A DNA stretch of 64,000 nucleotides from Rhodopseudomonas infernalis (GTDB lineage: Bacteria > Pseudomonadota > Alphaproteobacteria > Rhizobiales > Xanthobacteraceae). The stretch covers positions 62,001 through 126,000 of the forward strand of contig NZ_JAJNAL010000009.1 in the NCBI RefSeq assembly GCF_022271405.1, read 5' to 3'. A model generated the notes under the pieces. It did not search any database and was not told where the DNA came from. It saw nothing but the letters and a program-made list of their open reading frames with translations. A program made the translations under genes and the position numbers. Numbering within the stretch: position 1 is the stretch's first letter; every line of letters starts with the position of its first letter. Below are positions 1 through 64,000 of the stretch, piece by piece.

Positions 1-861
1 GGGCCGTTCCTGCGCGGGCTGAATGAGGGCGACAGCGAGGTCACCGAGGGCGTCGCCTTCCTGACCCTGCGCAGCGACGGTCAGGACAAATACGCCCAGT
101 CCGACGGCCGGTTCGTCGGCAAGCCGGGCACCCCGACCGGCGTCACCGCCGAGGGGCCCGAGCTGCGCGGCGCCACCAATCTGGTGCTCGGCGCGCTCGA
201 TCATCGCGAGGTCGCGTTTCATCCGCGCGCCTTCCGCGAGATCTACAAGTTCATCGCCGGCCGCGAGCCGGATGTGATTGCGATCACACCTGAAGCGACC
301 GTGCAGCTCAGCGGGCTGGTCACCGCGACGCCGGGCGGCGTCCCGACCAACCGGCCCGTCGAGGGAGCCCGGGTCGAGGTCTATCGCGTCGCGCCGGACA
401 GCGGCGAGCGGATCGGTGCCGCTCTGTATGAGGGCCGTAGCGGGCCGGACGGACGCTGGGGGCCGGTCGACACCCAGCCGCCGTGGCCGCTGGAGTTCGT
501 CGTGAGCCAACCCGGCGAACTCACCACCCACATCTATCGCTCGCCGTTCCCGCGTTCGTCCAACGTCGTGCATCTGCGCGCCGCCAAACCGGCGAAGCCG
601 CCGGCTGCGGGCATCGGCGCCGTGGTGATGCTGTCGCGGCCGCGCGGTTACTTCGGCCTGCCGCGCGATATCGTGCTGCTCGACGGCCAGCAGCCGGCCG
701 ATATCAAACCCGGCGTGCCGATCGACGCGATGACCACCGTCGCCATCCCGGCCGCCGAGGTCGGCCGTGCGGTGGCCGGTCTGTTCAACGAAGAGCGGAT
801 CGTGGCGCGGGCGTGGCCGCTGGGGGAAAACCGCATCACGGTGGCGGAACTGACGTTCTGA
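1..861 (+). CDS. C-terminal part of an exported alpha/beta-hydrolase (lipase/esterase-like), cut by the window edge
   Basis: The frame is open from the first base, so the true start lies outside the window and about 286 residues are visible. The segment GALDHREVAFHPRAF resembles the region around the catalytic histidine of alpha/beta-hydrolases, just before the end of the hydrolase fold. It is followed by a roughly 190-residue beta-rich tail (LSGLVTATPGG, GARVEVYRV, GRSGPDGRWGP) that looks like a carboxypeptidase-regulatory or carbohydrate-binding-like sandwich. A lipase or polyhydroxyalkanoate-depolymerase-like secreted enzyme would fit, but nucleophile and acid residues are outside the window. 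The substrate cannot be assigned. Confidence 0.5.
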   Translation, partial: GPFLRGLNEGDSEVTEGVAFLTLRSDGQDKYAQSDGRFVGKPGTPTGVTAEGPELRGATNLVLGALDHREVAFHPRAFREIYKFIAGREPDVIAITPEATVQLSGLVTATPGGVPTNRPVEGARVEVYRVAPDSGERIGAALYEGRSGPDGRWGPVDTQPPWPLEFVVSQPGELTTHIYRSPFPRSSNVVHLRAAKPAKPPAAGIGAVVMLSRPRGYFGLPRDIVLLDGQQPADIKPGVPIDAMTTVAIPAAEVGRAVAGLFNEERIVARAWPLGENRITVAELTF

Positions 862-943
862 GCTGCGGGGCTGCCGGCCTTTCCGGCGCCCGGATTGCAC
901 CCTACCTTCGTGTGGGAGCGGAACCGAACGCCAGGAGCGCGAC

Positions 944-2323
944 GTGAGTATTGCCGAGGCTTATGAGTTGTCCGAGCGCGCGCCGCTGGTGCCGCCGACG
1001 CTGCCGCGTGCGCCGGAGGGAATGGGCGCGCTCGGCCGGCTCGCCGCGATCCGCCACAATGCGATCGCCAGCTGGGGCCAGCGCGCCTACGAAGACGACG
1101 TCATCAAGGGGCGCTTCTTCAATCACGCCAGCTACATCCTCAACAGGCCGGACGACATCCGGCACGTGCTGATCGACAATTACGAGAACTACACGCGCAC
1201 CGCGGCGGGCATCCGCGTGCTGCGGCCGATCCTCGGTCAGGGCCTGCTGCTCGCCGAAGGTCGCGCCTGGAAGCATCAGCGCCGCACGCTGGCGCCGGCA
1301 TTCACGCCGCGCGCGGTCGGCACGCTGGTGCCGCATATGATCTCCGCGACCGAGGAGATCGTCACCGAATTCGAGCACAGCATCGGCACGCCGGTCGATC
1401 TGCGCGAAGCGATGCAGCGGTTGGCGCTGGAGATCGCCGGGCGCACGATGTTCTCGTTCGAGATGGGGCAGCACGGCCAGCGGCTGCGCGACTTCGTCAT
1501 CGAATACGGCATGAAGCTCGCCAGCCCGCGTTTCCTCGATCTGCTGCTGCCGCTCGGCTGGCCGAGCCCGCAGGACATTTCGCGCGCGTTCTTCCGGCGG
1601 CGGTGGACGAAGTTTGTCGGCGAACTGATCGCGGCCCGCCGCGCCGCCGGCAAATCCGAAGGCGCGCCGCCGCGTGATCTGTTCGACCTGATGGTCGCGG
1701 CGCGTGATCCGGAAACCGGCGAAGCCTTTTCGGACGATCAGCTCGGCGATCAGGTCGCCACCATGATCCTGGCCGGCCACGAGACCACCGCGACGGCGCT
1801 GTTCTGGGCGTTGTATCTGCTGGCGCTCGATCCGGAGACGCAGAACGACGTCGCCGACGAAGCCCGCGCCACCGGCCAAACCGACGCGCTCGACAAACTC
1901 CCCTTCACCCGCGCGGTGCTGGACGAAACGCTGCGGCTGTATCCGCCGGCCTTCCTGATCGCCCGCGCCGCCGCCGGGCCGGACAGTGTTGCGGGCGAGC
2001 CGATCCGCAAGCACGACGTGATCCTGATCGCGCCCTGGCTGCTGCACCGACACGAGAAGCTGTGGGACAATCCGAACGCCTTCATGCCGTCGCGCTTCCT
2101 GCCCGGCGCGACGCCGCCGGACCGCTTTGCCTATCTGCCGTTCGGCGTCGGGCCGCGGGTGTGCATCGGGGCCCATTTCGCACTGGTCGAAGCGACGCTG
2201 GCGCTGGCCCGGATCGTGTCTGCTTTCCGGGTCGAACTGATCGACCGCGCGCCGGTGATGCCGATCGGCGTGGTCACCACCCAGCCGGACCGCTCGCCGG
2301 CATTCAGGCTCACCCGCCGTTGA
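944..2323 (+). CDS. Cytochrome P450 monooxygenase
   Basis: A complete 459-residue P450. The I-helix oxygen-activation motif AGHETTAT is near residue 277, the K-helix ExxR is in ETLRLYPP near 328, and the heme-binding loop FGVGPRVCIG is near 400 with Cys407 as the thiolate ligand. The C-helix WKHQRR is also present. The start is GTG, chosen because AGGAG lies 6 bases upstream. There is no membrane anchor, so it should be soluble and need separate ferredoxin and reductase partners, which are not adjacent. The sequence style (ETLRLYPP, long C-helix) is nearer the CYP4/CYP102-like group than the camphor type. The substrate is unknown. Confidence 0.93.
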   Translation: MSIAEAYELSERAPLVPPTLPRAPEGMGALGRLAAIRHNAIASWGQRAYEDDVIKGRFFNHASYILNRPDDIRHVLIDNYENYTRTAAGIRVLRPILGQGLLLAEGRAWKHQRRTLAPAFTPRAVGTLVPHMISATEEIVTEFEHSIGTPVDLREAMQRLALEIAGRTMFSFEMGQHGQRLRDFVIEYGMKLASPRFLDLLLPLGWPSPQDISRAFFRRRWTKFVGELIAARRAAGKSEGAPPRDLFDLMVAARDPETGEAFSDDQLGDQVATMILAGHETTATALFWALYLLALDPETQNDVADEARATGQTDALDKLPFTRAVLDETLRLYPPAFLIARAAAGPDSVAGEPIRKHDVILIAPWLLHRHEKLWDNPNAFMPSRFLPGATPPDRFAYLPFGVGPRVCIGAHFALVEATLALARIVSAFRVELIDRAPVMPIGVVTTQPDRSPAFRLTRR

Positions 2324-2364
2324 TCAAGCAGGCGTCATTTGGCCGCGGGCCGGACGCCACCTAG

Positions 2365-3783
2365 ATGAGGCCCATGACCGACGTTCGCCCGCTCTACGCC
2401 GTGCTTCGCCAAACCACCGACGCCCGCGTCGTCGATGCGATCGCCCAACTGATCGCCGACGGCCAGGATCACGACCTCAATCGCATCAACCTGCTGGAAT
2501 TCGCCAGCCGTACCGGGCTGGACGAGGAGAAAGTGATCTCCGGCTTCCTGCATGCGGCTCAGCTCGGGCTGTTCGACATGAGCTGGAACGTGCTGTGCCC
2601 GGGCTGCAGCGGCGTGCTCGACAGCCATCCGTCGCTCAAGGCGCTACGCCACGAGGAATATATCTGCGCGCTGTGCGCCAAGGGGTACGAGGCCTCGCTC
2701 GACGATCAGGTCGAAGCCGCCTTCACGGTGCATCCCTCGGTGCGCCGGATCGGCGCGCACGATCCCGGCAATCTGTCGATGTGGGACTACACACGGCAGA
2801 TGTATTGGAGCTCCGGCATCGAGATCGACGAACAGGTGCTGGCGCGGCTGTCGGATCAGGACACGCTGGCTGCGGTGGAGATCGCACCCGGCGCAACCGC
2901 CGAACTGTCACTCGATCTGCCGGCCGAATTCATCATCGTGTTCGAGCCGGTGACGCACGCGGCGCAGTTCATCGACGTGGCGGGGGAGCGCACCGACGAG
3001 GTGAGGTCGGTGGCGCTCAACTACGACCGCAGCCATGCGCTGACGCCGACGCTGTCGTTGCAGCCGGGGCCCGTACGGCTGACGCTGATCAACAACGCCG
3101 AGACGCGCGTGCTGCCGGCCGTGTGGGTTGCGGCCGACGCGCTGCATACGCTGCTCGGCAAGCGCAAGCCGATCCTCACCGCCAAACGGATGTTGACCAA
3201 CCAGACCTTCCGCGACGTGTTCAAGGCCGATAACCTCACCGCCGATCAGCGGCTGAAGATCACCTCGCTGACCTTCCTGTTCACCGACCTGAAGGGCTCG
3301 ACGGCGTTGTATCAGCGGGTCGGCGACCTCGCGGCGTTCGATCTGGTGCGGGCGCATTTCCGCGCGCTGCTGGAGATCATCGCGGCCGAGAAGGGCGCGG
3401 TGGTGAAGACCATCGGCGACGCCGTGATGGCGACGTTCAATCGCCCGGAGCACGCGCTCGCCGCGTCGCTGCGGATGCGCAAGGCGATGGACGCGCTCAA
3501 CCAGGAACGCGGCACCAAGGATCTGGTGGTCAAAATTGGCATCCACGAAGGGCCGTGCCTCGCGGTGATGCTCAACGACCGGCAGGATTACTTCGGCCAG
3601 ACCGTCAACATCGCCGCGCGCGTGCTTGGCCTTGCCACCACGCAGGCGATCCATCTCACCGGCGCGGTGATCGCCACGCCCGCGGTGACCAAGATCCTGG
3701 ACGAGCAGGCGATCGCACCGATCGAGAAGCACGCCGCGCTACGCGGCATCGCCGACAAGGTGCTGGTCTATGAGATTCCTTAA
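2365..3783 (+). CDS. Class III adenylate/guanylate cyclase with N-terminal zinc-ribbon-like sensory region
   Basis: 472 residues. The C-terminal third (about 300-440) is a class III nucleotide cyclase domain. It opens with FLFTDLKGSTALYQRVGD, which carries a metal-binding aspartate, and continues with KTIGDAVMATF and a second aspartate, then GQTVNIAARV with the conserved Asn-x3-Arg. The N-terminal part resembles DUF5939-type cyclases and has two Cys pairs, CPGC and CALC, spaced like a zinc ribbon (residues about 79-100). An in-frame ATG three codons later is an alternative start. It would make cAMP or cGMP in response to an unknown signal. It is followed by a TerB-like gene on the same strand. 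Confidence 0.88.
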   Translation: MRPMTDVRPLYAVLRQTTDARVVDAIAQLIADGQDHDLNRINLLEFASRTGLDEEKVISGFLHAAQLGLFDMSWNVLCPGCSGVLDSHPSLKALRHEEYICALCAKGYEASLDDQVEAAFTVHPSVRRIGAHDPGNLSMWDYTRQMYWSSGIEIDEQVLARLSDQDTLAAVEIAPGATAELSLDLPAEFIIVFEPVTHAAQFIDVAGERTDEVRSVALNYDRSHALTPTLSLQPGPVRLTLINNAETRVLPAVWVAADALHTLLGKRKPILTAKRMLTNQTFRDVFKADNLTADQRLKITSLTFLFTDLKGSTALYQRVGDLAAFDLVRAHFRALLEIIAAEKGAVVKTIGDAVMATFNRPEHALAASLRMRKAMDALNQERGTKDLVVKIGIHEGPCLAVMLNDRQDYFGQTVNIAARVLGLATTQAIHLTGAVIATPAVTKILDEQAIAPIEKHAALRGIADKVLVYEIP

Positions 3784-3902
3784 CGCATTGGCGACGTTGA
3801 CAAAGTGTCATTCGGCGCAGGGGAACCGGCTTGGATTGCCGACGTTACGTTTCCACGTATAGAACGAGCGTGAGCTCCCGCCTTTCCGAAAGCCCCGCAC
3901 CG

Positions 3903-4382
3903 ATGCTGGAAAAACTACGCCAATTCATCTCCGACGTGGTTGCGCCGAGTGCGCCCGACGAATTGAATTTCGACGATGGCGGCTATCGGCTCGCCGCTAC
4001 CGCGTTGCTGATTCACGTGATTTCGCTCGACGGCGAACCTTCCGAGGTCGAACGCCGCAAGTTGCATTCGCTGCTCGAAGCCCGGTTCGGTCTCGACGCC
4101 GCCACCGCGAGCCGGCTGATCGAGGACGCGATGTTGGTCGAAGGCGAGGCCGTCGATCTGTACCACTTCACCAGTGTGATCATGCGTTCGGTCAACGAGG
4201 AAGGCCGGCTGCGCATCATCGAGATGATGTGGGAGCTGGTGTTCGCCGATGGCAACGTCACCGAGTTCGAGGAGAACGTGGTGTGGCGGGCCGCCGATCT
4301 CCTCGCCGTCTCGGCGCGCGATCGCATCAACCTCAAGCGCCAGGTGGCGGCGCAGCAGGTCGAAACCGACCCGGCGAACTAA
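3903..4382 (+). CDS. TerB-like (tellurite resistance TerB family) protein
   Basis: 159 residues from ATG 3903. The open frame extends 24 codons upstream, but that extension is not conserved-looking and MLEKLRQFISDVV is the natural start. The protein is all-helical with two acidic repeats, HVISLDGEPSEVERRKL and ELVFADGNVTEFEE, which match the metal-binding helix pairs of the TerB/DjlA-N fold. It is a probable cytoplasmic helical-bundle protein. The exact role is unknown, and tellurite resistance is only the family name. A strong intrinsic terminator follows 46 bases after the stop. Confidence 0.75.
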   Translation: MLEKLRQFISDVVAPSAPDELNFDDGGYRLAATALLIHVISLDGEPSEVERRKLHSLLEARFGLDAATASRLIEDAMLVEGEAVDLYHFTSVIMRSVNEEGRLRIIEMMWELVFADGNVTEFEENVVWRAADLLAVSARDRINLKRQVAAQQVETDPAN

Positions 4383-4428
4383 GCCGACGGCCGGCCGCTA
4401 CTTATTACCGAATTGTCATGTTCGACAG

Positions 4429-4458
4429 AGCCGGCGCCGGATTGCGCCGGCTTTTTTT
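4429..4458 (+). terminator. Rho-independent terminator after the TerB-like gene
   Basis: A perfect 9-bp stem (AGCCGGCGC / GCGCCGGCT) with a 6-base loop runs directly into a tract of seven T residues. It closes the transcript of the cyclase/TerB-like genes. Confidence 0.9.
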
Positions 4459-4576
4459 GCGTCCTGCTCACTGAAGCGGCATGTCCGCCAGCGAACAGTC
4501 TTGCACGCTGCTTCCATCTTGCCTAAGGCCTAGTAATGATCCGGCCTCACCGGGCCTCCATTGATGAGTCTGAATC

Positions 4577-5356
4577 GTGACTGAACGCGTGACTTTGATT
4601 ACGGGGGCATCGGCCGGTATCGGTGCTGAATTGGCGCGGATCTTCGCCGCCAACTCGCATCGGGTTGTCCTGGTGGCGCGCCGGGCCGACCGGCTGGAAG
4701 CGCTGGCAGCCGAAATCAGAGCCAAGGGTGGGGCGGAGCCGATCATCATCGCCTCCGACCTCGCCAAGCCCGACAGCGTCGACGCCATCGTGGCCAGCCT
4801 GGCCGCGGCAGGCGTCGAGGTGGAGTATCTGGTCAACAATGCCGGCTACGGACTGTTCGGCCACGCCGTCGAGATGGACCGCGAGGACCAGCTCGGCATC
4901 ATCGACGTCAATATTCGGGCGCTCACCGATCTGTCGCTGCGGTTTGCGGGCAGCATTTCGGCGCTGCGTGGCGGTATCCTCAACGTCGCGTCGATCGCCG
5001 GCTTCCTGCCGGGCCCCGGCATGGCCGTGTACTATGCGTCCAAGGCCTATGTGCTGTCGCTGAGCGAAGCCCTGCATCAGGAGCTCGGCAAGAAGGGCGT
5101 GCGCGTCACCGCGCTGTGTCCCGGCCCGGTGCCGACCGAATTCCAGCTCCGTGCCGGCTTCGAACCCGGCTTCGACTCGATGGTGCTCAACGTGCATCCC
5201 GCCGAGGTCGCGCGGCAGGCCTATCGCGGCCTGATGAACAACAAGCGGCTGGTGATTCCGGGGCTCGGCGTCAAGGCCGTGCCGTTCCTGCTGCGTTTCT
5301 TCCCGCGCGGCTTCGTCGCCGCGGCCGTCAGCGGACTGCAGCTGCGGCGGCGCTGA
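4577..5356 (+). CDS. Short-chain dehydrogenase/reductase (SDR)
   Basis: 259 residues with a GTG start; the only nearby upstream ATG (4564) runs into a stop after six codons. The classical SDR features are the cofactor loop TGASAGIG at residues 9-16, NNAGYG near 90, and the catalytic Tyr and Lys in YYASKAYV near 153. ARRADRL after beta-2 contains basic residues, which suggests NADP(H) preference. Residues LCPGPVPTEF follow the active site as usual. The family acts on diverse alcohols and ketones, including fatty-acyl substrates. The downstream SnoaL-like and enoyl-CoA hydratase genes hint at a lipid or acyl-CoA context, but this is inference. Confidence 0.88.
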   Translation: MTERVTLITGASAGIGAELARIFAANSHRVVLVARRADRLEALAAEIRAKGGAEPIIIASDLAKPDSVDAIVASLAAAGVEVEYLVNNAGYGLFGHAVEMDREDQLGIIDVNIRALTDLSLRFAGSISALRGGILNVASIAGFLPGPGMAVYYASKAYVLSLSEALHQELGKKGVRVTALCPGPVPTEFQLRAGFEPGFDSMVLNVHPAEVARQAYRGLMNNKRLVIPGLGVKAVPFLLRFFPRGFVAAAVSGLQLRRR

Positions 5357-5497
5357 CGTCGCACCGGCTCGAACGCCTTCCCCTTCCCCCGCGGCGATTG
5401 CTAGAGTCGCGGTCAAGCGCCGGCGGAGCATGATCGGCGCGTCAGCTCGCATGCTTCGACGCTGATCTGCGTTTGGTGTGCCGGCAGGGGAGGCGAT

Positions 5498-5998
5498 ATG
5501 ACCAGCGAGGATTTCGCGCGGCTGTTGGAAGCGTTCACACGCTCGGCCGAATCCGGCGACGGCGGCCGGTTCGCGGCGCATTTCACCGAAGACGCGGTGT
5601 ATCACGACTACATCTACGGCCCGCACACCGGCCGCGCCGACATCGCCCACATGATGCAGGGGCTGTTTCATCGCGACGCCGCCGATTATCGCTGGGAGAT
5701 GTTCGATCCGGTCTGCGACGGCACGCAGGGCTATGCCTGGTCGCTGTCCAGCTTCACCTCCACGGTCCCGGAATTCAAAGGCCAGCGCGTGGTGATCGAC
5801 GGCATGAGCCGCTTCGTGCTGCGGGACGGGCTGATCGCCGAGTACCGCGAGTCGGTCAATGGCGGCGTGGCGATGCAGCAGCTCGGCGTCGCGCCGGAGC
5901 GGATGGCCAAGGTGTTTCGGCGCTGGAGCGGCTGGCTGCAGGAGCGCCCGGAGACGCAAGCCTATCTGGCGCGCCCGAAGGGCTCACGCCGCGGCTGA
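5498..5998 (+). CDS. SnoaL-like / NTF2-fold protein
   Basis: 166 residues, with a good Shine-Dalgarno (AGGGGAGG) before ATG 5498. The pattern ARLLEAFTRSAESGDGGRF, then FTEDAVYHDYIYGPHTGRADI, then an SSFTSTVPEFKGQRVVIDG strand is typical of the SnoaL/limonene-epoxide-hydrolase-like NTF2 fold, which has a conical ligand pocket. Such proteins are small-molecule isomerases, cyclases, hydrolases or binding proteins. It lies 70 bases before an enoyl-CoA hydratase gene and may be cotranscribed with it. The specific function is unknown. Confidence 0.75.
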   Translation: MTSEDFARLLEAFTRSAESGDGGRFAAHFTEDAVYHDYIYGPHTGRADIAHMMQGLFHRDAADYRWEMFDPVCDGTQGYAWSLSSFTSTVPEFKGQRVVIDGMSRFVLRDGLIAEYRESVNGGVAMQQLGVAPERMAKVFRRWSGWLQERPETQAYLARPKGSRRG

Positions 5999-6068
5999 TC
6001 AGCCACACGGTTTCATCAAGACGGCCCGTCTCAAGGGCGCAACAAGAGCAAGAAGGGAAGACACGCCG

Positions 6069-6881
6069 ATGAGCACCGAGCACATCCTGTATGAGGTCGC
6101 CGACCGGATCGCCACCATCACGCTGAACCGGCCGGACCGGATGAACGCCTGGACCCCGGTGATGGAGCGCGAGGTCCGCGAGGCGATGGAGACCGCGGCG
6201 GCGGATCCAGAGGTGCGGGTGATCGTGCTCACCGGCGCGGGTCGCGGCTTCTGCGCCGGCGCCGACATGGAGGTGCTGCAAAAGATCGATCCCGCCGATA
6301 TCCGCCGCGCCTCGGCGCTGCCGGCGTTCGACATGAACCGCCGGCCCGACTGGCAGACCCGCTACGCGTTCTATCCGGCGATCGGCAAGCCGATCATCGG
6401 CATGCTGAACGGCGCCACCGCCGGCATCGGCCTGGTGCACGCGCTGTATTGCGACGTCCGCTTTGCGGTCGACACCGCCGTGTTCACCACCGCCTTTGCG
6501 CGGCGCGGACTGATCGCCGAGCACGGCATTTCCTGGATGCTGCCGCGGATCGTCGGCCATGCCAACGCACTCGATCTGTTGCTGTCGGCGCGCCGCGTCT
6601 CGGCCGATGAGGCGCTGCGGATCGGGCTGGTCAACCGGCTGTATCCGGCCGATCAGCTGCGCGAACAGACCTATGCGTATGCGCGCGACCTCGCCGACAA
6701 CGTTTCGCCGGCTTCGATGCGGGTGATCAAGCGCCAGCTCTACGAAGTGCCGTTCCAGACGCTGGCCGAAGCCACCATCGAGGCGAATCGCGAAATGACC
6801 GTCTCGCTCGCCAGCGAAGACTTCAAGGAAGGCGTCGCCAGCTTCGTCGAAAAACGCCCACCGCAGTTTCGAAGCGCGTGA
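6069..6881 (+). CDS. Enoyl-CoA hydratase/isomerase family protein
   Basis: 270 residues from ATG 6069; the frame is open further upstream, but that part overlaps the preceding gene. Crotonase-fold signatures are ITLNRPDRMNAW, the first oxyanion-hole segment GAGRGFCAGADM near residue 60, and the second oxyanion segment MLNGATAGIGLVHALYCD near residue 115. FARRGLIAEHGISWMLPRIVG carries a Glu at the position often catalytic in hydratases. The family hydrates trans-2-enoyl-CoA or isomerises related thioesters in fatty-acid or aromatic degradation. The particular substrate is not determinable here. Confidence 0.9.
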   Translation: MSTEHILYEVADRIATITLNRPDRMNAWTPVMEREVREAMETAAADPEVRVIVLTGAGRGFCAGADMEVLQKIDPADIRRASALPAFDMNRRPDWQTRYAFYPAIGKPIIGMLNGATAGIGLVHALYCDVRFAVDTAVFTTAFARRGLIAEHGISWMLPRIVGHANALDLLLSARRVSADEALRIGLVNRLYPADQLREQTYAYARDLADNVSPASMRVIKRQLYEVPFQTLAEATIEANREMTVSLASEDFKEGVASFVEKRPPQFRSA

Positions 6882-6888
6882 CCACGCC

Positions 6889-6979
6889 CGTCATGCCCGG
6901 CCTCGTGCCGGGCATCCACGCCTTCCAGCGGTTCCCCTCAGCAAAGGCGTGGATGGCCGGGACGAGCCCGGCCATGACG
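6889..6979. repeat. Dispersed intergenic inverted repeat (family CGTCATG...GGGCATCCACG)
   Basis: An imperfect palindrome of about 91 bp whose two arms read CGTCATGCCCGG...GGCATCCACGCCTT and AAGGCGTGGATGGCCGGG...GGCCATGACG. Related copies lie at 27242-27318 and, as a half copy, at 30411-30448. It sits just after the enoyl-CoA hydratase stop and looks like a REP-type element, not a terminator, because no T tract follows. Confidence 0.75.
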
Positions 6980-7147
6980 AAGGATTGTGCGTGAGTCCAA
7001 ACGGATCGGAAAACGTCGGTGCTGGGATTGTTGCTGCGCGGGGCCGGCTAAATCAGCGGCTCGTCTTCGCCCTTCGGGCTACGCCGCGGCAGCCTTCGCC
7101 ACGATGGGCAGGCTTGCCGAGCCGAAGCTGGCAAAGCCAGCGAAGGC

Positions 7148-7223
<76 letters not shown>

Positions 7224-7425
7224 TCCGCGGTCGGTGCGCGAAGCACCGATCAGCGAACGCCGCCATTTACAGTGGCCACCAACGCCAAGTCAAGGACGTG
7301 GCGGCGGCTTCCGACACGTCATTGTCATCGGGCTTTATTGCTTTGAGTTCCCTTGTTTGGGCCGGGCCGAACCGATATTTACGGCACAGCCGTCCCGCGT
7401 TCGAACCCGCGAGCTTTTTCCCGTC

Positions 7426-7716
7426 ATGCGCGCCATTCTCGATATCATCCTCATCATTCTGGATCTGTACATCTGGCTGCTGATCGCCTCGGCGATCCTG
7501 TCCTGGTTGATCGCCTTCAATGTCGTGAACACCCGCAACCAGTTCGTCTCGGCGGTGTCCGAATTCCTCTACCGGATCACCGAGCCGCTGCTGGCGCCGA
7601 TTCGCAATCTGCTGCCGTCGCTGGGCGGCCTCGACATCTCGCCGATCATCCTGATCCTGATCATCATGTTCCTGCAGCGGGTGATCACCTATTACATCTA
7701 CCCAGCGGTGTTCTGA
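7426..7716 (+). CDS. YggT family small integral membrane protein
   Basis: 96 residues from ATG 7426; the frame is open upstream, but the recognisable protein begins MRAILDIILIILDLYIW. Two hydrophobic blocks flank FNVVNTRNQFVSAVSEFLY and the conserved EPLLAPIRNLLPSLGGLDISPI, a hallmark of YggT proteins. The family is an inner-membrane protein linked to osmotic tolerance or division-protein placement in various bacteria. It is followed after 28 bases by a DUF167 gene, the common yggT-yggU arrangement. Confidence 0.9.
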   Translation: MRAILDIILIILDLYIWLLIASAILSWLIAFNVVNTRNQFVSAVSEFLYRITEPLLAPIRNLLPSLGGLDISPIILILIIMFLQRVITYYIYPAVF

Positions 7717-7744
7717 GCCACTGACGCACAGCCCCGGAGTGTCC

Positions 7745-8071
7745 ATGGCCGAGGCTTGGCGGTATTCTGCTCAGGGTGTCGCCGTGGCGGTACGGGTCAC
7801 GCCGCGGGGTGGCCGGGACGACATCGACGGGCTGGAGACGCTGGCGGACGGCCGCTGCGTGGTGAAGGTCCGGGTCCGGGCGATCGCAGACGGCGGCGAG
7901 GCCAACCGGGCGGTGCTCGAACTGCTGGCGAAATCGCTCGGTGTGCCGAAGCGCGACGTCCGGTTGCTGTCGGGGGCGACTTCGCGGCAGAAGCAGATCG
8001 CGATCGACGGCGATCCGAAGAAACTCGGCGACGCGTTGCGCAGCCTGACGGCCGCCAAGTCCGCCGGCTGA
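7745..8071 (+). CDS. DUF167 / UPF0235 (YggU) family protein
   Basis: 108 residues from ATG 7745; a GTG two codons earlier (7739) is also possible. The sequence VAVRVTPRGGRDDIDG, VKVRVRAIADGGEANRAVLELLAKSLGVPKRDVRLLSGATSR, KQIAID is diagnostic of the YggU fold. It is a small alpha/beta protein of unknown biochemical role, commonly next to yggT as here. The gene ends 40 bases before an intrinsic terminator that separates it from folD. Confidence 0.9.
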   Translation: MAEAWRYSAQGVAVAVRVTPRGGRDDIDGLETLADGRCVVKVRVRAIADGGEANRAVLELLAKSLGVPKRDVRLLSGATSRQKQIAIDGDPKKLGDALRSLTAAKSAG

Positions 8072-8111
8072 CGATCAGGGAGGCCCGCGAGGGCGACGAC
8101 GTATCCGACCG

Positions 8112-8140
8112 CCTCTCCATCCGGGGAGGTTTTTGTTTTT
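8112..8140 (+). terminator. Intrinsic terminator between the DUF167 gene and folD
   Basis: The stem CCTCTCC / GGGGAGG (7 bp, one T-G pair) has a 4-base loop and is followed by TTTTTGTTTTT. It lies 47-75 bases before the folD start, so folD probably has its own promoter or is read by readthrough. Confidence 0.8.
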
Positions 8141-8186
8141 CGGCGGCCGCGCAGCGCTTGGCCACGGCGCCGGTTAGGGGGACCAC

Positions 8187-9074
8187 ATGACTGCCCAGAT
8201 CATCGACGGAAAAATCATCTCGGCCGATCTGCGCGCCCGCGTGGCCGCGGAAGTGACGCGAATCAAGGCCGATCACGGCATCACGCCTGGATTGGCGGTG
8301 GTGCTGGTCGGCAGCGATCCGGCGTCGGAAGTCTATGTCCGCTCCAAGCACAAGCAGACCCAGGAAGCCGGCATGGCGTCGTTCGAGCACCGGCTGCCCG
8401 CCGACGTGCCGCAGGCCGAACTGCTGGCGCTGATCGGCAAGCTCAACGCCGATCCGGCGGTGCACGGCATCCTGGTGCAATTGCCGCTGCCCAAGGGGCT
8501 CGATTCGGCCGCGGTGATCGACGCGATCGATCCGGCCAAGGACGTCGACGGCCTCAACCCGACCAATGCGGGCCGGCTGGCCTCCGGACTGTTCGCGCTG
8601 ACGCCGTGCACGCCGCTCGGCTGCATCATCATGGCCAAGCAGGTCCACGCATCGCTCGAGGGCATGAATGCGATCGTGATCGGCCGCTCCAATCTGGTCG
8701 GAAAGCCGCTGGTGCAACTGCTGCTCAACGAAAACGCCACGGTGACGATCGCGCATTCGCGCTCGCGCGACCTGCCGGCGCTGTGCCGGCAAGCCGATCT
8801 GGTGTTCGCCGCGGTCGGCAAGGCCGAGATGGTCAAGGGCGACTGGATCAAGCCGGGCGCCACCGTGATCGACGTCGGCATCAACCGCACCCCGTCGCCC
8901 GACGGCGGCAAGGACAAGCTGCTCGGCGACGTCGCGTTCAACGAGGCCAAGGAGGTGGCGGGCGCTATCACCCCGGTACCGGGCGGCGTCGGTCTGATGA
9001 CTGTGGCCTGCCTGCTGGTCAACACCATCCGCGCCGCCAGCGCGATTCACGGCCTGCCGAAGCCGGCGGTGTAG
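8187..9074 (+). CDS. folD: Bifunctional methylenetetrahydrofolate dehydrogenase / methenyltetrahydrofolate cyclohydrolase
   Basis: 295 residues, the usual FolD length. Conserved signatures are [23 protein letters not shown] (catalytic Tyr and Lys near residues 50-54), [13 protein letters not shown], the segment DVDGLNP, PCTPLGC, the Rossmann motif [12 protein letters not shown], and [17 protein letters not shown] near the C terminus. It oxidises 5,10-methylene-THF to 10-formyl-THF through methenyl-THF in the cytoplasm and so supplies one-carbon units for purines. purH, which consumes 10-formyl-THF, is elsewhere in this window. Confidence 0.97.
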
Positions 9075-9084
9075 GCCGGGTGCC

Positions 9085-9166
9085 GTAGCGTGGGTTGAGC
9101 GCAGCGAAACCCACGAAAGGACGTGCACGAGAGTGATGGGTTTCGCTCGCGCTCAACCCATCCTAC
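9085..9166. repeat. Dispersed intergenic inverted repeat (GTAGGGTGGG... family), copy 1
   Basis: A palindrome whose arms are GTAGCGTGGGTTGAGCGC and GCGCTCAACCCATCCTAC. It lies between the ends of folD and the convergent peptidase gene. Four other copies occur at 26067-26164, 33242-33337, 37433-37518 and 54199-54274, all intergenic. Confidence 0.85.
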
Positions 9167-9206
9167 TTCGCTCCTCGCAATGACGGAGACGGCGTCGCCG
9201 TGTCGG

Positions 9207-10691
9207 CTAGCCCGCCGTCGACTGCATCAGCCGCACATAAAACCGGATCATGTCGGCGTAGTTGCTGATGCTGAGGCGTTCGTTGGTGCCGTGGAAGCGC
9301 TTGAGGTCTTCGTTATTGGCGCGGACCGGGGAGAAGCGGAAGATGTTGTCGGCGATGTCCGCATAGTGTCGCGAGTCCGTCGCGGCGATCATCAGGCCCG
9401 GGGCGACCACCACATCGGGAAAGATCTCGCGAATGGTGCGATTGAGCGTGGCGTAGGCCGGGCCCGCCGTGCCGGTCACCGGCGGCGGGTCGAAATTGCC
9501 GTCGAACGGCTTGATCTCGATGCGGTCGTTGGCGACGCTGGTGCGGACATGGTCGGTGATGCTGGCCTGGGTGTCGCCCGGCAGCAGCCGGAAATTGACG
9601 CTGGCCTCGGCGACGCCGGGCAGCACATTGTCCTTGTCGCCGGCGTTGAAAACGGTCAGGGCCGTCGAGGTCTGCACCATGGCGGCGGTGGCGCCGCTCT
9701 TGGCGAATTCGCGCAGCAGCAGCGGCCGGAACAGCCACAGGTTCGACAGCACGATGCGGTTGAAGCCGCGCATTTCCGGCGCCAGCGTGTCGAACATCTC
9801 GGCCACTGAGCCGCGGATCCGCATCGGCAGGCGGTTGTCCTCGAGATGCGTCAGCCCGGCCGCCAGCATGCCGATCGCAGTGTCGCGCGGCGGCATCGAC
9901 GAATGGCCCGGCGTGCCGCGCGCGGTCAGCACCAGCGTGGCGTAGCCCTTTTCCGAGACGCCGATCAGCGCCGCCGGCTTGTCGAGGCCCTTCATCACGC
10001 CTTCGGTGATCAGCAGGCCTTCGTCCAGAACGAAGTCGAGCCGCACATTGCGCGAGGCGAGCAGCTGGGCGATCTGCTTGGCGCCGCGCAGGCCGGAGAC
10101 TTCCTCGTCATGGCCGAAGGCGAAGTAAATCGTGCGCTTCGGCTTGAACCCGTGCCGGGCCATCAGCTCGGCGGCTTCCAGGATGGCGAACAGGTTGCCC
10201 TTGTCGTCCCAGGAGCCGCGGCCCCAGACGTAGCCGCCTTCGATCACGCCGTCGAACGGCTTGTGCTGCCAGTCCTGCTCGGTGCGCGGCGCGATCGGCA
10301 CCACGTCCTGATGCGCCAGCAGCGCGATCGGCTTGGCGGTCGGGTCCGAGCCCTGCCACGTGTAGAGCAGGCTCTTGCCGCCCACGAGTTCGCGCTGAGC
10401 GGCAGCGTGCAGCGCCGGAAAGCTGGCGACGATGTGGGCCTGCAGACCGCGCAGCGCCTCGGCGTCCTGCTCGGGATTGAGGAAATTCGAGATGGTAGGA
10501 AAGCGGATCGCCGCGGCGAGGCGTTGCGCGGTGCCCTGTGCGTCGATCTCGACGGGCGTCACCGGTTCGACCGCAAGCTGACGCGACGGCTGCCGGAAGG
10601 CATTGTAGGCCAGCGCGGCGGCGAGGGCGGCGACCGCGACCAGCGCGATCGCCACGATGTTGCGTATCCATTTCAGCAGCCGGCGCATCAC
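9207..10691 (-). CDS. M20 family metallopeptidase, membrane-anchored (PM20D1/carboxypeptidase S-like)
   Basis: 494 residues. An N-terminal hydrophobic helix (about 8-30) would anchor it to the inner membrane with the catalytic part outside. Metal and catalytic motifs are LLAHQDVVPI near 135, GRGSWDDKGN near 168, HDEEVSG and the adjoining LDEGLLI. The dimerisation region includes GTPGHSSMPP, and a final ATDSRHY supplies a metal ligand. This arrangement matches the long M20 enzymes related to PM20D1 and yeast carboxypeptidase S, which hydrolyse peptides or N-acyl amino acids. It is 28 bases downstream of the ppa gene, so the two may be cotranscribed. Confidence 0.88.
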   Translation of the reverse strand: MMRRLLKWIRNIVAIALVAVAALAAALAYNAFRQPSRQLAVEPVTPVEIDAQGTAQRLAAAIRFPTISNFLNPEQDAEALRGLQAHIVASFPALHAAAQRELVGGKSLLYTWQGSDPTAKPIALLAHQDVVPIAPRTEQDWQHKPFDGVIEGGYVWGRGSWDDKGNLFAILEAAELMARHGFKPKRTIYFAFGHDEEVSGLRGAKQIAQLLASRNVRLDFVLDEGLLITEGVMKGLDKPAALIGVSEKGYATLVLTARGTPGHSSMPPRDTAIGMLAAGLTHLEDNRLPMRIRGSVAEMFDTLAPEMRGFNRIVLSNLWLFRPLLLREFAKSGATAAMVQTSTALTVFNAGDKDNVLPGVAEASVNFRLLPGDTQASITDHVRTSVANDRIEIKPFDGNFDPPPVTGTAGPAYATLNRTIREIFPDVVVAPGLMIAATDSRHYADIADNIFRFSPVRANNEDLKRFHGTNERLSISNYADMIRFYVRLMQSTAG

Positions 10692-10719
10692 AGTCTCCCT
10701 GGTGGCCGCTGCGGGCGCC

Positions 10720-11265
10720 TCAAGCCTTGGCGGCTTTCGCAGCGTTGGCGCGCTCGATGCCTTCGAGGATCAGCTTGTGGGCATCCTCGGCACCGCCCCA
10801 GCGCAGCACCTTCACCCATTTGCCGGGCTCGAGGTCCTTGTAGTGCTCGAAGAAGTGCTGGATCTGGTGCAGCGTGATCTCGGGCAGGTCCGAGTAGGTC
10901 TTGATGCGGTCGTAGCGTTGGGTCAGCTTCGACGACGGCACCGCGATGATCTTCTCGTCGTGGCCGGCCTCGTCGCTCATGAACAGTACGCCGACCGGCC
11001 GCACGCTCATCATCGCGCCGGGCACGATGCCGCGGGTGTTGGCCACCAGCACGTCGCAGGGATCGCCGTCGTCCGACAACGTGTGCGGAATGAAGCCGTA
11101 GTTCCCCGGATAACGCATTGCGGTATAGAGAAACCGGTCGACCACCAGCGTGCCGGCGTCCTTGTCCATTTCGTATTTGATCGGCTCACCGCCGACCGGG
11201 ACCTCGATGATTACGTTGACATCATGGGGCGGGTTGACGCCGACGGGGATTGCGTCAATGCGCAT
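10720..11265 (-). CDS. ppa: Inorganic pyrophosphatase (family I)
   Basis: 181 residues, the standard size for bacterial family I enzymes. It contains the substrate-binding [16 protein letters not shown], the YPGNYGFIP motif, and the metal-binding signature DGDPCDVL near residue 66. Further active-site residues lie in VPSSKL and the C-terminal [15 protein letters not shown]. It hydrolyses pyrophosphate in the cytoplasm to drive biosynthetic reactions. The predicted start MRIDAIPVG is the family's usual beginning. Confidence 0.97.
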
Positions 11266-11360
11266 CGAGTACTCCGGGGTGATTGATTACGGGAGCGGTT
11301 CGAATAGCGCGAGCCCGCGTCCTTCGCCAGCGCAAATCAGCGGCGGCGCAGGCCGGACCC

Positions 11361-11870
11361 TCAGCTGCTCCAGGCGAACGCGACCTTGTCGAGCGACTTC
11401 TGGCCGAACCGCTCCGAAGAGCGCGCCACCATCCGGCCGCCGAGCGCACGATAGAACTCGGTCGCCGCTTCGTTGTCCGACAGCGCCCAGATCACCATGC
11501 TCTTCAGGCCGCTCTGCACCAGGTCGCGGCGCGCCGAGGTGAACAGCCGCCGGCCGAAGCCGAGGCCCTGGAATTCCGGACGCAGATAAAGTTCGTAGAT
11601 CTCGCCGTCGAAATGCAGGCTGCGGGCGCGATTGCGTCCATAATTGGCGTAGCCGGCGACCTTGTCGCCGAAGCACAGCACGCTGACGCGGCTGCCCTTG
11701 CTGATCGCCGAATCCCACCAGGTCGGCCCCCGGCGGTTGATCAGCTTTTCCAGTTCGGCGCCCGGGATGATGCCCTGATAGGCAGATCGCCAGGCCTCGT
11801 CATGGGTGGAGGCCACCGCGGGCGCATCCGCAGGCTTGGCCGGCCGAACCTCGATCAGCGTTGTGCTCAT
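11361..11870 (-). CDS. GNAT family N-acetyltransferase
   Basis: 169 residues from the ATG at 11870; an upstream ATG at 11906 adds 12 residues with no similarity to the fold. It shows the RPAKPADAPAVASTHDEAW N-terminal helix and the acetyl-CoA loop LRPEFQGLGFGRRLF (the R/Q-x-x-G-x-G/A motif). LWALSDNEAATEFYRALGG-type C-terminal sequence is also present (here VIWALSDNEAATEFY). The acceptor is unknown; ribosomal-protein or amine substrates are both possible. Confidence 0.88.
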   Translation of the reverse strand: MSTTLIEVRPAKPADAPAVASTHDEAWRSAYQGIIPGAELEKLINRRGPTWWDSAISKGSRVSVLCFGDKVAGYANYGRNRARSLHFDGEIYELYLRPEFQGLGFGRRLFTSARRDLVQSGLKSMVIWALSDNEAATEFYRALGGRMVARSSERFGQKSLDKVAFAWSS

Positions 11871-12044
11871 GACACCGATCAAAGCAAGTCGCGGGGCCGG
11901 CTTCAAGGTCCAACCTTAATTATCGGTTAACATGTGGATTTTCTGCACCACCCGGGACGAAGCTGTGCCGGAATCGGACAGATGGTGCGACCGGAATGTC
12001 TCCATTTCGCAGTGCAGCGCGGCAGCTAACAGCAGCGCCGGCAA

Positions 12045-13277
12045 CTACGCCGCGAGAACTTCCCTTGCGGCTCGCTCGCCCGAATCGCGGGCGCCATGGA
12101 CGGTCGAGAAGAAATGCGGCGAGGTGGCTTCGCCGGCAAAGAACAGCCGGCCGTCGACCGGGGTCGCCAGCACCGCGCGGGCGCCGGCGTGGCCGGGCAG
12201 CGCGTGGGAGTAGGCGCCGCGCGCAAATGGATCGTGGGCCCAGCGGGATGCCGCGAGCGGCGACAGCTTGCGGCGGATGTCGTTGCCGAGCAGTCCGGCG
12301 ATCTCGTCGATCGCCTGCGCCGCGAAGGCGCCGTCGCCGGCCTCCTCCAGTTCGCGCGCGAAGCGGCCGCCGAAGAAGCCCTCGATGCAATCGTTGCCGA
12401 ACGGCCGCAAGTGATAGGTGCCCATCGCGGTCCGCATCGTCGCGGCGCGCAAATTGCCGTCGGCCGGAAAGCCGTTCGGGTCCGACAGCTTCAGCATCAC
12501 CTTGTCGTCGACGCCGAGCGGCAGGTTGCGCGCAGCCTTGAGCTTGATGGGGAGTTCCGGGGCGAACCGGATCGCCTCGTCGGCGATCAGATTGGTCGGC
12601 ACCGTGATGATCACCTTGGCGGCGGTGAGCGTGCCCTGCGTGGTTGTTAGTTTCACGCTCAGCCCGCTGTGATCAATCAGCGCGACGGCGCAGTTCAACA
12701 CCACGGGGCAGGAGGCACCGTAGGCGGCAACCAGCGCGCCATAGCCCCGGCGAACCCGCCAGTTGATCTTGGTGTCGCGATAGGCTTCGACGTCGTGGAT
12801 CGAGATGCGGTCCAGCTCGGCGCCGTTGACGTAGGTCGACACCGCGTCGATCATCGGGTTCCAGCGATTGCCGGGCTCCAGCAGCGTCGATGCGGCCGCA
12901 TCGGTCTTGCGCCTGGCCGCTTGCCACACCCGCTCGAAGTAATCGTCCAGCGCCGCATTGAACGCGGCGCGCTCGCGCGGCGGAAACGCGTCGCGAAAGC
13001 TCGGCTTGCCCCACGGCGGATCGGTCTTATCAACGGCGATGCCGAGCTGCCCGGCGATGCCGACGAACGAGTTTTCGTCGGCCGAATGCAGCCAGCCGCA
13101 GCCGACGTCGAAGGCGATCTCGGGTGTCACTTGTTTGGTAAAGGCGCGGCCACCGATCCGGTCGCGTGCTTCGAGCACGATCACCGACAGGCCGGAGTTT
13201 TCCAGCGTTCGCGCGGCGCCGAGGCCCGCTGCGCCGGCGCCGATGATGGCGACATCGATGGAGGAGGGGAGAGGCAT
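12045..13277 (-). CDS. FAD-dependent flavin monoamine oxidase
   Basis: 410 residues. The N-terminal dinucleotide-binding motif IGAGAAGLGAARTLENSG (about 11-28) is followed by VLEARDRIGGRAFT, the GG-doublet motif of the amine oxidase family. The C-terminal LFFAGEATSPHFFSTVHGA is the FAD-binding fingerprint that ends family members. There is no signal peptide, so it is cytoplasmic. It likely oxidises an amine or an amino-acid-derived substrate with oxygen, releasing an aldehyde, ammonia and peroxide. The substrate is unknown. Confidence 0.9.
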   Translation of the reverse strand: MPLPSSIDVAIIGAGAAGLGAARTLENSGLSVIVLEARDRIGGRAFTKQVTPEIAFDVGCGWLHSADENSFVGIAGQLGIAVDKTDPPWGKPSFRDAFPPRERAAFNAALDDYFERVWQAARRKTDAAASTLLEPGNRWNPMIDAVSTYVNGAELDRISIHDVEAYRDTKINWRVRRGYGALVAAYGASCPVVLNCAVALIDHSGLSVKLTTTQGTLTAAKVIITVPTNLIADEAIRFAPELPIKLKAARNLPLGVDDKVMLKLSDPNGFPADGNLRAATMRTAMGTYHLRPFGNDCIEGFFGGRFARELEEAGDGAFAAQAIDEIAGLLGNDIRRKLSPLAASRWAHDPFARGAYSHALPGHAGARAVLATPVDGRLFFAGEATSPHFFSTVHGARDSGERAAREVLAA

Positions 13278-13282
13278 ACGAA

Positions 13283-13386
13283 CCGGCGAATAGCGAATGG
13301 CGAATAGACTAGCAGGGATTGGTGAAGTTCCTGCACCCCCTATTCGCTACTCCCTATTCGCCACTCGCCACTTCGCCATTCGCCCC
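13283..13386. repeat. Intergenic inverted/direct repeat built on GCGAATAG and CTATTCGC
   Basis: On the left are GCGAATAGCGAATGGCGAATAG units; on the right are CTATTCGCTACTCCCTATTC and CGCCACTTCGCCATTCGCC units, inverted relative to the left. The element fills the gap between typA and the amine oxidase gene. It differs from the other palindrome families of this window. Confidence 0.7.
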
Positions 13387-15210
13387 TCAGGCGACCGCCT
13401 GCTTGCTCTTCTCGGCGCGCTTGCGCTCGTTGGCATCGAGCAGGCGCTTGCGCAGCCGGATCGACTTCGGGGTGATCTCGACCAGTTCGTCGTCCTCGAT
13501 ATAGGCCAGCGCCTTTTCCAGCGTCATGCGGATCGGCGGGGTGAGACGGACGGCCTCGTCCTTCGAGGTGGTGCGGATGTTGGTGAGCTGCTTGCCCTTC
13601 AGGACGTTGATCTCGAGATCGTTGTCGCGGGTGTGCTCGCCGACGATCATGCCCTTGTAGACCTTCCAGCCGGGCTCGATCATCATCGGGCCGCGGTCTT
13701 CCAGCTTGAACATCGCGTAGGCGACCGCCTCGCCCTGATCGTTGGAGATCAGCACGCCGTTGCGGCGGCCCTGGATCTCGCCGCGATACGGCAGGTAGTT
13801 GTGGAACAGCCGGTTCATGATGGCCGTGCCCTTGGTGTCGGTCATCAGTTCGCCCTGGTAACCGATCAACCCGCGGGTCGGCGCGTAGAACACCAGACGC
13901 AGACGATTGCCGCCCGAGGGCCGCATCTCGATCATCTCGGCCTTGCGCTCGCTCATCTTCTGCACGACGACGCCGGAGAACTCCTCGTCGACGTCGATCA
14001 CGACTTCCTCGACCGGCTCGAGCAGCTGGCCGTCTTCGTCGCGAGTCAGGACGACGCGCGGACGCGACACCGAGAGCTCGAAGCCCTCGCGGCGCATGTT
14101 CTCGATCAGGATCGCCAGCTGCAATTCGCCGCGGCCGGACACTTCCATCGCGTCCTTGTCGGCGGCCTCGACGACGCGCAACGCGACGTTGCCTTCGGCT
14201 TCGCGCATCAGGCGGTCGCGGATCAGGCGGCTGGTGACCTTGTCGCCTTCGGTGCCGGCGAGCGGCGAGTTGTTGACGATGAACGACATCGACACGGTCG
14301 GCGGATCGATCGGCTGGGCCTGGATCGGGGTGTCGACCGACGGATCGCAGAAGGTGTCGGCGACGGTGCCCTTGGTGAGGCCCGCGATCGCGACGATGTC
14401 GCCGGCTTCGGCGATGTCGAGCGGCACGCGCTCGAGGCCGCGGAAGGCGAGGATCTTGGTGATACGGCCGGTCTCGACCAGCTTGCCGTCACGCGACAAC
14501 ACCTTGACGGCCTGGTTCGGCTTCAACGTGCCGGACGCGATGCGGCCGGTGATGATGCGGCCGAGATAGGGGTTGGCTTCGAGGATGGTGCCGAGCAGGC
14601 GGAACGGACCGTCTTCGACCGACGGCGGCGGCACGTGCTTGAGCACCAGCTCGAACAGCGGCTTCATGCCTTCGCTCGAATCGCCGTCCGGCTTGTCCGA
14701 CATCCAGCCGTTCTTGCCCGAGCCGTACAGGATCGGGAAGTCGAGCTGATCGTCGGTGGCATCGAGCGCCGCGAACAGGTCGAACACCTCGTTGACGACT
14801 TCGGTGACGCGGGCGTCAGAGCGGTCGACCTTGTTGATGGCGACGATCGGCTTGAGGCCGAGCTTCAGCGCCTTGCCGACCACGAACTTGGTCTGCGGCA
14901 TCGGGCCTTCGGCGGCGTCGACCAGCACGATCACGCCGTCGACCATCGACAGGATGCGCTCGACCTCACCGCCGAAATCGGCGTGGCCGGGGGTGTCGAC
15001 GATGTTGATATGCGTCTCGCCCCACACCACCGAGGTGCACTTGGCCAGAATGGTGATGCCGCGCTCGCGCTCCAGATCATTGGAGTCCATCGCCCGTTCG
15101 ACCTGGCGCTGGTTGTCGCGATAGGTGCCGGACTGCTGCAGAAGCTTGTCGACGAGGGTGGTTTTACCGTGGTCGACGTGGGCGATAATGGCGATGTTAC
15201 GAAGGTTCAT
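13387..15210 (-). CDS. typA: Translational GTPase TypA/BipA
   Basis: 607 residues from ATG 15210; the open frame continues 61 codons upstream but the protein family begins [20 protein letters not shown] motifs are AHVDHGKTT (G1), a region ending RGITI (G2), [14 protein letters not shown] (G3), NKVDR (G4) and a serine-rich G5. It also has the EF-G-like domains III and V and the TypA-specific C-terminal domain. The ribosome-binding GTPase helps 50S assembly and growth under cold or other stress. A promoter and a short leader terminator lie upstream at 15330-15410. Confidence 0.97.
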
Positions 15211-15329
15211 GTTGTCTCTGTCGGGTCCTGCGGCCGGTTGCCAATCGTCAGCGCGATTGCAGGCACACCAGCGGAGGCGCCGGTGGCGCGCCGCAGTCTG
15301 CCTATGTCTGAAACGCGTGGGGCAATTCC

Positions 15330-15362
15330 AAAAAACAGGCCCGGCCAATCGAGGGGCCGGGC
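15330..15362 (-). terminator. Leader terminator upstream of typA
   Basis: On the minus strand, the perfect 8-bp stem GCCCGGCC / GGCCGGGC with an 8-base loop is followed by CTGTTTTTT. It lies 120 bases before the typA start and only about 15-45 bases after the predicted start point of the upstream promoter. It would therefore terminate the typA transcript itself and not a preceding gene. Confidence 0.7.
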
Positions 15363-15382
15363 ACTTGCACGCGTTGCGACGC

Positions 15383-15410
15383 AATATACTCAAAAATCGC
15401 GAAAAAACAA
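15383..15410 (-). promoter_or_regulatory. Candidate sigma-70 promoter of typA
   Basis: On the minus strand, TTGTTT (15410-15405), a 16-base spacer and TATATT (15388-15383) form an AT-rich island in otherwise GC-rich sequence. The predicted start would be near 15376, about 165 bases from the typA start codon. Confidence 0.5.
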
Positions 15411-15550
15411 TGACGATCGGGACTTCGGCGATTTCTCCTGCGCGGTCCGAGGCTTGGGTGCCCGTTCGGGCGTCCTGCTGGGGTGGCTGCGCAGAGCCTT
15501 CCCGATCACTAGTCCGCTACCGCGCGACGGCGGCGGGCGTCCCGCGAACA

Positions 15551-15592
15551 TTGACGTAGTTCGATACGAAACATATACGTTTCGTATCGAAC
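15551..15592 (+). promoter_or_regulatory. Promoter overlapped by a 14-bp inverted repeat (candidate autoregulatory operator)
   Basis: TTGACG (15551-15556), a 17-base spacer and TATACG (15574-15579) make a good promoter. Exactly over its spacer and -10 lies a perfect inverted repeat, GTTCGATACGAAAC (15559-15572) and GTTTCGTATCGAAC (15579-15592), with a 6-base spacer. The layout matches an operator bound by the ParD-like product of the next gene. Confidence 0.75.
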
Positions 15593-15606
15593 AAGAGGGG
15601 GCAGCG

Positions 15607-15813
15607 ATGGGGATCGTCAAGATCGACGACGAACTGCATGAAGAAGCGCGCCGCGCCAGCACGGTGATGTGCCGCTCCATCAATGCGCAGGCCGAGTTCT
15701 GGATGAAGATCGGGATGCTGGCCGAGGCAAATCCGACCCTGTCGTTCAACGACATCGTCAAAGCGCAGCTCGTCGGGGCGAATGTCGGTTTCGCCAAGGC
15801 GATTGCGGCGTGA
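15607..15813 (+). CDS. ParD-like antitoxin-family protein
   Basis: 68 residues from ATG 15607, with an AGGGGG Shine-Dalgarno upstream. The sequence MGIVKIDDELHEEARRAS followed by RSINAQAEFWMKIGMLAE has the beta-alpha-alpha pattern of ribbon-helix-helix proteins and resembles the ParD-like family (DUF3423). The N-terminal strand would read the DNA palindrome just upstream. There is no recognisable ParE-type toxin; instead the stop overlaps the GTG start of an NTF2-like gene by four bases. The antitoxin role is family-based only. Confidence 0.75.
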   Translation: MGIVKIDDELHEEARRASTVMCRSINAQAEFWMKIGMLAEANPTLSFNDIVKAQLVGANVGFAKAIAA

Positions 15814-16241
15814 GCGGCGGAATCGGCAGAACGTTTCAGGATGAGATTCAAAGTTTCTTCGCCGGCTACATCGGCGCATTTGCGCGCAATGATGCCGACG
15901 CGCTGAGCGAGCTTTGGGACCCGGTCGGACTGTTTCCGGCGCCGAGCGGCAACTTCGCGATGGATCGGCAGGGCTTTCGGGAGCACTGCGTGATGCTGAT
16001 GGAGTTCTACCGCCTGCAGGGCGTGGTCCGGCCGGAAGGTAGCCTGCTGTCGGCGACCGAACTGTTTCCGAACGTCGCGCAGGCGCGGATCGCTTACCGC
16101 ATGCTCGGAGAAGGCGGCCAACCCGTCGCCGCATGGGAGCACGTCTATATCCTGCGGCGGAACGACGACCACTGGCGGGTGTCGCTGACGATCGCGGACG
16201 GCGAGATGGCTGCCTGGGCGGCGAAGGGTGTCGGCCTGTAG
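15810..16241 (+). CDS. NTF2-like/SnoaL-like protein, translationally coupled to the ParD-like gene
   Basis: 143 residues from GTG 15810, which overlaps the preceding TGA in GTGA and so implies coupled translation. The sequence EIQSFFAGYIGAFARNDADALSELWDPVGLFPAPSG, then FREHCVMLMEFYRLQGV and the C-terminal AWEHVYILRRNDDHWRVSLTIAD strand pair, fits the NTF2 fold. No catalytic motif is recognisable. Its pairing with a DNA-binding antitoxin-like protein is unusual for this fold. The function is unknown. Confidence 0.7.
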   Translation: MSGGIGRTFQDEIQSFFAGYIGAFARNDADALSELWDPVGLFPAPSGNFAMDRQGFREHCVMLMEFYRLQGVVRPEGSLLSATELFPNVAQARIAYRMLGEGGQPVAAWEHVYILRRNDDHWRVSLTIADGEMAAWAAKGVGL

Positions 16242-16263
16242 GCTCCGAGCTTCCGTGCAAGAC

Positions 16264-16293
16264 AGCCGCGATCATGCTGATCTGATCGCGGCT
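16264..16293 (+). other. Perfect 11-bp hairpin after the NTF2-like gene
   Basis: AGCCGCGATCA and TGATCGCGGCT enclose an 8-base loop, 22 bases past the stop codon. No T tract follows, so it may be a weak or factor-dependent terminator or a 3'-end stabiliser. Confidence 0.5.
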
Positions 16294-16328
16294 GGGCGGC
16301 AGTCCCAAATCTGACAAGCGGCCACCTC

Positions 16329-16339
16329 GGGGGGGGGGG
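16329..16339 (+). repeat. Homopolymer tract of 11 G
   Basis: Eleven consecutive G residues lie four bases upstream of a possible -35 element (TTGCAT, 16343-16348). It is the longest mononucleotide run I noticed in the window. Confidence 0.6.
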
Positions 16340-16342
16340 CGC

Positions 16343-16377
16343 TTGCATCGCATGTATATGCAACGTTATAACATTAC
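16343..16377 (+). promoter_or_regulatory. Possible promoter with a Zur-like box over the -10
   Basis: TTGCAT (16343-16348), 18 bases, then TATAAC (16367-16372). The 18-mer at 16360-16377, with palindromic core GTTATAAC, matches 15 of 18 positions of GTAATGTAATAACATTAC, which I recall as an alphaproteobacterial Zur-box consensus. The match is by eye and the consensus is from memory. The site is about 180 bases before the cobalamin riboswitch. Confidence 0.4.
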
Positions 16378-16522
16378 ATATCGTCGATGCTCTCCGTCCC
16401 CCAGGTCCTTCATGCTTTTCCCACCGGACACCGGTCTTTCTGTCTTTTTCCGCGCTGCGTCCCAATCCTCGCGAACTCCGACTCCCACGGATCGTCGGCT
16501 GGGGAACGCGAGTCCGTTCGCG

Positions 16523-16552
16523 TTGACAGAGCGCTTGCCGCCACCCTACGGT
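16523..16552 (+). promoter_or_regulatory. Possible promoter directly upstream of the cobalamin riboswitch
   Basis: TTGACA (16523-16528) with an 18-base spacer to TACGGT (16547-16552). The predicted start would fall at the 5' edge of the riboswitch, as expected for its own promoter. The -10 element is weak. Confidence 0.4.
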
Positions 16553-16730
16553 GGTAACCGACGGTTCCCGCAAGGGATCAATAGGGAATGCGGTGAGGAT
16601 CCAGGTCGATCCGATTCCGCAGCTGCCCCCGCAACTGTAAGCGGCGAGCCTTTCGCCAAGCGCCACTGGGACTCGTGCCCGGGAAGGCGGCGAAAGGCGG
16701 TGACCCGCGAGCCAGGAGACCTGCCGTCAG
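16553..16730 (+). ncRNA. Cobalamin riboswitch (adenosylcobalamin-type aptamer)
   Basis: Conserved pieces occur in the correct order: GGTTCCC, AATAGGGAATGCGGTG, GCAGCTGCCCCCGCAACTGT, GCGAGCC, GCCACTG, CGGGAAGGC, GGTGA, and the B12 box GAGCCAGGAGACCTGCC at about 16709-16725. The aptamer precedes the TonB-dependent receptor start by about 120 bases. It should lower expression of the receptor and PepSY genes when cobalamin is plentiful, probably through the region 16730-16852. Confidence 0.95.
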
Positions 16731-16852
16731 TCGTGGTCACACGCGAGCACATTGGGCGGGGTGTCCTGATGGGTGTCGAACTGCGTCCGGAGCTCCGGTC
16801 GCGGCAAGACTTCGTTCGCGGTGACGTGCCACGTTTACCGCGAGCCTGAACA

Positions 16853-19123
16853 ATGACTCCCCTCCTGAATGCCGCCGGGCGTAACCGGCGCCTGCTGTCG
16901 TCCGTCGCCTTTGCAGCCCTGATCTGGCCGGCCACCGCCGAGGCCCAGACCGTTCCCCGCAGCCTCGATCCTGTCGTGGTGGAAGGCCAGAGCGCCCGGC
17001 CGTCGAAACCGCGCGCGTCTACGACCGCCGGATCGTCGCGTCAACGCCGGGCCGCTGCCCGTCCCGCCGCGACGCCGGCCCCCTCGCCAACCCAGGCGGC
17101 CGCGGCCTCCACGGCGGCGCCTCCGACGTTCAATCTCGGCACCCCGGCCTCCAGCGCCAGCCGCCTCAATCTGACGCCGCTGCAAACGCCGGCGAGCGTC
17201 GAGATCATCACCGCCGACACCATCGCCGAACGCGGCCAGCACAGCGTGATCGACGCGGTGACGCAGAACGCCACCGGCTTCACGGCGAGCCCGGCGCCCG
17301 GCAATGGGGGCCTTGCCTTCAACACCCGCGGCTTCACCGGCAACGGCACCGTGATGTCGCTCTACGACGGCACCCGGATGTATGTCGGCTCCGGCACCAT
17401 GACGTATCCGTTCGACACCTGGACGGCGCAGCGCATCGAAGTGCTGCGCGGTCCGGCCTCGGTGATGTACGGCGAGGGGGCGATCGGGGGCGCTATCAAC
17501 GTGATCTCGAAGAAGCCGCTCTGGCTGCCGCGCAACGAGGCCGAGATCTCGCTCGATACCAATTTGACGCGGCGGCTCGCCGTCGATAGCGGCGGCCCGA
17601 TCAATCCGAATGTCAGCTACCGGCTCGCCGCGATCGGCAACATGTCGGACGGCTGGGTCGATCGCGACAAGACTTCCAACGTCGCTGTCTCGGGTTCGGT
17701 GCGGGTGCAGGCCGCCGACAATCTCGCCTTCACGCTCAGCGAGGATTACGCCGACCGCAGCCCGTCGCGCTATTTCGGCACGCCGCTGGTCAGCGGCCGG
17801 CTCGACGAATCGCTGCGCTTCCAGAACTACAATGTCGGCGATGCATCGATTCGCTATCGCGACAACTGGACCCAGCTGAAGACCGAATGGGACGTCGCCG
17901 AGGGCATCTCGGTGAAGAACGTCAGCTACTATCTCAGCACGCACCGGCATTGGAAGGACGTCGAGAGCTACGCCTACAGCCCGACCACCGGAAAGATCAA
18001 CCGCAGCTCCTATATCGAGATCTTCCACGACCAGGAGCAGATCGGCAACCGCTTCGACACCACGCTGCGCGGCCATCTGTTCGGCCTTGCCAACGAGTTC
18101 GTCGCCGGCTTCGACATCAACCGCATCACCTTCTCTCACACCAACAACTCGCCCTATGCGGGCACATCCTCGGTGTCGCCCTACAATTTCGATCCCGGGA
18201 ACTTCCAGTTCATCAGCCCGACCCGGCCGAGCTTCCACACGCAGACCCTGCAATACGGATTGTTCGCCGAGAACCGCCTCAGCCTGACCGATCAGCTGTC
18301 GGTGGTGGGTGGCATTCGTTCGGATCATCCGAGCGTCGAGCGCACCGATTTCCTGACGCCGTCGAACAGCTTCGAAAAGACCTACTCGGCGCCGAGCTGG
18401 CGCGCCGGCCTGGTCTACACGCCGATCAAGGATCTGGCGTTCTATGGCCAATATTCCACGGCGGTCGATCCGGTCACCAATTTGATCACCATGACGGGCG
18501 TCAACCGCGATTTCGCGCTGTCGACCGGCAAGCAGGTCGAAATCGGCGTCAAGCAGCAACTCGCCGGCGGCCGCGCCGAATGGACGCTGGCGGCGTATCA
18601 GATCGTCAAGAACAATCTGTTGGCGCGCGATCCGCAGAACCCCGCCAACACCATCCCGCTTCAGATCGGCCAGCAATCCTCGCGCGGCATCGAGGCCTCG
18701 GCGGGCCTCAAGGTCACCGACACGCTGCGGCTCGACGCCAACGTGGCGCTGCTGCGCGCCAAGTACGACGACTTCACCCAGGTGGTCGGCGGCAAGGCGG
18801 TGAACTACGCCGGCAACGTGCCGGCCAACGTGCCGCAGGTGGTCAGCAATATCTGGGCGACCTGGGCGTTCGCGCCGGGCTGGTCGGCCAATGCCGGTGT
18901 GCAGCTGGTCGGCGATACCTGGGCTGACAATGCCAACACGCTGGTGCGGCCGGCCTACAATGTCGTCAATGCCGGGCTGATGTGGAAGCCGGACGCGCAG
19001 CAGACCTTCGCGTTGCGGGTCTACAACCTGTTCGACACGGTCTACGCGACGTCGGGCAACACCAACCAATGGCTGCTCGGCATGCCGCGGACCGCGGAGC
19101 TTTCGTATAACGTGAAGTTCTGA
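16853..19123 (+). CDS. TonB-dependent outer-membrane receptor under a cobalamin riboswitch
   Basis: 756 residues. A signal peptide (about 1-31, ending AEAQ) is followed by LDPVVVEG, which resembles a TonB box. A long Ala/Pro/Thr-rich linker (about 45-90) precedes the plug, which includes NATGFTASP, RIEVLRGPASVMYGEGAIGG and INVISKKPL. The 22-strand-type barrel ends in Phe (ELSYNVKF), the usual outer-membrane sorting signal. The plug looks like siderophore-receptor relatives rather than classical BtuB. The riboswitch suggests a corrinoid, cobalt or metallophore substrate. Confidence 0.93.
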   Translation: MTPLLNAAGRNRRLLSSVAFAALIWPATAEAQTVPRSLDPVVVEGQSARPSKPRASTTAGSSRQRRAAARPAATPAPSPTQAAAASTAAPPTFNLGTPASSASRLNLTPLQTPASVEIITADTIAERGQHSVIDAVTQNATGFTASPAPGNGGLAFNTRGFTGNGTVMSLYDGTRMYVGSGTMTYPFDTWTAQRIEVLRGPASVMYGEGAIGGAINVISKKPLWLPRNEAEISLDTNLTRRLAVDSGGPINPNVSYRLAAIGNMSDGWVDRDKTSNVAVSGSVRVQAADNLAFTLSEDYADRSPSRYFGTPLVSGRLDESLRFQNYNVGDASIRYRDNWTQLKTEWDVAEGISVKNVSYYLSTHRHWKDVESYAYSPTTGKINRSSYIEIFHDQEQIGNRFDTTLRGHLFGLANEFVAGFDINRITFSHTNNSPYAGTSSVSPYNFDPGNFQFISPTRPSFHTQTLQYGLFAENRLSLTDQLSVVGGIRSDHPSVERTDFLTPSNSFEKTYSAPSWRAGLVYTPIKDLAFYGQYSTAVDPVTNLITMTGVNRDFALSTGKQVEIGVKQQLAGGRAEWTLAAYQIVKNNLLARDPQNPANTIPLQIGQQSSRGIEASAGLKVTDTLRLDANVALLRAKYDDFTQVVGGKAVNYAGNVPANVPQVVSNIWATWAFAPGWSANAGVQLVGDTWADNANTLVRPAYNVVNAGLMWKPDAQQTFALRVYNLFDTVYATSGNTNQWLLGMPRTAELSYNVKF

Positions 19124-19125
19124 CG

Positions 19126-20571
19126 ATGCGCTCCGCCGTGCGGCGGCTGAAGCGGTGGCTGTATCTCGGCCACCGCTGGCTCGGCATCGCGAGCTGCGTG
19201 CTGTTCGCGATCTGGTTCGTCTCGGGCGTGGTGATGATGTACGTCGCCTTCCCCGCTCTCACCACGAGTGAGCGCCGCGCGGCGCTGCCCGATCTCGCCC
19301 TGTCGCGCGTCGCGCTGTCGCCGGATCAGGCGATGGCCGCCGCCGGCCTGTCGCGCTACCCGCGCGAGCTGCGGCTGACGATGCTGGACGGCGAGCCGGT
19401 GTATCGGGTCGCCGACTGGAAACGACCGCGGCAGACGATTTCCGCCGTGACCGGCCGCCCCATCGCTGATGTCACGCCAGATCAGGCGCTCGCGGCGGCG
19501 CGGCATCATCCCGCTGCCGTGACCCCGCGCTTGCTCGGGACGGTCGAGCGCGACCAGTGGAGCGTGACGGCGCGCTACGATCCGGACCGGCCGCTGTATC
19601 TGGTCGATCTCGGCGATGCCGCCGGGACTGAGCTTTATGTCTCGTCGCGCAGCGGCGAGATCGTGCTCGATACCACGCGGCACGAGCGGGTCTGGAACTG
19701 GCTCGGCGCGATCCCGCACTGGATCTATCTCACCGTGCTGCGCCAGGACGCGCCGCTGTGGCGGCAGGTGGTGATATGGATCTCCGGCATCTGCATGGTC
19801 ACGGCATTCAGCGGAATCTGGATCGGCCTGCTGCGGGCCGGCCTGCGCCGGCGCTACGCGGGCGGACGCGTCACGCCGTATCGCGGCTGGATGGCGTGGC
19901 ACCATGTCGTCGGGCTGGTGGCCGGCGTGGTGGTGCTGACCTGGATGTTCTCGGGCTGGCTGTCGATGAACCCGTTCGGCCTGTTTGCCGGCCGTGGCGA
20001 TCGTAGCGCAGCGCTACAGCGCTACGCCGGCCACGATGCGCCGACCATCACGGCGGCGCTTCCGGCGCGCGATCGGCCCGGCGTGGTGGAGGCGCGGTTC
20101 GTGTGGGTCGACGGCACGGCCCTGATGCTGCTGGCGCATCGTGACGGATCGCAAGGCGTGGTCGATCCGATCAGCGGCGCTGCGCGAACGCTGCCCGAGG
20201 ATCGTCTGTTCGCGGCTGCCGGCCGGCTCATCCCGAACGCGACCATGACGCTGCAGCAGCGGCTCGAGCAGCCGGATCTGTACTGGTACACGCATCATCA
20301 GCAACGGCTGCTCCCGGTGCTGCGCGCCGGTTTCGGCGACGAGGCGCAAAGCTGGGTCTATGTTGCTCCCGCGACCGGCGAGATCATTGGCTGGAGCGAT
20401 CGCAGCGCGCGCGTGCGCCGCTGGCTGTTCAACGCGCTGCACAGCTTCGACCTGCCGCCGCTGCTCGCTTATCGGCCGGCCTGGGATATCGTGGTGATCG
20501 GACTGTCGCTCGCCGGGCTGCTGGTGTCGGTCAGTGGCGTGGTGATCGGCTGGCGCCGGCTGCTGCGCTGA
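19126..20571 (+). CDS. PepSY-associated inner-membrane protein
   Basis: 481 residues, starting two bases after the receptor stop and so cotranscribed. Four hydrophobic segments are visible: about 15-42 (GIASCVLFAIWFVSGVVMMY), about 205-235, about 260-285 and about 455-478. PepSY-like modules (SPDQAMAAAG..., GEIVLDTTR...) lie between them. The tryptophan- and histidine-containing helices (YLGHRWLGI, PHWIYLTVLR, AWHHVVGLVAG, ALHSFDLPPLL) resemble FsrB/PiuB-type ferric-siderophore reductases that bind heme. It may reduce the metal or corrinoid taken up by the receptor; that is inference. Confidence 0.85.
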   Translation: MRSAVRRLKRWLYLGHRWLGIASCVLFAIWFVSGVVMMYVAFPALTTSERRAALPDLALSRVALSPDQAMAAAGLSRYPRELRLTMLDGEPVYRVADWKRPRQTISAVTGRPIADVTPDQALAAARHHPAAVTPRLLGTVERDQWSVTARYDPDRPLYLVDLGDAAGTELYVSSRSGEIVLDTTRHERVWNWLGAIPHWIYLTVLRQDAPLWRQVVIWISGICMVTAFSGIWIGLLRAGLRRRYAGGRVTPYRGWMAWHHVVGLVAGVVVLTWMFSGWLSMNPFGLFAGRGDRSAALQRYAGHDAPTITAALPARDRPGVVEARFVWVDGTALMLLAHRDGSQGVVDPISGAARTLPEDRLFAAAGRLIPNATMTLQQRLEQPDLYWYTHHQQRLLPVLRAGFGDEAQSWVYVAPATGEIIGWSDRSARVRRWLFNALHSFDLPPLLAYRPAWDIVVIGLSLAGLLVSVSGVVIGWRRLLR

Positions 20572-20583
20572 GCGCTCGTCGTC

Positions 20584-22032
20584 TCACACTGCCTGCGGCC
20601 GCGCCGGGCGCACGGGCGCGGGCGGCAGCGCGGCGAGCAGCGTCTTGCGGTCGGCGACCGCATTGTGGAATTGCTCCAGCGCAATACTGAACGCGGTCAG
20701 CGCCGCGCTGTCGATCGCGCCGTTTTCGTAGCCATTCAGGGCGTCGCGCAGGATGACGTCGGCCTCGGTCTGCATCGCGTCGAGTTCGTCGCACGAGTCG
20801 GAGCGGCGCGCGCTGGCCAGCATGTCGAGCAGCCGGTCGCGCTGGGTTACGTTGCTGATGCGCTCGTCCTTGCGCAGATAGCTGGCGAACCAGGCGCCGA
20901 TCGATCCGGTCGCCGACAGCCCCATCAGCGAGAACCAGATCAGGTCGCTGTAGCGATCGAGGAAGCTCTTCTCGTCTCCGTCCACATAGGCGGCGGCGCC
21001 GGGCTGCACAGGGATCACCGCGTCCTTGTCGGTGTCCGGCGTCTCGATCTTCGCGGCCAGCGGATTCTCCGTCATCACGGTCTGGCGCGCCGTGAACAGC
21101 TGCTGGGTGAAGGTCGCGATGGTGCTGTCGGAGACGCCGTCGCGCGCCACGATGTAGTGCGAGAAGCTGATCGTCTTGATGTCGTCGCTCGGCCGCACCG
21201 GCGAGCCGCCGAACGCGCCGGCCGGGATCGTGGCCGCCTCATAGGTCGGATGATTGGCCACCAGGGCTTCTGACGAGTCGATCCCGAGGAACACCGGCTC
21301 GCGGCCGGACGAAGCGGTTGCGGCCAGCGCCTCGCTGATCACCTTGCTGTTGAGCGGGCCGGCGGCCAGGAAGGCGTCGACCTTGCGAGTTTTCACCGCG
21401 TCGGCGACGTCGCCGACCGCGAGCTGAACATTTTCCACCTTGGTGGGATCGACACCATATTGCTGCAGGATCACCCGCAGCAGCCCGGAATTGGCTTCGG
21501 TGCGGCCGATCACGCCAACCCGTTTGCCGACCAGTTGGGTAATCTCGGAAATGGCTGCCGTGCCTTTGCCGCGCTTGCCGACGATCTTGCCGGGCGCCCA
21601 CAGCACCGCGAGGTTCTTGTGCAGCACCGCCACCGAGCGGGCATTGCGCGGCACCGGCAGGTCACCCCGGATCACCGCCAGATCGGCCGCATTGGTGCGC
21701 AGCGCCGAGGCGCTCGCCGCCGGGCCGTCGGTGACGATCGGGCGCATCCGGACGGTGTTGCGTTCGCGGGAAAACACCTGCGCCAGCGCCTGGATCAACC
21801 GGACGTCGTCGCCGGCCTGCGGGCCGACCGCGATCTTCAGCGTCGCCGGGCGCATCGCGAAGTAATAGGCGGCGCTGAGGGCGCCGACCAGCGCCAGGAT
21901 CGTGGCGAGCGAGATCAGCCTCATTCGTCGGCGCACAGGGCGCGGAGCAGGGTGCAGATAGGGATCCAACGGCTCGGACTCGTCCGTCGACCGGGCAGTG
22001 GCCAATGTCGTTGTCCCCGGTCGGAACTCCAT
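20584..22032 (-). CDS. TAXI-family TRAP-type solute-binding protein with two membrane anchors
   Basis: 482 residues from ATG 22032 ([11 protein letters not shown]); the frame stays open upstream across the divergent gene, which I reject. An N-terminal helix (about 36-58) tethers a periplasmic TAXI domain: [55 protein letters not shown], and [17 protein letters not shown] second hydrophobic helix (about 365-385, [19 protein letters not shown]) precedes a cytoplasmic helical tail. No TRAP permease gene is adjacent. The family binds carboxylates or other small solutes, so an orphan sensor role is possible. Confidence 0.82.
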
Positions 22033-22179
22033 CCTAGCAGTTCCCTCCCTCGCCGCACTGCTGGTTTGCGGCCGCAGCCACCATATGGTGAATCGCAGGC
22101 GGTGATCTGGCCCGCCGTTTGTGGCCGGCTTCGGTCCGCGCGCGACGCGGCCGATAACAACGACGTGAGGAGAAGGTTC

Positions 22180-22482
22180 ATGACGGAGCTGTTGTCGGGC
22201 GACGGACTGCGTGCGGCGCTGGACGGTCTTGCGGACTGGAGCGAGGTGCCGGGCCGCGGCGCGATCGCCCGCACCTTCGTGTTCGGCGATTTCAACCAGG
22301 CGTTCGGCTTTATGACCCGCGTGGCGCTGATCGCCGAGAAGAGCGATCACCACCCGGAATGGCGCAACGTCTACAAGACCGTCGAGGTGGTGCTGACCAC
22401 ACACGATGCCGGCGGCGTCACCGGCCGCGACGTCAAGCTGGCGACCGCGATGAATGCCATCGCGCGCGAGCTCGGCGTCTGA
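22180..22482 (+). CDS. phhB: Pterin-4a-carbinolamine dehydratase
   Basis: 100 residues from ATG 22180, with GAGGAGAAGG upstream as a strong Shine-Dalgarno. Hallmarks are the [18 protein letters not shown] stretch with catalytic histidines, [20 protein letters not shown], and the ending [12 protein letters not shown]. The enzyme dehydrates 4a-hydroxy-tetrahydropterin, recycling the cofactor of aromatic hydroxylases, and may act in molybdopterin-related steps. No phenylalanine hydroxylase gene is nearby. Confidence 0.95.
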
Positions 22483-22558
22483 CGCCGGCTGCTTGCATCG
22501 ACGCTGCGAAACCCCACATTCTGGAGCGTTGATAAAATTCCGCGGAGGCGGGGACGCG

Positions 22559-22933
22559 ATGACGACGGAACATAGTGTGGGGTTCGAGCCGGCCGACAAA
22601 CTCGCGCAGGATCCCGAAACGCTGCGCCGGAAATTCTGGCACAAGATCAAGCGCGTCGCTGTGCATCTGCCGTTCGCCGAGGATATTCTGGCGGCGTATT
22701 ATTGCGCGTTCGATCGCCAGACGCCGCGGCACGTTCAGGTCGCCCTGCTCGGCGCGATCGCGTATTTCGTGCTGCCGTTCGATTTCGTGCCGGACATCCT
22801 GCCGGTGCTGGGTTTCACCGACGACGCCGCGATCCTGGCGGCCGCGCTGCGCATGGTCGCCAGCAACATCACCCCCGCCCACCGCGAAGCCGCCCACGCG
22901 GCGATCCAGCGCGGCCTGCAACACGAGGCGTAA
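22559..22933 (+). CDS. YkvA family (DUF1232) membrane protein
   Basis: 124 residues from ATG 22559. The DUF1232 signature AIAYFVLPFDFVPDILPVLGFTDDAAIL sits at about residues 61-88 and forms a short hydrophobic hairpin. An amphipathic N-terminal region (FWHKIKRVAVHLPFAEDILAAYYC) precedes it. The role is unknown; members are widespread small membrane proteins. It lies 76 bases after phhB on the same strand. Confidence 0.88.
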   Translation: MTTEHSVGFEPADKLAQDPETLRRKFWHKIKRVAVHLPFAEDILAAYYCAFDRQTPRHVQVALLGAIAYFVLPFDFVPDILPVLGFTDDAAILAAALRMVASNITPAHREAAHAAIQRGLQHEA

Positions 22934-23016
22934 GGCCGCGAAGCGTAAGACTGCCAGGCGCTCGCTCAGTCGCGTCACTCCGAGACGCGCACCGCGCCAG
23001 CTGAGTGGCCACTGAT

Positions 23017-23637
23017 TTACGGCGCCATCATCCGCTCGGTCGCGCGTCTTGCCAGCGCGGCGCGCGCGGCGATCGCCTCCGCGGTGAGCGGAGGATCGGT
23101 GCCCAGCAGCGTCTGCAATTGCGTGAATCCGATCAGCACCGAAAAGAACACGCCGATCAGCATGCCGCTGTCGTCGCTGCGGATGATGCCGCGCGCCGCG
23201 GCCTGATCGAAGAACTGCGTGATCGCCCGCATCACCGGCTGACGGCCGTGGATGTCGAGTTCGCGCGCCACGTCTCCGCCGCCGCGGCCGGCCTCGGCGA
23301 TCGCCAGCCGATACATGGCGGTGCGCTCCGGATGCAGGAATTCGGCGAGGAAGCCGCGGCCGAACAGCTCCAGCAGGGCGAGAAACTGCACGCGGTCCTG
23401 CGGCTCCGGCAGATCGGGTGACGGCTGCATCCTCTGGCTGCCGTAGCGCACCAGCGCGATCAGGATGTCCTGCTTGCTGGCAAAATAGCCGTACAGCGTA
23501 CGCTTCGAGGTCCGCGCCCGCCGGACGATCTCGGCCGTCGTGGCGGCCTCGAATCCCTTTTCGACGAACACGTCGAAAGCCGCCTGCAGAATCGCGCCGC
23601 GCCGCGGATCATCGATTTTATCGTTGTCGTTCAGCAT
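23017..23637 (-). CDS. TetR family transcriptional regulator
   Basis: 206 residues from ATG 23637 (MLNDNDKID). A longer frame to 23736 would run through the repeated GGTACC operator sequence and is rejected. The N-terminal helix-turn-helix reads TTAEIVRRARTSKRTLYGYF, followed by ASKQDILIALV, the standard TetR layout. The C-terminal ligand-binding domain is of unknown specificity. The gene is divergent from the membrane/CrtI-like fusion. Four GGTACC motifs in the shared gap are its likely binding sites. Confidence 0.9.
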   Translation of the reverse strand: MLNDNDKIDDPRRGAILQAAFDVFVEKGFEAATTAEIVRRARTSKRTLYGYFASKQDILIALVRYGSQRMQPSPDLPEPQDRVQFLALLELFGRGFLAEFLHPERTAMYRLAIAEAGRGGGDVARELDIHGRQPVMRAITQFFDQAAARGIIRSDDSGMLIGVFFSVLIGFTQLQTLLGTDPPLTAEAIAARAALARRATERMMAP

Positions 23638-23669
23638 CCTGGCTTCGTTTGTCACAGATTTCAAGATTT

Positions 23670-23719
23670 CGGTACCCATCGGTACCAGTTGTGCTACAAC
23701 CTCGGTACCGGACGGTACC
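23670..23719. promoter_or_regulatory. Four-fold GGTACC operator between divergent tetR and oxidoreductase genes
   Basis: CGGTACC-N3-CGGTACC occurs twice. GGTACC cores lie at 23671, 23681, 23703 and 23713, so spacings are 10, 22 and 10 bases. All four cores sit on the same helical face to within about one base. This is a plausible cooperative TetR operator controlling both genes. Confidence 0.7.
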
Positions 23720-23789
23720 GCTTTGCCCGCGGGCATTCAACCCGTGGTGCAGCAGGGCACAGGCCGAGGCGCAAGACCCGGAGGCTGCG

Positions 23790-25958
23790 ATGAAGATCTT
23801 CCTGACCGTCAAGATGGTGCTGGTGCCGTTCGCTCTGTTCTGGTCGCTGCTGGCGATGCATCAGCCAAGCGCCGCGATCTGGAGCGGGCTGGCGTTGTCG
23901 GTGATCGGCAATCTGTGGCGAGCCTGGCGCCGCGAGCTGTTCGTGCTCGAAGCCGGTGGCCTCGCGCTGTTTGCCGGTCTCGCAGTGCTGCTGCTGATCG
24001 CGCCCGAACTGGCTGCAGCCAACGCGCTGTGGCTGTCGTTTGCAGGATTGTCGGCGATCAGCGCGGCGAGCCTGCTGGCTCGACGGCCGTGGACGGCCGA
24101 TTACTCTCGCGCCGCCTATGCGGCCAACGCCGCCACGCCGCAGTTCTTCATTGTCAATGCCGCCATCACGGGTCTATGGGCCTTGCTGTTCGGCGCAATC
24201 GCGGCCTGCCGCTACGCCGGCGCGCCCACCGAAGTGATCACCGCGCTGGTCACCTTCGGCGCGGTAGTGTCGATTTTCGGGCCGAAGCTCGCGATCCGCC
24301 TCGTGCTGCAGCGGATGGCCGCCGCGCAGGAAGCCTATCGGTGGCCCGCACCGTCGTTTGCCGCCGATGAACCGGCCGACTGTGATGTCGTGGTGATCGG
24401 CGCCGGCATCGGCGGACTCACGGCGGCAGCGCTGCTCGCCGACGCCGGGCTGAAGGTCAGGGTGTTCGAACAGCACGTCGTCGCCGGCGGCTATTGCCAC
24501 TGCTATCTCCGCAAGGCGCATCACGGCGGCCGGCCGGTGCTGTATCGGTTCGATGCCGGCCCGCACGATTTCTCCGGTGTGCATCCGGGCGGGCCATTCT
24601 GCCGTCTGCTCGAGCGGCTCGGCGTCGCCGACCGCATCGTCTGGGAACGGGTGTCCCAGAGCTTCCAATCCGAGGCCGGCATGATCGAAGTGCCGCCGGA
24701 TTGGCGCGACTACGTCCGTGTGCTCGGCGAGCGGTTTCCGGACAGCGCCGCCGGAATCGCGGCGCTGTTCGCCGAGATCAAGGCGATCCTCGACGACATG
24801 TTCGCCACCGGCGACCGCCGCGGCGGCATTCCGGGTCCGCCCGCGACCGTCGAAGAGTTGCTGGCATTTCCCCGGCAGCATCCGAACGCCTATAAATGGA
24901 TGAACCGGCCATTCGCCGAGCTGGTCGCCGCTCATGTCCGCGATCCGGCGGCGGTCGCGGTGATCAACGGCCTGTCCGGCTATATCGGTGACGGCCACGA
25001 GTCGTTCACCTGCGCCCGGATGGTGCCGATCTTCGGCTATTACTTCAACGGCGGCTTCTATCCGCGCGGTGGTTCGAGCGTCGTCTCGGACGCGCTGGTC
25101 GAGGCGATCGAGGCGCGCGGCGGACAGGTGCGCCTGAAGACCGCAGTGAGCCAAATCCTGGTCGAGAACGGGCGTGCCGCCGGCGTCGTGCTCGCCAATG
25201 GCGAGAACGTCCGGGCCCGTTCGGTGGTGTCGAATGCGGACCTCAAGCGCACGCTGCTCGAGCTGGTGCCAGCCGCGGCCCTGCCGGGCGCCTTCCGGGC
25301 CCACATCAAACAAGCCGCGCCGGCGAACTCCTGCTTCAGCGTGCATCTCGGCGTCGACTTCGTGCCGGATCTCGGCCCGTCGACGCATCTGCATGCGCCG
25401 ATGAAGCTCGGCATCGCGATGATGTCGACATGCGATTCCACCGCCGCGCCGCCCGGCCATTCGATCCTGTCGCTGATCGCGCTGGTGCCGCACGCCGAGG
25501 CGCAGGGCTGGTTTCCGGCAGAGGGCGGCGGCAACGATTACAAAGCGTGGCGGCAGTCGGAGGACTATTTGCGGCGCAAGCGCGAGCTCGGTGATCGCAT
25601 GATCGCCGCGGCCGAAACGGTGATCCCAAATCTGTCGCAGCACATCGTGTATCGCACCGATGCCAGCCCGGTGACCTATGCGCGCTACGACTGGGCGAGC
25701 GCCGGCTCGATCTACGGCATGTCGACCGCCGGCCAGCTCAAGGGCTCGAAGACGCCGTTGCCAAATCTGGTGATCGCCGGCGGCGGCAACATCGGCGCCG
25801 GCGTGGAGGCCGTGGTCATCTCCGGCGCCCACGCGGCCGAAGCCTTGGTACCGGGATTGCTGGCGCGAGCCGGCAGCAACGCAAACGCTCGGGTCAGTCC
25901 ACTTACGCCAGCCACCCGTGCCCCGGACAAAGCGGACCGCGAAGCGGTGCGCTGCTGA
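23790..25958 (+). CDS. Membrane-domain fused FAD-dependent oxidoreductase (CrtI/CrtISO-like)
   Basis: 722 residues from ATG 23790; upstream open frame overlaps the operator and is rejected. Residues 1-180 hold about five or six hydrophobic segments (for example LVPFALFWSLLAM, LALFAGLAVLLLIAPELA, FFIVNAAITGLWALLFGAI). From about 197, DCDVVVIGAGIGGLTAAALL then VFEQHVVAGGYCHCY begin a phytoene-desaturase/carotenoid-isomerase-like flavoenzyme. It ends with NLVIAGGGNIGAGVEAVVISG and so is complete. The substrate may be a membrane isoprenoid or retinoid-like lipid. Expression is probably governed by the divergent TetR regulator. Confidence 0.8.
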   Translation: MKIFLTVKMVLVPFALFWSLLAMHQPSAAIWSGLALSVIGNLWRAWRRELFVLEAGGLALFAGLAVLLLIAPELAAANALWLSFAGLSAISAASLLARRPWTADYSRAAYAANAATPQFFIVNAAITGLWALLFGAIAACRYAGAPTEVITALVTFGAVVSIFGPKLAIRLVLQRMAAAQEAYRWPAPSFAADEPADCDVVVIGAGIGGLTAAALLADAGLKVRVFEQHVVAGGYCHCYLRKAHHGGRPVLYRFDAGPHDFSGVHPGGPFCRLLERLGVADRIVWERVSQSFQSEAGMIEVPPDWRDYVRVLGERFPDSAAGIAALFAEIKAILDDMFATGDRRGGIPGPPATVEELLAFPRQHPNAYKWMNRPFAELVAAHVRDPAAVAVINGLSGYIGDGHESFTCARMVPIFGYYFNGGFYPRGGSSVVSDALVEAIEARGGQVRLKTAVSQILVENGRAAGVVLANGENVRARSVVSNADLKRTLLELVPAAALPGAFRAHIKQAAPANSCFSVHLGVDFVPDLGPSTHLHAPMKLGIAMMSTCDSTAAPPGHSILSLIALVPHAEAQGWFPAEGGGNDYKAWRQSEDYLRRKRELGDRMIAAAETVIPNLSQHIVYRTDASPVTYARYDWASAGSIYGMSTAGQLKGSKTPLPNLVIAGGGNIGAGVEAVVISGAHAAEALVPGLLARAGSNANARVSPLTPATRAPDKADREAVRC

Positions 25959-26066
25959 TCCGGGGCCCCGGTTCGTTCGGCCTCAAACCGGGGGCCCGGA
26001 TCTGTGCGCCAGCGCTGACGCGCTGCCGCTTGTCCGGGACACAGGGTTTCAACGCAGTCGTAATTT

Positions 26067-26164
26067 GTAGGGTGGGCAAAGCGAAGCGTGCCCACGGAGC
26101 CACGCGAAAGGCTTTGACGTCTTGCGCGCGTGGGCACGGCGCTGCGCGCCTTTGCCCACCCTAC
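26067..26164. repeat. Dispersed intergenic inverted repeat (GTAGGGTGGG... family), copy 2
   Basis: The arms are GTAGGGTGGGCAAAGCGAAG and CTGCGCGCCTTTGCCCACCCTAC, around a centre with GTGCCCACGG and CGTGGGCACG inverted. It lies between the convergent oxidoreductase and quinone-oxidoreductase genes. Confidence 0.85.
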
Positions 26165-26171
26165 TTATCAC

Positions 26172-27146
26172 TTACGGATGCAGAATCACCTTGCCCATGG
26201 CTTGGCGGCCGGCGAGCACTTTCAGGGCGTCGGCGGTCTGCGCCAGCGGGAAGGTGCGGTCGACGTGCGAGGAGATCTTGCCCTCGGCGGCCCATTGCAC
26301 CAGCTTCTCGAGGTTGGCGCGGTTCTTCTCCGGATTGATCCGCGTCCACGCGCCCCAGAATACGCCACGGATGTCGCAGCCCTTCAGCAGCGCGAGGTTG
26401 AGCGGCATCTTCGGAATGTCGCCGGCCGCAAAGCCGATTACCAGGAAGCGGCCTTCCCAGGCGATCGAACGCAGCGCCGCTTCGGCGTAGCTGCCGCCGA
26501 CCGGATCGAAGATGATATCGACGCCCTTGCCGCCGGTCAGCTTCTTCAGGCCTTCCTTGAGGTCTTCCTTCGCGTAGTTCAGCCCCAGCTCGGCGCCGTG
26601 CTGCTTGGCGAACTCCAGCTTTTCGTCGGACGACGCGCAGGCGATCACCTTGAGGCCCATCAGCTTGCCGAGTTCGCAGGCGGCGAGCCCGGTGCCGCCG
26701 GCGGCACCGAGCACGGCCAGCGTCTCGCCCGGCTTCGGGCTGGCGCGGTCTTCCAGCGCATGCAGCGCGGTGCCGTAGATGATGAAGATGCCGGCGGCGC
26801 GGTCATAATCGAGATTGTCGGGGATCTTGACGATCGACGCGGCCGGCAGCGCGATCTTTTCGCGCGCGCCGTTGTGGCCGCAGGACGCCGCGACGCGGTC
26901 GCCCGGCTTCAGATCGGTGACGCCTTCACCGACGCTCTCGATCACACCGGCGACTTCGGCACATGGCGAGAACGGAAACGGCGGCTTGATCTGGTACTTG
27001 CCCTGGATCATCAGGATGTCGAAAAAGTTCAGCGCCGCCGCCTTGATGGCGATCACCGCTTCGCCCGGGCCTGCCACAGGATCAGGAACCTCGGCGTATT
27101 CGAGGTCGTCGGGACCGCAGTATTGCCGGCAGAGAATCGCCTTCAT
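26172..27146 (-). CDS. NADPH:quinone oxidoreductase (zinc-independent MDR family)
   Basis: 324 residues from ATG 27146 (MKAILCRQYCGPDDL); the 22-codon upstream extension is not family-like. The GroES-like half includes AALNFFDILMIQGKYQ and PCAEVAGVIESVGEGV. The Rossmann half begins VLGAAGGTGLAACELGKLMG (about 145-164), and INFDPVGG-type sequence appears as IIFDPVGG. Zinc ligands typical of alcohol dehydrogenases are missing. It probably reduces quinones or enones with NADPH in the cytoplasm. Confidence 0.9.
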   Translation of the reverse strand: MKAILCRQYCGPDDLEYAEVPDPVAGPGEAVIAIKAAALNFFDILMIQGKYQIKPPFPFSPCAEVAGVIESVGEGVTDLKPGDRVAASCGHNGAREKIALPAASIVKIPDNLDYDRAAGIFIIYGTALHALEDRASPKPGETLAVLGAAGGTGLAACELGKLMGLKVIACASSDEKLEFAKQHGAELGLNYAKEDLKEGLKKLTGGKGVDIIFDPVGGSYAEAALRSIAWEGRFLVIGFAAGDIPKMPLNLALLKGCDIRGVFWGAWTRINPEKNRANLEKLVQWAAEGKISSHVDRTFPLAQTADALKVLAGRQAMGKVILHP

Positions 27147-27241
27147 GTATCCACCCAGGGTACGAGGTTTGTGATTGTGTGCCGTTCTGCCGGATTTGGG
27201 CGCGAGGGACAATCGGTTTCGGGCCCTGCTAGTCTCTGCGC

Positions 27242-27318
27242 CGTCATTGCCGGGCTTGACCCGTCAATCCATCCGGTTTCGAAGAAGATGGATGCCCGGA
27301 TCACGTCCGGGCATGACG
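27242..27318. repeat. Dispersed intergenic inverted repeat (CGTCATG... family)
   Basis: CGTCATTGCCGGGCTTGACC and the inverted GGATCACGTCCGGGCATGACG arms enclose GATGGATGCCC. It is related to the element at 6889-6979 and lies between divergent genes. Confidence 0.7.
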
Positions 27319-27373
27319 CAGTGTGCAACTAAGCAAAATAATTCCGCCTCGCGGTCAATCAGGGAGTTGCGTC

Positions 27374-28210
27374 ATGTTCGAAGCCGGTTTGCTCGCGGGC
27401 AAGCGTATCCTGATCACCGGCGGCGGATCGGGGCTCGGTGCCGCGATGGCGCGGCGGTTTGCCGGGCTCGGCGCTTCGCTCGTGCTGTGCGGGCGGCGCG
27501 AACAGTTGCTGCAGGATGTCGCCACTGAACTGCGCGCGTGCGGCGCCAACGTCACGACGCATCGCTGCGATATTCGCGATGCCGACGCGGTCGAGGCGAT
27601 GCTCGATGCGGTCTGGCGCGAGGCGCCGGTCGACGTGCTGGTCAACAACGCGGCCGCGACCTTCATCGCCCAGACCGAGCAGCTGTCCGCACGCGCCGCC
27701 GATGCGATCCTGGGGCCGACGCTGCACGGCGCGCTGTATTGTACGCTCGGCGCCGGCCGCCGCTGGATCGCAGCTGAGCGTCCCGGCGTGGTGCTCAGCA
27801 TCCTGTCGACCTCGACCGTCACCGGCCGCGCCTTCACGGTGCCGTCCGCGATGGCGAAGTCGGCGCTGCTGGCGATGACCAAGAGCCTCGCGGTGGAGTG
27901 GGGGCCGAAGCGGATTCGCACCGTGGCGATCGCGCCCGGCGCTTTTCCGACGCCCGGCGCCTCCGCGCAGTTGCAGCCGCAGGCGCGGAGCGTCGATTCG
28001 GCGTCGCGGGCGCCGGTCGGCCGCGTCGGCAATCACGCCGAGCTTGCCGATCTGGCGAGCTTCCTGATTTCAGATCGTGCCGGCTTCATCACCGGCGAGA
28101 TGGTGGTGCAGGACGGCGGAGCCCATCTGCGCTCGTCCGGCGCCGAAGATCTGCTCGCCTGGAGCGAGGCCGACTGGGCCGCGCACCGCGCGGCGCGCGC
28201 CAAATCCTGA
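27374..28210 (+). CDS. SDR resembling 2,4-dienoyl-CoA reductase
   Basis: 278 residues from ATG 27374 (MFEAGLLAGKRI). The cofactor loop is TGGGSGLGAAM (residues about 15-25) and NNAAAT follows near 93. The usual catalytic Tyr-x3-Lys is replaced by SAMAKSALLAMTKSLAVEWG, with Ser four residues before Lys. Mammalian-type 2,4-dienoyl-CoA reductases (DECR) have the same Ser/Lys pattern, so a role in unsaturated fatty-acid beta-oxidation is likely. PGAFPTPGA after the active site also fits that subgroup. Confidence 0.82.
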   Translation: MFEAGLLAGKRILITGGGSGLGAAMARRFAGLGASLVLCGRREQLLQDVATELRACGANVTTHRCDIRDADAVEAMLDAVWREAPVDVLVNNAAATFIAQTEQLSARAADAILGPTLHGALYCTLGAGRRWIAAERPGVVLSILSTSTVTGRAFTVPSAMAKSALLAMTKSLAVEWGPKRIRTVAIAPGAFPTPGASAQLQPQARSVDSASRAPVGRVGNHAELADLASFLISDRAGFITGEMVVQDGGAHLRSSGAEDLLAWSEADWAAHRAARAKS

Positions 28211-28365
28211 GCGTACGGCAGCTACCTGTCGGATGCGGAATACCGCGACAGATCAAGGCTTTTGCGGCTTTCCAGAATCGGCCATCCCGGTTATTCCGGA
28301 TCGCGCGTGGAGGCGAGGCCTGCCAGCCATTTTGCAGTCACAATGATAAGGGACCAGACTTGCCC

Positions 28366-28947
28366 ATGAACGTGAGGCGAATGCTGATTGCCGCAATGGC
28401 GGGACTGGTGGGATGCGGCGTGGCGAGCGCCGCGATGGCGGCTCCTGCTTCGAAGGGAAAGTCATCCGGCTCGGAAGCCAAGCCCGCGAGCGTGGGCGCC
28501 GAGCCGAGCCTGATCGGCCAGTACGGCTCCTGGGGCGCCTATATGGCGGCGCCGGGCGGCAAGAAGGTCTGCTTCGTACTCGCCAAGCCGTCGTCGTCCA
28601 GAACAACCCCGCCGAACCGACCGCGAGATCCGGCCTACGCCTTCATCTCGACCCGTCCGGCCGAGAAGGTGGCCAACGAGGTCTCGGTGATGATCGGCTA
28701 TCCGCTGAAGCCGGGGTCCGAATCGACCATGGAGGTCGGCGGCGCGTCGTTCGCGATGTACACGCAGGGCGACGGCCTCTGGATCAAGAACGCCGCCGAG
28801 GAAGACCGGCTGGTCGAGGCGCTGCGGAAGTCCGGCGAGGTCACCGTCAAAGGCGTTTCCGCCAAGGGAACCGCAACCACCGACGTGTTTTCGCTGAAGG
28901 GCCTGGCCCAGGCGCTCGACAAGGTTGCGCAGAACTGCGGCGGCTGA
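28366..28947 (+). CDS. Invasion-associated locus B (IalB) family exported protein
   Basis: 193 residues. A signal peptide (about 1-27, MNVRRMLIAAMAGLVGCGVA... ending AMA|AP) is followed by a Lys/Ser-rich linker. The IalB-like core includes YGSWGAYMAAPGGKKVCFVLAKP, with a cysteine, AYAFISTRPAEKVANEVSVMIGYP, and a final QNCGG cysteine that could form a disulfide. Members are periplasmic proteins of unclear role, and invasion is only the name of the Bartonella prototype. Confidence 0.85.
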   Translation: MNVRRMLIAAMAGLVGCGVASAAMAAPASKGKSSGSEAKPASVGAEPSLIGQYGSWGAYMAAPGGKKVCFVLAKPSSSRTTPPNRPRDPAYAFISTRPAEKVANEVSVMIGYPLKPGSESTMEVGGASFAMYTQGDGLWIKNAAEEDRLVEALRKSGEVTVKGVSAKGTATTDVFSLKGLAQALDKVAQNCGG

Positions 28948-29033
28948 GCCGGGGCGCGGGCCGGCTGCCGCGATTCGCGGCTTTGCAGAACGGCGAAAAA
29001 GCCTTATCTGACAAAAGATTTTGAGACGCGGAT

Positions 29034-29144
29034 GGCCGCGTCAGTGCCTCATGGTGAGAAGCCCGCAACAGCGGGCGTCTCGAACCATGGGATTGTGACC
29101 GACCTCATCCTTCGAGACGCGGCGTTCGGCCGCTGCTCAGGCCG
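29034..29144. repeat. Dispersed CCTCATGGTGAG/GTCTCGAACCATG-type repeat
   Basis: CCTCATGGTGAGAAGCCCGC, a small GCCCGC-AACA-GCGGGC hairpin, GTCTCGAACCATGGG and a later CCTCATCCTTCGAGACGCGG unit form nested inverted segments. This resembles an intergenic repeat type common in Bradyrhizobium-group genomes. It sits upstream of rlmN. Confidence 0.55.
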
Positions 29145-29194
29145 AGGATGCTGTGCTTGCTGCGGGCCGACCGGCCCGCCTGAACCGGACCGCC

Positions 29195-30385
<1,191 letters not shown>

Positions 30386-30410
30386 TGAGCGGCTTGGCCT
30401 CATCCCCGGC

Positions 30411-30448
30411 CGTCATGCGTGGGCTTGTCCCGGCCATCCACGTCTTGG
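30411..30448. repeat. Half copy of the CGTCATG... dispersed repeat
   Basis: CGTCATGCGTGGGCTTGTCC CGGCCATCCACG resembles one arm of the elements at 6889 and 27242. The inverted arm is absent. It lies between rlmN and the next gene. Confidence 0.5.
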
Positions 30449-30467
30449 CGGCACGCGAAGGCGCATC

Positions 30468-30983
30468 ATGTCGCTGATCGGCCACCTGTTCGCGATCGCG
30501 TTCGGCTTCCTGTTCGCTTCGCTGGCCGCAGGAATCATCGTGGTCGGGGCGATGCTGTTCCCTGAGCTGAGCGCCGTCACCGATGCGCCGCTCGATCAGG
30601 ACACGCTGAACATCGTGCTTGGTTTCGGCTTCATCTTCGTGTCCGGTTTCGCGCTGGTGCCGGCGCTGATCGTGGTGCTGGTGACCGAGGCGTTCTCGAT
30701 CCGCAGCGCGCTGGCCTATGCGATCGGCGGCGGCCTGGTCGGGGTCGGCTGCTATCTCGGGCTGGTGCCGTTCGATCCCGGCACGCTGCGGTTCGACGGC
30801 ATCGTCCGGCGGCATCTCGAAATCATGACCGGCGCCGGCATCGTCGGCGGCCTGGTGTACTGGCTGATCGCCGGCCGCAATGCCGGGCTGTGGCGCGACC
30901 CGCCGCGGCCGCGTGCGCCGCTGGCGGCTCACCCGGCGCGATCCCAGCCGTCGCCCCCGGCCGCGCCGCCGCCTGCAGCGTAG
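30468..30983 (+). CDS. Conserved hypothetical membrane protein
   Basis: 171 residues with four hydrophobic segments (about 4-30, 45-67, 74-97, 113-133). Small residues and Gly are frequent in the last two. The C-terminal 30 residues are a Pro/Ala/Arg-rich tail (RPRAPLAAH...) likely in the cytoplasm. I do not recognise a family with confidence. It ends 47 bases before the PAP2 gene and may be transcribed with it. Confidence 0.65.
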   Translation: MSLIGHLFAIAFGFLFASLAAGIIVVGAMLFPELSAVTDAPLDQDTLNIVLGFGFIFVSGFALVPALIVVLVTEAFSIRSALAYAIGGGLVGVGCYLGLVPFDPGTLRFDGIVRRHLEIMTGAGIVGGLVYWLIAGRNAGLWRDPPRPRAPLAAHPARSQPSPPAAPPPAA

Positions 30984-31030
30984 CGTCGCGCCGGCTTTTC
31001 ATCCCCCGTCGCCTCGGCTAAACCCGCGCC

Positions 31031-31810
31031 ATGAACCGGACCGGACTTGTCATTGCACTGGCGTTGTTTGCCGTGATCGGCCTGCTGTTCGGGCTCTATC
31101 CGGAGCTCGACATGCAGCTGGCAGCGCTGTTCTACGACCCCGCGACCAAACGCTTCCCGATGAGTTCCGTCGGCCTGGCGGCGTTCTCGCGCGATGCGGC
31201 GATGTGGATCGCCTGGGCGTTTGCGGCGCCGTCGCTGGTCGCCTTCGTGGTCAAGATGGTGCGGCCGGACAAGCCGCTGCTGGTCAAAGGCCGGACCATG
31301 GCGTTCCTGCTGATCAGCATCATCTTGGCGGCCGGAATCCTGACCAATCTGACGTTCAAGACTCATTGGGGCCGGCCACGGCCGGCCGCAGTCGCCGAGT
31401 TCAACGGGCCGTGGCAGTTCAAGGCTTGGTGGGATCCGCGCGGCGCCTGCCCGAAGAACTGCTCGTTCTTCTCCGGCGAGGGCGCCACCGCCTACTGGAC
31501 CTTCGCACCGGCGGCGCTGACGCCGCTCTCGGTCCGGCCCTACGCCTACGCGGCCGCCTTCGTGTTCGGCACCGTCACCAGCGGGCTGCGGATGGCGTTC
31601 GGCGGGCACTTCTTCACTGACGTGACGATCGCGGGTCTCGTCACCTTCCTGGTGATCTGGCTGCTCTACGCGCTGATCTATCGCTGGGCCTGGAGCCGCA
31701 CCACGGACGAACGCGTCGATGCGGCGCTGACGAGGGCGTTCTGGCCGCTGTATCGCTGGCGGCAGAAGCGCCGCGGCCACGACGTCGGACCGGCTCCGGC
31801 GGCCGTCTAG
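31031..31810 (+). CDS. PAP2-superfamily membrane phosphatase with a divergent second motif
   Basis: 259 residues with about six membrane segments. Motif 1 is KTHWGRPRP (the K-x6-RP pattern, near residue 113) and motif 3 is RMAFGGHFFTD (R-x5-H-x3-D, near 190). The second motif, normally PSGH, reads FSGEG here (near 151) and so lacks the usual histidine. The family dephosphorylates lipid phosphates such as lipid A, undecaprenyl pyrophosphate or phosphatidylglycerophosphate. The Glu may mark a subfamily or altered chemistry. Confidence 0.82.
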   Translation: MNRTGLVIALALFAVIGLLFGLYPELDMQLAALFYDPATKRFPMSSVGLAAFSRDAAMWIAWAFAAPSLVAFVVKMVRPDKPLLVKGRTMAFLLISIILAAGILTNLTFKTHWGRPRPAAVAEFNGPWQFKAWWDPRGACPKNCSFFSGEGATAYWTFAPAALTPLSVRPYAYAAAFVFGTVTSGLRMAFGGHFFTDVTIAGLVTFLVIWLLYALIYRWAWSRTTDERVDAALTRAFWPLYRWRQKRRGHDVGPAPAAV

Positions 31811-31845
31811 GCGATTAAACGCGTGCCCGCCGGCGCGAAGTTTGA

Positions 31846-33231
<1,386 letters not shown>

Positions 33232-33241
33232 GCGCAACGCC

Positions 33242-33337
33242 GTAGGGTGGGTTAGGCGCTGTTGCGTCGTAACCCACCAGCTTTCGCGGCGAGGAAGTAA
33301 GTCGGTGGGTTACGCGCTGCGCGCTAACCCACCCTAC
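33242..33337. repeat. Dispersed intergenic inverted repeat (GTAGGGTGGG... family), copy 3
   Basis: The arms GTAGGGTGGGTTAGGCGC and GCGCTAACCCACCCTAC enclose inner GTAACCCACC / GGTGGGTTAC. It fills the gap between argG and the XRE-cupin regulator. Confidence 0.85.
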
Positions 33338-33365
33338 GAACGACGACGGCAAGAGAGACACAGCT

Positions 33366-33977
33366 GTGAATCGCGACGTGCTGTCAGAGCGGGTGGACAT
33401 CGAGGAAGGCGTCTCCGAACAGCTTCGGGTTCTGGCTGAGGAGCTGCGCCGTCACCGCAAGGCCAAGCAGTTGTCGCTCGAGGCGCTGAGCACGCTGTCG
33501 GGCGTCAGCCGATCGATGATCTCGAAGGTCGAGCGCGGCGAGACGGTGCCGTCGACCAGCACATTATCGCGGCTGGCTGAGGCGCTCGGCACCACGTTCT
33601 CGCAGCTGATGGCGCATCCGGTGGAGAGCGAGATCATCGTGATCCCGGCCGATCGCCAGCCGATCCTGAGCGACGCCACCTCCGGCTATCAGCGCCGCTG
33701 CATCTCGCCGGTGCTGCCCGGCCGCGGTGTGGACTGGGTGCTCAACACCGTGCCGCCGCGCGGCACCACCGGCGAATTCGTCGGCCACCGCCACGGCGTT
33801 GAGGAATACATCTACATGCTCAAGGGCCGGCTCGAAGTCCGGCTCGGCGCCCGGCGGGTGATGCTGAACACCGGCGACGCGATCTATTTCCAGGCCCAGG
33901 AGGCCCACCAGTTCACCAATCCGGACGATTCCGAGTGTGAGTATTTTTTGATCATCAACAGCTCCAGCCTGCGGTAA
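33366..33977 (+). CDS. XRE-family regulator with C-terminal cupin sensor domain
   Basis: 203 residues, GTG start. The helix-turn-helix (about 28-70) reads LSLEALSTLSGVSRSMISKV, then ERGETVPSTSTLSRLAEALG. The C-terminal cupin (about 115-195) contains GEFVGHRHGVEEYIYMLKG and NTGDAIYFQAQEAHQFTNP, with the histidines expected for a metal or ligand pocket. Such regulators (PuuR/SutR-like) control amine, amino-acid or sulfur catabolism. It precedes the RidA-MOSC-reductase-transporter genes by 64 bases and is their likely regulator. Confidence 0.9.
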   Translation: MNRDVLSERVDIEEGVSEQLRVLAEELRRHRKAKQLSLEALSTLSGVSRSMISKVERGETVPSTSTLSRLAEALGTTFSQLMAHPVESEIIVIPADRQPILSDATSGYQRRCISPVLPGRGVDWVLNTVPPRGTTGEFVGHRHGVEEYIYMLKGRLEVRLGARRVMLNTGDAIYFQAQEAHQFTNPDDSECEYFLIINSSSLR

Positions 33978-34015
33978 TTTCAGACTTCCACTAGATTAGA
34001 AATTATTCCAATATT

Positions 34016-34036
34016 CGCTCCTTTCCCAGAGGAGCG
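34016..34036 (+). promoter_or_regulatory. Hairpin sequestering the Shine-Dalgarno of the RidA gene
   Basis: CGCTCCT (34016-34022) pairs perfectly with AGGAGCG (34030-34036) across a 7-base loop. The right arm contains AGGAG, the ribosome-binding site seven bases before ATG 34042. Translation would require the stem to open. Confidence 0.55.
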
Positions 34037-34041
34037 AAGCC

Positions 34042-34428
34042 ATGACCACGCGCACCATCATCCGCACCCCCGAGGCGCCGCCGGCCGCCGGTCCGTATTC
34101 CCAGGCGATTTCCGGCGCCGGTCTGGTGTTCGTCGCGGGCCAGCTGCCGGTGGATCTCGCCGGCAAAGTGCCGGACGGCGTCGAGGCGCAGACCCGGCAG
34201 TCGCTGGCCAATGTGGCGGCGGTTCTGGCGGCCGCCGGCGCGTCCCCGGCGAGCGTCGTCAAGACCACGGTTTTCCTGAAGAATATGAACGACTTCGCGG
34301 CCATGAACGCGATCTATGCGGAAACCTTCGGCGGCTCGCTGCCGGCGCGCTCGACGATCGAAGTCGCCCGGCTGCCGCGCGACGTGCTGGTCGAGATCGA
34401 GTGCATCGCCCTGGTGGACCAGGCCTGA
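34042..34428 (+). CDS. RidA family (YjgF/YER057c/UK114) protein
   Basis: 128 residues. The sequence PPAAGPYSQAISGAGLVFVAGQLPVD at the start and the ending GSLPARSTIEVARLPRDVLVEIECIAL are diagnostic. The conserved Arg in LPARST and Glu near the C terminus, which hold the imine substrate in RidA, are present. The family hydrolyses reactive enamines/imines to keto acids and ammonia. Being in an operon with a MOSC protein and a reductase, it may clear an intermediate of that pathway. It begins 64 bases after the XRE-cupin gene. Confidence 0.92.
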   Translation: MTTRTIIRTPEAPPAAGPYSQAISGAGLVFVAGQLPVDLAGKVPDGVEAQTRQSLANVAAVLAAAGASPASVVKTTVFLKNMNDFAAMNAIYAETFGGSLPARSTIEVARLPRDVLVEIECIALVDQA

Positions 34429-34438
34429 GGCGGCGGCG

Positions 34439-34933
34439 ATGACGGACTGGAAAGGCGGCGTCCTTCTGCACATTCACACCGCGCCGGCGGCCTCCTACGA
34501 AATGGAGGAGCGCCAGGAGGCGCGGCTGGTGCCCGGGAAGGGCATCGAGGGGGATCGTTATTTTCTCGGGACCGGCACCTATTCGCCGAAGCCCGACATT
34601 CGCGAGGTGACGCTGATCGAGATCGAGGCGATCGAGGCGCTCGCCAGCAACGATCCGCCGCTGCAGAGCGGCCCGATCAAGCTCGACCCGATCGATCATC
34701 GCCGCAACCTGACCACCCGGGGGGTGCCGCTCAATCACCTGGTCGGCAAGCGCTTCCGGGTCGGCGAAACCGTGCTGCGCGGCGGCCGGCTGAACTTCCC
34801 CTGCAAATATCTCGAGGAACTGCTGGGCGAGCCGGTCTACCTGCCGCTCTACAACCGGTCGGGGCTCAATTGCTGGATCGAAGTCGGCGGCGTCATCAGG
34901 CCCGGCGACCCGATCGAGCCGCTGGACGATTGA
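34439..34933 (+). CDS. MOSC domain protein
   Basis: 164 residues from ATG 34439, 10 bases after the RidA stop. The MOSC pattern is present: RLVPGKGIEGDRYF, EVTLIEIEAIEAL, RRNLTTRGVPLNHLVGKRF, and LNFPCKYLEELLG with the conserved cysteine that binds the molybdenum cofactor in mARC, YcbX and sulfurases. It lacks the MOSC_N and ferredoxin parts of YcbX. A separate reductase with a 2Fe-2S domain is encoded next and could supply electrons. Confidence 0.88.
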   Translation: MTDWKGGVLLHIHTAPAASYEMEERQEARLVPGKGIEGDRYFLGTGTYSPKPDIREVTLIEIEAIEALASNDPPLQSGPIKLDPIDHRRNLTTRGVPLNHLVGKRFRVGETVLRGGRLNFPCKYLEELLGEPVYLPLYNRSGLNCWIEVGGVIRPGDPIEPLDD

Positions 34934-34940
34934 GGCCGTC

Positions 34941-35891
34941 ATGACCGCACGGATGATCATGAAGCTCCAGGTGACCGCGCGCACCGAGGAGACGCCCGAT
35001 GTCGTGGTGCTGACGCTGCGTCATCCGCGGCGGCCCGAATTGCCGGCATGGACGGGCGGCGCCCATGTCGATCTGCATCTGCCGGACGGCAAGATCCGGC
35101 AATACTCGCTATGCGGCGATCCGCGCGACCGCAGCCACTATCGCATCGCCGTCAAGCGCGCGCCGGATGGCCGCGGCGGATCGAGCTGGATTCACGACCA
35201 TGTCGCGGTCGGCGACGCGGTGAATTGCTCGGCGCCGCGTAACAACTTCGCCCTGAAGCAAGGCAGCCGGCACGTGTTCGTGGCGGGCGGCATCGGCGTC
35301 ACGCCGATGGCGGCGCTGGCGCGGGACGCGGCGGAGCGGGGCGACGATTTCGAACTACACTTCTTCGCGCGCAGCCGCAGCCACGCGCCGCTGCTGACCG
35401 ATCTGCAGCACAGCCTCGGCGACAGGCTGAAGGCTTACTTCAGTGATGAAGTCCCGGGCAACGTCGATACGATCATCGCCTCGATCGGTGCAGCGCCGGA
35501 TGCGCAGTTGTACTTCTGCGGCCCGCCGCGGCTGACCGGCGCGCTCATCGCCGCGGCCGATGCGGCGCAATGGCCCACGCAGCGTCGCCACACCGAGGCA
35601 TTTCAGGCGACGCTCGACGAGAACTTCAAGCCCGAGCCGTTCGACATCACCATCGCGTCCAGCGGCCGGACGCTACGCGTGCCGGCTGATCGTTCGGCAC
35701 TCGATGTGCTGCGTGCCAATGGATTCATCATGCCGTCCTCCTGTGAGCTTGGCGTGTGCGGCGCCTGCATCTGCGGCTATCGCGACGGCATCGTGATTCA
35801 CCGCGACAGCGTGCTGTCTTTGGCCGATCGGCAGGAGAAAATGACGCCCTGCGTGTCCCGGGCCCGGGTCGGGGTGACGCTCGACCTCTGA
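34941..35891 (+). CDS. PDR/VanB-type oxidoreductase (flavin, NAD(P)H and C-terminal 2Fe-2S)
   Basis: 316 residues, starting seven bases after the MOSC stop. The flavin-binding RQYSLCGDP motif is near residue 53, the nicotinamide-binding GGIGVTPM near 116, and the terminal plant-type 2Fe-2S domain has CELGVCGACICG plus a distal Cys in MTPCVSR. This is the phthalate-dioxygenase-reductase layout. Normally it feeds a Rieske oxygenase, but none is here. The adjacent MOSC protein is the likelier partner, by inference from gene order. Confidence 0.92.
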   Translation: MTARMIMKLQVTARTEETPDVVVLTLRHPRRPELPAWTGGAHVDLHLPDGKIRQYSLCGDPRDRSHYRIAVKRAPDGRGGSSWIHDHVAVGDAVNCSAPRNNFALKQGSRHVFVAGGIGVTPMAALARDAAERGDDFELHFFARSRSHAPLLTDLQHSLGDRLKAYFSDEVPGNVDTIIASIGAAPDAQLYFCGPPRLTGALIAAADAAQWPTQRRHTEAFQATLDENFKPEPFDITIASSGRTLRVPADRSALDVLRANGFIMPSSCELGVCGACICGYRDGIVIHRDSVLSLADRQEKMTPCVSRARVGVTLDL

Positions 35892-35919
35892 TGCGAACGA
35901 TTGGCATGCTGCTTGCTTT

Positions 35920-35951
35920 CCATTTTGATGGAATTTCTTCCACCAAAATGG
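35920..35951 (+). promoter_or_regulatory. Inverted repeat before the MHS transporter gene
   Basis: CCATTTTGATGGAA and TTCCACCAAAATGG form a 14-bp inverted repeat with one mismatch and a 4-base spacer, 13 bases before the transporter start. It is AT-rich compared with its neighbourhood. It could be an operator for the XRE-cupin protein or an mRNA hairpin. Confidence 0.5.
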
Positions 35952-35964
35952 AGTGCAGCAAGCG

Positions 35965-37290
35965 ATGTCGATCACAGCGATGCCGGCCGATACCGAGGCA
36001 CTGGCCGAACCCAACTCACTGTCCGCAGCCGAGCGACGCAAGGTCGTCTGGTCCAGCGTCATCGGCACCACCGTCGAGTGGTACGACTTCCTGATCTACG
36101 GCACCGCGGCCGCGCTGGTGTTCAACAAGCTGTTCTTCCCGAGCTTCGACCCGGTGGTCGGGACCATTGCGGCGTTCGGCTCCTACGCGGTGGGGTTCCT
36201 GGCCCGGCCGCTCGGCGGCGCGATCTTCGGCCATTTCGGCGACAAGCTCGGCCGCAAGGCGATGCTGTCGATGACCATCCTCATCATGGGGGTCGGCACC
36301 TTCCTGATCGGCTGCCTGCCGACCTATGATCAGATCGGCATCCTGGCGCCGATCCTGCTGGTTGCGCTGCGACTCGTGCAGGGCCTCGGCATCGGTGGCG
36401 AATGGGGCGGCGCGGTGCTGATGGTGGTTGAGAGCGTGCCCGACAAACGGCGCGGCTTCTTCGGCAGCATCGTCCAGCTCGGCTATCCGCTCGGCGTGAT
36501 CGCATCGATCGGCGTGTTCGCGCTCGCGACCCAGTTGCCCGAGAAGGAATTTCTGAGCTGGGGCTGGCGCGTGCCGTTCTGGGCGAGCGCGATCCTTGTC
36601 GCGGTGGGGCTGTTCATCCGCCTGCGCCTCCACGAAACGCCCGCGTTCCAGCGGGTGCGCAAGCAGAACGTCGTGGCCAGGCTGCCGGTGATGGAAATCC
36701 TCACCCAGCATCCGCGGACCTTCCTGACGGCGGTCGGCCTCAAGGTTTCGGAGATCGCCTACGTCAGCGTGGTGACGGTGTTCTCGATCTCCTACGTCAC
36801 CGTCAAGCTCGGGCTGCCGCGGAGCACGATCCTGAACGGTCTGATGATCGCCGCCTTCATCGAGCTGTTCACGATCCCGCTGTTCGGCTGGATGGCCGAT
36901 CGCTACGGCCGGCGGATCATGTTCTTTGCCGCCTGCACGTTCTCGATCGCGTTCGCGTTCCCGCTGTTCTGGCTGTTCGACACCGCCAATCCGACCATCA
37001 TCGCCATCACGGTGGCGATCGCGCTCAGCCTCGGCCAGGGCATCATGTTCGCGATCGGCGCCGCCTGGATGTCGGAGCTGTTCGATGCCCGGCTGCGCTA
37101 CAGTGGCGCGTCGCTGGGCTTCCAGGTCGGCGCCGCGCTCAGCGGCGGCTTTACGCCGATCATCGCGGCGAGCCTGCTGGCCTGGAGCGGCGCGACCTGG
37201 CCGATCTCGGTGTATCTGATCGTGCTGGCGCTGATCACCATCACGGCGACCTTCGCGGCGCCCGAGACCGCCGGCAAGAAGATCGACTGA
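35965..37290 (+). CDS. MFS transporter, metabolite:H+ symporter (MHS/ShiA-ProP-like)
   Basis: 441 residues from ATG 35965; a GTG four codons earlier is possible. Twelve membrane helices are apparent. The MHS signature SSVIGTTVEWYDFLIYGTAA is at about 26-45, and ARPLGGAIFGHFGDKLGRK, the MFS loop 2-3 motif, at about 80-98. GIGGEWGGAVLMVVE is also typical. Relatives carry shikimate, alpha-ketoglutarate, proline/betaine or aromatic acids. It probably imports the substrate of the upstream RidA-MOSC-reductase genes. Confidence 0.9.
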   Translation: MSITAMPADTEALAEPNSLSAAERRKVVWSSVIGTTVEWYDFLIYGTAAALVFNKLFFPSFDPVVGTIAAFGSYAVGFLARPLGGAIFGHFGDKLGRKAMLSMTILIMGVGTFLIGCLPTYDQIGILAPILLVALRLVQGLGIGGEWGGAVLMVVESVPDKRRGFFGSIVQLGYPLGVIASIGVFALATQLPEKEFLSWGWRVPFWASAILVAVGLFIRLRLHETPAFQRVRKQNVVARLPVMEILTQHPRTFLTAVGLKVSEIAYVSVVTVFSISYVTVKLGLPRSTILNGLMIAAFIELFTIPLFGWMADRYGRRIMFFAACTFSIAFAFPLFWLFDTANPTIIAITVAIALSLGQGIMFAIGAAWMSELFDARLRYSGASLGFQVGAALSGGFTPIIAASLLAWSGATWPISVYLIVLALITITATFAAPETAGKKID

Positions 37291-37315
37291 GGCCGCCCTG
37301 TTCGGTGTCCATCAT

Positions 37316-37349
37316 CACTGCATCACCCACGAAAGCGGGTGATGCAGTG
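37316..37349 (+). other. 13-bp hairpin after the transporter gene
   Basis: CACTGCATCACCC and GGGTGATGCAGTG are exactly complementary around an 8-base loop whose inner CGAAAG can form a GNRA tetraloop. No T tract follows, so it is more likely an mRNA 3'-end stabiliser than a classical terminator. Confidence 0.55.
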
Positions 37350-37432
37350 TCGAGGAGTAATTATTACTTAGTGGTCACGCTCTGCGATACTGGGTCGCCC
37401 GGTCGATCCGGACGATGACGTGGTGTAGATCC

Positions 37433-37518
37433 GTAGGGTGGGCAAAGGCGCGAAGCGCCGTGCCCACGCGGGTGTGATGCGAGCTAATGGTGGGCACGCT
37501 TCGCTTTGCCCACCCTAC
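37433..37518. repeat. Dispersed intergenic inverted repeat (GTAGGGTGGG... family), copy 4
   Basis: The arms GTAGGGTGGGCAAAGGCGC and CTTCGCTTTGCCCACCCTAC enclose GTGCCCACGC and GTGGGCACGC. It lies between the convergent transporter and SNase-like genes. Confidence 0.85.
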
Positions 37519-37568
37519 GTGCTGTGCGCACCCATCCCCGTCGTCATCGCCCGTGACACCGTCGGCGC

Positions 37569-38150
37569 TTACTTGCTGCCGCACCAGCGATCCCGATGGC
37601 CGCCGCCATAAGCTCGCGCGTGGCCGGCTTCGAGCAGGGCCGCCGACACGTTCGGCGTGCGCTTCGTCGCGACGTCGGCGACGACGCGGCCTTCGTATTT
37701 GTCGGGGCCGATGTTGTAGATCGCGACCTCGCCCTGGCGCAGCAGATTGCGCAGCGCGTCGGTGGCGGCTTCGGCGAGTTGCAGTTCCTTGGCGCATTGC
37801 GCCTTCAGCTCCGGCGCGTCGATGCCGCGCAGCCGGATGCGGGTGACGAGGTCGTGGCCGGGCAACAGATGCACCCGCGCCTCGAAGGTGTCGCCGTCGA
37901 TCGTGTACAGCACGTCGACCGGATGCCGGACGGTGGGATTGCCGGCGCGCCGCCACACCGTCTCGCTGTCTTGCGGGTTGGCCTGCGAGACAGGCGGCTT
38001 GGTCCACGGCCAGTGGATCCAGTGCCGCGCCGGCAGCATGGTGCCGGCCGCGATACCGAGCACGAACACCCACGGCAGAATCGCCCGATACTTGCTTCGT
38101 CCTAATGATCGCGAAGCTCGCGTAGACCTGCGACGTGAAGCTTGCAACAT
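37569..38150 (-). CDS. Thermonuclease (SNase)-like protein, membrane-anchored
   Basis: 193 residues. An N-terminal hydrophobic segment (about 24-41, AILPWVFVLGIAAGTML) suggests a membrane anchor or uncleaved signal. The SNase fold follows: LYTIDGDTFEARV, then TRIRLRGIDAPELKAQC with the catalytic Arg and metal Asp, then DKYEGRVVADVA with the catalytic Glu and second Arg. VSAALLEAGHARAYGG closes the fold. It would cleave extracytoplasmic nucleic acids, calcium-dependent if like staphylococcal nuclease. Confidence 0.88.
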   Translation of the reverse strand: MLQASRRRSTRASRSLGRSKYRAILPWVFVLGIAAGTMLPARHWIHWPWTKPPVSQANPQDSETVWRRAGNPTVRHPVDVLYTIDGDTFEARVHLLPGHDLVTRIRLRGIDAPELKAQCAKELQLAEAATDALRNLLRQGEVAIYNIGPDKYEGRVVADVATKRTPNVSAALLEAGHARAYGGGHRDRWCGSK

Positions 38151-38194
38151 GCGGTAAGCTTTAGATCCCGATTAGTTGGGAAACTGAAGAGCGA

Positions 38195-38833
38195 TCAATC
38201 CGTAGCCGTAGTGGAAACTATTTCGAACCGACTATGGTAAAGTGCCCAGGATGATGTGTGACGGCACATCCATCCGATTGCTCCGATGATCTCGGTATGA
38301 AGTTGTTCTAGCGGTTTTTGAAAAATCGGTTCGTGATGGGCTACTCTGTTCCTAAACCGCCGTAGTGCGTTGAAGCGTCCATGAACCACTGACCGTTTCT
38401 GCCCTCCTGATGCATTAAATGCTTTGTACAGCGTCATTCGCCACAGGGTTGCATCGTAGGCGGGCCCTAACAAGCCTACCCAGAATCCAAGATTCAGTTC
38501 AGCGACGATATCGTCCTGCGTGGCGCTATGGCCGTGTCTTTGCAGTTCGATTATCGCCTTTTGAATGTTGACCCTCGCTCCATCTCCCAAAGGAGCTTTG
38601 TTGGTGGTAAGCCAGTCGTCTCCAAAAACAGTGCACATTTGGGAATTGAGGGCGTTTCGGAGGCATACTTCCAGGCACTGAAGCGGGGAGTAGAACGCCT
38701 CAGCCAATCGCATGTTCTCCTCGTAAAGTTTGAGAGCCTTGTCGAGGTCGCCACCTACGGCTGCTAGATATTTCTCTAACCTTTTGATCGAAATGGACTT
38801 CTTGAGGTGTTCATTGAGTTCTTGCGTTCTCAT
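38195..38833 (-). CDS. Abi-like (AbiD/AbiF-related) HEPN protein
   Basis: 212 residues. The C-terminal RFRNRVAHHEPIF contains the R-x4-H HEPN-type motif characteristic of Abi-like (Abi_2) proteins, and an LGFWVGLLGPAYDATLW block precedes it. The N-terminal part is helical. The family includes lactococcal abortive-infection proteins and is thought to act as RNA-targeting HEPN factors. The gene is visibly more AT-rich than its neighbours, uses rarer codons, and so is probably acquired. A structured RNA candidate lies just upstream of its start (38882-39006). Confidence 0.82.
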   Translation of the reverse strand: MRTQELNEHLKKSISIKRLEKYLAAVGGDLDKALKLYEENMRLAEAFYSPLQCLEVCLRNALNSQMCTVFGDDWLTTNKAPLGDGARVNIQKAIIELQRHGHSATQDDIVAELNLGFWVGLLGPAYDATLWRMTLYKAFNASGGQKRSVVHGRFNALRRFRNRVAHHEPIFQKPLEQLHTEIIGAIGWMCRHTSSWALYHSRFEIVSTTATD

Positions 38834-38881
38834 TGCTGCGCTGGCCGCTTCTATGAACTTTTAAAAAATCCTGAATTTTAA

Positions 38882-39006
38882 CTTGCCAGAAACTTTCTAG
38901 AGGCTAAGTTCGCGGCCGTATACCTCAGGTCGGCCTCTGCCATAACTGGCAAGCTCCTGGGGTCAGTCTTTAGGAAGGGGGTCGTCGATGGCGGCCCCCT
39001 TTTTAT
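38882..39006. ncRNA. Candidate structured small RNA next to the Abi-like gene
   Basis: CTTGCCAG (38882-38889) and CTGGCAAG (38946-38953) are complementary and enclose AGAGGC (38899-38904) with GCCTCT (38933-38938), giving a nested stem of two helices. On the plus strand this is followed by the intrinsic terminator at 38975-39005. The strand is uncertain because the stems are symmetrical; the terminator favours plus. No clear promoter or coding frame is visible. Confidence 0.4.
38975..39005 (+). terminator. Intrinsic terminator
   Basis: AAGGGGG and CCCCCTT form a 7-bp stem with a 13-base loop, followed on the plus strand by TTTTTATTTT. There is no plus-strand protein gene immediately upstream, so it would end a non-coding transcript. 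It is convergent to the SDHAF4 gene. Confidence 0.75.
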
Positions 39007-39064
39007 TTTCTTTCGCGGAAGGACTGGAGCAGGCGGACCAGCCTGACTTGCTGAAAGCAGGAGC

Positions 39065-39277
39065 TCAGAAATCCGACGCGATGCCTTTGACTTCCCAATC
39101 GCCGTAGCGGGTCGGCTCGGGGCCCTTGGGGCCCTGAAACTCTTTGGCGCGCGCTTCGGCGTGGCGGGCGGCTTCGACGCGGCGAGCTTCGGCTTCGGCC
39201 AGCGCGCGCTTGGCGGCCTCCGGCAAGTCTTTGCGCGGCAGCTCGGGAGCGGGCATCTTCAGATCAGCGTCGGTCAT
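39065..39277 (-). CDS. Succinate dehydrogenase assembly factor 4-like protein (DUF1674)
   Basis: 70 residues from ATG 39277 (MTDADLKMP); a longer start 7 codons upstream is possible. After a charged, helical Ala/Glu/Arg-rich region comes the family signature GPKGPEPTRYGDWEVKG, and the protein ends SDF. Mitochondrial SDHAF4/Sdh8 chaperones the flavinylated succinate dehydrogenase subunit, and the bacterial homologues are assumed to do the same. No sdh genes are adjacent. Confidence 0.88.
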   Translation of the reverse strand: MTDADLKMPAPELPRKDLPEAAKRALAEAEARRVEAARHAEARAKEFQGPKGPEPTRYGDWEVKGIASDF

Positions 39278-39439
39278 GGCTCGGCCTTTCGTCGTCATCG
39301 CGATCTAAGGCGCGGGCCACGCGGACGCAACATGGTATGGGGCGGGATTCTTAGAATCGGCATATTCGCCTGCCATCGATCCCGGGCGCCGCATCGCTCC
39401 GCGCGCGGCATCCTTCCTCCAGTGTGATACCCTCCCTCC

Positions 39440-40792
39440 ATGCCTGCTCCAAGATTCGCTCAGCCATCCGAAGTGCCGGGGCTCGCCGCGCGTCGGATCG
39501 CCGCCGACATTCTGGACGGCGTTCTCGGCAAGCGGCGGACGCTCGACGAACAGCTCGAAGGCCCCGCCGCCCATCCCGGCCTGAAAACGCTGGCGGATCG
39601 CGACCGCGCGCTGATGCGGCGCCTGGTGGCGACGATCCTGCGCCGGCTCGGCACGCTCGAACATCTGCTGGGGCGGATGCTCGATCGTGGCGTGCCGACC
39701 GATGCGCCGCGGGCGCGCAGCGCGCTGTTGATCGGCGCCGCGCAAATTCTCTGGATGGACGTGCCGGATCATGCGGCCGTCGATCTGTCGGTGCGGCTGG
39801 TACAGTCCGACCGCCGCGCAGCCAAATATACCGGCCTCGTCAATGCGGTGCTGCGGCGCTGCGCCCGCGAGGGGCAGCCGCTGGTCGATGAAGTCTCCGG
39901 CCAGGCGCTGGATGTGCCGCAATGGCTGATGGCGCGCTGGAGCGCGCATTACGGCGAGGAAGCGGCGCGGGCGATCGCGGTCGCGATCAGCCACGAGCCT
40001 TCGCTCGACATCACGGTGAAGTCGGATCCGGAGCATTGGGCCGGCCGCTTGTACGGCGAGATGCTGCCGACCGGCACTGTACGGACGCAGTTGCAGGGCT
40101 CGGTCAAGATGCTGCCGGGCTTTGACGATGGCCAATGGTGGGTCCAGGACGCCGCCGCGGCGCTGCCGGCGCGGCTGTTCGGCGATCTCGCCGACAAGGC
40201 GGTGGCCGACCTCTGCGCCGCGCCCGGCGGAAAGACCGCTCAGCTCGCCCAGGCCGGGGCCCGCGTCAGCGCGATCGACCGTTCGCCGGCCCGCGTCGCC
40301 CGGCTGCGGGAGAATCTGACGCGGCTGTCGCTGCAGGCCGAGACCGGCGTTGCCGATGCCACCGAATGGCGCGCCGATGCGCCCGGCAGTTTCGACGCCG
40401 TGCTGGTCGACGCGCCGTGCGCCTCCACCGGCACGATTCGCCGCCATCCCGACGTCGCCTGGCTGAAGCAGGAGGCCGACATCGGCGCGCTGGCGGCGGT
40501 GCAAAGCCGGCTGCTGCACAAGGCGGTGGCGCTGCTGCGGCCCGGCGGCACGCTGGTGTACTGCACCTGCTCGCTGGAGCCCGAGGAGGGCGAGCAGGCG
40601 ATCGCCACGCTGCTTGCGGACGAATCAGTCATGCGTCGCGTTCCGGTCGCGGCCGAGGAGGTCGCCGGGCTCGCCGAGTTCATCACGCCGGAAGGCGACG
40701 TCCGCACGCTGCCGTCGCATTTGCCCCACGCCGATCCGCGGCTTGCCGGGGTCGACGGTTTTTACGCGGCGCGGCTGACGAAGTCGCTGTAA
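39440..40792 (+). CDS. rsmB: 16S rRNA cytosine-C5 methyltransferase (RsmB/NOP family)
   Basis: 450 residues. An N-terminal NusB-like helical domain (about 15-150) includes LIGAAQILWMDVPDHAAVD and LVNAVLRR. The SAM motif DLCAAPGGKTAQLA is near 256, the catalytic-cysteine motif VDAPCASTGTIRRHPD near 324, and the second active-site cysteine in LVYCTCSLEPEEGEQ near 375. The two-cysteine mechanism is typical of the family. E. coli RsmB methylates C967, and this gene's domain order agrees. The product is cytoplasmic. Confidence 0.93.
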   Translation: MPAPRFAQPSEVPGLAARRIAADILDGVLGKRRTLDEQLEGPAAHPGLKTLADRDRALMRRLVATILRRLGTLEHLLGRMLDRGVPTDAPRARSALLIGAAQILWMDVPDHAAVDLSVRLVQSDRRAAKYTGLVNAVLRRCAREGQPLVDEVSGQALDVPQWLMARWSAHYGEEAARAIAVAISHEPSLDITVKSDPEHWAGRLYGEMLPTGTVRTQLQGSVKMLPGFDDGQWWVQDAAAALPARLFGDLADKAVADLCAAPGGKTAQLAQAGARVSAIDRSPARVARLRENLTRLSLQAETGVADATEWRADAPGSFDAVLVDAPCASTGTIRRHPDVAWLKQEADIGALAAVQSRLLHKAVALLRPGGTLVYCTCSLEPEEGEQAIATLLADESVMRRVPVAAEEVAGLAEFITPEGDVRTLPSHLPHADPRLAGVDGFYAARLTKSL

Positions 40793-40966
40793 TCCCACCA
40801 ATAAATTAATACCGCGCGCGCGGCGCGACAGTCCCGGAAGTTGTCCGTCCACACCCTGCCCAACGGCAGGGTGTGCGGTGGCCAATTCCGGACTAAAAGG
40901 ATTCGAAACGAATTTTCGTTAATCCGAGGTTGCTTTGGTTCACAACATCCTTCCGCTTGCGCGCAG

Positions 40967-42868
40967 ATGTCCTCAGAGCTGTTTCACTCAGAGCTGGCTG
41001 CATCGAAAGCGCCGTGGCGCGCGAAGGCTGCCGACGCCTTGCTGAAACTGAAATCCGCTGGTCGACCGTCGCGCCAGGCGGGCGCGATCCACGAACCGGG
41101 AGCCCTAGCACGCGTGTCCGCCGTCCACCGCCGACGAATCTCCAGTCTGATCGTTGGCCGCTTCGCGCGGAACATGATGGCGCGTGCCTCCGGCGGTTCG
41201 GCGGTGCTGACGCGACTGTGGCCGGGCCGCACCGATCGGCTGATCATCGCGCCGCACGATCTGCGCACCGCCGACGCCACCCGTGCGGCCGAGGTCTATG
41301 CGGGCCGCTTCGTGTTCGCCGGCAAGATCGTCACCTGCCATGGGCGCTCGATCTTCGAACTGGAATCGCCCTCGGACGATTGGGAAGCCGCATTGTTCGG
41401 CTTCGGCTGGCTGCGCCATCTGCGCGCCGCCGACACCGCCATCACCCGCGCCAACGCCCGCTCGCTGGTCGACGACTGGCTCGGCAACATGGCACGGCAC
41501 CGGCCGGTGGGCCGCCGCCCGGAGGTCATGGCGCGGCGGGTGATCTCACTGTTGTCGCAGGCGCCGCTGGTGCTGTCCGACACCGACGGGCGGTTCTATC
41601 GCCGCTATCTGCGGGGACTGACGCGCGAGGTTCGGGCGCTACGCTACGCGCTGCTCGACGTCTCGGATGGCGTGCCGCGGCTGCAGGTGACGATCGCGCT
41701 GTGCTACGCGGCGCTGTGCCTCGCCAACCAGGCGCGCAATATCCGCGGCGCCACCAAGCGGCTGTCCGAAGAATTGCAGCGCCAGGTCCTGCCCGATGGC
41801 GGCCACGTCTCGCGCAATCCAGGTGCGCTGATCGAACTCCTGATCGACCTCCTGCCGCTGCGTCAGACGTTTGCGGCGAGAAACATCGCTCCGCCGCCGG
41901 CGCTGCTGAACGCGATCGACCGGATGATGCCGATGCTGCGGTTCTTCCGCCATGGCGACGGCGCGATCGCGTTGTTCAACGGCATGAGCGCGACGCCATC
42001 GGATCTGCTGGCGACGCTGCTGGCCTATGACGACAGCCACGGCACGCCGATGTCGAGCATGCCGCATTCCGGCTATCAGCGGATCGACGCCGGCTCGACG
42101 CTGGTAATCGTCGACGTCGGCCCGCCGCCGCCGGCGAATGTCAGTCAGGACGCGCATGCCGGCTGCCTGTCGTTCGAATTGTCCTCCGGGGCGTGCCGGA
42201 TCGTCACCAATTGCGGCATGCCGGGCACCAATCGCGAAAGCTGGCGCGGCTTCGCGCGCTCGACCGCGGCGCACTCGACGGTGGTGTGTCACGACACCTC
42301 GTCCTGCGGCTTCGTCGAGCGCTCGGCGATGAAGAAGCTGCTGCAGGGCGCGCCGATTGTCAGCGGCCCGAACCATGTCGAGAACCGCCGCGAAGAGGTG
42401 GCGAACGGCGTGCTGTTGACGACGTCGCACGACGGCTATCGCGACAGGTTCGGCGTGCTGCATCAGCGCGTCATCATGGTGAAGCACGACGGCAGCCGGG
42501 TCGACGGCGAGGACACGCTGGCGCCGGCGCAGGGTGGCCGCCACCGCGCCGCGCAGGCCGATTACGTGTTGCGCTTCCATCTGCATCCGCAGGTCAAAGC
42601 CAGCCGGCTCAGCGACGCCAAGGGCGTGATGCTGGTGCTGCCCAATCGCGAGGTCTGGACGTTCGAGGCCGCCGACGACACTGTCGATCTCGAGGAGACC
42701 GTGTTCCTGGCCGGTAACGACGGGCCGCGGCGTTCGGCTCAGATCGTGATCCGGCAGAATTCGCTCGAAGCCCCGAACGTGCGCTGGAGCTTCATTCGTT
42801 CCAACGCCTCGCCGCAAGCCACCAGCGCCCGCCGCGCGGCCCGCCGCGAACCGGAATTGCCGCTGTAG
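40967..42868 (+). CDS. Heparinase II/III-like family protein
   Basis: 633 residues from ATG 40967; GTG 41114 (VSAVHRRRIS) would give a shorter 584-residue protein and is a serious alternative. The central region has an alpha/alpha toroid helical pattern (EVRALRYALLDV, RLQVTIALCYAALCL). The C-terminal half resembles the heparinase II/III-like beta-sandwich, with HAGCLSFELSSGACRIVTNCG, STAAHSTVVCHDTSSCGF and TTSHDGYRDRFGVLHQR. Members degrade or remodel acidic polysaccharides. No export signal is obvious with either start. It follows rsmB by 174 bases. Confidence 0.8.
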   Translation: MSSELFHSELAASKAPWRAKAADALLKLKSAGRPSRQAGAIHEPGALARVSAVHRRRISSLIVGRFARNMMARASGGSAVLTRLWPGRTDRLIIAPHDLRTADATRAAEVYAGRFVFAGKIVTCHGRSIFELESPSDDWEAALFGFGWLRHLRAADTAITRANARSLVDDWLGNMARHRPVGRRPEVMARRVISLLSQAPLVLSDTDGRFYRRYLRGLTREVRALRYALLDVSDGVPRLQVTIALCYAALCLANQARNIRGATKRLSEELQRQVLPDGGHVSRNPGALIELLIDLLPLRQTFAARNIAPPPALLNAIDRMMPMLRFFRHGDGAIALFNGMSATPSDLLATLLAYDDSHGTPMSSMPHSGYQRIDAGSTLVIVDVGPPPPANVSQDAHAGCLSFELSSGACRIVTNCGMPGTNRESWRGFARSTAAHSTVVCHDTSSCGFVERSAMKKLLQGAPIVSGPNHVENRREEVANGVLLTTSHDGYRDRFGVLHQRVIMVKHDGSRVDGEDTLAPAQGGRHRAAQADYVLRFHLHPQVKASRLSDAKGVMLVLPNREVWTFEAADDTVDLEETVFLAGNDGPRRSAQIVIRQNSLEAPNVRWSFIRSNASPQATSARRAARREPELPL

Positions 42869-42947
42869 ATTTCGCGATGGCATTTCCTGAAGGTCCGGGG
42901 TAGCCGTTGATCCAAAGGACAGGGCTCCGGCCGGCAAGCGAGCGACA

Positions 42948-44117
42948 ATGGCAGACGGCATTCAGGCCGATATCGACGCGGTGCAGCGGATCGACGCCGT
43001 CCCGCTGATCTTGGAAGTCGTCTGCCGCACCACCGGGATGGGGTTTGCGGCCGTCGCGCGCGTGACCGAGAGCCGGTGGGTGTGCTGCGCGGTGCGGGAC
43101 GAGATCTCGTTCGGGCTGGTGCCGGGCGGCGAGCTGCAGGTCGAGACCACGATCTGCCACGAGATCCGGCAGGACAGGCAGGCGGTTGTGATCGACCACG
43201 TCGCCGAAGACATCGTGTTCCGCAACCATCATACGCCGGCCCAATACGGCTTTCAGAGCTATATCTCGGTGCCGATCATGCGGGCGAACGGCGAGATGTT
43301 CGGCACGCTGTGCGCCATCGATCCGCGGCCGGCCCGTCTCAACACGCCGGAAACCACCATCACCTTCAAGCTGTTCGCCGAATTGATCGGGACCCATCTG
43401 GATGCGTTCGAGCGCCTGCAGGCCTCGGAGGCGCATCTGCTCGATGCACGCCAGACCGCCGAGCTGCGCGAGCAGTTCATCGCGGTGCTCGGCCACGATT
43501 TGCGCAATCCGCTGGCGGCGATCAGCGCCGGCACGCGCGTGCTGACCAAGGCGCCGGAGCGTGCCCCGGAAGTGCTCGGACTGATGCGCAACGCTGTGGC
43601 GCGGATGTCCGGGCTGATCGACGACGTGATGGATTTCGCGCGCGGCCGGCTCGGCGACGGGCTGTCGCTGCGGAGCAGATCGGCGCAGCCGCTGCTGCCG
43701 CTGGTCGAGCAGGTGGTGTCGGAACAGCGGACGACCGCGCCCGATCGCGCGATCGAGCTGCATGCCGATCTCGCCGTGCCGGTGAGCTGCGACGCCGGCC
43801 GGATCGCGCAGCTGCTGTCCAACCTGCTCGCCAACGCGGTGGCCTATGGCGCGCCGGATCAGCCGGTGCGGGTCGTCGCCCGCTCCGACGCCCAAATCTT
43901 CGAACTGTCGGTCAGCAATGCCGGCGAACCGATCCCGGCGCCGGCGCTGACGCGGCTGTTTCAGCCATTTTATCGCGGCGAGATCGAACCCGCCAAGCAG
44001 GGGCTGGGTCTCGGCCTGTACATCGCCTCGGAGATCGCCCGCGCCCATGGCGGCACACTCTCGGCGAGCTCGACCCCGCAGGAAACCCGCTTCGTCTTCA
44101 GCATGCCGGTGCGCTGA
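42948..44117 (+). CDS. GAF-domain sensor histidine kinase
   Basis: 389 residues, no membrane segments. A GAF domain covers about 12-150 ([53 protein letters not shown]). The HisKA phosphoacceptor motif is [15 protein letters not shown] near 182-196. The ATPase domain has [10 protein letters not shown] (N box) near 296 and [18 protein letters not shown] near 352. It is cytoplasmic and could sense a small ligand or redox state. No response regulator gene is nearby, so its partner is unlinked. Confidence 0.93.
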
Positions 44118-44314
44118 AGCCGGTCGTCCGCGTCCCGCGCAGGCCCGATCTGCGCCGCCAGCGACCTTGGTCGCCGTTGTGGCGACCTGTGAAAACTGCT
44201 AACGAGACGGCGTTTCGCGCGACTGGCGACCAAGGATGGAGCACCATCGGGAAGCGCGAAATTGATCTGCCGCGCGCCTGGGCATTTGTTTCCTTCAACC
44301 AGAGGATCCTGCCC

Positions 44315-45907
44315 ATGAGTCCGACTCCCCGCCGCGTCACCCGCGCCCTGCTGTCCGTCTCCGACAAGACCGGACTGATCGATTTCGCCCGTGCGCTTTC
44401 CGGCCATGGCGTCGAACTCGTTTCCACCGGCGGCACCGCCAAGGCGATCGCGGCCGCGGGGCTCCCGGTCAAGGACGTCTCCGAACTGACGGGCTTTCCG
44501 GAAATGATGGACGGCCGGGTCAAGACGCTGCATCCGAAGGTGCACGGCGGCCTGCTGGCGATCCGCGACAATGACGAACACACCCAGGCGATGGCCGCGC
44601 ACGGCATTTCGCAGATCGATCTGCTGGTGGTGAACCTCTATCCGTTCGAGGCCACCGTCGACAAAGGCGCCGGCTACGAAGACTGCATCGAGAATATCGA
44701 CATCGGCGGCCCGGCGATGATCCGTGCGGCGGCCAAGAATCACGACGACGTCGCGGTGGTGGTCGAGGCCAGCGATTATCAGGCCGTGCTCGACGAGCTG
44801 GCTGCGAACGACGGCGCAACCACGCTGAGCTTGCGCAAGCGCCTCGCCGCCAAGGCCTATGCGCGCACCGCGGCGTATGATGCGGCGATCTCCAACTGGT
44901 TCGCGCTTCAGCTGAAGACCGACGCCCCGGACTTCCGCGCGATCGGCGGCCGGCTGATCCAGTCGCTGCGCTACGGCGAAAACCCGCACCAGACCGCGGC
45001 GTTCTACGCCACGCCGGAGAAGCGCCCCGGCGTCGCCACGGCGCGCCAGGTGCAGGGCAAGGAGCTGTCCTACAACAACATCAACGACACCGACGCCGCC
45101 TACGAGTGCATCGGCGAGTTCGACGCGGCGCGCACCGCCGCCTGCGTGATCGTCAAGCACGCCAACCCCTGCGGCGTCGCCGAAGGGTCGAGCCTGCTCG
45201 ATGCGTACCACAAGGCGCTGGCCTGTGACTCGGTCTCGGCATTCGGCGGCATCGTCGCGCTCAACCGCACGCTCGACGCCGAAGCGGCGCGCGCCATCAC
45301 CGAAATCTTCACCGAAGTGATCATCGCGCCGGACGCCACCGACGAGGCGATCGCGATCGTCGCGGCGAAGAAGAACCTGCGGCTGCTGCTCGCGGGCGCG
45401 CTGCCCGATCCGCGTGCCATGGGCCTGACCTACAAGACCGTCGCCGGCGGCCTGTTGGTGCAGTCGCGCGACAATGCGGTGGTGGACGACATGGCGCTCA
45501 AGGTTGTCACCAAGCGGCAGCCCACCGAGGCCGAACTGCGCGACCTGAAGTTCGCCTTCCGGGTCGGCAAGCACGTCAAGTCGAACACGATCATCTACGC
45601 CAAGGACCTCGCCACGGTCGGCATCGGCGCCGGACAAATGAGCCGTGTCGACTCCGCGCGGATCGCGGCCCGCAAGGCGCAGGACGCCGCCGAGGTGATG
45701 AAGCTCGCCGCGCCGATGACCAAGGGCTCGGTGGTCGCCTCCGACGCGTTCTTCCCGTTCGCCGATGGCATGCTGGCCTGCATCGAAGCCGGCGCCACCG
45801 CGGTGATCCAGCCCGGCGGCTCGGTGCGCGACGACGAAGTGATCAAGGCCGCCGACGACGCCGGCATCGCCATGGTATTCACCGGCACGCGGCACTTCCG
45901 GCACTGA
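44315..45907 (+). CDS. purH: Bifunctional AICAR formyltransferase / IMP cyclohydrolase
   Basis: 530 residues from ATG 44315. The N-terminal IMP cyclohydrolase half has the MGS-like [29 protein letters not shown] and [19 protein letters not shown]. The formyltransferase half includes [43 protein letters not shown] and a terminal [12 protein letters not shown]. It performs the last two steps of purine synthesis using 10-formyl-THF from FolD. The gene is 197 bases after the histidine kinase and ends 60 bases before the convergent aroG. Confidence 0.98.
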
Positions 45908-45967
45908 CAACGCGCTGCGGGCAGCGGGACAGCGATTTGAACAATCGCCGCCCCGCGCCCAGGCTTG

Positions 45968-47062
45968 TCAGGCCGCAGCTCCTTGCTGTCGGCTACCCAC
46001 GGTGTGCCGTGCCGCTCGCCGGGCTTCGACCGCGTCAGCCAGCTCGTGCAGCACCGTCTCGGTGGTCGCCCAGTCGATGCAGCCGTCGGTGATGCTCTGG
46101 CCATATTGCAGCGGCCGACCCGGGACGACGTCCTGCCGGCCGGCGACCAGATTGCTCTCGATCATCACGCCGCAGATGCGGTCATCGCCGGCCGCGAGCT
46201 GACGCCCGATATCGGCCGTGACCTTCGGCTGATTGTCCGGCTGCTTGCTGCTGTTGGCGTGGCTGGCGTCGATCATCAGACGCGGTGCCAGGCCGTTCTT
46301 GCCGAGCACCGCGGCGGCGGCGTCGACGTTCGCGGCGTCGTAGTTCGGCGTCACGCCGCCGCGCAGGATGACGTGGCAGTCGCTGTTGCCGGTGGTGGCC
46401 GCGATGGCGTTGCGGCCGCGCTTGGTCACCGCCATGAAATGATGCGGCTGCGCCGCGGACTTCACCGCCTCCGCGGCGATCCGGACGTTGCCGTCGGTGC
46501 CGTTCTTGAAGCCGATCGGGCACGACAGGCCCGACGCCAGCTCGCGGTGAATCTGGCTCTCGGTGGTGCGGGCGCCGATCGCTCCCCAGGCGACCAGATC
46601 CGCGATGTATTGCGGCGTGATCAGGTCGAGGAATTCGGTCGCGGCCGGCAGGCCGAGATTGTTCACGGCCGCAAGTACCTGACGCGCGAGCCGCAGTCCC
46701 TTGTCGATCCGGAAGCTGCCGTCCAGGTCGGGGTCGTTGATCAGCCCCTTCCAGCCCACCGTGGTACGCGGCTTTTCGAAATACACCCGCATCACGATCT
46801 CGAGCCGGTCGGCCAGGGTCTCGCGCAGCGCCGCCAGACGGCTGGCATAGTCCATGGCTGCGGCCGGATCGTGAATCGAACAGGGGCCGACCACGACCAG
46901 CAGCCGGTCGTCGGCACCGGTCAGGATGGCGTGAATCGCGCTACGGCTCGCCGCGACTGTGCGTGTCGCGGTCAGCGTACGCGGAATCTCGCCTATGACT
47001 TCGTCGGGCGTACTCAGTTCGGTGATCTTCTGCAGGCGAAGGTCGTCGGTGGTGGTCAACAC
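45968..47062 (-). CDS. aroG: 3-deoxy-7-phosphoheptulonate synthase (DAHP synthase, class I)
   Basis: 364 residues, GTG start with AAGGAG eight bases upstream. Signatures of the AroG/F/H type are [59 protein letters not shown], and [29 protein letters not shown] carries metal-binding His. It condenses PEP and erythrose 4-phosphate at the start of aromatic amino-acid synthesis. It is preceded on the minus strand by an aromatic-rich leader peptide and a terminator, so expression is likely set by attenuation. Allosteric control is probable but not visible here. Confidence 0.95.
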
Positions 47063-47103
47063 GGCAGTCTGCTCCTTGTGAGGGAGACCTGCCGGCTCAA
47101 ACG

Positions 47104-47130
47104 AAAAAGCCGCCAGGTCTGGCGGCTTTT
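47104..47130 (-). terminator. Attenuator terminator in the aroG leader
   Basis: On the minus strand AAAAGCCGCCAG and CTGGCGGCTTTT are complementary, giving a 10-12 bp stem with a minimal loop, followed by T residues (47108-47104). It lies 22 bases after the leader-peptide stop and 42 bases before the aroG GTG. Its 5' arm (GCCGCCAG) can instead pair with CTGGCGGC in the leader frame (47181-47174), a possible antiterminator. Confidence 0.85.
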
Positions 47131-47151
47131 CGGACTTCGATGCTGCAATCT

Positions 47152-47229
47152 TCAGATCGCGCGAAATCCTCCCGCCGCCAGCGAGCTGCTAAAATAGAAG
47201 TACCAGTACGAGGCGGTCGGACGGATCAT
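47152..47229 (-). CDS. Aromatic-rich leader peptide of aroG
   Basis: A 25-residue frame beginning MIRPTAS and continuing with six consecutive aromatics, Tyr-Trp-Tyr-Phe-Tyr-Phe, then SSSLAAGG and ending FRAI. Such a run in so short a frame, placed between a promoter and a terminator, is the signature of a ribosome-attenuation leader. The ATG is seven bases after the predicted -10, so translation would begin at or near the 5' end of the transcript, as for some alphaproteobacterial trp leaders. No Shine-Dalgarno is visible, in keeping with a leaderless start. Stalling at these codons would allow aroG readthrough. Confidence 0.85.
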   Translation of the reverse strand: MIRPTASYWYFYFSSSLAAGGFRAI

Positions 47230-47236
47230 GCGGGCT

Positions 47237-47265
47237 CATATAGACCACGCCGGCGGCTTTGTCCA
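47237..47265 (-). promoter_or_regulatory. Candidate sigma-70 promoter of the aroG leader
   Basis: On the minus strand, TGGACA (47265-47260), a 17-base spacer and TATATG (47242-47237) form a good promoter. It lies between the stop of the upstream MFS gene (47277) and the leader ATG (47229). Transcription would start at about 47229-47231. Confidence 0.6.
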
Positions 47266-47276
47266 CGGACCGGGTT

Positions 47277-48677
47277 TCAGACGTCCGCCGAAGGCCGGAC
47301 CCGGGTCAGCAGCGCCAGCCCGGCGACGAAGAACACCACCAGCACCGCCATGCCGGCCTTCTGACTCGCGGTGATTGCCGTGACTGTCGCGATCAGCAGC
47401 GGGCCGATGAACGACGTCACCTTGCCGGTCAGCGCGAACAGGCCGAAATACTGCGCGATGCGGTCGCGCGGCGCGATCCGGATCAAGAGCGTGCGCGACG
47501 CCGCCTGCAACGGGCCGCCGGCGATGCCGATCAGGCAGCCGAGCAACAAGTACGCGCGCTCCGCCGGTGCGGCGAACAGCGCGGCGCCGGGTTGCGGCGG
47601 CGTCACCTCGACGAACACGATGTGCGACGGATCGATCAGCAGGATGCCGGCGATCGCGATCAGCAGCAGCACCATCGAGCCGGCGATCACCCGCTTGGAG
47701 CCGAGCGCGTCGTCGAGCCGTCCGCCGACGAAGGCGCCGATGGTCGCGGCGATCGCCAGGATCACGCCGAAGCTGCCGATCTGAATGGTGTTCCAGCCGA
47801 ACGTGCCGGTGGCGTAGATGCCGCCGAACGCGAATAGCGACACCAGGCCATCGGTGTAGATCATGTTGGCGAGCAGGAACGCGGCGAGCGAGCGCCGGTT
47901 CGGCAGGTCGCGCAGCGTCTCGCGCAGTTCGCGCAGGCCCTCGCGCACCGCGGCGCGCGCTTTCAGCTTAGCCGGAAAATCCGGCGTCAGCAGAAACATC
48001 GGTAGCACGAACACCACGAACCAGATGCCGGTGAGCGGTCCGCTGATGCGGTCGCCTTCGTGCATCGCCGGATCGAGCCCGAACAGCGGCGTGACACCGA
48101 GCAGCGTCTTGCCGGTGTCGGGGCTGGCGGCGAGAAAGCCGAGCACCAGAATGAGCGACAGGATGCCGCCGATATAGCCGGTCGCCCAGCCGGTGCCTGA
48201 TAAGCGGCCGATCTTCTCGGGCGGGACGAGATTCGGCATCATCGCGTTGTTGAACACGGTGGCGAACTCGACCCCGACGGTGGCGAGCGCATAGGCGATC
48301 AGCAGCGGCAGGATGATATGCGGATCGCTCGGCCGGCCGAACCACATCAGGCACGAGCCGATCACCAGCATCGCGCCAAACAGCGCGATCCACGGCTTGC
48401 GCCGGCCGCTGGCATCCGCCACCGCGCCGAGCACCGGCGACGCCAGCGCGATCAGGAAGCCGCTCGCCGCGGTGGCGAAGCCCCACCAGGATTGTCCGGT
48501 GGCCGGATCGGGCGCGACGTAAGTGACGAAATAGGGCGCGAAGATGAAGGTGGTGATCAGCGTGAAGTAAGGCTGCGCCGCCCAGTCGAACAAGATCCAG
48601 CCGAGCACCGCGGGGCGCGACGGATAGGTTCGCGGCGCAGTGTCCGGTGCACTCTCCGCGACGATCGATGACGCCAT
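47277..48677 (-). CDS. MFS transporter of the UMF1 (Atg22-like) family
   Basis: 466 residues from ATG 48677 (MASSIVAES). Twelve hydrophobic segments are visible. LGWILFDWAAQPYFTLITTF at about 25-44 is the UMF1/Atg22 signature, and GRRKPWIALFGAMLVIGSC is the MFS loop 2-3 region. Family members export amino acids or other metabolites in yeast vacuoles; bacterial substrates are unknown. It ends just before the aroG promoter on the same strand. Its start is 101 bases from the divergent ggt start. Confidence 0.85.
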   Translation of the reverse strand: MASSIVAESAPDTAPRTYPSRPAVLGWILFDWAAQPYFTLITTFIFAPYFVTYVAPDPATGQSWWGFATAASGFLIALASPVLGAVADASGRRKPWIALFGAMLVIGSCLMWFGRPSDPHIILPLLIAYALATVGVEFATVFNNAMMPNLVPPEKIGRLSGTGWATGYIGGILSLILVLGFLAASPDTGKTLLGVTPLFGLDPAMHEGDRISGPLTGIWFVVFVLPMFLLTPDFPAKLKARAAVREGLRELRETLRDLPNRRSLAAFLLANMIYTDGLVSLFAFGGIYATGTFGWNTIQIGSFGVILAIAATIGAFVGGRLDDALGSKRVIAGSMVLLLIAIAGILLIDPSHIVFVEVTPPQPGAALFAAPAERAYLLLGCLIGIAGGPLQAASRTLLIRIAPRDRIAQYFGLFALTGKVTSFIGPLLIATVTAITASQKAGMAVLVVFFVAGLALLTRVRPSADV

Positions 48678-48777
48678 CTTGTTCCGTTCCTGCTGCGCCG
48701 GGATTTGGCCGGCCCGGCCAATCCCTATAGGATTCGCCGGCGCGGAGCAGCCTGCACCCGCGTCCCCGGAACCCGAA

Positions 48778-50520
48778 ATGAGCAGCATGACGTTTCTTCA
48801 TCGCACAATCGTGACGGCGTGGACCATCACCGCGCTGAGCTTTGCGCCCATCGCGGCGACCGCGCAGGACATGCGCGGCGGCGCGCTGCGCGATCCCGCC
48901 TCCGCTAAGGCGGTGGTCGCCAGGCACGGCATGGTGGTGGCGCAGGAGAAGCTCGCGGCCGAAATCGGCGCCAAGTTTCTGGCGCGCGGCGGCAATGCGA
49001 TCGACGCCGCGGTCGCGACCGGCTTTGCGATGGCGGTGACCTATCCGCGCGCCGGCAATCTCGGTGGCGGCGGCTTCATGGTGATCCACTCCGCGGCGAA
49101 GAACGAGGACGTCGCGATCGATTATCGCGAGACCGCGCCGCAGGCCGCCACGCAGGACATGTTCCTGACCGACGGCAAGCCCGACGCCGACAAGTCGCGC
49201 AAATCCGCGCTCGGCATCGGCGTACCCGGCACGGTGGCGGGTCTGGCGCTGGCGCTGGACACATACGGCTCGGGCAAGTTCTCGCTGCGCGACGTGCTGC
49301 GGCCGGCGATCGAACTGGCGCGTGATGGATTCATCATTGCCGACGACAACGCCGATACGTTTCCGCAATGGCACGCCTGGCTGTCGCGCTGGCCGTCGAC
49401 CCAGAAGGTGCTGGCTCGTCCCGACGGCTCGGCGCTGCAGGACGGCGACCGGCTGAGGCAGCCCGATCTCGCGATGACGCTGCAGGCGATCGCCGACAAG
49501 GGGCCGGACGGCTTCTATCGCGGCGAAGTCGCGGACAAGCTCGCGCGGAGCATTCGCGGTGCCGGCGGGCTGATCACCACGGAGGATCTGGCGAACTATC
49601 AGGCGGTGGTGCGCAAGCCGGTGCGCGGCAGCTATCGCGGTTACGACATCGTGGCGATGCCGCTGCCGTCGTCCGGCGGCGTGGTGCTGGTCGAGACGCT
49701 GAACATCCTCGAAGGTTTTGCGATGCACGACTACGCGCAGGGCAGCGCCCCGTCGCTGCACCTGCTGATCGAGTCGATGAAGCGTGCTTACGCCGACCGC
49801 GCCCGCTATCTCGGCGATCCGGCGTTCAGCGACGCGCCGACCGCGAAGCTGCTGTCGAAGGACTACGCGGCGACGCTGCGCAAGGGGATTGATCTGAAGC
49901 GCGCGACGCCGGCGGCCGACGCGGTGTCGCAGCCGAAGGAGGGCGAGAACACCACGCACTACTCGGTCGCCGACGACCAGGGCAACGCGGTCAGCAACAC
50001 CTACACGCTGAACTTCAGCTACGGCGTCGGTCTGATCGCCGACGGCACCGGCGTGCTGCTCAACAACGAACTCGACGATTTCACCGCGGCGCCGGGCGCG
50101 TCGAACGCCTACGGCCTGGTCGGCTTCGCGGCGAACCTGCCGGCGCCCGGCAAGCGGCCGCTGTCGTCGATGTCGCCGACCATCGTGCTGAAGGACGGCC
50201 GGCCGGTGCTGGTCACAGGTTCGCCGGGCGGCAGCCGGATCATTTCGGCGACCCTGCAGGTGATCGTCGATGTGCTCGACTATCGCATGAACGTCGTCGC
50301 GGCTGTCGCTGCGCCGCGGCTGCATCATCAATGGATGCCGGACGAAGTCCGCGTCGAGGCCGGCTTCCCCGACGCCACGCTCGACGCACTCCGCGCCCTG
50401 GGCCACCGCATCGCCGTCCCACTCGGCCAGACATCGACCAACACGATCTTCATCGACGCCGCGGGTTTCCACGGCGCCCCGGATCCCAGGACGCGCGGCG
50501 CGACGGCGGCGGGGAATTAG
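48778..50520 (+). CDS. ggt: Gamma-glutamyltransferase
   Basis: 580 residues from ATG 48778 (MSSMTFLHR); longer upstream frame lacks a signal sequence. The signal peptide (about 1-29) ends near ATAQ. The large subunit has ARGGNAIDAAVATGFAM and NLGGGGFMVIH. The autoprocessing site is NTTHYSVADDQGNAVS near 391-406; the second Thr is the nucleophile at the start of the small subunit. LSSMSPTIV and GSPGGSRII also match the family. It acts in the periplasm on glutathione and gamma-glutamyl compounds. Confidence 0.96.
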   Translation: MSSMTFLHRTIVTAWTITALSFAPIAATAQDMRGGALRDPASAKAVVARHGMVVAQEKLAAEIGAKFLARGGNAIDAAVATGFAMAVTYPRAGNLGGGGFMVIHSAAKNEDVAIDYRETAPQAATQDMFLTDGKPDADKSRKSALGIGVPGTVAGLALALDTYGSGKFSLRDVLRPAIELARDGFIIADDNADTFPQWHAWLSRWPSTQKVLARPDGSALQDGDRLRQPDLAMTLQAIADKGPDGFYRGEVADKLARSIRGAGGLITTEDLANYQAVVRKPVRGSYRGYDIVAMPLPSSGGVVLVETLNILEGFAMHDYAQGSAPSLHLLIESMKRAYADRARYLGDPAFSDAPTAKLLSKDYAATLRKGIDLKRATPAADAVSQPKEGENTTHYSVADDQGNAVSNTYTLNFSYGVGLIADGTGVLLNNELDDFTAAPGASNAYGLVGFAANLPAPGKRPLSSMSPTIVLKDGRPVLVTGSPGGSRIISATLQVIVDVLDYRMNVVAAVAAPRLHHQWMPDEVRVEAGFPDATLDALRALGHRIAVPLGQTSTNTIFIDAAGFHGAPDPRTRGATAAGN

Positions 50521-50560
50521 TAGGTTAAGCCGAGTCATTGTGAGACGAAGCCTCTCCCCA

Positions 50561-50612
50561 CGCAGGGCGCGCTCCCTCCCCCGCAAGCGGGGCAGGGAGC
50601 TCGCCCTGCGCG
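50561..50612. repeat. Intergenic CTCCCTC...GAGGGAG palindrome, copy 1
   Basis: CGCAGGGCGCGCTCCCTCCC and the inverted GGGCAGGGAGCTCGCCCTGCG flank CCGCAAGC. It lies 40 bases after ggt. Related elements are at 51621-51650 and 55301-55398. Confidence 0.7.
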
Positions 50613-50721
50613 TGGCGACGCTTCGGCCAGCACGGGAGGAATAACGTCTTGCCACAAGCGGATGCGGCGGCGCTCTGCTAATCTCCCCGGCGATTTCGAT
50701 TTGAGCGATCAGGAGACCGCC

Positions 50722-51597
50722 ATGGCATCACTAAAAGGCAAGACGCTGTTCATCACCGGCGCCAGCCGCGGCATTGGGCTGGCGATCGCGCTGCGGGCGG
50801 CGCGGGATGGAGCGAATATCGCGATCGCCGCCAAGACTGCCGAGCCGCATCCGAAACTCAAGGGCACGATCTACACCGCGGCCGACGAGATCCGCGCCGC
50901 CGGCGGCAAGGCGCTGCCGCTGGTGTGCGACATCCGCGACGAGACGCAGGTGATCGAGGCGGTCGACAAGACGGTCGCGGAGTTCGGCGGGCTCGATATC
51001 TGCGTCAACAATGCCAGCGCCATCAGCCTGACCAATTCGCAGGCGACCGACATGAAGCGCTACGACCTGATGACGGGCATCAACACCCGCGGCACCTTCA
51101 TGGTGTCGAAATATTGCATTCCGCATCTGAAGAAGGCTGATAATCCCCACATCCTGATGCTGTCGCCGCCGCTCGACATGAAGCCGAAATGGTTCGCGGC
51201 CTCGACCGCCTATACCAGCGCGAAGTTCGGCATGAGCATGGTGGTGCTCGGCCTGTCGGGCGAACTGAAGGGCGCGGGGGTTGCGGTGAATGCGCTGTGG
51301 CCGCGCACCACGATCGCCACCGCCGCGGTCGGCAATCTGCTCGGCGGCGATGCGATGATGCGCGCCAGCCGCACGCCGGACATCATGGGCGACGCCGCGC
51401 ATGCGATCTTCACCAAACCGTCGCGCGACTTCACCGGGCAATTCTGCATTGACGACAAGGTGCTGTTTGAGGCGGGCGTGACTGACTTCGAGCGCTACCG
51501 GGTCGACCCGAGCGTGCCGCTGATGTCGGACTTCTTCGTGCCGGACGACGACGCCCCGCCGCCGGGCGTCAAGGTGACGCCGCTGCCGATGGGATAG
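50722..51597 (+). CDS. SDR resembling HSDL2 (hydroxysteroid dehydrogenase-like)
   Basis: 291 residues from ATG 50722 (MASLKGKTLF). The cofactor loop is TGASRGIGLAIA, then AKTAEPHPKLKGTIYTAADEI, an insertion typical of the HSDL2 group. NNASAI is near 94 and the catalytic Tyr-x3-Lys occurs in AYTSAKFGMS near 171. The C-terminal extension (DFFVPDDDAPPPG) is also family-like, without the SCP2 domain of animal HSDL2. It may act on fatty-acyl or other hydrophobic carbonyls. Confidence 0.88.
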   Translation: MASLKGKTLFITGASRGIGLAIALRAARDGANIAIAAKTAEPHPKLKGTIYTAADEIRAAGGKALPLVCDIRDETQVIEAVDKTVAEFGGLDICVNNASAISLTNSQATDMKRYDLMTGINTRGTFMVSKYCIPHLKKADNPHILMLSPPLDMKPKWFAASTAYTSAKFGMSMVVLGLSGELKGAGVAVNALWPRTTIATAAVGNLLGGDAMMRASRTPDIMGDAAHAIFTKPSRDFTGQFCIDDKVLFEAGVTDFERYRVDPSVPLMSDFFVPDDDAPPPGVKVTPLPMG

Positions 51598-51620
51598 CGA
51601 GATTGCCCAAAGTAATGCGC

Positions 51621-51650
51621 GCTCCCTCTCCCGCAAGCGGGAGAGGGAGC
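51621..51650. repeat. Intergenic CTCCCTC...GAGGGAG palindrome, copy 2
   Basis: GCTCCCTCTCCCGC and GCGGGAGAGGGAGC form a perfect 14-bp stem around AA. It lies between the convergent SDR and GST genes. Confidence 0.75.
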
Positions 51651-51697
51651 AGGCCGTGCTCGGCGCTAACGGCGGTCTCTCGAACTAAAGCTATTAC

Positions 51698-52366
51698 TTA
51701 CGCCTTCCCGATCTCATACGGCCCGCCCTTCTCGAGCGCGCGCTGATACGCCGGGCGGGCGTGAATTTTGGCGAGCCACGCCAGCGCTTTGGGATAGGCC
51801 TGGTCGAGGCCGGCGCGGGAGGCGGCGGCCTCTAACGGGAAGCTCATCTGGATGTCGGCGGCGGTGAAGTCGGGGCCGGCGAAGTACGCGCTCTTGCCGA
51901 GCTCGGCTTCCCAGAACGCCATATGCTGCTTGAGCTGCGGATCGACGAAGCCGGTGAGCGCACCGTTCGCCACGGCCTTGACCAGCGGCCGGAGCAGCAG
52001 CGGGGCGCGCTGCGGCATCATCGTGAACAACAGCTTGAGCAGCAGCGGCGGCATCGCCGAGCCTTCGGCGTAGTGCAGCCAATAGGTGTAGCGCAGCCGC
52101 TCGGGCGTTTTCGGCGGCGGGATCAGCCGGCCCTCGCCATAGCTGTCGATGATGTATTCGATGATCGCGCCGGATTCGGCGATGGTAGCGCCGTTATCGG
52201 TGATCACCGGCGATTTGCCGAGCGGATGCACGGCGCGCAGCTCCTTCGGCGCCATCATGTCGGGCTGGCGCTGATAGCGCTTGATCTCGTACGGCACGCC
52301 GAGCTCTTCGAGCAGCCAGAGCACGCGTTGCGAGCGGGAGTTGTTGAGATGGTGGACGGTGAGCAT
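51698..52366 (-). CDS. Glutathione S-transferase family protein
   Basis: 222 residues from ATG 52366 (MLTVHHLNNSRSQRVLWLL). The thioredoxin-like N-terminal half includes the NNSRSQR segment at the glutathione site and PLGKSPVITDNG with ESGAIIEYI, the classical GSH-binding Glu-Ser pair. The helical C-terminal domain reads TAADIQMSFPLEAA near 155. It is cytoplasmic; the substrate is unknown. A further six codons upstream are possible but less likely. Confidence 0.92.
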   Translation of the reverse strand: MLTVHHLNNSRSQRVLWLLEELGVPYEIKRYQRQPDMMAPKELRAVHPLGKSPVITDNGATIAESGAIIEYIIDSYGEGRLIPPPKTPERLRYTYWLHYAEGSAMPPLLLKLLFTMMPQRAPLLLRPLVKAVANGALTGFVDPQLKQHMAFWEAELGKSAYFAGPDFTAADIQMSFPLEAAASRAGLDQAYPKALAWLAKIHARPAYQRALEKGGPYEIGKA

Positions 52367-52449
52367 GGCGACCTCGCGCGACAATGGTTCGCGTTCATAG
52401 CGCGGAATCGCCGGATCCGACTACGATTTCGCCGACGATGCGCCGGCTT

Positions 52450-52785
52450 TCAGAGCGGCCGCGCGCCGAGCCGGTCCCGCCAATGCGCGGCGCGATCCTT
52501 GAGCTGGTTGTCGCGCAGATAGCGGTCCTCGTCGGGCTCGAACACTTCCAGCGTTTCGAGCGCGAAAGCCTCGGCGCCGTGCGCGGTCCACGCCTGCTGC
52601 AACGCGCGGTTGGGATGGCCGCCCTGCCGCAGCGTGAACCAGATCTTGTTCTGCACAGTGTCGGGATTGAGCGTCGGTCCGATCCACACCGCATCGGCCG
52701 CCGCACAGCGTAGCGCGAAGATCGCCGCCTTCGGCTTGCGCTCCTTGTAGGCGTTGATCGCCGCCTTGCGGTCGAGCTTGGTCAT
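52450..52785 (-). CDS. GIY-YIG nuclease family protein
   Basis: 111 residues from ATG 52785 (MTKLDRKAAINAYK). The degenerate GIY-YIG core is AAIFALRCAAADAVWIGPT, followed by NKIWFTLRQGGHPNRALQQAW and the acidic ALETLEVFEP. The catalytic Arg and Glu candidates are present, but the motif departs from strict GIY/YIG, as in the DUF4188-like small members. Function is uncertain: a nuclease or a DNA-binding relic. It is divergent from the DUF2239 gene. Confidence 0.65.
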   Translation of the reverse strand: MTKLDRKAAINAYKERKPKAAIFALRCAAADAVWIGPTLNPDTVQNKIWFTLRQGGHPNRALQQAWTAHGAEAFALETLEVFEPDEDRYLRDNQLKDRAAHWRDRLGARPL

Positions 52786-52840
52786 CGTGGGTCCTTTTGC
52801 GTGTTGGTGCGGCGTGCGTCCTAGCAGGGCGGGACAGGCC

Positions 52841-52869
52841 TTGTCAATTTTACCCGGATAAAATATTGA
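52841..52869. promoter_or_regulatory. AT-rich palindrome in the divergent GIY-YIG/DUF2239 promoter region
   Basis: ATTTTA (52847-52852) and TAAAAT (52859-52864) flank CCCGGA, with outer CAA and TTG. TTGTCA at 52841 could be a -35 element for the plus-strand gene. It is a candidate operator; the protein that binds it is unknown. Confidence 0.35.
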
Positions 52870-52898
52870 GTCGTTCTGATGCACGGGAGCGACCGCTC

Positions 52899-53492
52899 AT
52901 GATCACCGAAACTGCGCCCAGCCATGTGGCCTTTCATGGCGACCGCCTGCTGGCGGAGGGCGACCTCCCCACTGTGGTGATGGCGATCAAGCCGCTGGCC
53001 GATCGCGGCGAGGCGGGCGTGCTGGTGTTCGACGCGGCGTCGCAGCAGCTCGATTTCGATCTGCGCGGCTCGCTGACCGAGGTGCTGGCGCGGCTGCCCG
53101 CCGATCAGCCGCCGGAGCCGGCATGCGAGGGCGACGCGCCGCGCGGGCGCGGGCGGCCGAAACTCGGCGTGGTGGCGCGCGAGGTGACGCTGCTGCCGCG
53201 GCACTGGGAATGGCTCGGCCAGCAGCGCGGCGGCGCCTCGGTGGCGCTGCGCCGGCTGGTCGACGAAGCGCGCCATGCCTCGGCCGACACCGATCGTATC
53301 CGCGCCGCCCGTGAGGCCGCGCATCGCTTCATGACGGTGATGGCCGGCGATCGGGCGGACTACGAAGAAGCCGCGCGGGCGCTGTTCGCCGGAGACGGCG
53401 CAAAGTTTGCGCGCTGCACCGAGTTGTGGCCGGCCGATATCCGCCGTCACGCCCGCCGGTTGGCGCAGCCGGCATGGCCGGCTCCCGGTTGA
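52899..53492 (+). CDS. DUF2239 family protein
   Basis: 197 residues from ATG 52899. The N-terminal half has FHGDRLLAEGDLPTVVMAIK and VLVFDAASQQLDFDLRG. A RGRGRPKLGVVAREVTLLPRHWEWLGQQRGGAS segment follows; GRGRPKLGV resembles AT-hook-like or regulator-type sequence, and the rest matches the DUF2239 family. EAAHRFMTVMAGDRADYEEAARALFAGD is helical. No function is established. It may regulate itself through the palindrome upstream. Confidence 0.8.
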   Translation: MITETAPSHVAFHGDRLLAEGDLPTVVMAIKPLADRGEAGVLVFDAASQQLDFDLRGSLTEVLARLPADQPPEPACEGDAPRGRGRPKLGVVAREVTLLPRHWEWLGQQRGGASVALRRLVDEARHASADTDRIRAAREAAHRFMTVMAGDRADYEEAARALFAGDGAKFARCTELWPADIRRHARRLAQPAWPAPG

Positions 53493-53572
53493 TTGCGACG
53501 GGCCGACCCGTTAGGCTGAATGGCATGATACAAATCATATAAGACGCGCACGACGCGCCGCCGGAGGACCTG

Positions 53573-54175
53573 ATGCCCTTGCCCGCCCCGCAATTCCTGT
53601 TCGACTTCGGCAGCCCCAACGCATTCCTGGCGCACGAGGCAATTCCCGCGATCGAACAGCGCATCGGCGCCCGGTTCGACTATCTGCCGGTGCTGCTCGG
53701 CGGCATCTTCAAGGCCACCAACAACAAGTCGCCGGCCGAGACGCTGGCGGGCGTCAAGAACAAGCGCGAATACCACGCGGTCGAGACCGAGCGTTTCATC
53801 AAGCGCTACGCGGTCGAGCCTTATGTGTGGAATCCGCATTTTCCGGTCAACACGCTGAATCTGATGCGCGCCGCCGTCGCGGCGCAGCTCGAAGGCGTGT
53901 TCGACCAGTATGTCGAGGCGGCGTTCCACCACATGTGGGTCGAGCCGAAGAAGATGGACGATCTCGAGATCGCCGCCGCGGCGCTGACGTCGTCGAGGCT
54001 CGACGGCAAGAAGCTGCTGACCCGCGCGCAGGAGCCGGAGGTCAAGGCCAAGCTGATCGCCAACACCGACGACGCCGTCGCCCGTGGCGCCTTCGGGTCT
54101 CCGACCTTTTTCGTCGGCAGCGACATGTTCTTCGGCAAGGAACAGCTCCGCGACGTCGAAGAGATGTACGGCTGA
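53573..54175 (+). CDS. 2-hydroxychromene-2-carboxylate isomerase-like DsbA-family protein
   Basis: 200 residues. The thioredoxin fold starts FLFDFGSPNAFLAHEAI, with the Ser-Pro found in place of the CxxC of DsbA (GST-kappa type). LPVLLGGIFKATNNKSP and GAFGSPTFFVGSDMFFGKEQLRDVEEM are diagnostic of the HCCA isomerase group. It uses glutathione to isomerise aromatic catabolic intermediates in naphthalene pathways. Here no other naphthalene genes occur, so the true substrate is unknown. Confidence 0.9.
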   Translation: MPLPAPQFLFDFGSPNAFLAHEAIPAIEQRIGARFDYLPVLLGGIFKATNNKSPAETLAGVKNKREYHAVETERFIKRYAVEPYVWNPHFPVNTLNLMRAAVAAQLEGVFDQYVEAAFHHMWVEPKKMDDLEIAAAALTSSRLDGKKLLTRAQEPEVKAKLIANTDDAVARGAFGSPTFFVGSDMFFGKEQLRDVEEMYG

Positions 54176-54198
54176 GCAAAGCTCGTCACGACGAGATC

Positions 54199-54274
54199 GT
54201 AGGATGGGTTGAGCGAAGCGAAACCCATCGACCAAGGCGGCGACATGGGTTTCGCTGCGCTCAACCCATCCTAC
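54199..54274. repeat. Dispersed intergenic inverted repeat (GTAGGGTGGG... family), copy 5
   Basis: The arms GTAGGATGGGTTGAGCGAAG and CGCTGCGCTCAACCCATCCTAC enclose GAAACCCATCG / ACATGGGTTTC. It lies between two plus-strand genes. Confidence 0.85.
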
Positions 54275-54335
54275 GGGCATGGGCTCGTCGCGGGCATGCG
54301 CGCCTTGCCAAACTGAACTCACTCGGGAGAAGAGG

Positions 54336-55256
54336 ATGCGTATTCTGATCGTAGGCGCCGGCGCTATCGGCGGCTATTTCGGCGGGCGGCTGTTGCAGGC
54401 GGGGCGGGACGTCACGTTTCTGGTTCGGCCGGGTCGAGCCGCCGAGCTGGCGCGCGACGGCCTCGTCATCAAGAGCCCGAACGGCGACGCGACGATCGCC
54501 AATCCGCCGGCGCTGCAGTCAGCCGATCTGAAGCCCGAGTACGATCTGGTGCTGTTGAGCTGTAAGGCGTTCGATCTCGACGACGCCATCGCGTCGTTCG
54601 CGGGCGGTGTCGGGCCGCAGACCGCGGTGCTGCCGCTGCTCAACGGCCTCAAGCATCTCGACACGCTGGACGCGCAGTTCGGCCGTGACCGCGTGCTCGG
54701 CGGCCAATGCGTGATCGCCGCGATGCTGGATGCGCAGCGCCACGTCGTGCAACTCGCGCCGATGAATTCCATCACCTTCGGCGAGCGGGACGGCGGCACC
54801 AGCCCGCGCGTCGCCGCGATCGCGCAGGCCCTCGGTGGCGCCGGCTTCGACGTCAACGCGTCACCCGAGGTGATGCAGGAGATGTGGGAAAAATGGGTGT
54901 TTCTGGCCTCGCTCGCCGGCTCTACCAGCCTGATGCGGGCGCCGGTCGGCGACATCCTGGCCGCGCCCGGCGGCGCCGAATTCATGCTCGGCGTGGTCGA
55001 GGAGATCAGCGCGATCGCCACCGCGGCCGGCCATCCGCCGCGCGCGCCGTTCGTCGAGCGCACCCGCGGCATGCTGCTTGCCGCCGGCTCCAAGCTCACC
55101 GCATCGATGTTCCGGGACATCCAGGCCGGCGCCAGGATCGAGGCCGATCACGTGATCGGCGACCTGATCGCCCGCGGCGACGCCGCCGGTCTGCCGGCCG
55201 AGCGACTGCGGGTGATCTACACCCACCTCAAGGCCTACGAGCACCAGCGCGGCTGA
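54336..55256 (+). CDS. 2-dehydropantoate 2-reductase-like protein
   Basis: 306 residues from ATG 54336 (MRILIVGAGAIGGYF), with GGGAGAAGAGG upstream. The dinucleotide motif GAGAIGGYFGG is at 7-17, VLLSCKAFDLDDA near 72 and LLNGLKHLDTL near 100. The catalytic Lys is probably in the EMWEKWVFLASLAGST segment near 185, and Glu in FRDIQAGARIEADHV near 275. The family reduces ketopantoate with NADPH for pantothenate/CoA synthesis. As several paralogues exist, a different 2-keto substrate is possible. Confidence 0.9.
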   Translation: MRILIVGAGAIGGYFGGRLLQAGRDVTFLVRPGRAAELARDGLVIKSPNGDATIANPPALQSADLKPEYDLVLLSCKAFDLDDAIASFAGGVGPQTAVLPLLNGLKHLDTLDAQFGRDRVLGGQCVIAAMLDAQRHVVQLAPMNSITFGERDGGTSPRVAAIAQALGGAGFDVNASPEVMQEMWEKWVFLASLAGSTSLMRAPVGDILAAPGGAEFMLGVVEEISAIATAAGHPPRAPFVERTRGMLLAAGSKLTASMFRDIQAGARIEADHVIGDLIARGDAAGLPAERLRVIYTHLKAYEHQRG

Positions 55257-55300
55257 TCGCCGGGCGATCGACTCCAGTGCCTGGTGCGCCCTGACCCCAA

Positions 55301-55398
55301 CCCTCTCCCGCAAGCGGGAGAGGGAGCCCGCTGCGGCGCGTGGCTCACGATGACCGGCCCAACGGGCACGGCGTAACCTCTCCCGCCTGCGGGAGAGA
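55301..55398. repeat. Intergenic CTCCCTC...GAGGGAG palindrome, copy 3 (compound)
   Basis: CCCTCTCCCGCAAGCGGGAG AGGG is a near-perfect palindrome, followed about 60 bases later by CTCTCCCGCCTGCGGGAGAG. The remainder of the gap to ccoN (to 55747) shows a small ATGAGTTGC/GCAACTCAT hairpin (55571-55595) but no gene I can support. Confidence 0.7.
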
Positions 55399-55747
55399 TC
55401 GAATCGCGCCGCGATCCGGGTGAGGGTACTCCTCTCCGCGAATCGTAGGCGGCCGGGCGTCGCCACTTTGACGTTAGTACCTGACGGCGAGGGGGCCCTT
55501 GCTTGTCGATGGCACGGCGCGACCATTGGGGTGTTCTGCCGTCGCGCTCTGCGAGCATCCGCAAATGGCAATGAGTTGCGTGAACGGCAACTCATCCCTT
55601 TGTCTAAAGCCGTTGCTCAGCGCTTCTGAAAATGCCTCGTACTGGACCGAGGCGACGCTGCGGCGGGCGCTTGCTTTGCTGCGATTCTTGCCGAATCCGA
55701 ACGCCGCGCGTCGCCGATCACTCCGGTCTGGCGCAAAATTGTGCAAT

Positions 55748-55761
55748 TTGATTTCGATCAA
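55748..55761. promoter_or_regulatory. FixK/FNR-type box upstream of ccoN
   Basis: TTGAT-TTCG-ATCAA is a perfect match to the FNR/FixK consensus TTGAT-N4-ATCAA. It ends 62 bases before the ccoN start, a suitable position for activation under low oxygen. It is the expected control site for ccoNOQP. Confidence 0.9.
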
Positions 55762-55823
55762 TCGACCTCGACGGATTCCAGGTTTGTTGCGACCAACTGC
55801 CCCGCCGAGAAAAGATTGATCAG

Positions 55824-57470
55824 ATGAATCAAGCTCTCACATCTAAGCGGATCACCTTCGGCGAGGGTGGTCTGACGGTCGTGTTCACCTTGACCACGGT
55901 GCTGTGCATCTACGCGACGATCTTCGCCAAGGATGCGCCGTTCGCCTTCCACGCCGCTCTCGGCGCTGCCTTCAGCGCCTGGGCCGTCTTCGCGATCATC
56001 ACCCGCTACAGCCGCCGCACCGGTCTGCCGCCGCAGGAAATCAACGGCGTGCCGAACTACAATCTCGGCCCGATCAAATTCCTGTCCTTCATGGCGATGT
56101 TCTGGGGCATCGCCGGCTTCTCGGCCGGCCTCTACATCGCGCTCGAGCTGGCCTATCCGGGGCTCAACGTCGCCCAGTGGGTGAATTTCGGCCGGCTGCG
56201 GCCGCTTCACACCTCCGCGGTGGTGTTCGCCTTCGGCGGCAACGTGCTGCTGGCAACCTCCTACTACGTCGTGCAGCGAACCACGCGGGCGCGCCTCGCC
56301 GGCGACCTCGCGCCGTGGTTTGTGGCGATCGGCTACAACTTCTTCATCGTGATCGCGGGCACGGGCTATCTGCTCGGCGTCACCCAGTCGAAGGAATACG
56401 CCGAACCGGAATGGTACGCCGACCTGTGGCTCACGATCGTCTGGGTCACTTACCTGTTGATCTTCGTCGCGACGTTGATGAAGCGCAAAGAGCCCCACAT
56501 CTATGTGGCGAACTGGTTCTACCTCGCCTTCATCCTGACCATCGCGGTGCTGCATCTCGGCAACAACCCGACGCTGCCGGTCTCGCTGCTCGGCTCGAAG
56601 TCCTACATCGCCTGGGCTGGTGTGCAGGACGCGATGTTCCAGTGGTGGTACGGCCACAACGCGGTCGGCTTCTTCCTGACCGCCGGCTTCCTCGCCATCA
56701 TGTACTACTTCATTCCGAAGCGGGCGGAGCGGCCGGTCTATTCGTACCGGCTGTCGATCATCCACTTCTGGGCGCTGATCTTCCTGTACATCTGGGCCGG
56801 TCCGCATCATCTGCACTACACCGCGCTGCCGGATTGGACGCAGACGCTCGGCATGACGTTCTCGATCATGCTGTGGATGCCCTCCTGGGGCGGCATGATC
56901 AACGGTCTGATGACGCTGTCCGGCGCCTGGGACAAGCTGCGCACCGATCCGGTGCTCCGCATGATGGTGGTGTCGGTCGCGTTCTACGGCATGTCGACCT
57001 TCGAAGGTCCGATGATGGCCATCAAGGCGGTCAATTCGCTCAGCCACTACACCGACTGGACCGTCGGCCACGTGCACTCCGGTGCGCTCGGCTGGGTCGG
57101 CTTCGTCTCCTTCGGCGCGCTGTATTGCCTGGTGCCGTGGGTGTGGGGCCGCAAGCAGCTCTACAGCCTGCGTCTGGTCAACTGGCACTTCTGGATCGCG
57201 ACCCTCGGCATCGTCCTCTACATCTCGGCGATGTGGGTCTCCGGCATCCTGCAGGGCCTGATGTGGCGCGCCTACACGTCGCTCGGCTTCCTCGAATACT
57301 CGTTCATCGAATCCGTCGAGGCGATGCATCCGTTCTATGCGATCCGCGCTGCGGGCGGCGGGCTGTTCCTGATCGGCGCGCTGATCATGGCCTACAATCT
57401 CTGGATGACGGTTCGGGTCGGTGAATCGTCAGAGGCCCAGCCGAGCGTCGCCCTGCAGGCCGCCGAGTAA
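55824..57470 (+). CDS. ccoN: cbb3-type cytochrome c oxidase subunit I
   Basis: 548 residues with 12 or more membrane helices. Heme and copper ligands are in [16 protein letters not shown] (heme b), [21 protein letters not shown] (CuB His), GPHHLHY (CuB His pair) and [14 protein letters not shown] (heme b and b3). It catalyses oxygen reduction with high affinity and pumps protons in the inner membrane. It is first in ccoNOQP, 62 bases after a FixK/FNR box. ccoO begins 11 bases after its stop. Confidence 0.98.
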
Positions 57471-57481
57471 GGAAAAGGTCG

Positions 57482-58216
57482 ATGTCTTTCTGGAATCGTC
57501 ACAAGATCTTCGAGACGAACTCGATCGTCCTGATCGTGGGTATCCTTCTCGTCATCGCGATCGGCGGCCTGGTCGAAATCACGCCGCTGTTCTACCTCAA
57601 GAGCACGATCGAGAAGGTCGACGGGGTTCGCCCCTACACCCCGCTCGAACTCGCCGGCCGCAACGTCTATATCCGCGAGGGCTGCTATCTGTGCCACTCG
57701 CAGATGATCCGTCCGCTGCGCGACGAGATCGAGCGCTACGGCCACTACTCTCTGGCCGCGGAGTCGATGTACGACCATCCGTTCCAGTGGGGCTCCAAGC
57801 GCACCGGTCCGGATCTGGCGCGGGTCGGCGGCAAGTACTCCGACGACTGGCACGTCTCGCATCTGAAGAACCCGCGCTCGATCGTGCCGCAGTCGGTGAT
57901 GCCGGGCTACGCCTTCCTGGCCAGCAACACGGTGGACGCGAGCTCGATCGCCGACCATCTGCGCACCAACCGGACGCTCGGCGTGCCCTACACCGAAGAA
58001 GACGTCGCCAAGGCGTCGGAGGACCTGATGACTCAGGTCGATCCGGACAGCGCCGCCGCGGCGGATCTGCTGAAGCGCTACCCGAAGGCGGTGGTGCGCA
58101 ATTTCGACGGCCAGGGCGGCGCCCCGACCGAACTCGACGCGCTGGTCGCCTACCTGCAGATGCTCGGCACGCTCGTCGACTTCAAGCTCTACAACGAAAA
58201 AGCCAATCTGCGCTGA
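57482..58216 (+). CDS. ccoO: cbb3-type cytochrome c oxidase subunit II (monoheme)
   Basis: 244 residues. An N-terminal membrane anchor (about 16-38) is followed by [13 protein letters not shown] near residues 69-81, the single CxxCH heme site. MPGYAFL later supplies the Met axial ligand. It passes electrons from CcoP to CcoN on the periplasmic side. It is cotranscribed between ccoN and ccoQ. Confidence 0.98.
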
Positions 58217-58225
58217 GGTCGGAAC

Positions 58226-58390
58226 ATGAAAGCGATCATCTCCGTCGAGAACATCGTGTCCAGCTTCGTCACCGTGTGGTGGACGCCGCTGTTCATGGTG
58301 ATCTTCTTCGCCATCGTCGCCTACGCGCTGTGGCCCAAAAACAAGTCGGCTTTCGACGACGCCGCGCGCATGCCGCTGCGAGAGGATTGA
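58226..58390 (+). CDS. ccoQ: cbb3-type cytochrome c oxidase subunit IV
   Basis: 54 residues, too short for many gene finders. One membrane helix (WWTPLFMVIFFAIVAYAL, about 18-35) is followed by WPKNKSAFDDAARMPL, a typical CcoQ tail. CcoQ stabilises or protects the oxidase. It begins nine bases after ccoO and ends seven bases before ccoP, as in other ccoNOQP operons. Confidence 0.93.
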   Translation: MKAIISVENIVSSFVTVWWTPLFMVIFFAIVAYALWPKNKSAFDDAARMPLRED

Positions 58391-58397
58391 TACGACC

Positions 58398-59279
58398 ATG
58401 GCTGACCACACACATCACGCCGAGATCGACAAGGTCACCGGCACCTCGACGACCGGCCATGAATGGGACGGCATCAAGGAACTGAACACGCCGCTGCCGC
58501 GGTGGTGGATCTGGACCTTCTACGCCTGCATCGTCTGGGCGCTGGGCTATTTCGTCGTGTACCCGGCCTGGCCGTTGGCCGACAGCTACACCAAGGGCCT
58601 GTTCGGCTATTCGTCTCGCGCCGAGCTTGCCGTCGATCTCGCCAACCTCGAGAAGGTGCGCGGCGACAAGATGGCGGCGCTCGCCACTGCGCCGCTCGCC
58701 GACATCGAGAAGGACCCGGCGCTGCTGGCGCTGGCCCGCGCCAAGGGCAAGGTGGTGTTCGGCGACAATTGCGCCGCCTGCCACGGCTCCGGCGCCGCCG
58801 GCGCCAAGGGCTTCCCCAACCTCAACGACGACGACTGGCTGTGGGGCGGTTCGCTCGAGCAGATCGAACACACCATCAAATACGGCGCCCGCTCCGGCAA
58901 CGACGAGGGTCACCTGGGCAATATGCCGGCGTTCGGCAAGGACGGCCTGCTGACCAACGACCAGATCGTCACCGTGGTGAACTACGTGCGGTCGCTGTCC
59001 GGCCTGTCGACCAGGCCCGGTGCCGATCTTGCGGCCGGCAAACAGCTGTTCGCAGATAACTGCTCGTCCTGTCACGGCGACGAGGCCAAGGGCAATCCGG
59101 AGTTCGGCGCGCCCAATCTGACCGACAAGATCTGGCTGTACGGTTCGGACGAAGCGACCATGATCGAGACGCTGACCAACGGCCGCGGCGGTGTGATGCC
59201 GGCCTGGGCCGGGCGCCTCGACCCCGCCACCATCAAGGCGATGGCGGTGTACGTGCACTCGCTGGGCGGCGGCAAGTAG
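58398..59279 (+). CDS. ccoP: cbb3-type cytochrome c oxidase subunit III (diheme)
   Basis: 293 residues. The N-terminal half-membrane segment WWIWTFYACIVWALGYFVVY (about 35-54) precedes two cytochrome c domains with CAACHGSG near 126 and CSSCHGDE near 221. Met ligands follow, in NMPAFG and VMPAWAG. It accepts electrons from soluble cytochrome c and delivers them to CcoO. A long hairpin separates it from ccoG. Confidence 0.98.
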   Translation: MADHTHHAEIDKVTGTSTTGHEWDGIKELNTPLPRWWIWTFYACIVWALGYFVVYPAWPLADSYTKGLFGYSSRAELAVDLANLEKVRGDKMAALATAPLADIEKDPALLALARAKGKVVFGDNCAACHGSGAAGAKGFPNLNDDDWLWGGSLEQIEHTIKYGARSGNDEGHLGNMPAFGKDGLLTNDQIVTVVNYVRSLSGLSTRPGADLAAGKQLFADNCSSCHGDEAKGNPEFGAPNLTDKIWLYGSDEATMIETLTNGRGGVMPAWAGRLDPATIKAMAVYVHSLGGGK

Positions 59280-59287
59280 CCGCCTCC

Positions 59288-59336
59288 TTCGGGGCGGACT
59301 CTCGGGTGGCGGGGGCGCCCGAGAGTCGGCCCCGAA
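59288..59336 (+). other. Long hairpin between ccoP and ccoG
   Basis: TTCGGGGCGGACTCTCGGG and CCCGAGAGTCGGCCCCGAA form a 19-bp stem with a single G-G mismatch and an 11-base loop. No T tract follows. It is probably an mRNA processing or stability element uncoupling ccoNOQP and ccoGHIS levels, or a factor-dependent terminator. Confidence 0.75.
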
Positions 59337-59359
59337 ACGAGACCATACGGAACGAGCCA

Positions 59360-60856
59360 ATGCTCGACGACCCAACACCAAAAACGAGCCCCGACATGAA
59401 CAAGCCGCTGCGCCAAGCGGACTTCACCCCCGACGAGGACGATGGTCCCCTGTATGCGGCGGGCAAGAAGATCTACCAGCAGAGCGTCACAGGGCCATTC
59501 CGCCGGATCAAGTGGATCCTGATGGTGGTCTGCCTCGGCATCTACTACTTGCTGCCGTTCGTGCGCTGGAACCGCGGTCTCGGCGCGCCCGATCAGGCGG
59601 TGCTGATCGATCTCGCCAACAATCGCTTCTACTTCTTCTTCATCGAGCTGTGGCCGCAGGAGATCTATTATTTCACCGGCCTGCTGATCGTCGCGGCGGT
59701 GGCGCTGTTCCTGATGAATGCGCTCGGCGGCCGCGTCTGGTGCGGCTATCTGTGCCCGCAGACGGTGTGGACCGATCTGTTCTACGCGGTCGAGCGGCTG
59801 ATCGAGGGCGACCGCCGCGAGCGGATGCTCAAGGCCACCGAAGGCTGGTCGCTGCAGCGCGGCGCCGAGCTGGTGCTGAAGCACTCGATCTGGCTGATGA
59901 TCGCCTGGTGGACCGGCGGCGCCTGGGTGCTGTACTTCGCCGACGCGCCGACGCTGATCAAGGAGCTGGTCACCTTCCAGGCGCCGATGGTCGCCTATAT
60001 CTGGATCGGCATTCTGACGTTCACGACCTACACGCTCGCCGGCTTCATGCGCGAGCAGGTCTGCGTCTACATGTGCCCGTGGCCGCGCATTCAGGCGGCG
60101 CTGACCGACGAATGGGCGCTCAACGTCACCTACAAATACGACCGCGGCGAAAAGCGCACCTCGTTCAAGAAGGCCGCGGCGCTGCGCGCCGCCGGCGAGC
60201 AGGTCGGCGATTGCGTCGACTGCAACCAGTGCGTCGCGGTGTGCCCGACCGGCATCGACATCCGCAACGGGCCGCAGCTCGACTGCATCCAGTGCGGTCT
60301 GTGCATCGACGCCTGCGACAACGTCATGACCAAGATCGGCCGGCCGACGCGGCTGATCGGCTACGACAACGACATCAACATCCACCGCCGGATGGAGGGC
60401 AAGCCGGAGGTCTTCAAGCCGCTGCGGGCCCGCACTGTGGTCTACTCGGCCATCATCGTCGGCATCGGCGCGATCATGCTGTATGCGCTGATGAACCGCA
60501 GCCTGCTCGACCTCAACGTGCTGCACGACCGCAACCCGGTCGCGGTGCGGCTCAGCGACGGCTCGATCCGCAACGGCTACACCATCCGCTTCCTCAACAA
60601 GCGCGGCTTCGATCGCGTCGTCGCGGTCGATGTCGATGGGCCGCCGAACGCCCGCATCCACGTCGTCGGCGCCGATTCGATCACGCCCGACCGGCCGATG
60701 ATCATCCTGGCCCGCGACACCACCACCGAGCTGCGCGTGCTGGTGGATTCCAACTCGAACGAAGAGATCGCCAAGTCCGTGCCGGTGACGTTCCGCGTCA
60801 CCGATATCGGCCTCGGCGAAGTCACGTCCGCCAAGGACGTGTTCGTCACGCCCTGA
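59360..60856 (+). CDS. ccoG: cbb3 oxidase maturation protein CcoG (FixG/RdxA)
   Basis: 498 residues from ATG 59360 (MLDDPTPKTS). About five membrane helices flank CGYLCPQTVWTDLFYAVERL and CVYMCPWPRIQ. Two 4Fe-4S motifs read CVDCNQCVAVCPTGIDI near 283 and CIQCGLCIDACDN near 303. A C-terminal FixG Ig-like domain (about 390-495) faces the periplasm. Family work links it to Cu(II) reduction for CcoN assembly. ccoH starts 21 bases later. Confidence 0.95.
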   Translation: MLDDPTPKTSPDMNKPLRQADFTPDEDDGPLYAAGKKIYQQSVTGPFRRIKWILMVVCLGIYYLLPFVRWNRGLGAPDQAVLIDLANNRFYFFFIELWPQEIYYFTGLLIVAAVALFLMNALGGRVWCGYLCPQTVWTDLFYAVERLIEGDRRERMLKATEGWSLQRGAELVLKHSIWLMIAWWTGGAWVLYFADAPTLIKELVTFQAPMVAYIWIGILTFTTYTLAGFMREQVCVYMCPWPRIQAALTDEWALNVTYKYDRGEKRTSFKKAAALRAAGEQVGDCVDCNQCVAVCPTGIDIRNGPQLDCIQCGLCIDACDNVMTKIGRPTRLIGYDNDINIHRRMEGKPEVFKPLRARTVVYSAIIVGIGAIMLYALMNRSLLDLNVLHDRNPVAVRLSDGSIRNGYTIRFLNKRGFDRVVAVDVDGPPNARIHVVGADSITPDRPMIILARDTTTELRVLVDSNSNEEIAKSVPVTFRVTDIGLGEVTSAKDVFVTP

Positions 60857-60877
60857 GCCGCAACCGGAGTCGCTGTC

Positions 60878-61378
60878 ATGTCCCGTTCGTCCGCCAAACC
60901 CCGGCAACTCACCGGCAAGGTCGTGCTCGCATCGCTGGTCGCGTTCTTCGGCGTCGTGTTCGGCGTCAACGGGCTGATGATGACGCTGGCGATCAAGACA
61001 CTGCCCGGCACCGAGGTCGACAGCGCCTATGCGGCGAGCCTCGGCTATGAAAACGAGATTGCGGCCGCGCGGGATCAGGAGGTGCGCGGCTGGAAGGTCG
61101 ACGCCAGGCTGACGCGCGAGCCCGACGGCAAGGCGATGCTGCGGGTCGAAGCCCGTGACAAGGCCGGTCTGCCGCTCACGGGCCTGTCGTTCGTGGGCCG
61201 GCTGGAGCGGCCGGCCGACAAGCAGTTCGACCGCGAGATCCTGCTCGCCGAGCTCGGCGGCGGTGTGTACCAGGGCGGCCTCACCGAGCTGATGCCGGGA
61301 CGCTGGGATCTGGTGCTGGAAGGTGACCAGAGCGCCGTCCGCATGTTCCTGTCGAAGAATCGCCTGAAGCTGGACTGA
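60878..61378 (+). CDS. ccoH: cbb3 oxidase assembly protein CcoH (FixH)
   Basis: 166 residues. One N-terminal membrane helix (about 12-40, LVAFFGVVFGVNGLMMTLAI) anchors a periplasmic beta-domain with SLGYENEIAAARDQEVRGW, the FixH signature, and ELGGGVYQGGLTELMPGRWDLVLEGD. It is needed for stable oxidase assembly and interacts with CcoI. It lies between ccoG and ccoI as usual. Confidence 0.95.
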   Translation: MSRSSAKPRQLTGKVVLASLVAFFGVVFGVNGLMMTLAIKTLPGTEVDSAYAASLGYENEIAAARDQEVRGWKVDARLTREPDGKAMLRVEARDKAGLPLTGLSFVGRLERPADKQFDREILLAELGGGVYQGGLTELMPGRWDLVLEGDQSAVRMFLSKNRLKLD

Positions 61379-61415
61379 TCTGGCCGCCGGGGGCGGAAGA
61401 TCGAAGGGTCGCTGC

Positions 61416-63602
61416 ATGTTGCTGACGCGGGATTTCTCTCACTACGTCAAGGACGTCGATCAGGAGGTCGCGCATCTCGACCTCGCGGTCGAAGGCGTTA
61501 CCTGCGCCGCTTGCATGGCCAAGATCGAGCGCGGCCTCGCGGCGATTCCGGACGTCACGCTGGCGCGCGTCAACCTCACCGACCGCCGCCTCGCGGTGGA
61601 GTGGAAGAAGGGCGTCCTCGAGCCGGCGCTGTTCATCGATCGGCTCGCCGAGCTCGGCTACAAGGCCTATCCGTACGAGCCTGTCCGTGCCGAAGTCGAG
61701 GAATCCGAACGCAGCAAATTCCTGCTGCGCTGCCTCGGCGTCGCGGCGTTCGCCACCATGAACGTGATGATGCTGTCGGTGCCGGTGTGGTTCGGCGGCG
61801 ATCTCAGCCCGGAAGCGCGCGACTTCTTCCACTGGCTGTCGGCGCTGGTGGTGCTGCCCTGCGCCGCCTATGCGGGCCAGCCGTTCTTCCTATCGGCCTG
61901 GCGCGCGCTCAGCGCCAAGAGCGTCAACATGGACGTGCCGATCACGATCGGCGTCACGCTGGCGCTCGGCATGTCGCTGGTCGAGACCATCAACCACGCC
62001 GAGCACACGTATTTCGACGCGGCCATCATGCTGATCGCGTTCCTGCTGGCGGGCCGCTTCCTCGATCAGAAGATGCGGCAGAAGACCCGCGCGGTCGCCG
62101 GCAATCTCGCGGCGCTGAAGGCCGAGACCGCCACCAAATTCGTCGGCCCCGACGAAATCGCCGAAGTGCCGATCGCCGCGGTGCGGGTCGGCGACATCGT
62201 TCTGCTGCGGCCCGGCGAGCGCTGCGCGGTCGACGGCACCGTGATCGAAGGCCGCTCCGAGATCGACCAGAGCCTGATCACCGGCGAGACCCTGTATGTG
62301 AAGGCCGAGCGCGGCACGCAGGTTTACGCCGGCACGCTGAACATCACCGGCACGCTGCGCGTGCGCGTCGCCGCGGCGGCCGAAGGCACGCTGCTGTCGG
62401 AGATCACACGGCTGCTCGACCACGCGCTGCAGGCGCGCTCGCGCTATGTCCGGCTCGCCGACCGCGCATCGCAGCTCTACGCGCCGGTGGTACACGCCAC
62501 CGCGCTGCTCACCGTGATCGGCTGGGTGCTGGCCGGCGCGAGTTGGCACGACGCCATCGTCATCGGCATCGCGGTGCTGATCATCACCTGTCCCTGCGCG
62601 CTTGGGCTGGCGATTCCGGCGGTGCAGACCGTCGCGTCGGGCGCGATGTTCCGGGCCGGCGTGCTGCTCAATGCCGGCGACGCGATCGAGCGGGCCTCGG
62701 CCGTCGACACCATCGTGTTCGACAAGACCGGCACGCTGACGCTGCCCGAGCTCGATGTCGTCAACGCCGCTGCCGTGCCGGCCGATGTGTTCCACCTCGC
62801 CGGCCGGCTCGCGCTCGCCAGCCATCATCCGGTCGCGGCTGCAGTGGCGCGGGCTGCTGGCGCCAAGGCGCCGTTGTCCGGCGTCACCGAGGAGCCCGGC
62901 CGCGGCGTGCGCGCGCTGATCGACGGCGAGGAACTGCGGCTCGGCAGTCCGTCATTCTGCGGTGCCGACTTTGAAGCCAACGCGATTCTCAGCGAAGATC
63001 CGGAAGTCTCGGTCGTCGCCTTCAGCCGCGGCGATCAGCGCACCGTGTTCGCGGTCCGGCAATTGCTGCGGCCCGACGCCGCCAAGACGATTGACGCATT
63101 GATCAATCGCGGCATCGCGGTCGAGCTGCTGTCCGGCGATCGCGAGCCGGCGGTGCGGCATGCGGCGGACGCGCTCGGCGTCGGCGCCTGGCGCGCCGGC
63201 GTGACGCCCGCCGAGAAGATCGCCCATATCGAGGCGCTGAAGGCGCAGGGCCGCACCGTCATGATGGTCGGTGACGGCATGAACGACGCGCCGTCGCTCG
63301 CCGCCGCGCATGTGTCGATGTCGCCGATCAGTGCCACCCATCTCAGCCAGGCCACCGCCGATCTGGTGTTTCTCGGCAAGGAGCTTGCGCCGGTGCTGGC
63401 CGCGGTCGACTATTCGCGCAAGGCGATGAGCGTGATGCGCCAGAATCTGACGCTGGCGATCGGCTACAATGTGCTGGCGGTGCCGATCGCGATCGCCGGC
63501 TTCGCCACGCCGCTGATCGCCGCGCTGGCGATGTCCGGCTCGTCGGTGCTGGTGATGCTGAATGCGATGCGCGCCCGCCGCGTCCGCCTGGGAGGCCGGT
63601 AG
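61416..63602 (+). CDS. ccoI: Copper-translocating P-type ATPase CcoI (FixI)
   Basis: 728 residues. An HMA metal-binding domain (about 20-80) contains VTCAACMAKIERGL. Eight membrane helices and the copper site CPCALGLAIP near 394 follow. The actuator motif is LITGET near 288, the phosphorylation site DKTGTLT near 436, and MVGDGMNDAPSLAAAHV near 618. It exports copper to the periplasm for the CcoN CuB site. It ends directly before ccoS. Confidence 0.97.
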   Translation: MLLTRDFSHYVKDVDQEVAHLDLAVEGVTCAACMAKIERGLAAIPDVTLARVNLTDRRLAVEWKKGVLEPALFIDRLAELGYKAYPYEPVRAEVEESERSKFLLRCLGVAAFATMNVMMLSVPVWFGGDLSPEARDFFHWLSALVVLPCAAYAGQPFFLSAWRALSAKSVNMDVPITIGVTLALGMSLVETINHAEHTYFDAAIMLIAFLLAGRFLDQKMRQKTRAVAGNLAALKAETATKFVGPDEIAEVPIAAVRVGDIVLLRPGERCAVDGTVIEGRSEIDQSLITGETLYVKAERGTQVYAGTLNITGTLRVRVAAAAEGTLLSEITRLLDHALQARSRYVRLADRASQLYAPVVHATALLTVIGWVLAGASWHDAIVIGIAVLIITCPCALGLAIPAVQTVASGAMFRAGVLLNAGDAIERASAVDTIVFDKTGTLTLPELDVVNAAAVPADVFHLAGRLALASHHPVAAAVARAAGAKAPLSGVTEEPGRGVRALIDGEELRLGSPSFCGADFEANAILSEDPEVSVVAFSRGDQRTVFAVRQLLRPDAAKTIDALINRGIAVELLSGDREPAVRHAADALGVGAWRAGVTPAEKIAHIEALKAQGRTVMMVGDGMNDAPSLAAAHVSMSPISATHLSQATADLVFLGKELAPVLAAVDYSRKAMSVMRQNLTLAIGYNVLAVPIAIAGFATPLIAALAMSGSSVLVMLNAMRARRVRLGGR

Positions 63603-63776
63603 ATGGAAGTCATGGTGATCCTGGTGCCGCTGGCGCTGGTGCTCGGGCTGCTCGGTCTGGCGGCTTTCCTGTGGTCGCTCAAGAGCGGTCAATACGAAGA
63701 TCTCGACGGCGCCGCCTGGCGCGCGATTTCCGACGACGACCAGAAGCTGCCGCCGCCGGTCCATAAACCAGGCTGA
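63603..63776 (+). CDS. ccoS: cbb3 oxidase assembly protein CcoS
   Basis: 57 residues, starting one base after the ccoI stop. The single membrane helix (VILVPLALVLGLLGLAAFLWSL, about 5-26) is followed by KSGQYEDLDGAAWRAISDDD, the characteristic CcoS tail. It is needed for insertion of redox cofactors into the oxidase in Rhodobacter. A short gene follows after 14 bases. Confidence 0.95.
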   Translation: MEVMVILVPLALVLGLLGLAAFLWSLKSGQYEDLDGAAWRAISDDDQKLPPPVHKPG

Positions 63777-63790
63777 AGAGCGAGGCTGCG

Positions 63791-63997
63791 ATGGCACTGC
63801 TCACTTATGTCGATCCGGATGCCCTGATCCCGCGCCCCGCGCAGCCTGAGACGCGTGTCGAGGTGCCGCCGGGCAGCGACGACGACGTCAAGGAACGCTG
63901 GCTGCAGGCGCAGCCCTGGCCCTACCGCATCTTCGCCCGCTGCTACCGCGCACTGCGCAAACTGCAGCCGATGTTTCCGCCGATGTCCTGCTGCTGA
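63791..63997 (+). CDS. Small hypothetical protein after ccoS
   Basis: 68 residues, AAGAGCGAGG upstream as a weak ribosome-binding site. No membrane segment or family is recognised. It is Pro-rich at the N terminus (DPDALIPRPAQPE), contains RWLQAQPWPYRIFARCYRALRK, and ends MSCC with two adjacent cysteines. The tight spacing (14 bases) suggests cotranscription with ccoGHIS. It could be a copper-related accessory protein, but that is speculation. Confidence 0.55.
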   Translation: MALLTYVDPDALIPRPAQPETRVEVPPGSDDDVKERWLQAQPWPYRIFARCYRALRKLQPMFPPMSCC

Positions 63998-64000
63998 TCA

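Follow-up and report, generated by a model that had tools for sequence, protein, structure and literature searches.

A leader with Tyr, Trp and Phe codons and a predicted transcription attenuator ahead of aroG in Rhodopseudomonas infernalis and other Proteobacteria, with a possible second layer of pairing in Alphaproteobacteria

On the minus strand of the window, by which we mean the whole 64 kb stretch of Rhodopseudomonas infernalis DNA that was analysed (contig NZ_JAJNAL010000009.1, positions 62,001 to 126,000), 214 bases separate aroG from an MFS/ATG22-like transporter gene that lies upstream on the same strand and ends at 47277. The AroG protein scored 525.8 bits against TIGR00034 (cut-off 173.2) and also matched PF00793. 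The intergenic stretch holds a predicted promoter, a short leader ORF whose peptide contains the run YWYFYF, and an intrinsic terminator (Table 1). A 17-nt spacer separates the −35 element from TATATG (47242-47237); the −10 element may also be read as CTATAT (47243-47238), the alphaproteobacterial form of this element. The leader ATG at 47229 stands seven bases past TATATG, and the leader ends with a TGA at 47154-47152. Promoter, leader ORF, terminator and the segment CTGGCGGC had been placed at these positions by an earlier, sequence-only reading, and all of them were recovered on the minus strand. The same reading had put the terminator 22 bases after the leader stop; the terminator is present, and we count 20 bases. 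A consensus promoter and terminator scan of the window listed neither the leader promoter nor the leader terminator. The scan requires a T at the last base of the −10 element, and the leader promoter has 9 of 12 consensus bases.

Table 1 Features of the aroG leader region in window coordinates. Regions 1 to 6 are the segments for which pairing is predicted.
Feature	Position	Strand	Basis or remark
−35 element TGGACA	47260..47265	−	inferred from sequence only; xGACA in 41/41 closest loci
−10 element CTATATG (TATATG or CTATAT)	47237..47243	−	predicted likewise; 7-8 nt before leader ATG
Leader ORF, 25 codons, probably leaderless; peptide MIRPTASYWYFYFSSSLAAGGFRAI	47152..47229	−	same-kind ORF in 14/14 aroG-bearing genomes of the genus
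Region 1, partner of region 2 in the protector hairpin	47209..47227	−	fold of leader alone
Six aromatic codons TAC TGG TAC TTC TAT TTT (codons 8-13)	47191..47208	−	TGG in 14/14 of the genus
Region 2 CUGGCGGC, inside the leader ORF, antiterminator with region 3	47174..47181	−	folds and comparison
Segment CTGGCGGC	47181-47174	−	position given by the sequence-only reading borne out
Intrinsic terminator hairpin and U tract	47104..47131	−	fold and own scan
Region 3 GCCGCCAG, terminator 5' arm, partner of region 2	47119..47126	−	folds and comparison
Region 4, terminator loop and 3' arm GACCUGGCGGC, partner of region 5 once freed	47109..47119	−	pairing tests
Region 5 GCCGGCAGGUCUCC, partner of region 4 or region 6	47083..47096	−	pairing tests
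Region 6, Shine-Dalgarno AAGGAG, CUGCCG and GUG start of aroG	47060..47077	−	pairing tests
aroG, type I-alpha DAHP synthase (3-deoxy-7-phosphoheptulonate synthase), 364 aa	45968..47062	−	TIGR00034, PF00793

The leader RNA was predicted to fold with −56.1 kcal/mol (z = −4.0 against dinucleotide shuffles). When only the stretch behind the aromatic codons was folded, up to and including region 3, the antiterminator formed by pairing of CUGGCGGC with GCCGCCAG, and a further hairpin lay inside it (−35.1 kcal/mol, z −3.6). Folded alone, the leader ORF engaged region 2 in a 1:2 hairpin, at −28.9 kcal/mol and with a z of −1.75 (window locus only), so that this protector hairpin appears weak on its own.

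Within the genus, the leader was present in all 14 genomes that carry aroG and absent from the two that do not (G007 and G010, both single-contig), each of which has one other DAHP_synth_1 match. All 16 genomes of the genus encode a type II DAHP synthase, and 14 of them aroG. Second or orphan copies of the leader were considered and rejected: the 14 genomes with aroG have one copy each, and no copy was found in the other two. Photosynthetic reaction-centre genes were detected in all 16 genomes. Apart from the invariant codon 9, the aromatic run (codons 8-13) uses only TAC, TAT, TTC and TTT; codons 8, 11 and 13 switch between Tyr and Phe, and all other changes in this run are synonymous. Outside the run, several codons show swaps between dissimilar residues within the genus (His/Arg, Leu/Pro/Ser, Asp/Asn/Ser), and codons 16-21, the part of the ORF that contains region 2, do not differ by a single base.

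To look beyond the genus, we used 191 AroG loci, made up of the 14 from the genus (the window's included), the best 80 contig matches, further sets of 7, 29 and 1, and 60 hand-chosen loci (among the matches listed, the next 20 by score and the rest for family diversity). At 117 of these 191 loci, aroG has in front of it a short aromatic-rich ORF and then a terminator, a share that is not a frequency in nature because the sample was chosen and favours near relatives. All 41 loci with an AroG identity of at least 76%, hereafter the core loci, have the leader. The sequence-only reading had proposed a search of related genomes for the aromatic peptide and had named a lack of conservation of its codons as evidence against attenuation; the peptide was found in the genus and well outside it, and codons 8-13 are conserved. 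Among the 76 named records with an assigned class, the leader occurs in 15 of 17 Alphaproteobacteria, 31 of 40 Betaproteobacteria and 8 of 8 Lysobacterales, and in none of the 10 other gammaproteobacterial records or the single record from Anaerolineae. At the eight aroG loci from named enteric and vibrio records, the scan for an aromatic leader found none. Few Alphaproteobacteria have a type I-alpha AroG at all (8 of an even sample of 289 genomes of this class).

In a FastTree phylogeny of 145 AroG proteins with midpoint root, the leader was scored in 66 of 78 rows on one side and in 5 of 67 on the other. The leader label needs 16 changes on this tree, compared with 48 for shuffled labels, which indicates that it is strongly clustered and did not arise by one loss-free gain. 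On the leader-rich side, 12 rows were scored as lacking the leader: the scan had overlooked a clear aromatic leader ORF at L025, L027, L044 and L123, the leader of L048 is frame-shifted, L096 is truncated by the end of its contig, and by eye the other six have a weak leader at most. Genome G547 encodes two type I-alpha DAHP synthases, of which L139, nearer to the AroG of the window, has a leader and L172 has none. Across the 117 leader peptides, Phe is found anywhere in 117, Tyr in 116, Trp in 89 and all three in 88, with Trp absent from 28. Outside the genus the aromatic run is shorter in places, being reduced at several loci to the four aromatics YWYF, and at L119 a Tyr is replaced by Asn. 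The leader at L042 has scattered aromatic codons and a GTG start, and L097 keeps the CTGGCGG segment and the terminator with only Phe-Tyr visible by eye; these two leaders are perhaps decaying or weakly responsive. In some Burkholderiales (L052, L053, L056 and L069) a long spacer follows the terminator, and 171-205 nt separate the leader stop from the aroG start.

To estimate how readily such an ORF arises by chance, ATG ORFs of 10-45 codons with at least 6 aromatics among 8 residues were sought on both strands of the window. A single ORF was returned, the aroG leader, and a terminator follows it. When the window was shuffled ten times by mononucleotide and both strands were searched again, no ORF reached 6 of 8 aromatics; 14 reached 4 of 8, and none of these was followed by a terminator. 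As the transporter gene ends on the same strand about 150 nt ahead of the terminator, one might picture the terminator as serving that gene, with a chance ORF beside it. We give this explanation next to no probability, given the conservation of the leader across three classes and the outcome of the window-wide scan. A chance ORF or a plain terminator was thus ruled out, also because relatives keep the aromatic ORF together with its pairing.

The pairing between regions 2 and 3 was then compared across the 117 loci. The duplex has at least 6 bp in 99 of them and fewer than 6 bp in 18, with a mean of 6.6 bp against 4.6 bp in shuffles. Both partners have changed together at L061 (GCCGGCGGT/ACCGCCGGC), L031 (AGGCGGT/ACCGCCT) and L035 (TGGCGGT/ACCGCCA). 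At single loci the duplex was better than 95% of shuffles in 61 of 117 cases, and that of the window locus was reached by 13 of 200 shuffles, just short of this level; these weak single-locus statistics are in part due to the segments being short and GC-rich. In 80 of the 99 loci the duplex begins 9-12 nt past the last aromatic codon. Judged by its footprint, a ribosome with the last aromatic codon in the A site ends about at the start of the antiterminator, so that a stalled ribosome would leave region 2 free. Stalled at the last aromatic codons, it would not cover all of region 1. At the level of sequence comparison, the anatomy of the leader, its association with aroG and the conservation and covariation of the mutually exclusive predicted pairings 2:3 and 3:4 are therefore evident.

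The locus displays a short upstream ORF rich in codons for the products, an intrinsic terminator and an exclusive antiterminator at the position that stalling would free. Based on these features, we consider it very probable that the leader is a ribosome-mediated transcription attenuator, acting within one transcript that starts from or beside the leader AUG. If aromatic tRNAs are charged, the ribosome would read through the leader and region 2 would not hold region 3, which would then be free to form the 3:4 terminator and end transcription ahead of aroG. If aromatic aminoacyl-tRNA runs short, the ribosome would stall on codons 8-13 and cover region 1 wholly or in part. Region 2 would be left just free to pair with region 3, the terminator would be blocked and aroG would be transcribed. 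We infer the transcript start, the stalling on uncharged aromatic tRNA and the read-through from the arrangement of these elements, and the joint sensing of Tyr, Trp and Phe is deduced from the codons alone. Attenuation by stalling on the aromatic codons, as the sequence-only reading had suggested, is well supported by the retention of codons 8-13 and the complementarity of regions 2 and 3.

A TnaC-like arrest by the nascent peptide, in which the stalling would be due not to uncharged tRNA but to the peptide itself or to free aromatic amino acids, could draw on the peptide end SSLAAGG-R-I, which is kept in close relatives. This stretch is, however, conserved as nucleotides and contains region 2. 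Furthermore, the leader peptides differ widely among clades while the class of codon and the pairing persist, and Tyr and Phe replace one another at three of the aromatic codons. We therefore regard arrest by the peptide as very unlikely and retain stalling on uncharged aromatic tRNA as the probable signal.

The position of the promoter bears on the start of the leader. An xGACA −35 and a TA-rich −10 pattern lie just ahead of the leader ATG at 41 of 41 closest loci, the pattern being loose and taken with the longest fitting spacer (19 nt at 37 of the 41 core loci, 17 nt by eye). Shine-Dalgarno-like motifs occur at −15 to −3 of the leader in 7 of 41 core loci, some of them overlapping the −10 element. 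The promoter pattern was found in 12 of 18 other alphaproteobacterial loci. Leaders of Xanthomonadales have a TATC/TATT hexamer ending 7-9 nt ahead of the ATG in 13 of 15 cases, and Burkholderia-type leaders a TATAAA-like element about 35-40 nt upstream (by eye). The spacing in the closest loci suggests that the leader ORF is likely leaderless in Alphaproteobacteria, in line with the start that the sequence-only reading had proposed. That reading had also raised an action in trans. As predicted from the coordinates, termination would yield an RNA of about 126 nt, and the leaderless layout resembles that of trpL as described for Sinorhizobium meliloti (PMC10117765), so that the leader might additionally act as a terminated sRNA or peptide like rnTrpL/peTrpL of that species. 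Within the genus the leader was found only next to aroG, with both in 14 of 16 genomes and neither in the other two, which speaks against a trans function, and we consider it unlikely.

Past the U tract, the folds suggest a further pair of alternatives. Region 5 (GCCGGCAGGUCUCC) can pair with region 6, that is with the Shine-Dalgarno sequence and CUGCCGUG at the start of aroG, or alternatively with region 4, the terminator loop and 3' arm GACCUGGCGGC. With 2:3 enforced, 4:5 appeared in the minimum-energy fold at 9 of the 10 loci first examined. Enforced folds were counted for 109 of the 117 loci. With 2:3 enforced, 4:5 was in the fold at 37 of 41 core loci, 21 of 29 loci of a hand-picked set of Alphaproteobacteria and Xanthomonadales and 12 of the remaining 39, and with 3:4 enforced, 5:6 was in the fold at 36, 20 and 13 loci of these groups, respectively; the hand-picked set was chosen after the 4:5 shuffle results, and one alphaproteobacterial locus (L145) and two from Xanthomonadales (L126 and L129) fell in the comparison group. 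Some 5:6 pairing persists in 25 of 41 core folds when 2:3 is enforced. The ACC of the terminator loop is invariant in all 41 core loci, which is odd for a mere terminator. In distant Alphaproteobacteria, region 5 tracks the loop (TCTCC/GGAGA at L132, TCACC/GGTGA at L063 and, with one mismatch, CCTCAC/GTGTGG at L099), and region 6 in turn tracks region 5 (CGGTGTGGT/ACCACACCG at L099 and CACGGTATG/CATACCGTG at L138, start codon included).

These pairings have to be weighed against a simpler explanation, namely that the leader is a transcription attenuator only and the sequence behind the terminator an ordinary 5' UTR in which 4:5 and 5:6 have no function. In its favour, single-locus tests outside the core are mostly unremarkable for 4:5, which was better than 95% of shuffles in 6 of 18 non-core Alphaproteobacteria, and 5:6 reached this level in only 12 of 36 core loci and 10 of 30 loci of the hand-picked set. 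For 4:5, the corresponding figures were 41 of 41 in the core, 11 of 39 at AroG identities of 66.5-76% and 3 of 37 below, and the complete core count speaks against functionless sequence, as does the invariant loop. Covariation was assessed by comparing own pairs with 5000 partner swaps among species, in groups defined by kinship or record title. Non-core Alphaproteobacteria exceeded all 5000 swaps for 4:5 (z 4.1, n=17), loop:5 (z 4.8, n=17) and 5:6 (z 4.1, n=18), and all Alphaproteobacteria thinned to 14 gave z values of 4.7, 4.0 and 4.0, reached by 0, 0 and 1 of 5000 swaps, although such tests do not fully remove relatedness. Both results argue against the simpler explanation. In the core alone the values were 0.1, 2.1 and 2.1, with 4:5 hardly varying there. 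Xanthomonadales alone gave 1.7, 1.7 and 0.3, none of them significant, and the 43 remaining loci (neither core, other alphaproteobacterial nor Xanthomonadales) gave 2.2 for 4:5, a null 0.7 for loop:5 and −2.4, below chance, for 5:6. These two groups count in favour of the plain attenuator, and the lack of loop:5 and 5:6 signal at the 43 loci indicates that aromatic leaders exist without a second layer. Other terminators in the flanks were sought as a control, and only two were found, too few to inform.

The plain attenuator is also compatible with the small changes in predicted equilibrium accessibility of the aroG start, which was computed for 103 of the 117 loci. The core mean changed from 0.36 to 0.41, compared with a fall of 0.09 when the intervening stretch was shuffled, and the gain was reached by at most 1 of 20 shuffles in 19 of 41 core loci. 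At the window locus the gain was slight (0.22 to 0.24) and was equalled by 8 of 20 shuffles. Overall, we see in the plain attenuator a serious possibility that nevertheless falls clearly short of an even chance.

As a group, the 4:5 and 5:6 pairings of the Alphaproteobacteria look real, and the covariation of both suggests a chain of hairpins linking read-through with translation. An effect on aroG translation would rest on the order of synthesis, in which region 4 meets region 5 before region 6 exists. We tentatively propose, with confidence only just below even, a domino switch of six segments that pair only with their neighbours, by which one stalled ribosome would set both transcription and translation of aroG. 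With charged aromatic tRNAs, 1:2, 3:4 and 5:6 would form, transcription would stop and the aroG start would be hidden. With a ribosome stalled on the Tyr, Trp or Phe codons, 2:3 and 4:5 would form, transcription would continue and the aroG start would be freed. This possible second layer past the terminator is an addition of the present analysis to the sequence-only reading.

An Rfam search returned no match above the gathering score in the leader of the window or upstream of aroG in 18 related loci, and a riboswitch or known leader family from Rfam was rejected for lack of a match. Elsewhere in the window, Rfam models identified a ZMP/ZTP riboswitch (RF01750, 63.2 bits) at 44209-44290 on the plus strand, just ahead of a plus-strand gene that we take from its translation to be purH, and a cobalamin riboswitch (RF00174, 133 bits) at 16545-16742, also on the plus strand. 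A glycine riboswitch (RF00504, 52.4 bits; L043:3448-3538, minus strand) lies near the aroG locus of [Pseudomonas] boreopolis.

The pheA and trp leaders of enterobacteria follow a three-helix logic. As in those leaders, a stall on codons for the product amino acids would here select between terminator and antiterminator; they differ from the aroG leader in that each responds to one amino acid and precedes other genes. Enterobacterial pheL and trpL are summarised in PMC11802643. Attenuation of DAHP synthase genes is of an already known kind. In Corynebacterium glutamicum, a Phe-Tyr-Phe leader peptide and transcription attenuation are described ahead of the DAHP synthase gene in aroR-aroF (PMC11802643, PMC4046766); according to the former account, the leader responds when Phe is limiting but not when Tyr is. 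Likened by description, both systems place an aromatic-codon leader peptide and an attenuator before a DAHP synthase gene. The C. glutamicum leader belongs to another phylum and is described with Phe and Tyr codons only, whereas the present one has Trp, Tyr and Phe in six codons and may be followed by a second set of helices. The trpL/rnTrpL leader of S. meliloti (PMC10117765) shares a leaderless alphaproteobacterial ORF (here predicted) and an attenuator RNA before a biosynthetic gene; unlike the aroG leader, it is described as a Trp attenuator before trpE with functions in trans. The uORFC-13-1 motif before aroF of Acholeplasma (PMC8632094) is likewise a candidate uORF attenuator just ahead of a terminator and before a DAHP synthase gene, and differs in that its description there names at least one Phe codon and only Acholeplasma and environmental sequences. 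The same source mentions that attenuation of E. coli aroF had earlier been hypothesised, and attenuators predicted before aroA-I-alpha-Y tyrA in two Vibrio species are reported from Merino's website (PMC1173090). Full-text searches, largely outside subscription journals, returned no account of a proteobacterial tri-aromatic aroG leader; such a leader may be described elsewhere or be present in attenuator databases. What is new here is, in Alphaproteobacteria, the putative second set of helices past the terminator.

Carbon destined for any of the three aromatic amino acids is committed at the DAHP synthase step, and one leader with Tyr, Trp and Phe codons would therefore be a compact readout of the whole branch. 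This leader spans alpha-, beta- and gammaproteobacterial lineages without matching an Rfam family. If the domino switch holds true, transcripts leaking past the terminator would also be poorly translated, and the second layer would be a concrete case of one stalled ribosome governing both termination and a downstream start codon. In Alphaproteobacteria it would then have been built onto an older attenuator, one that accompanies a large group of DAHP synthase genes.
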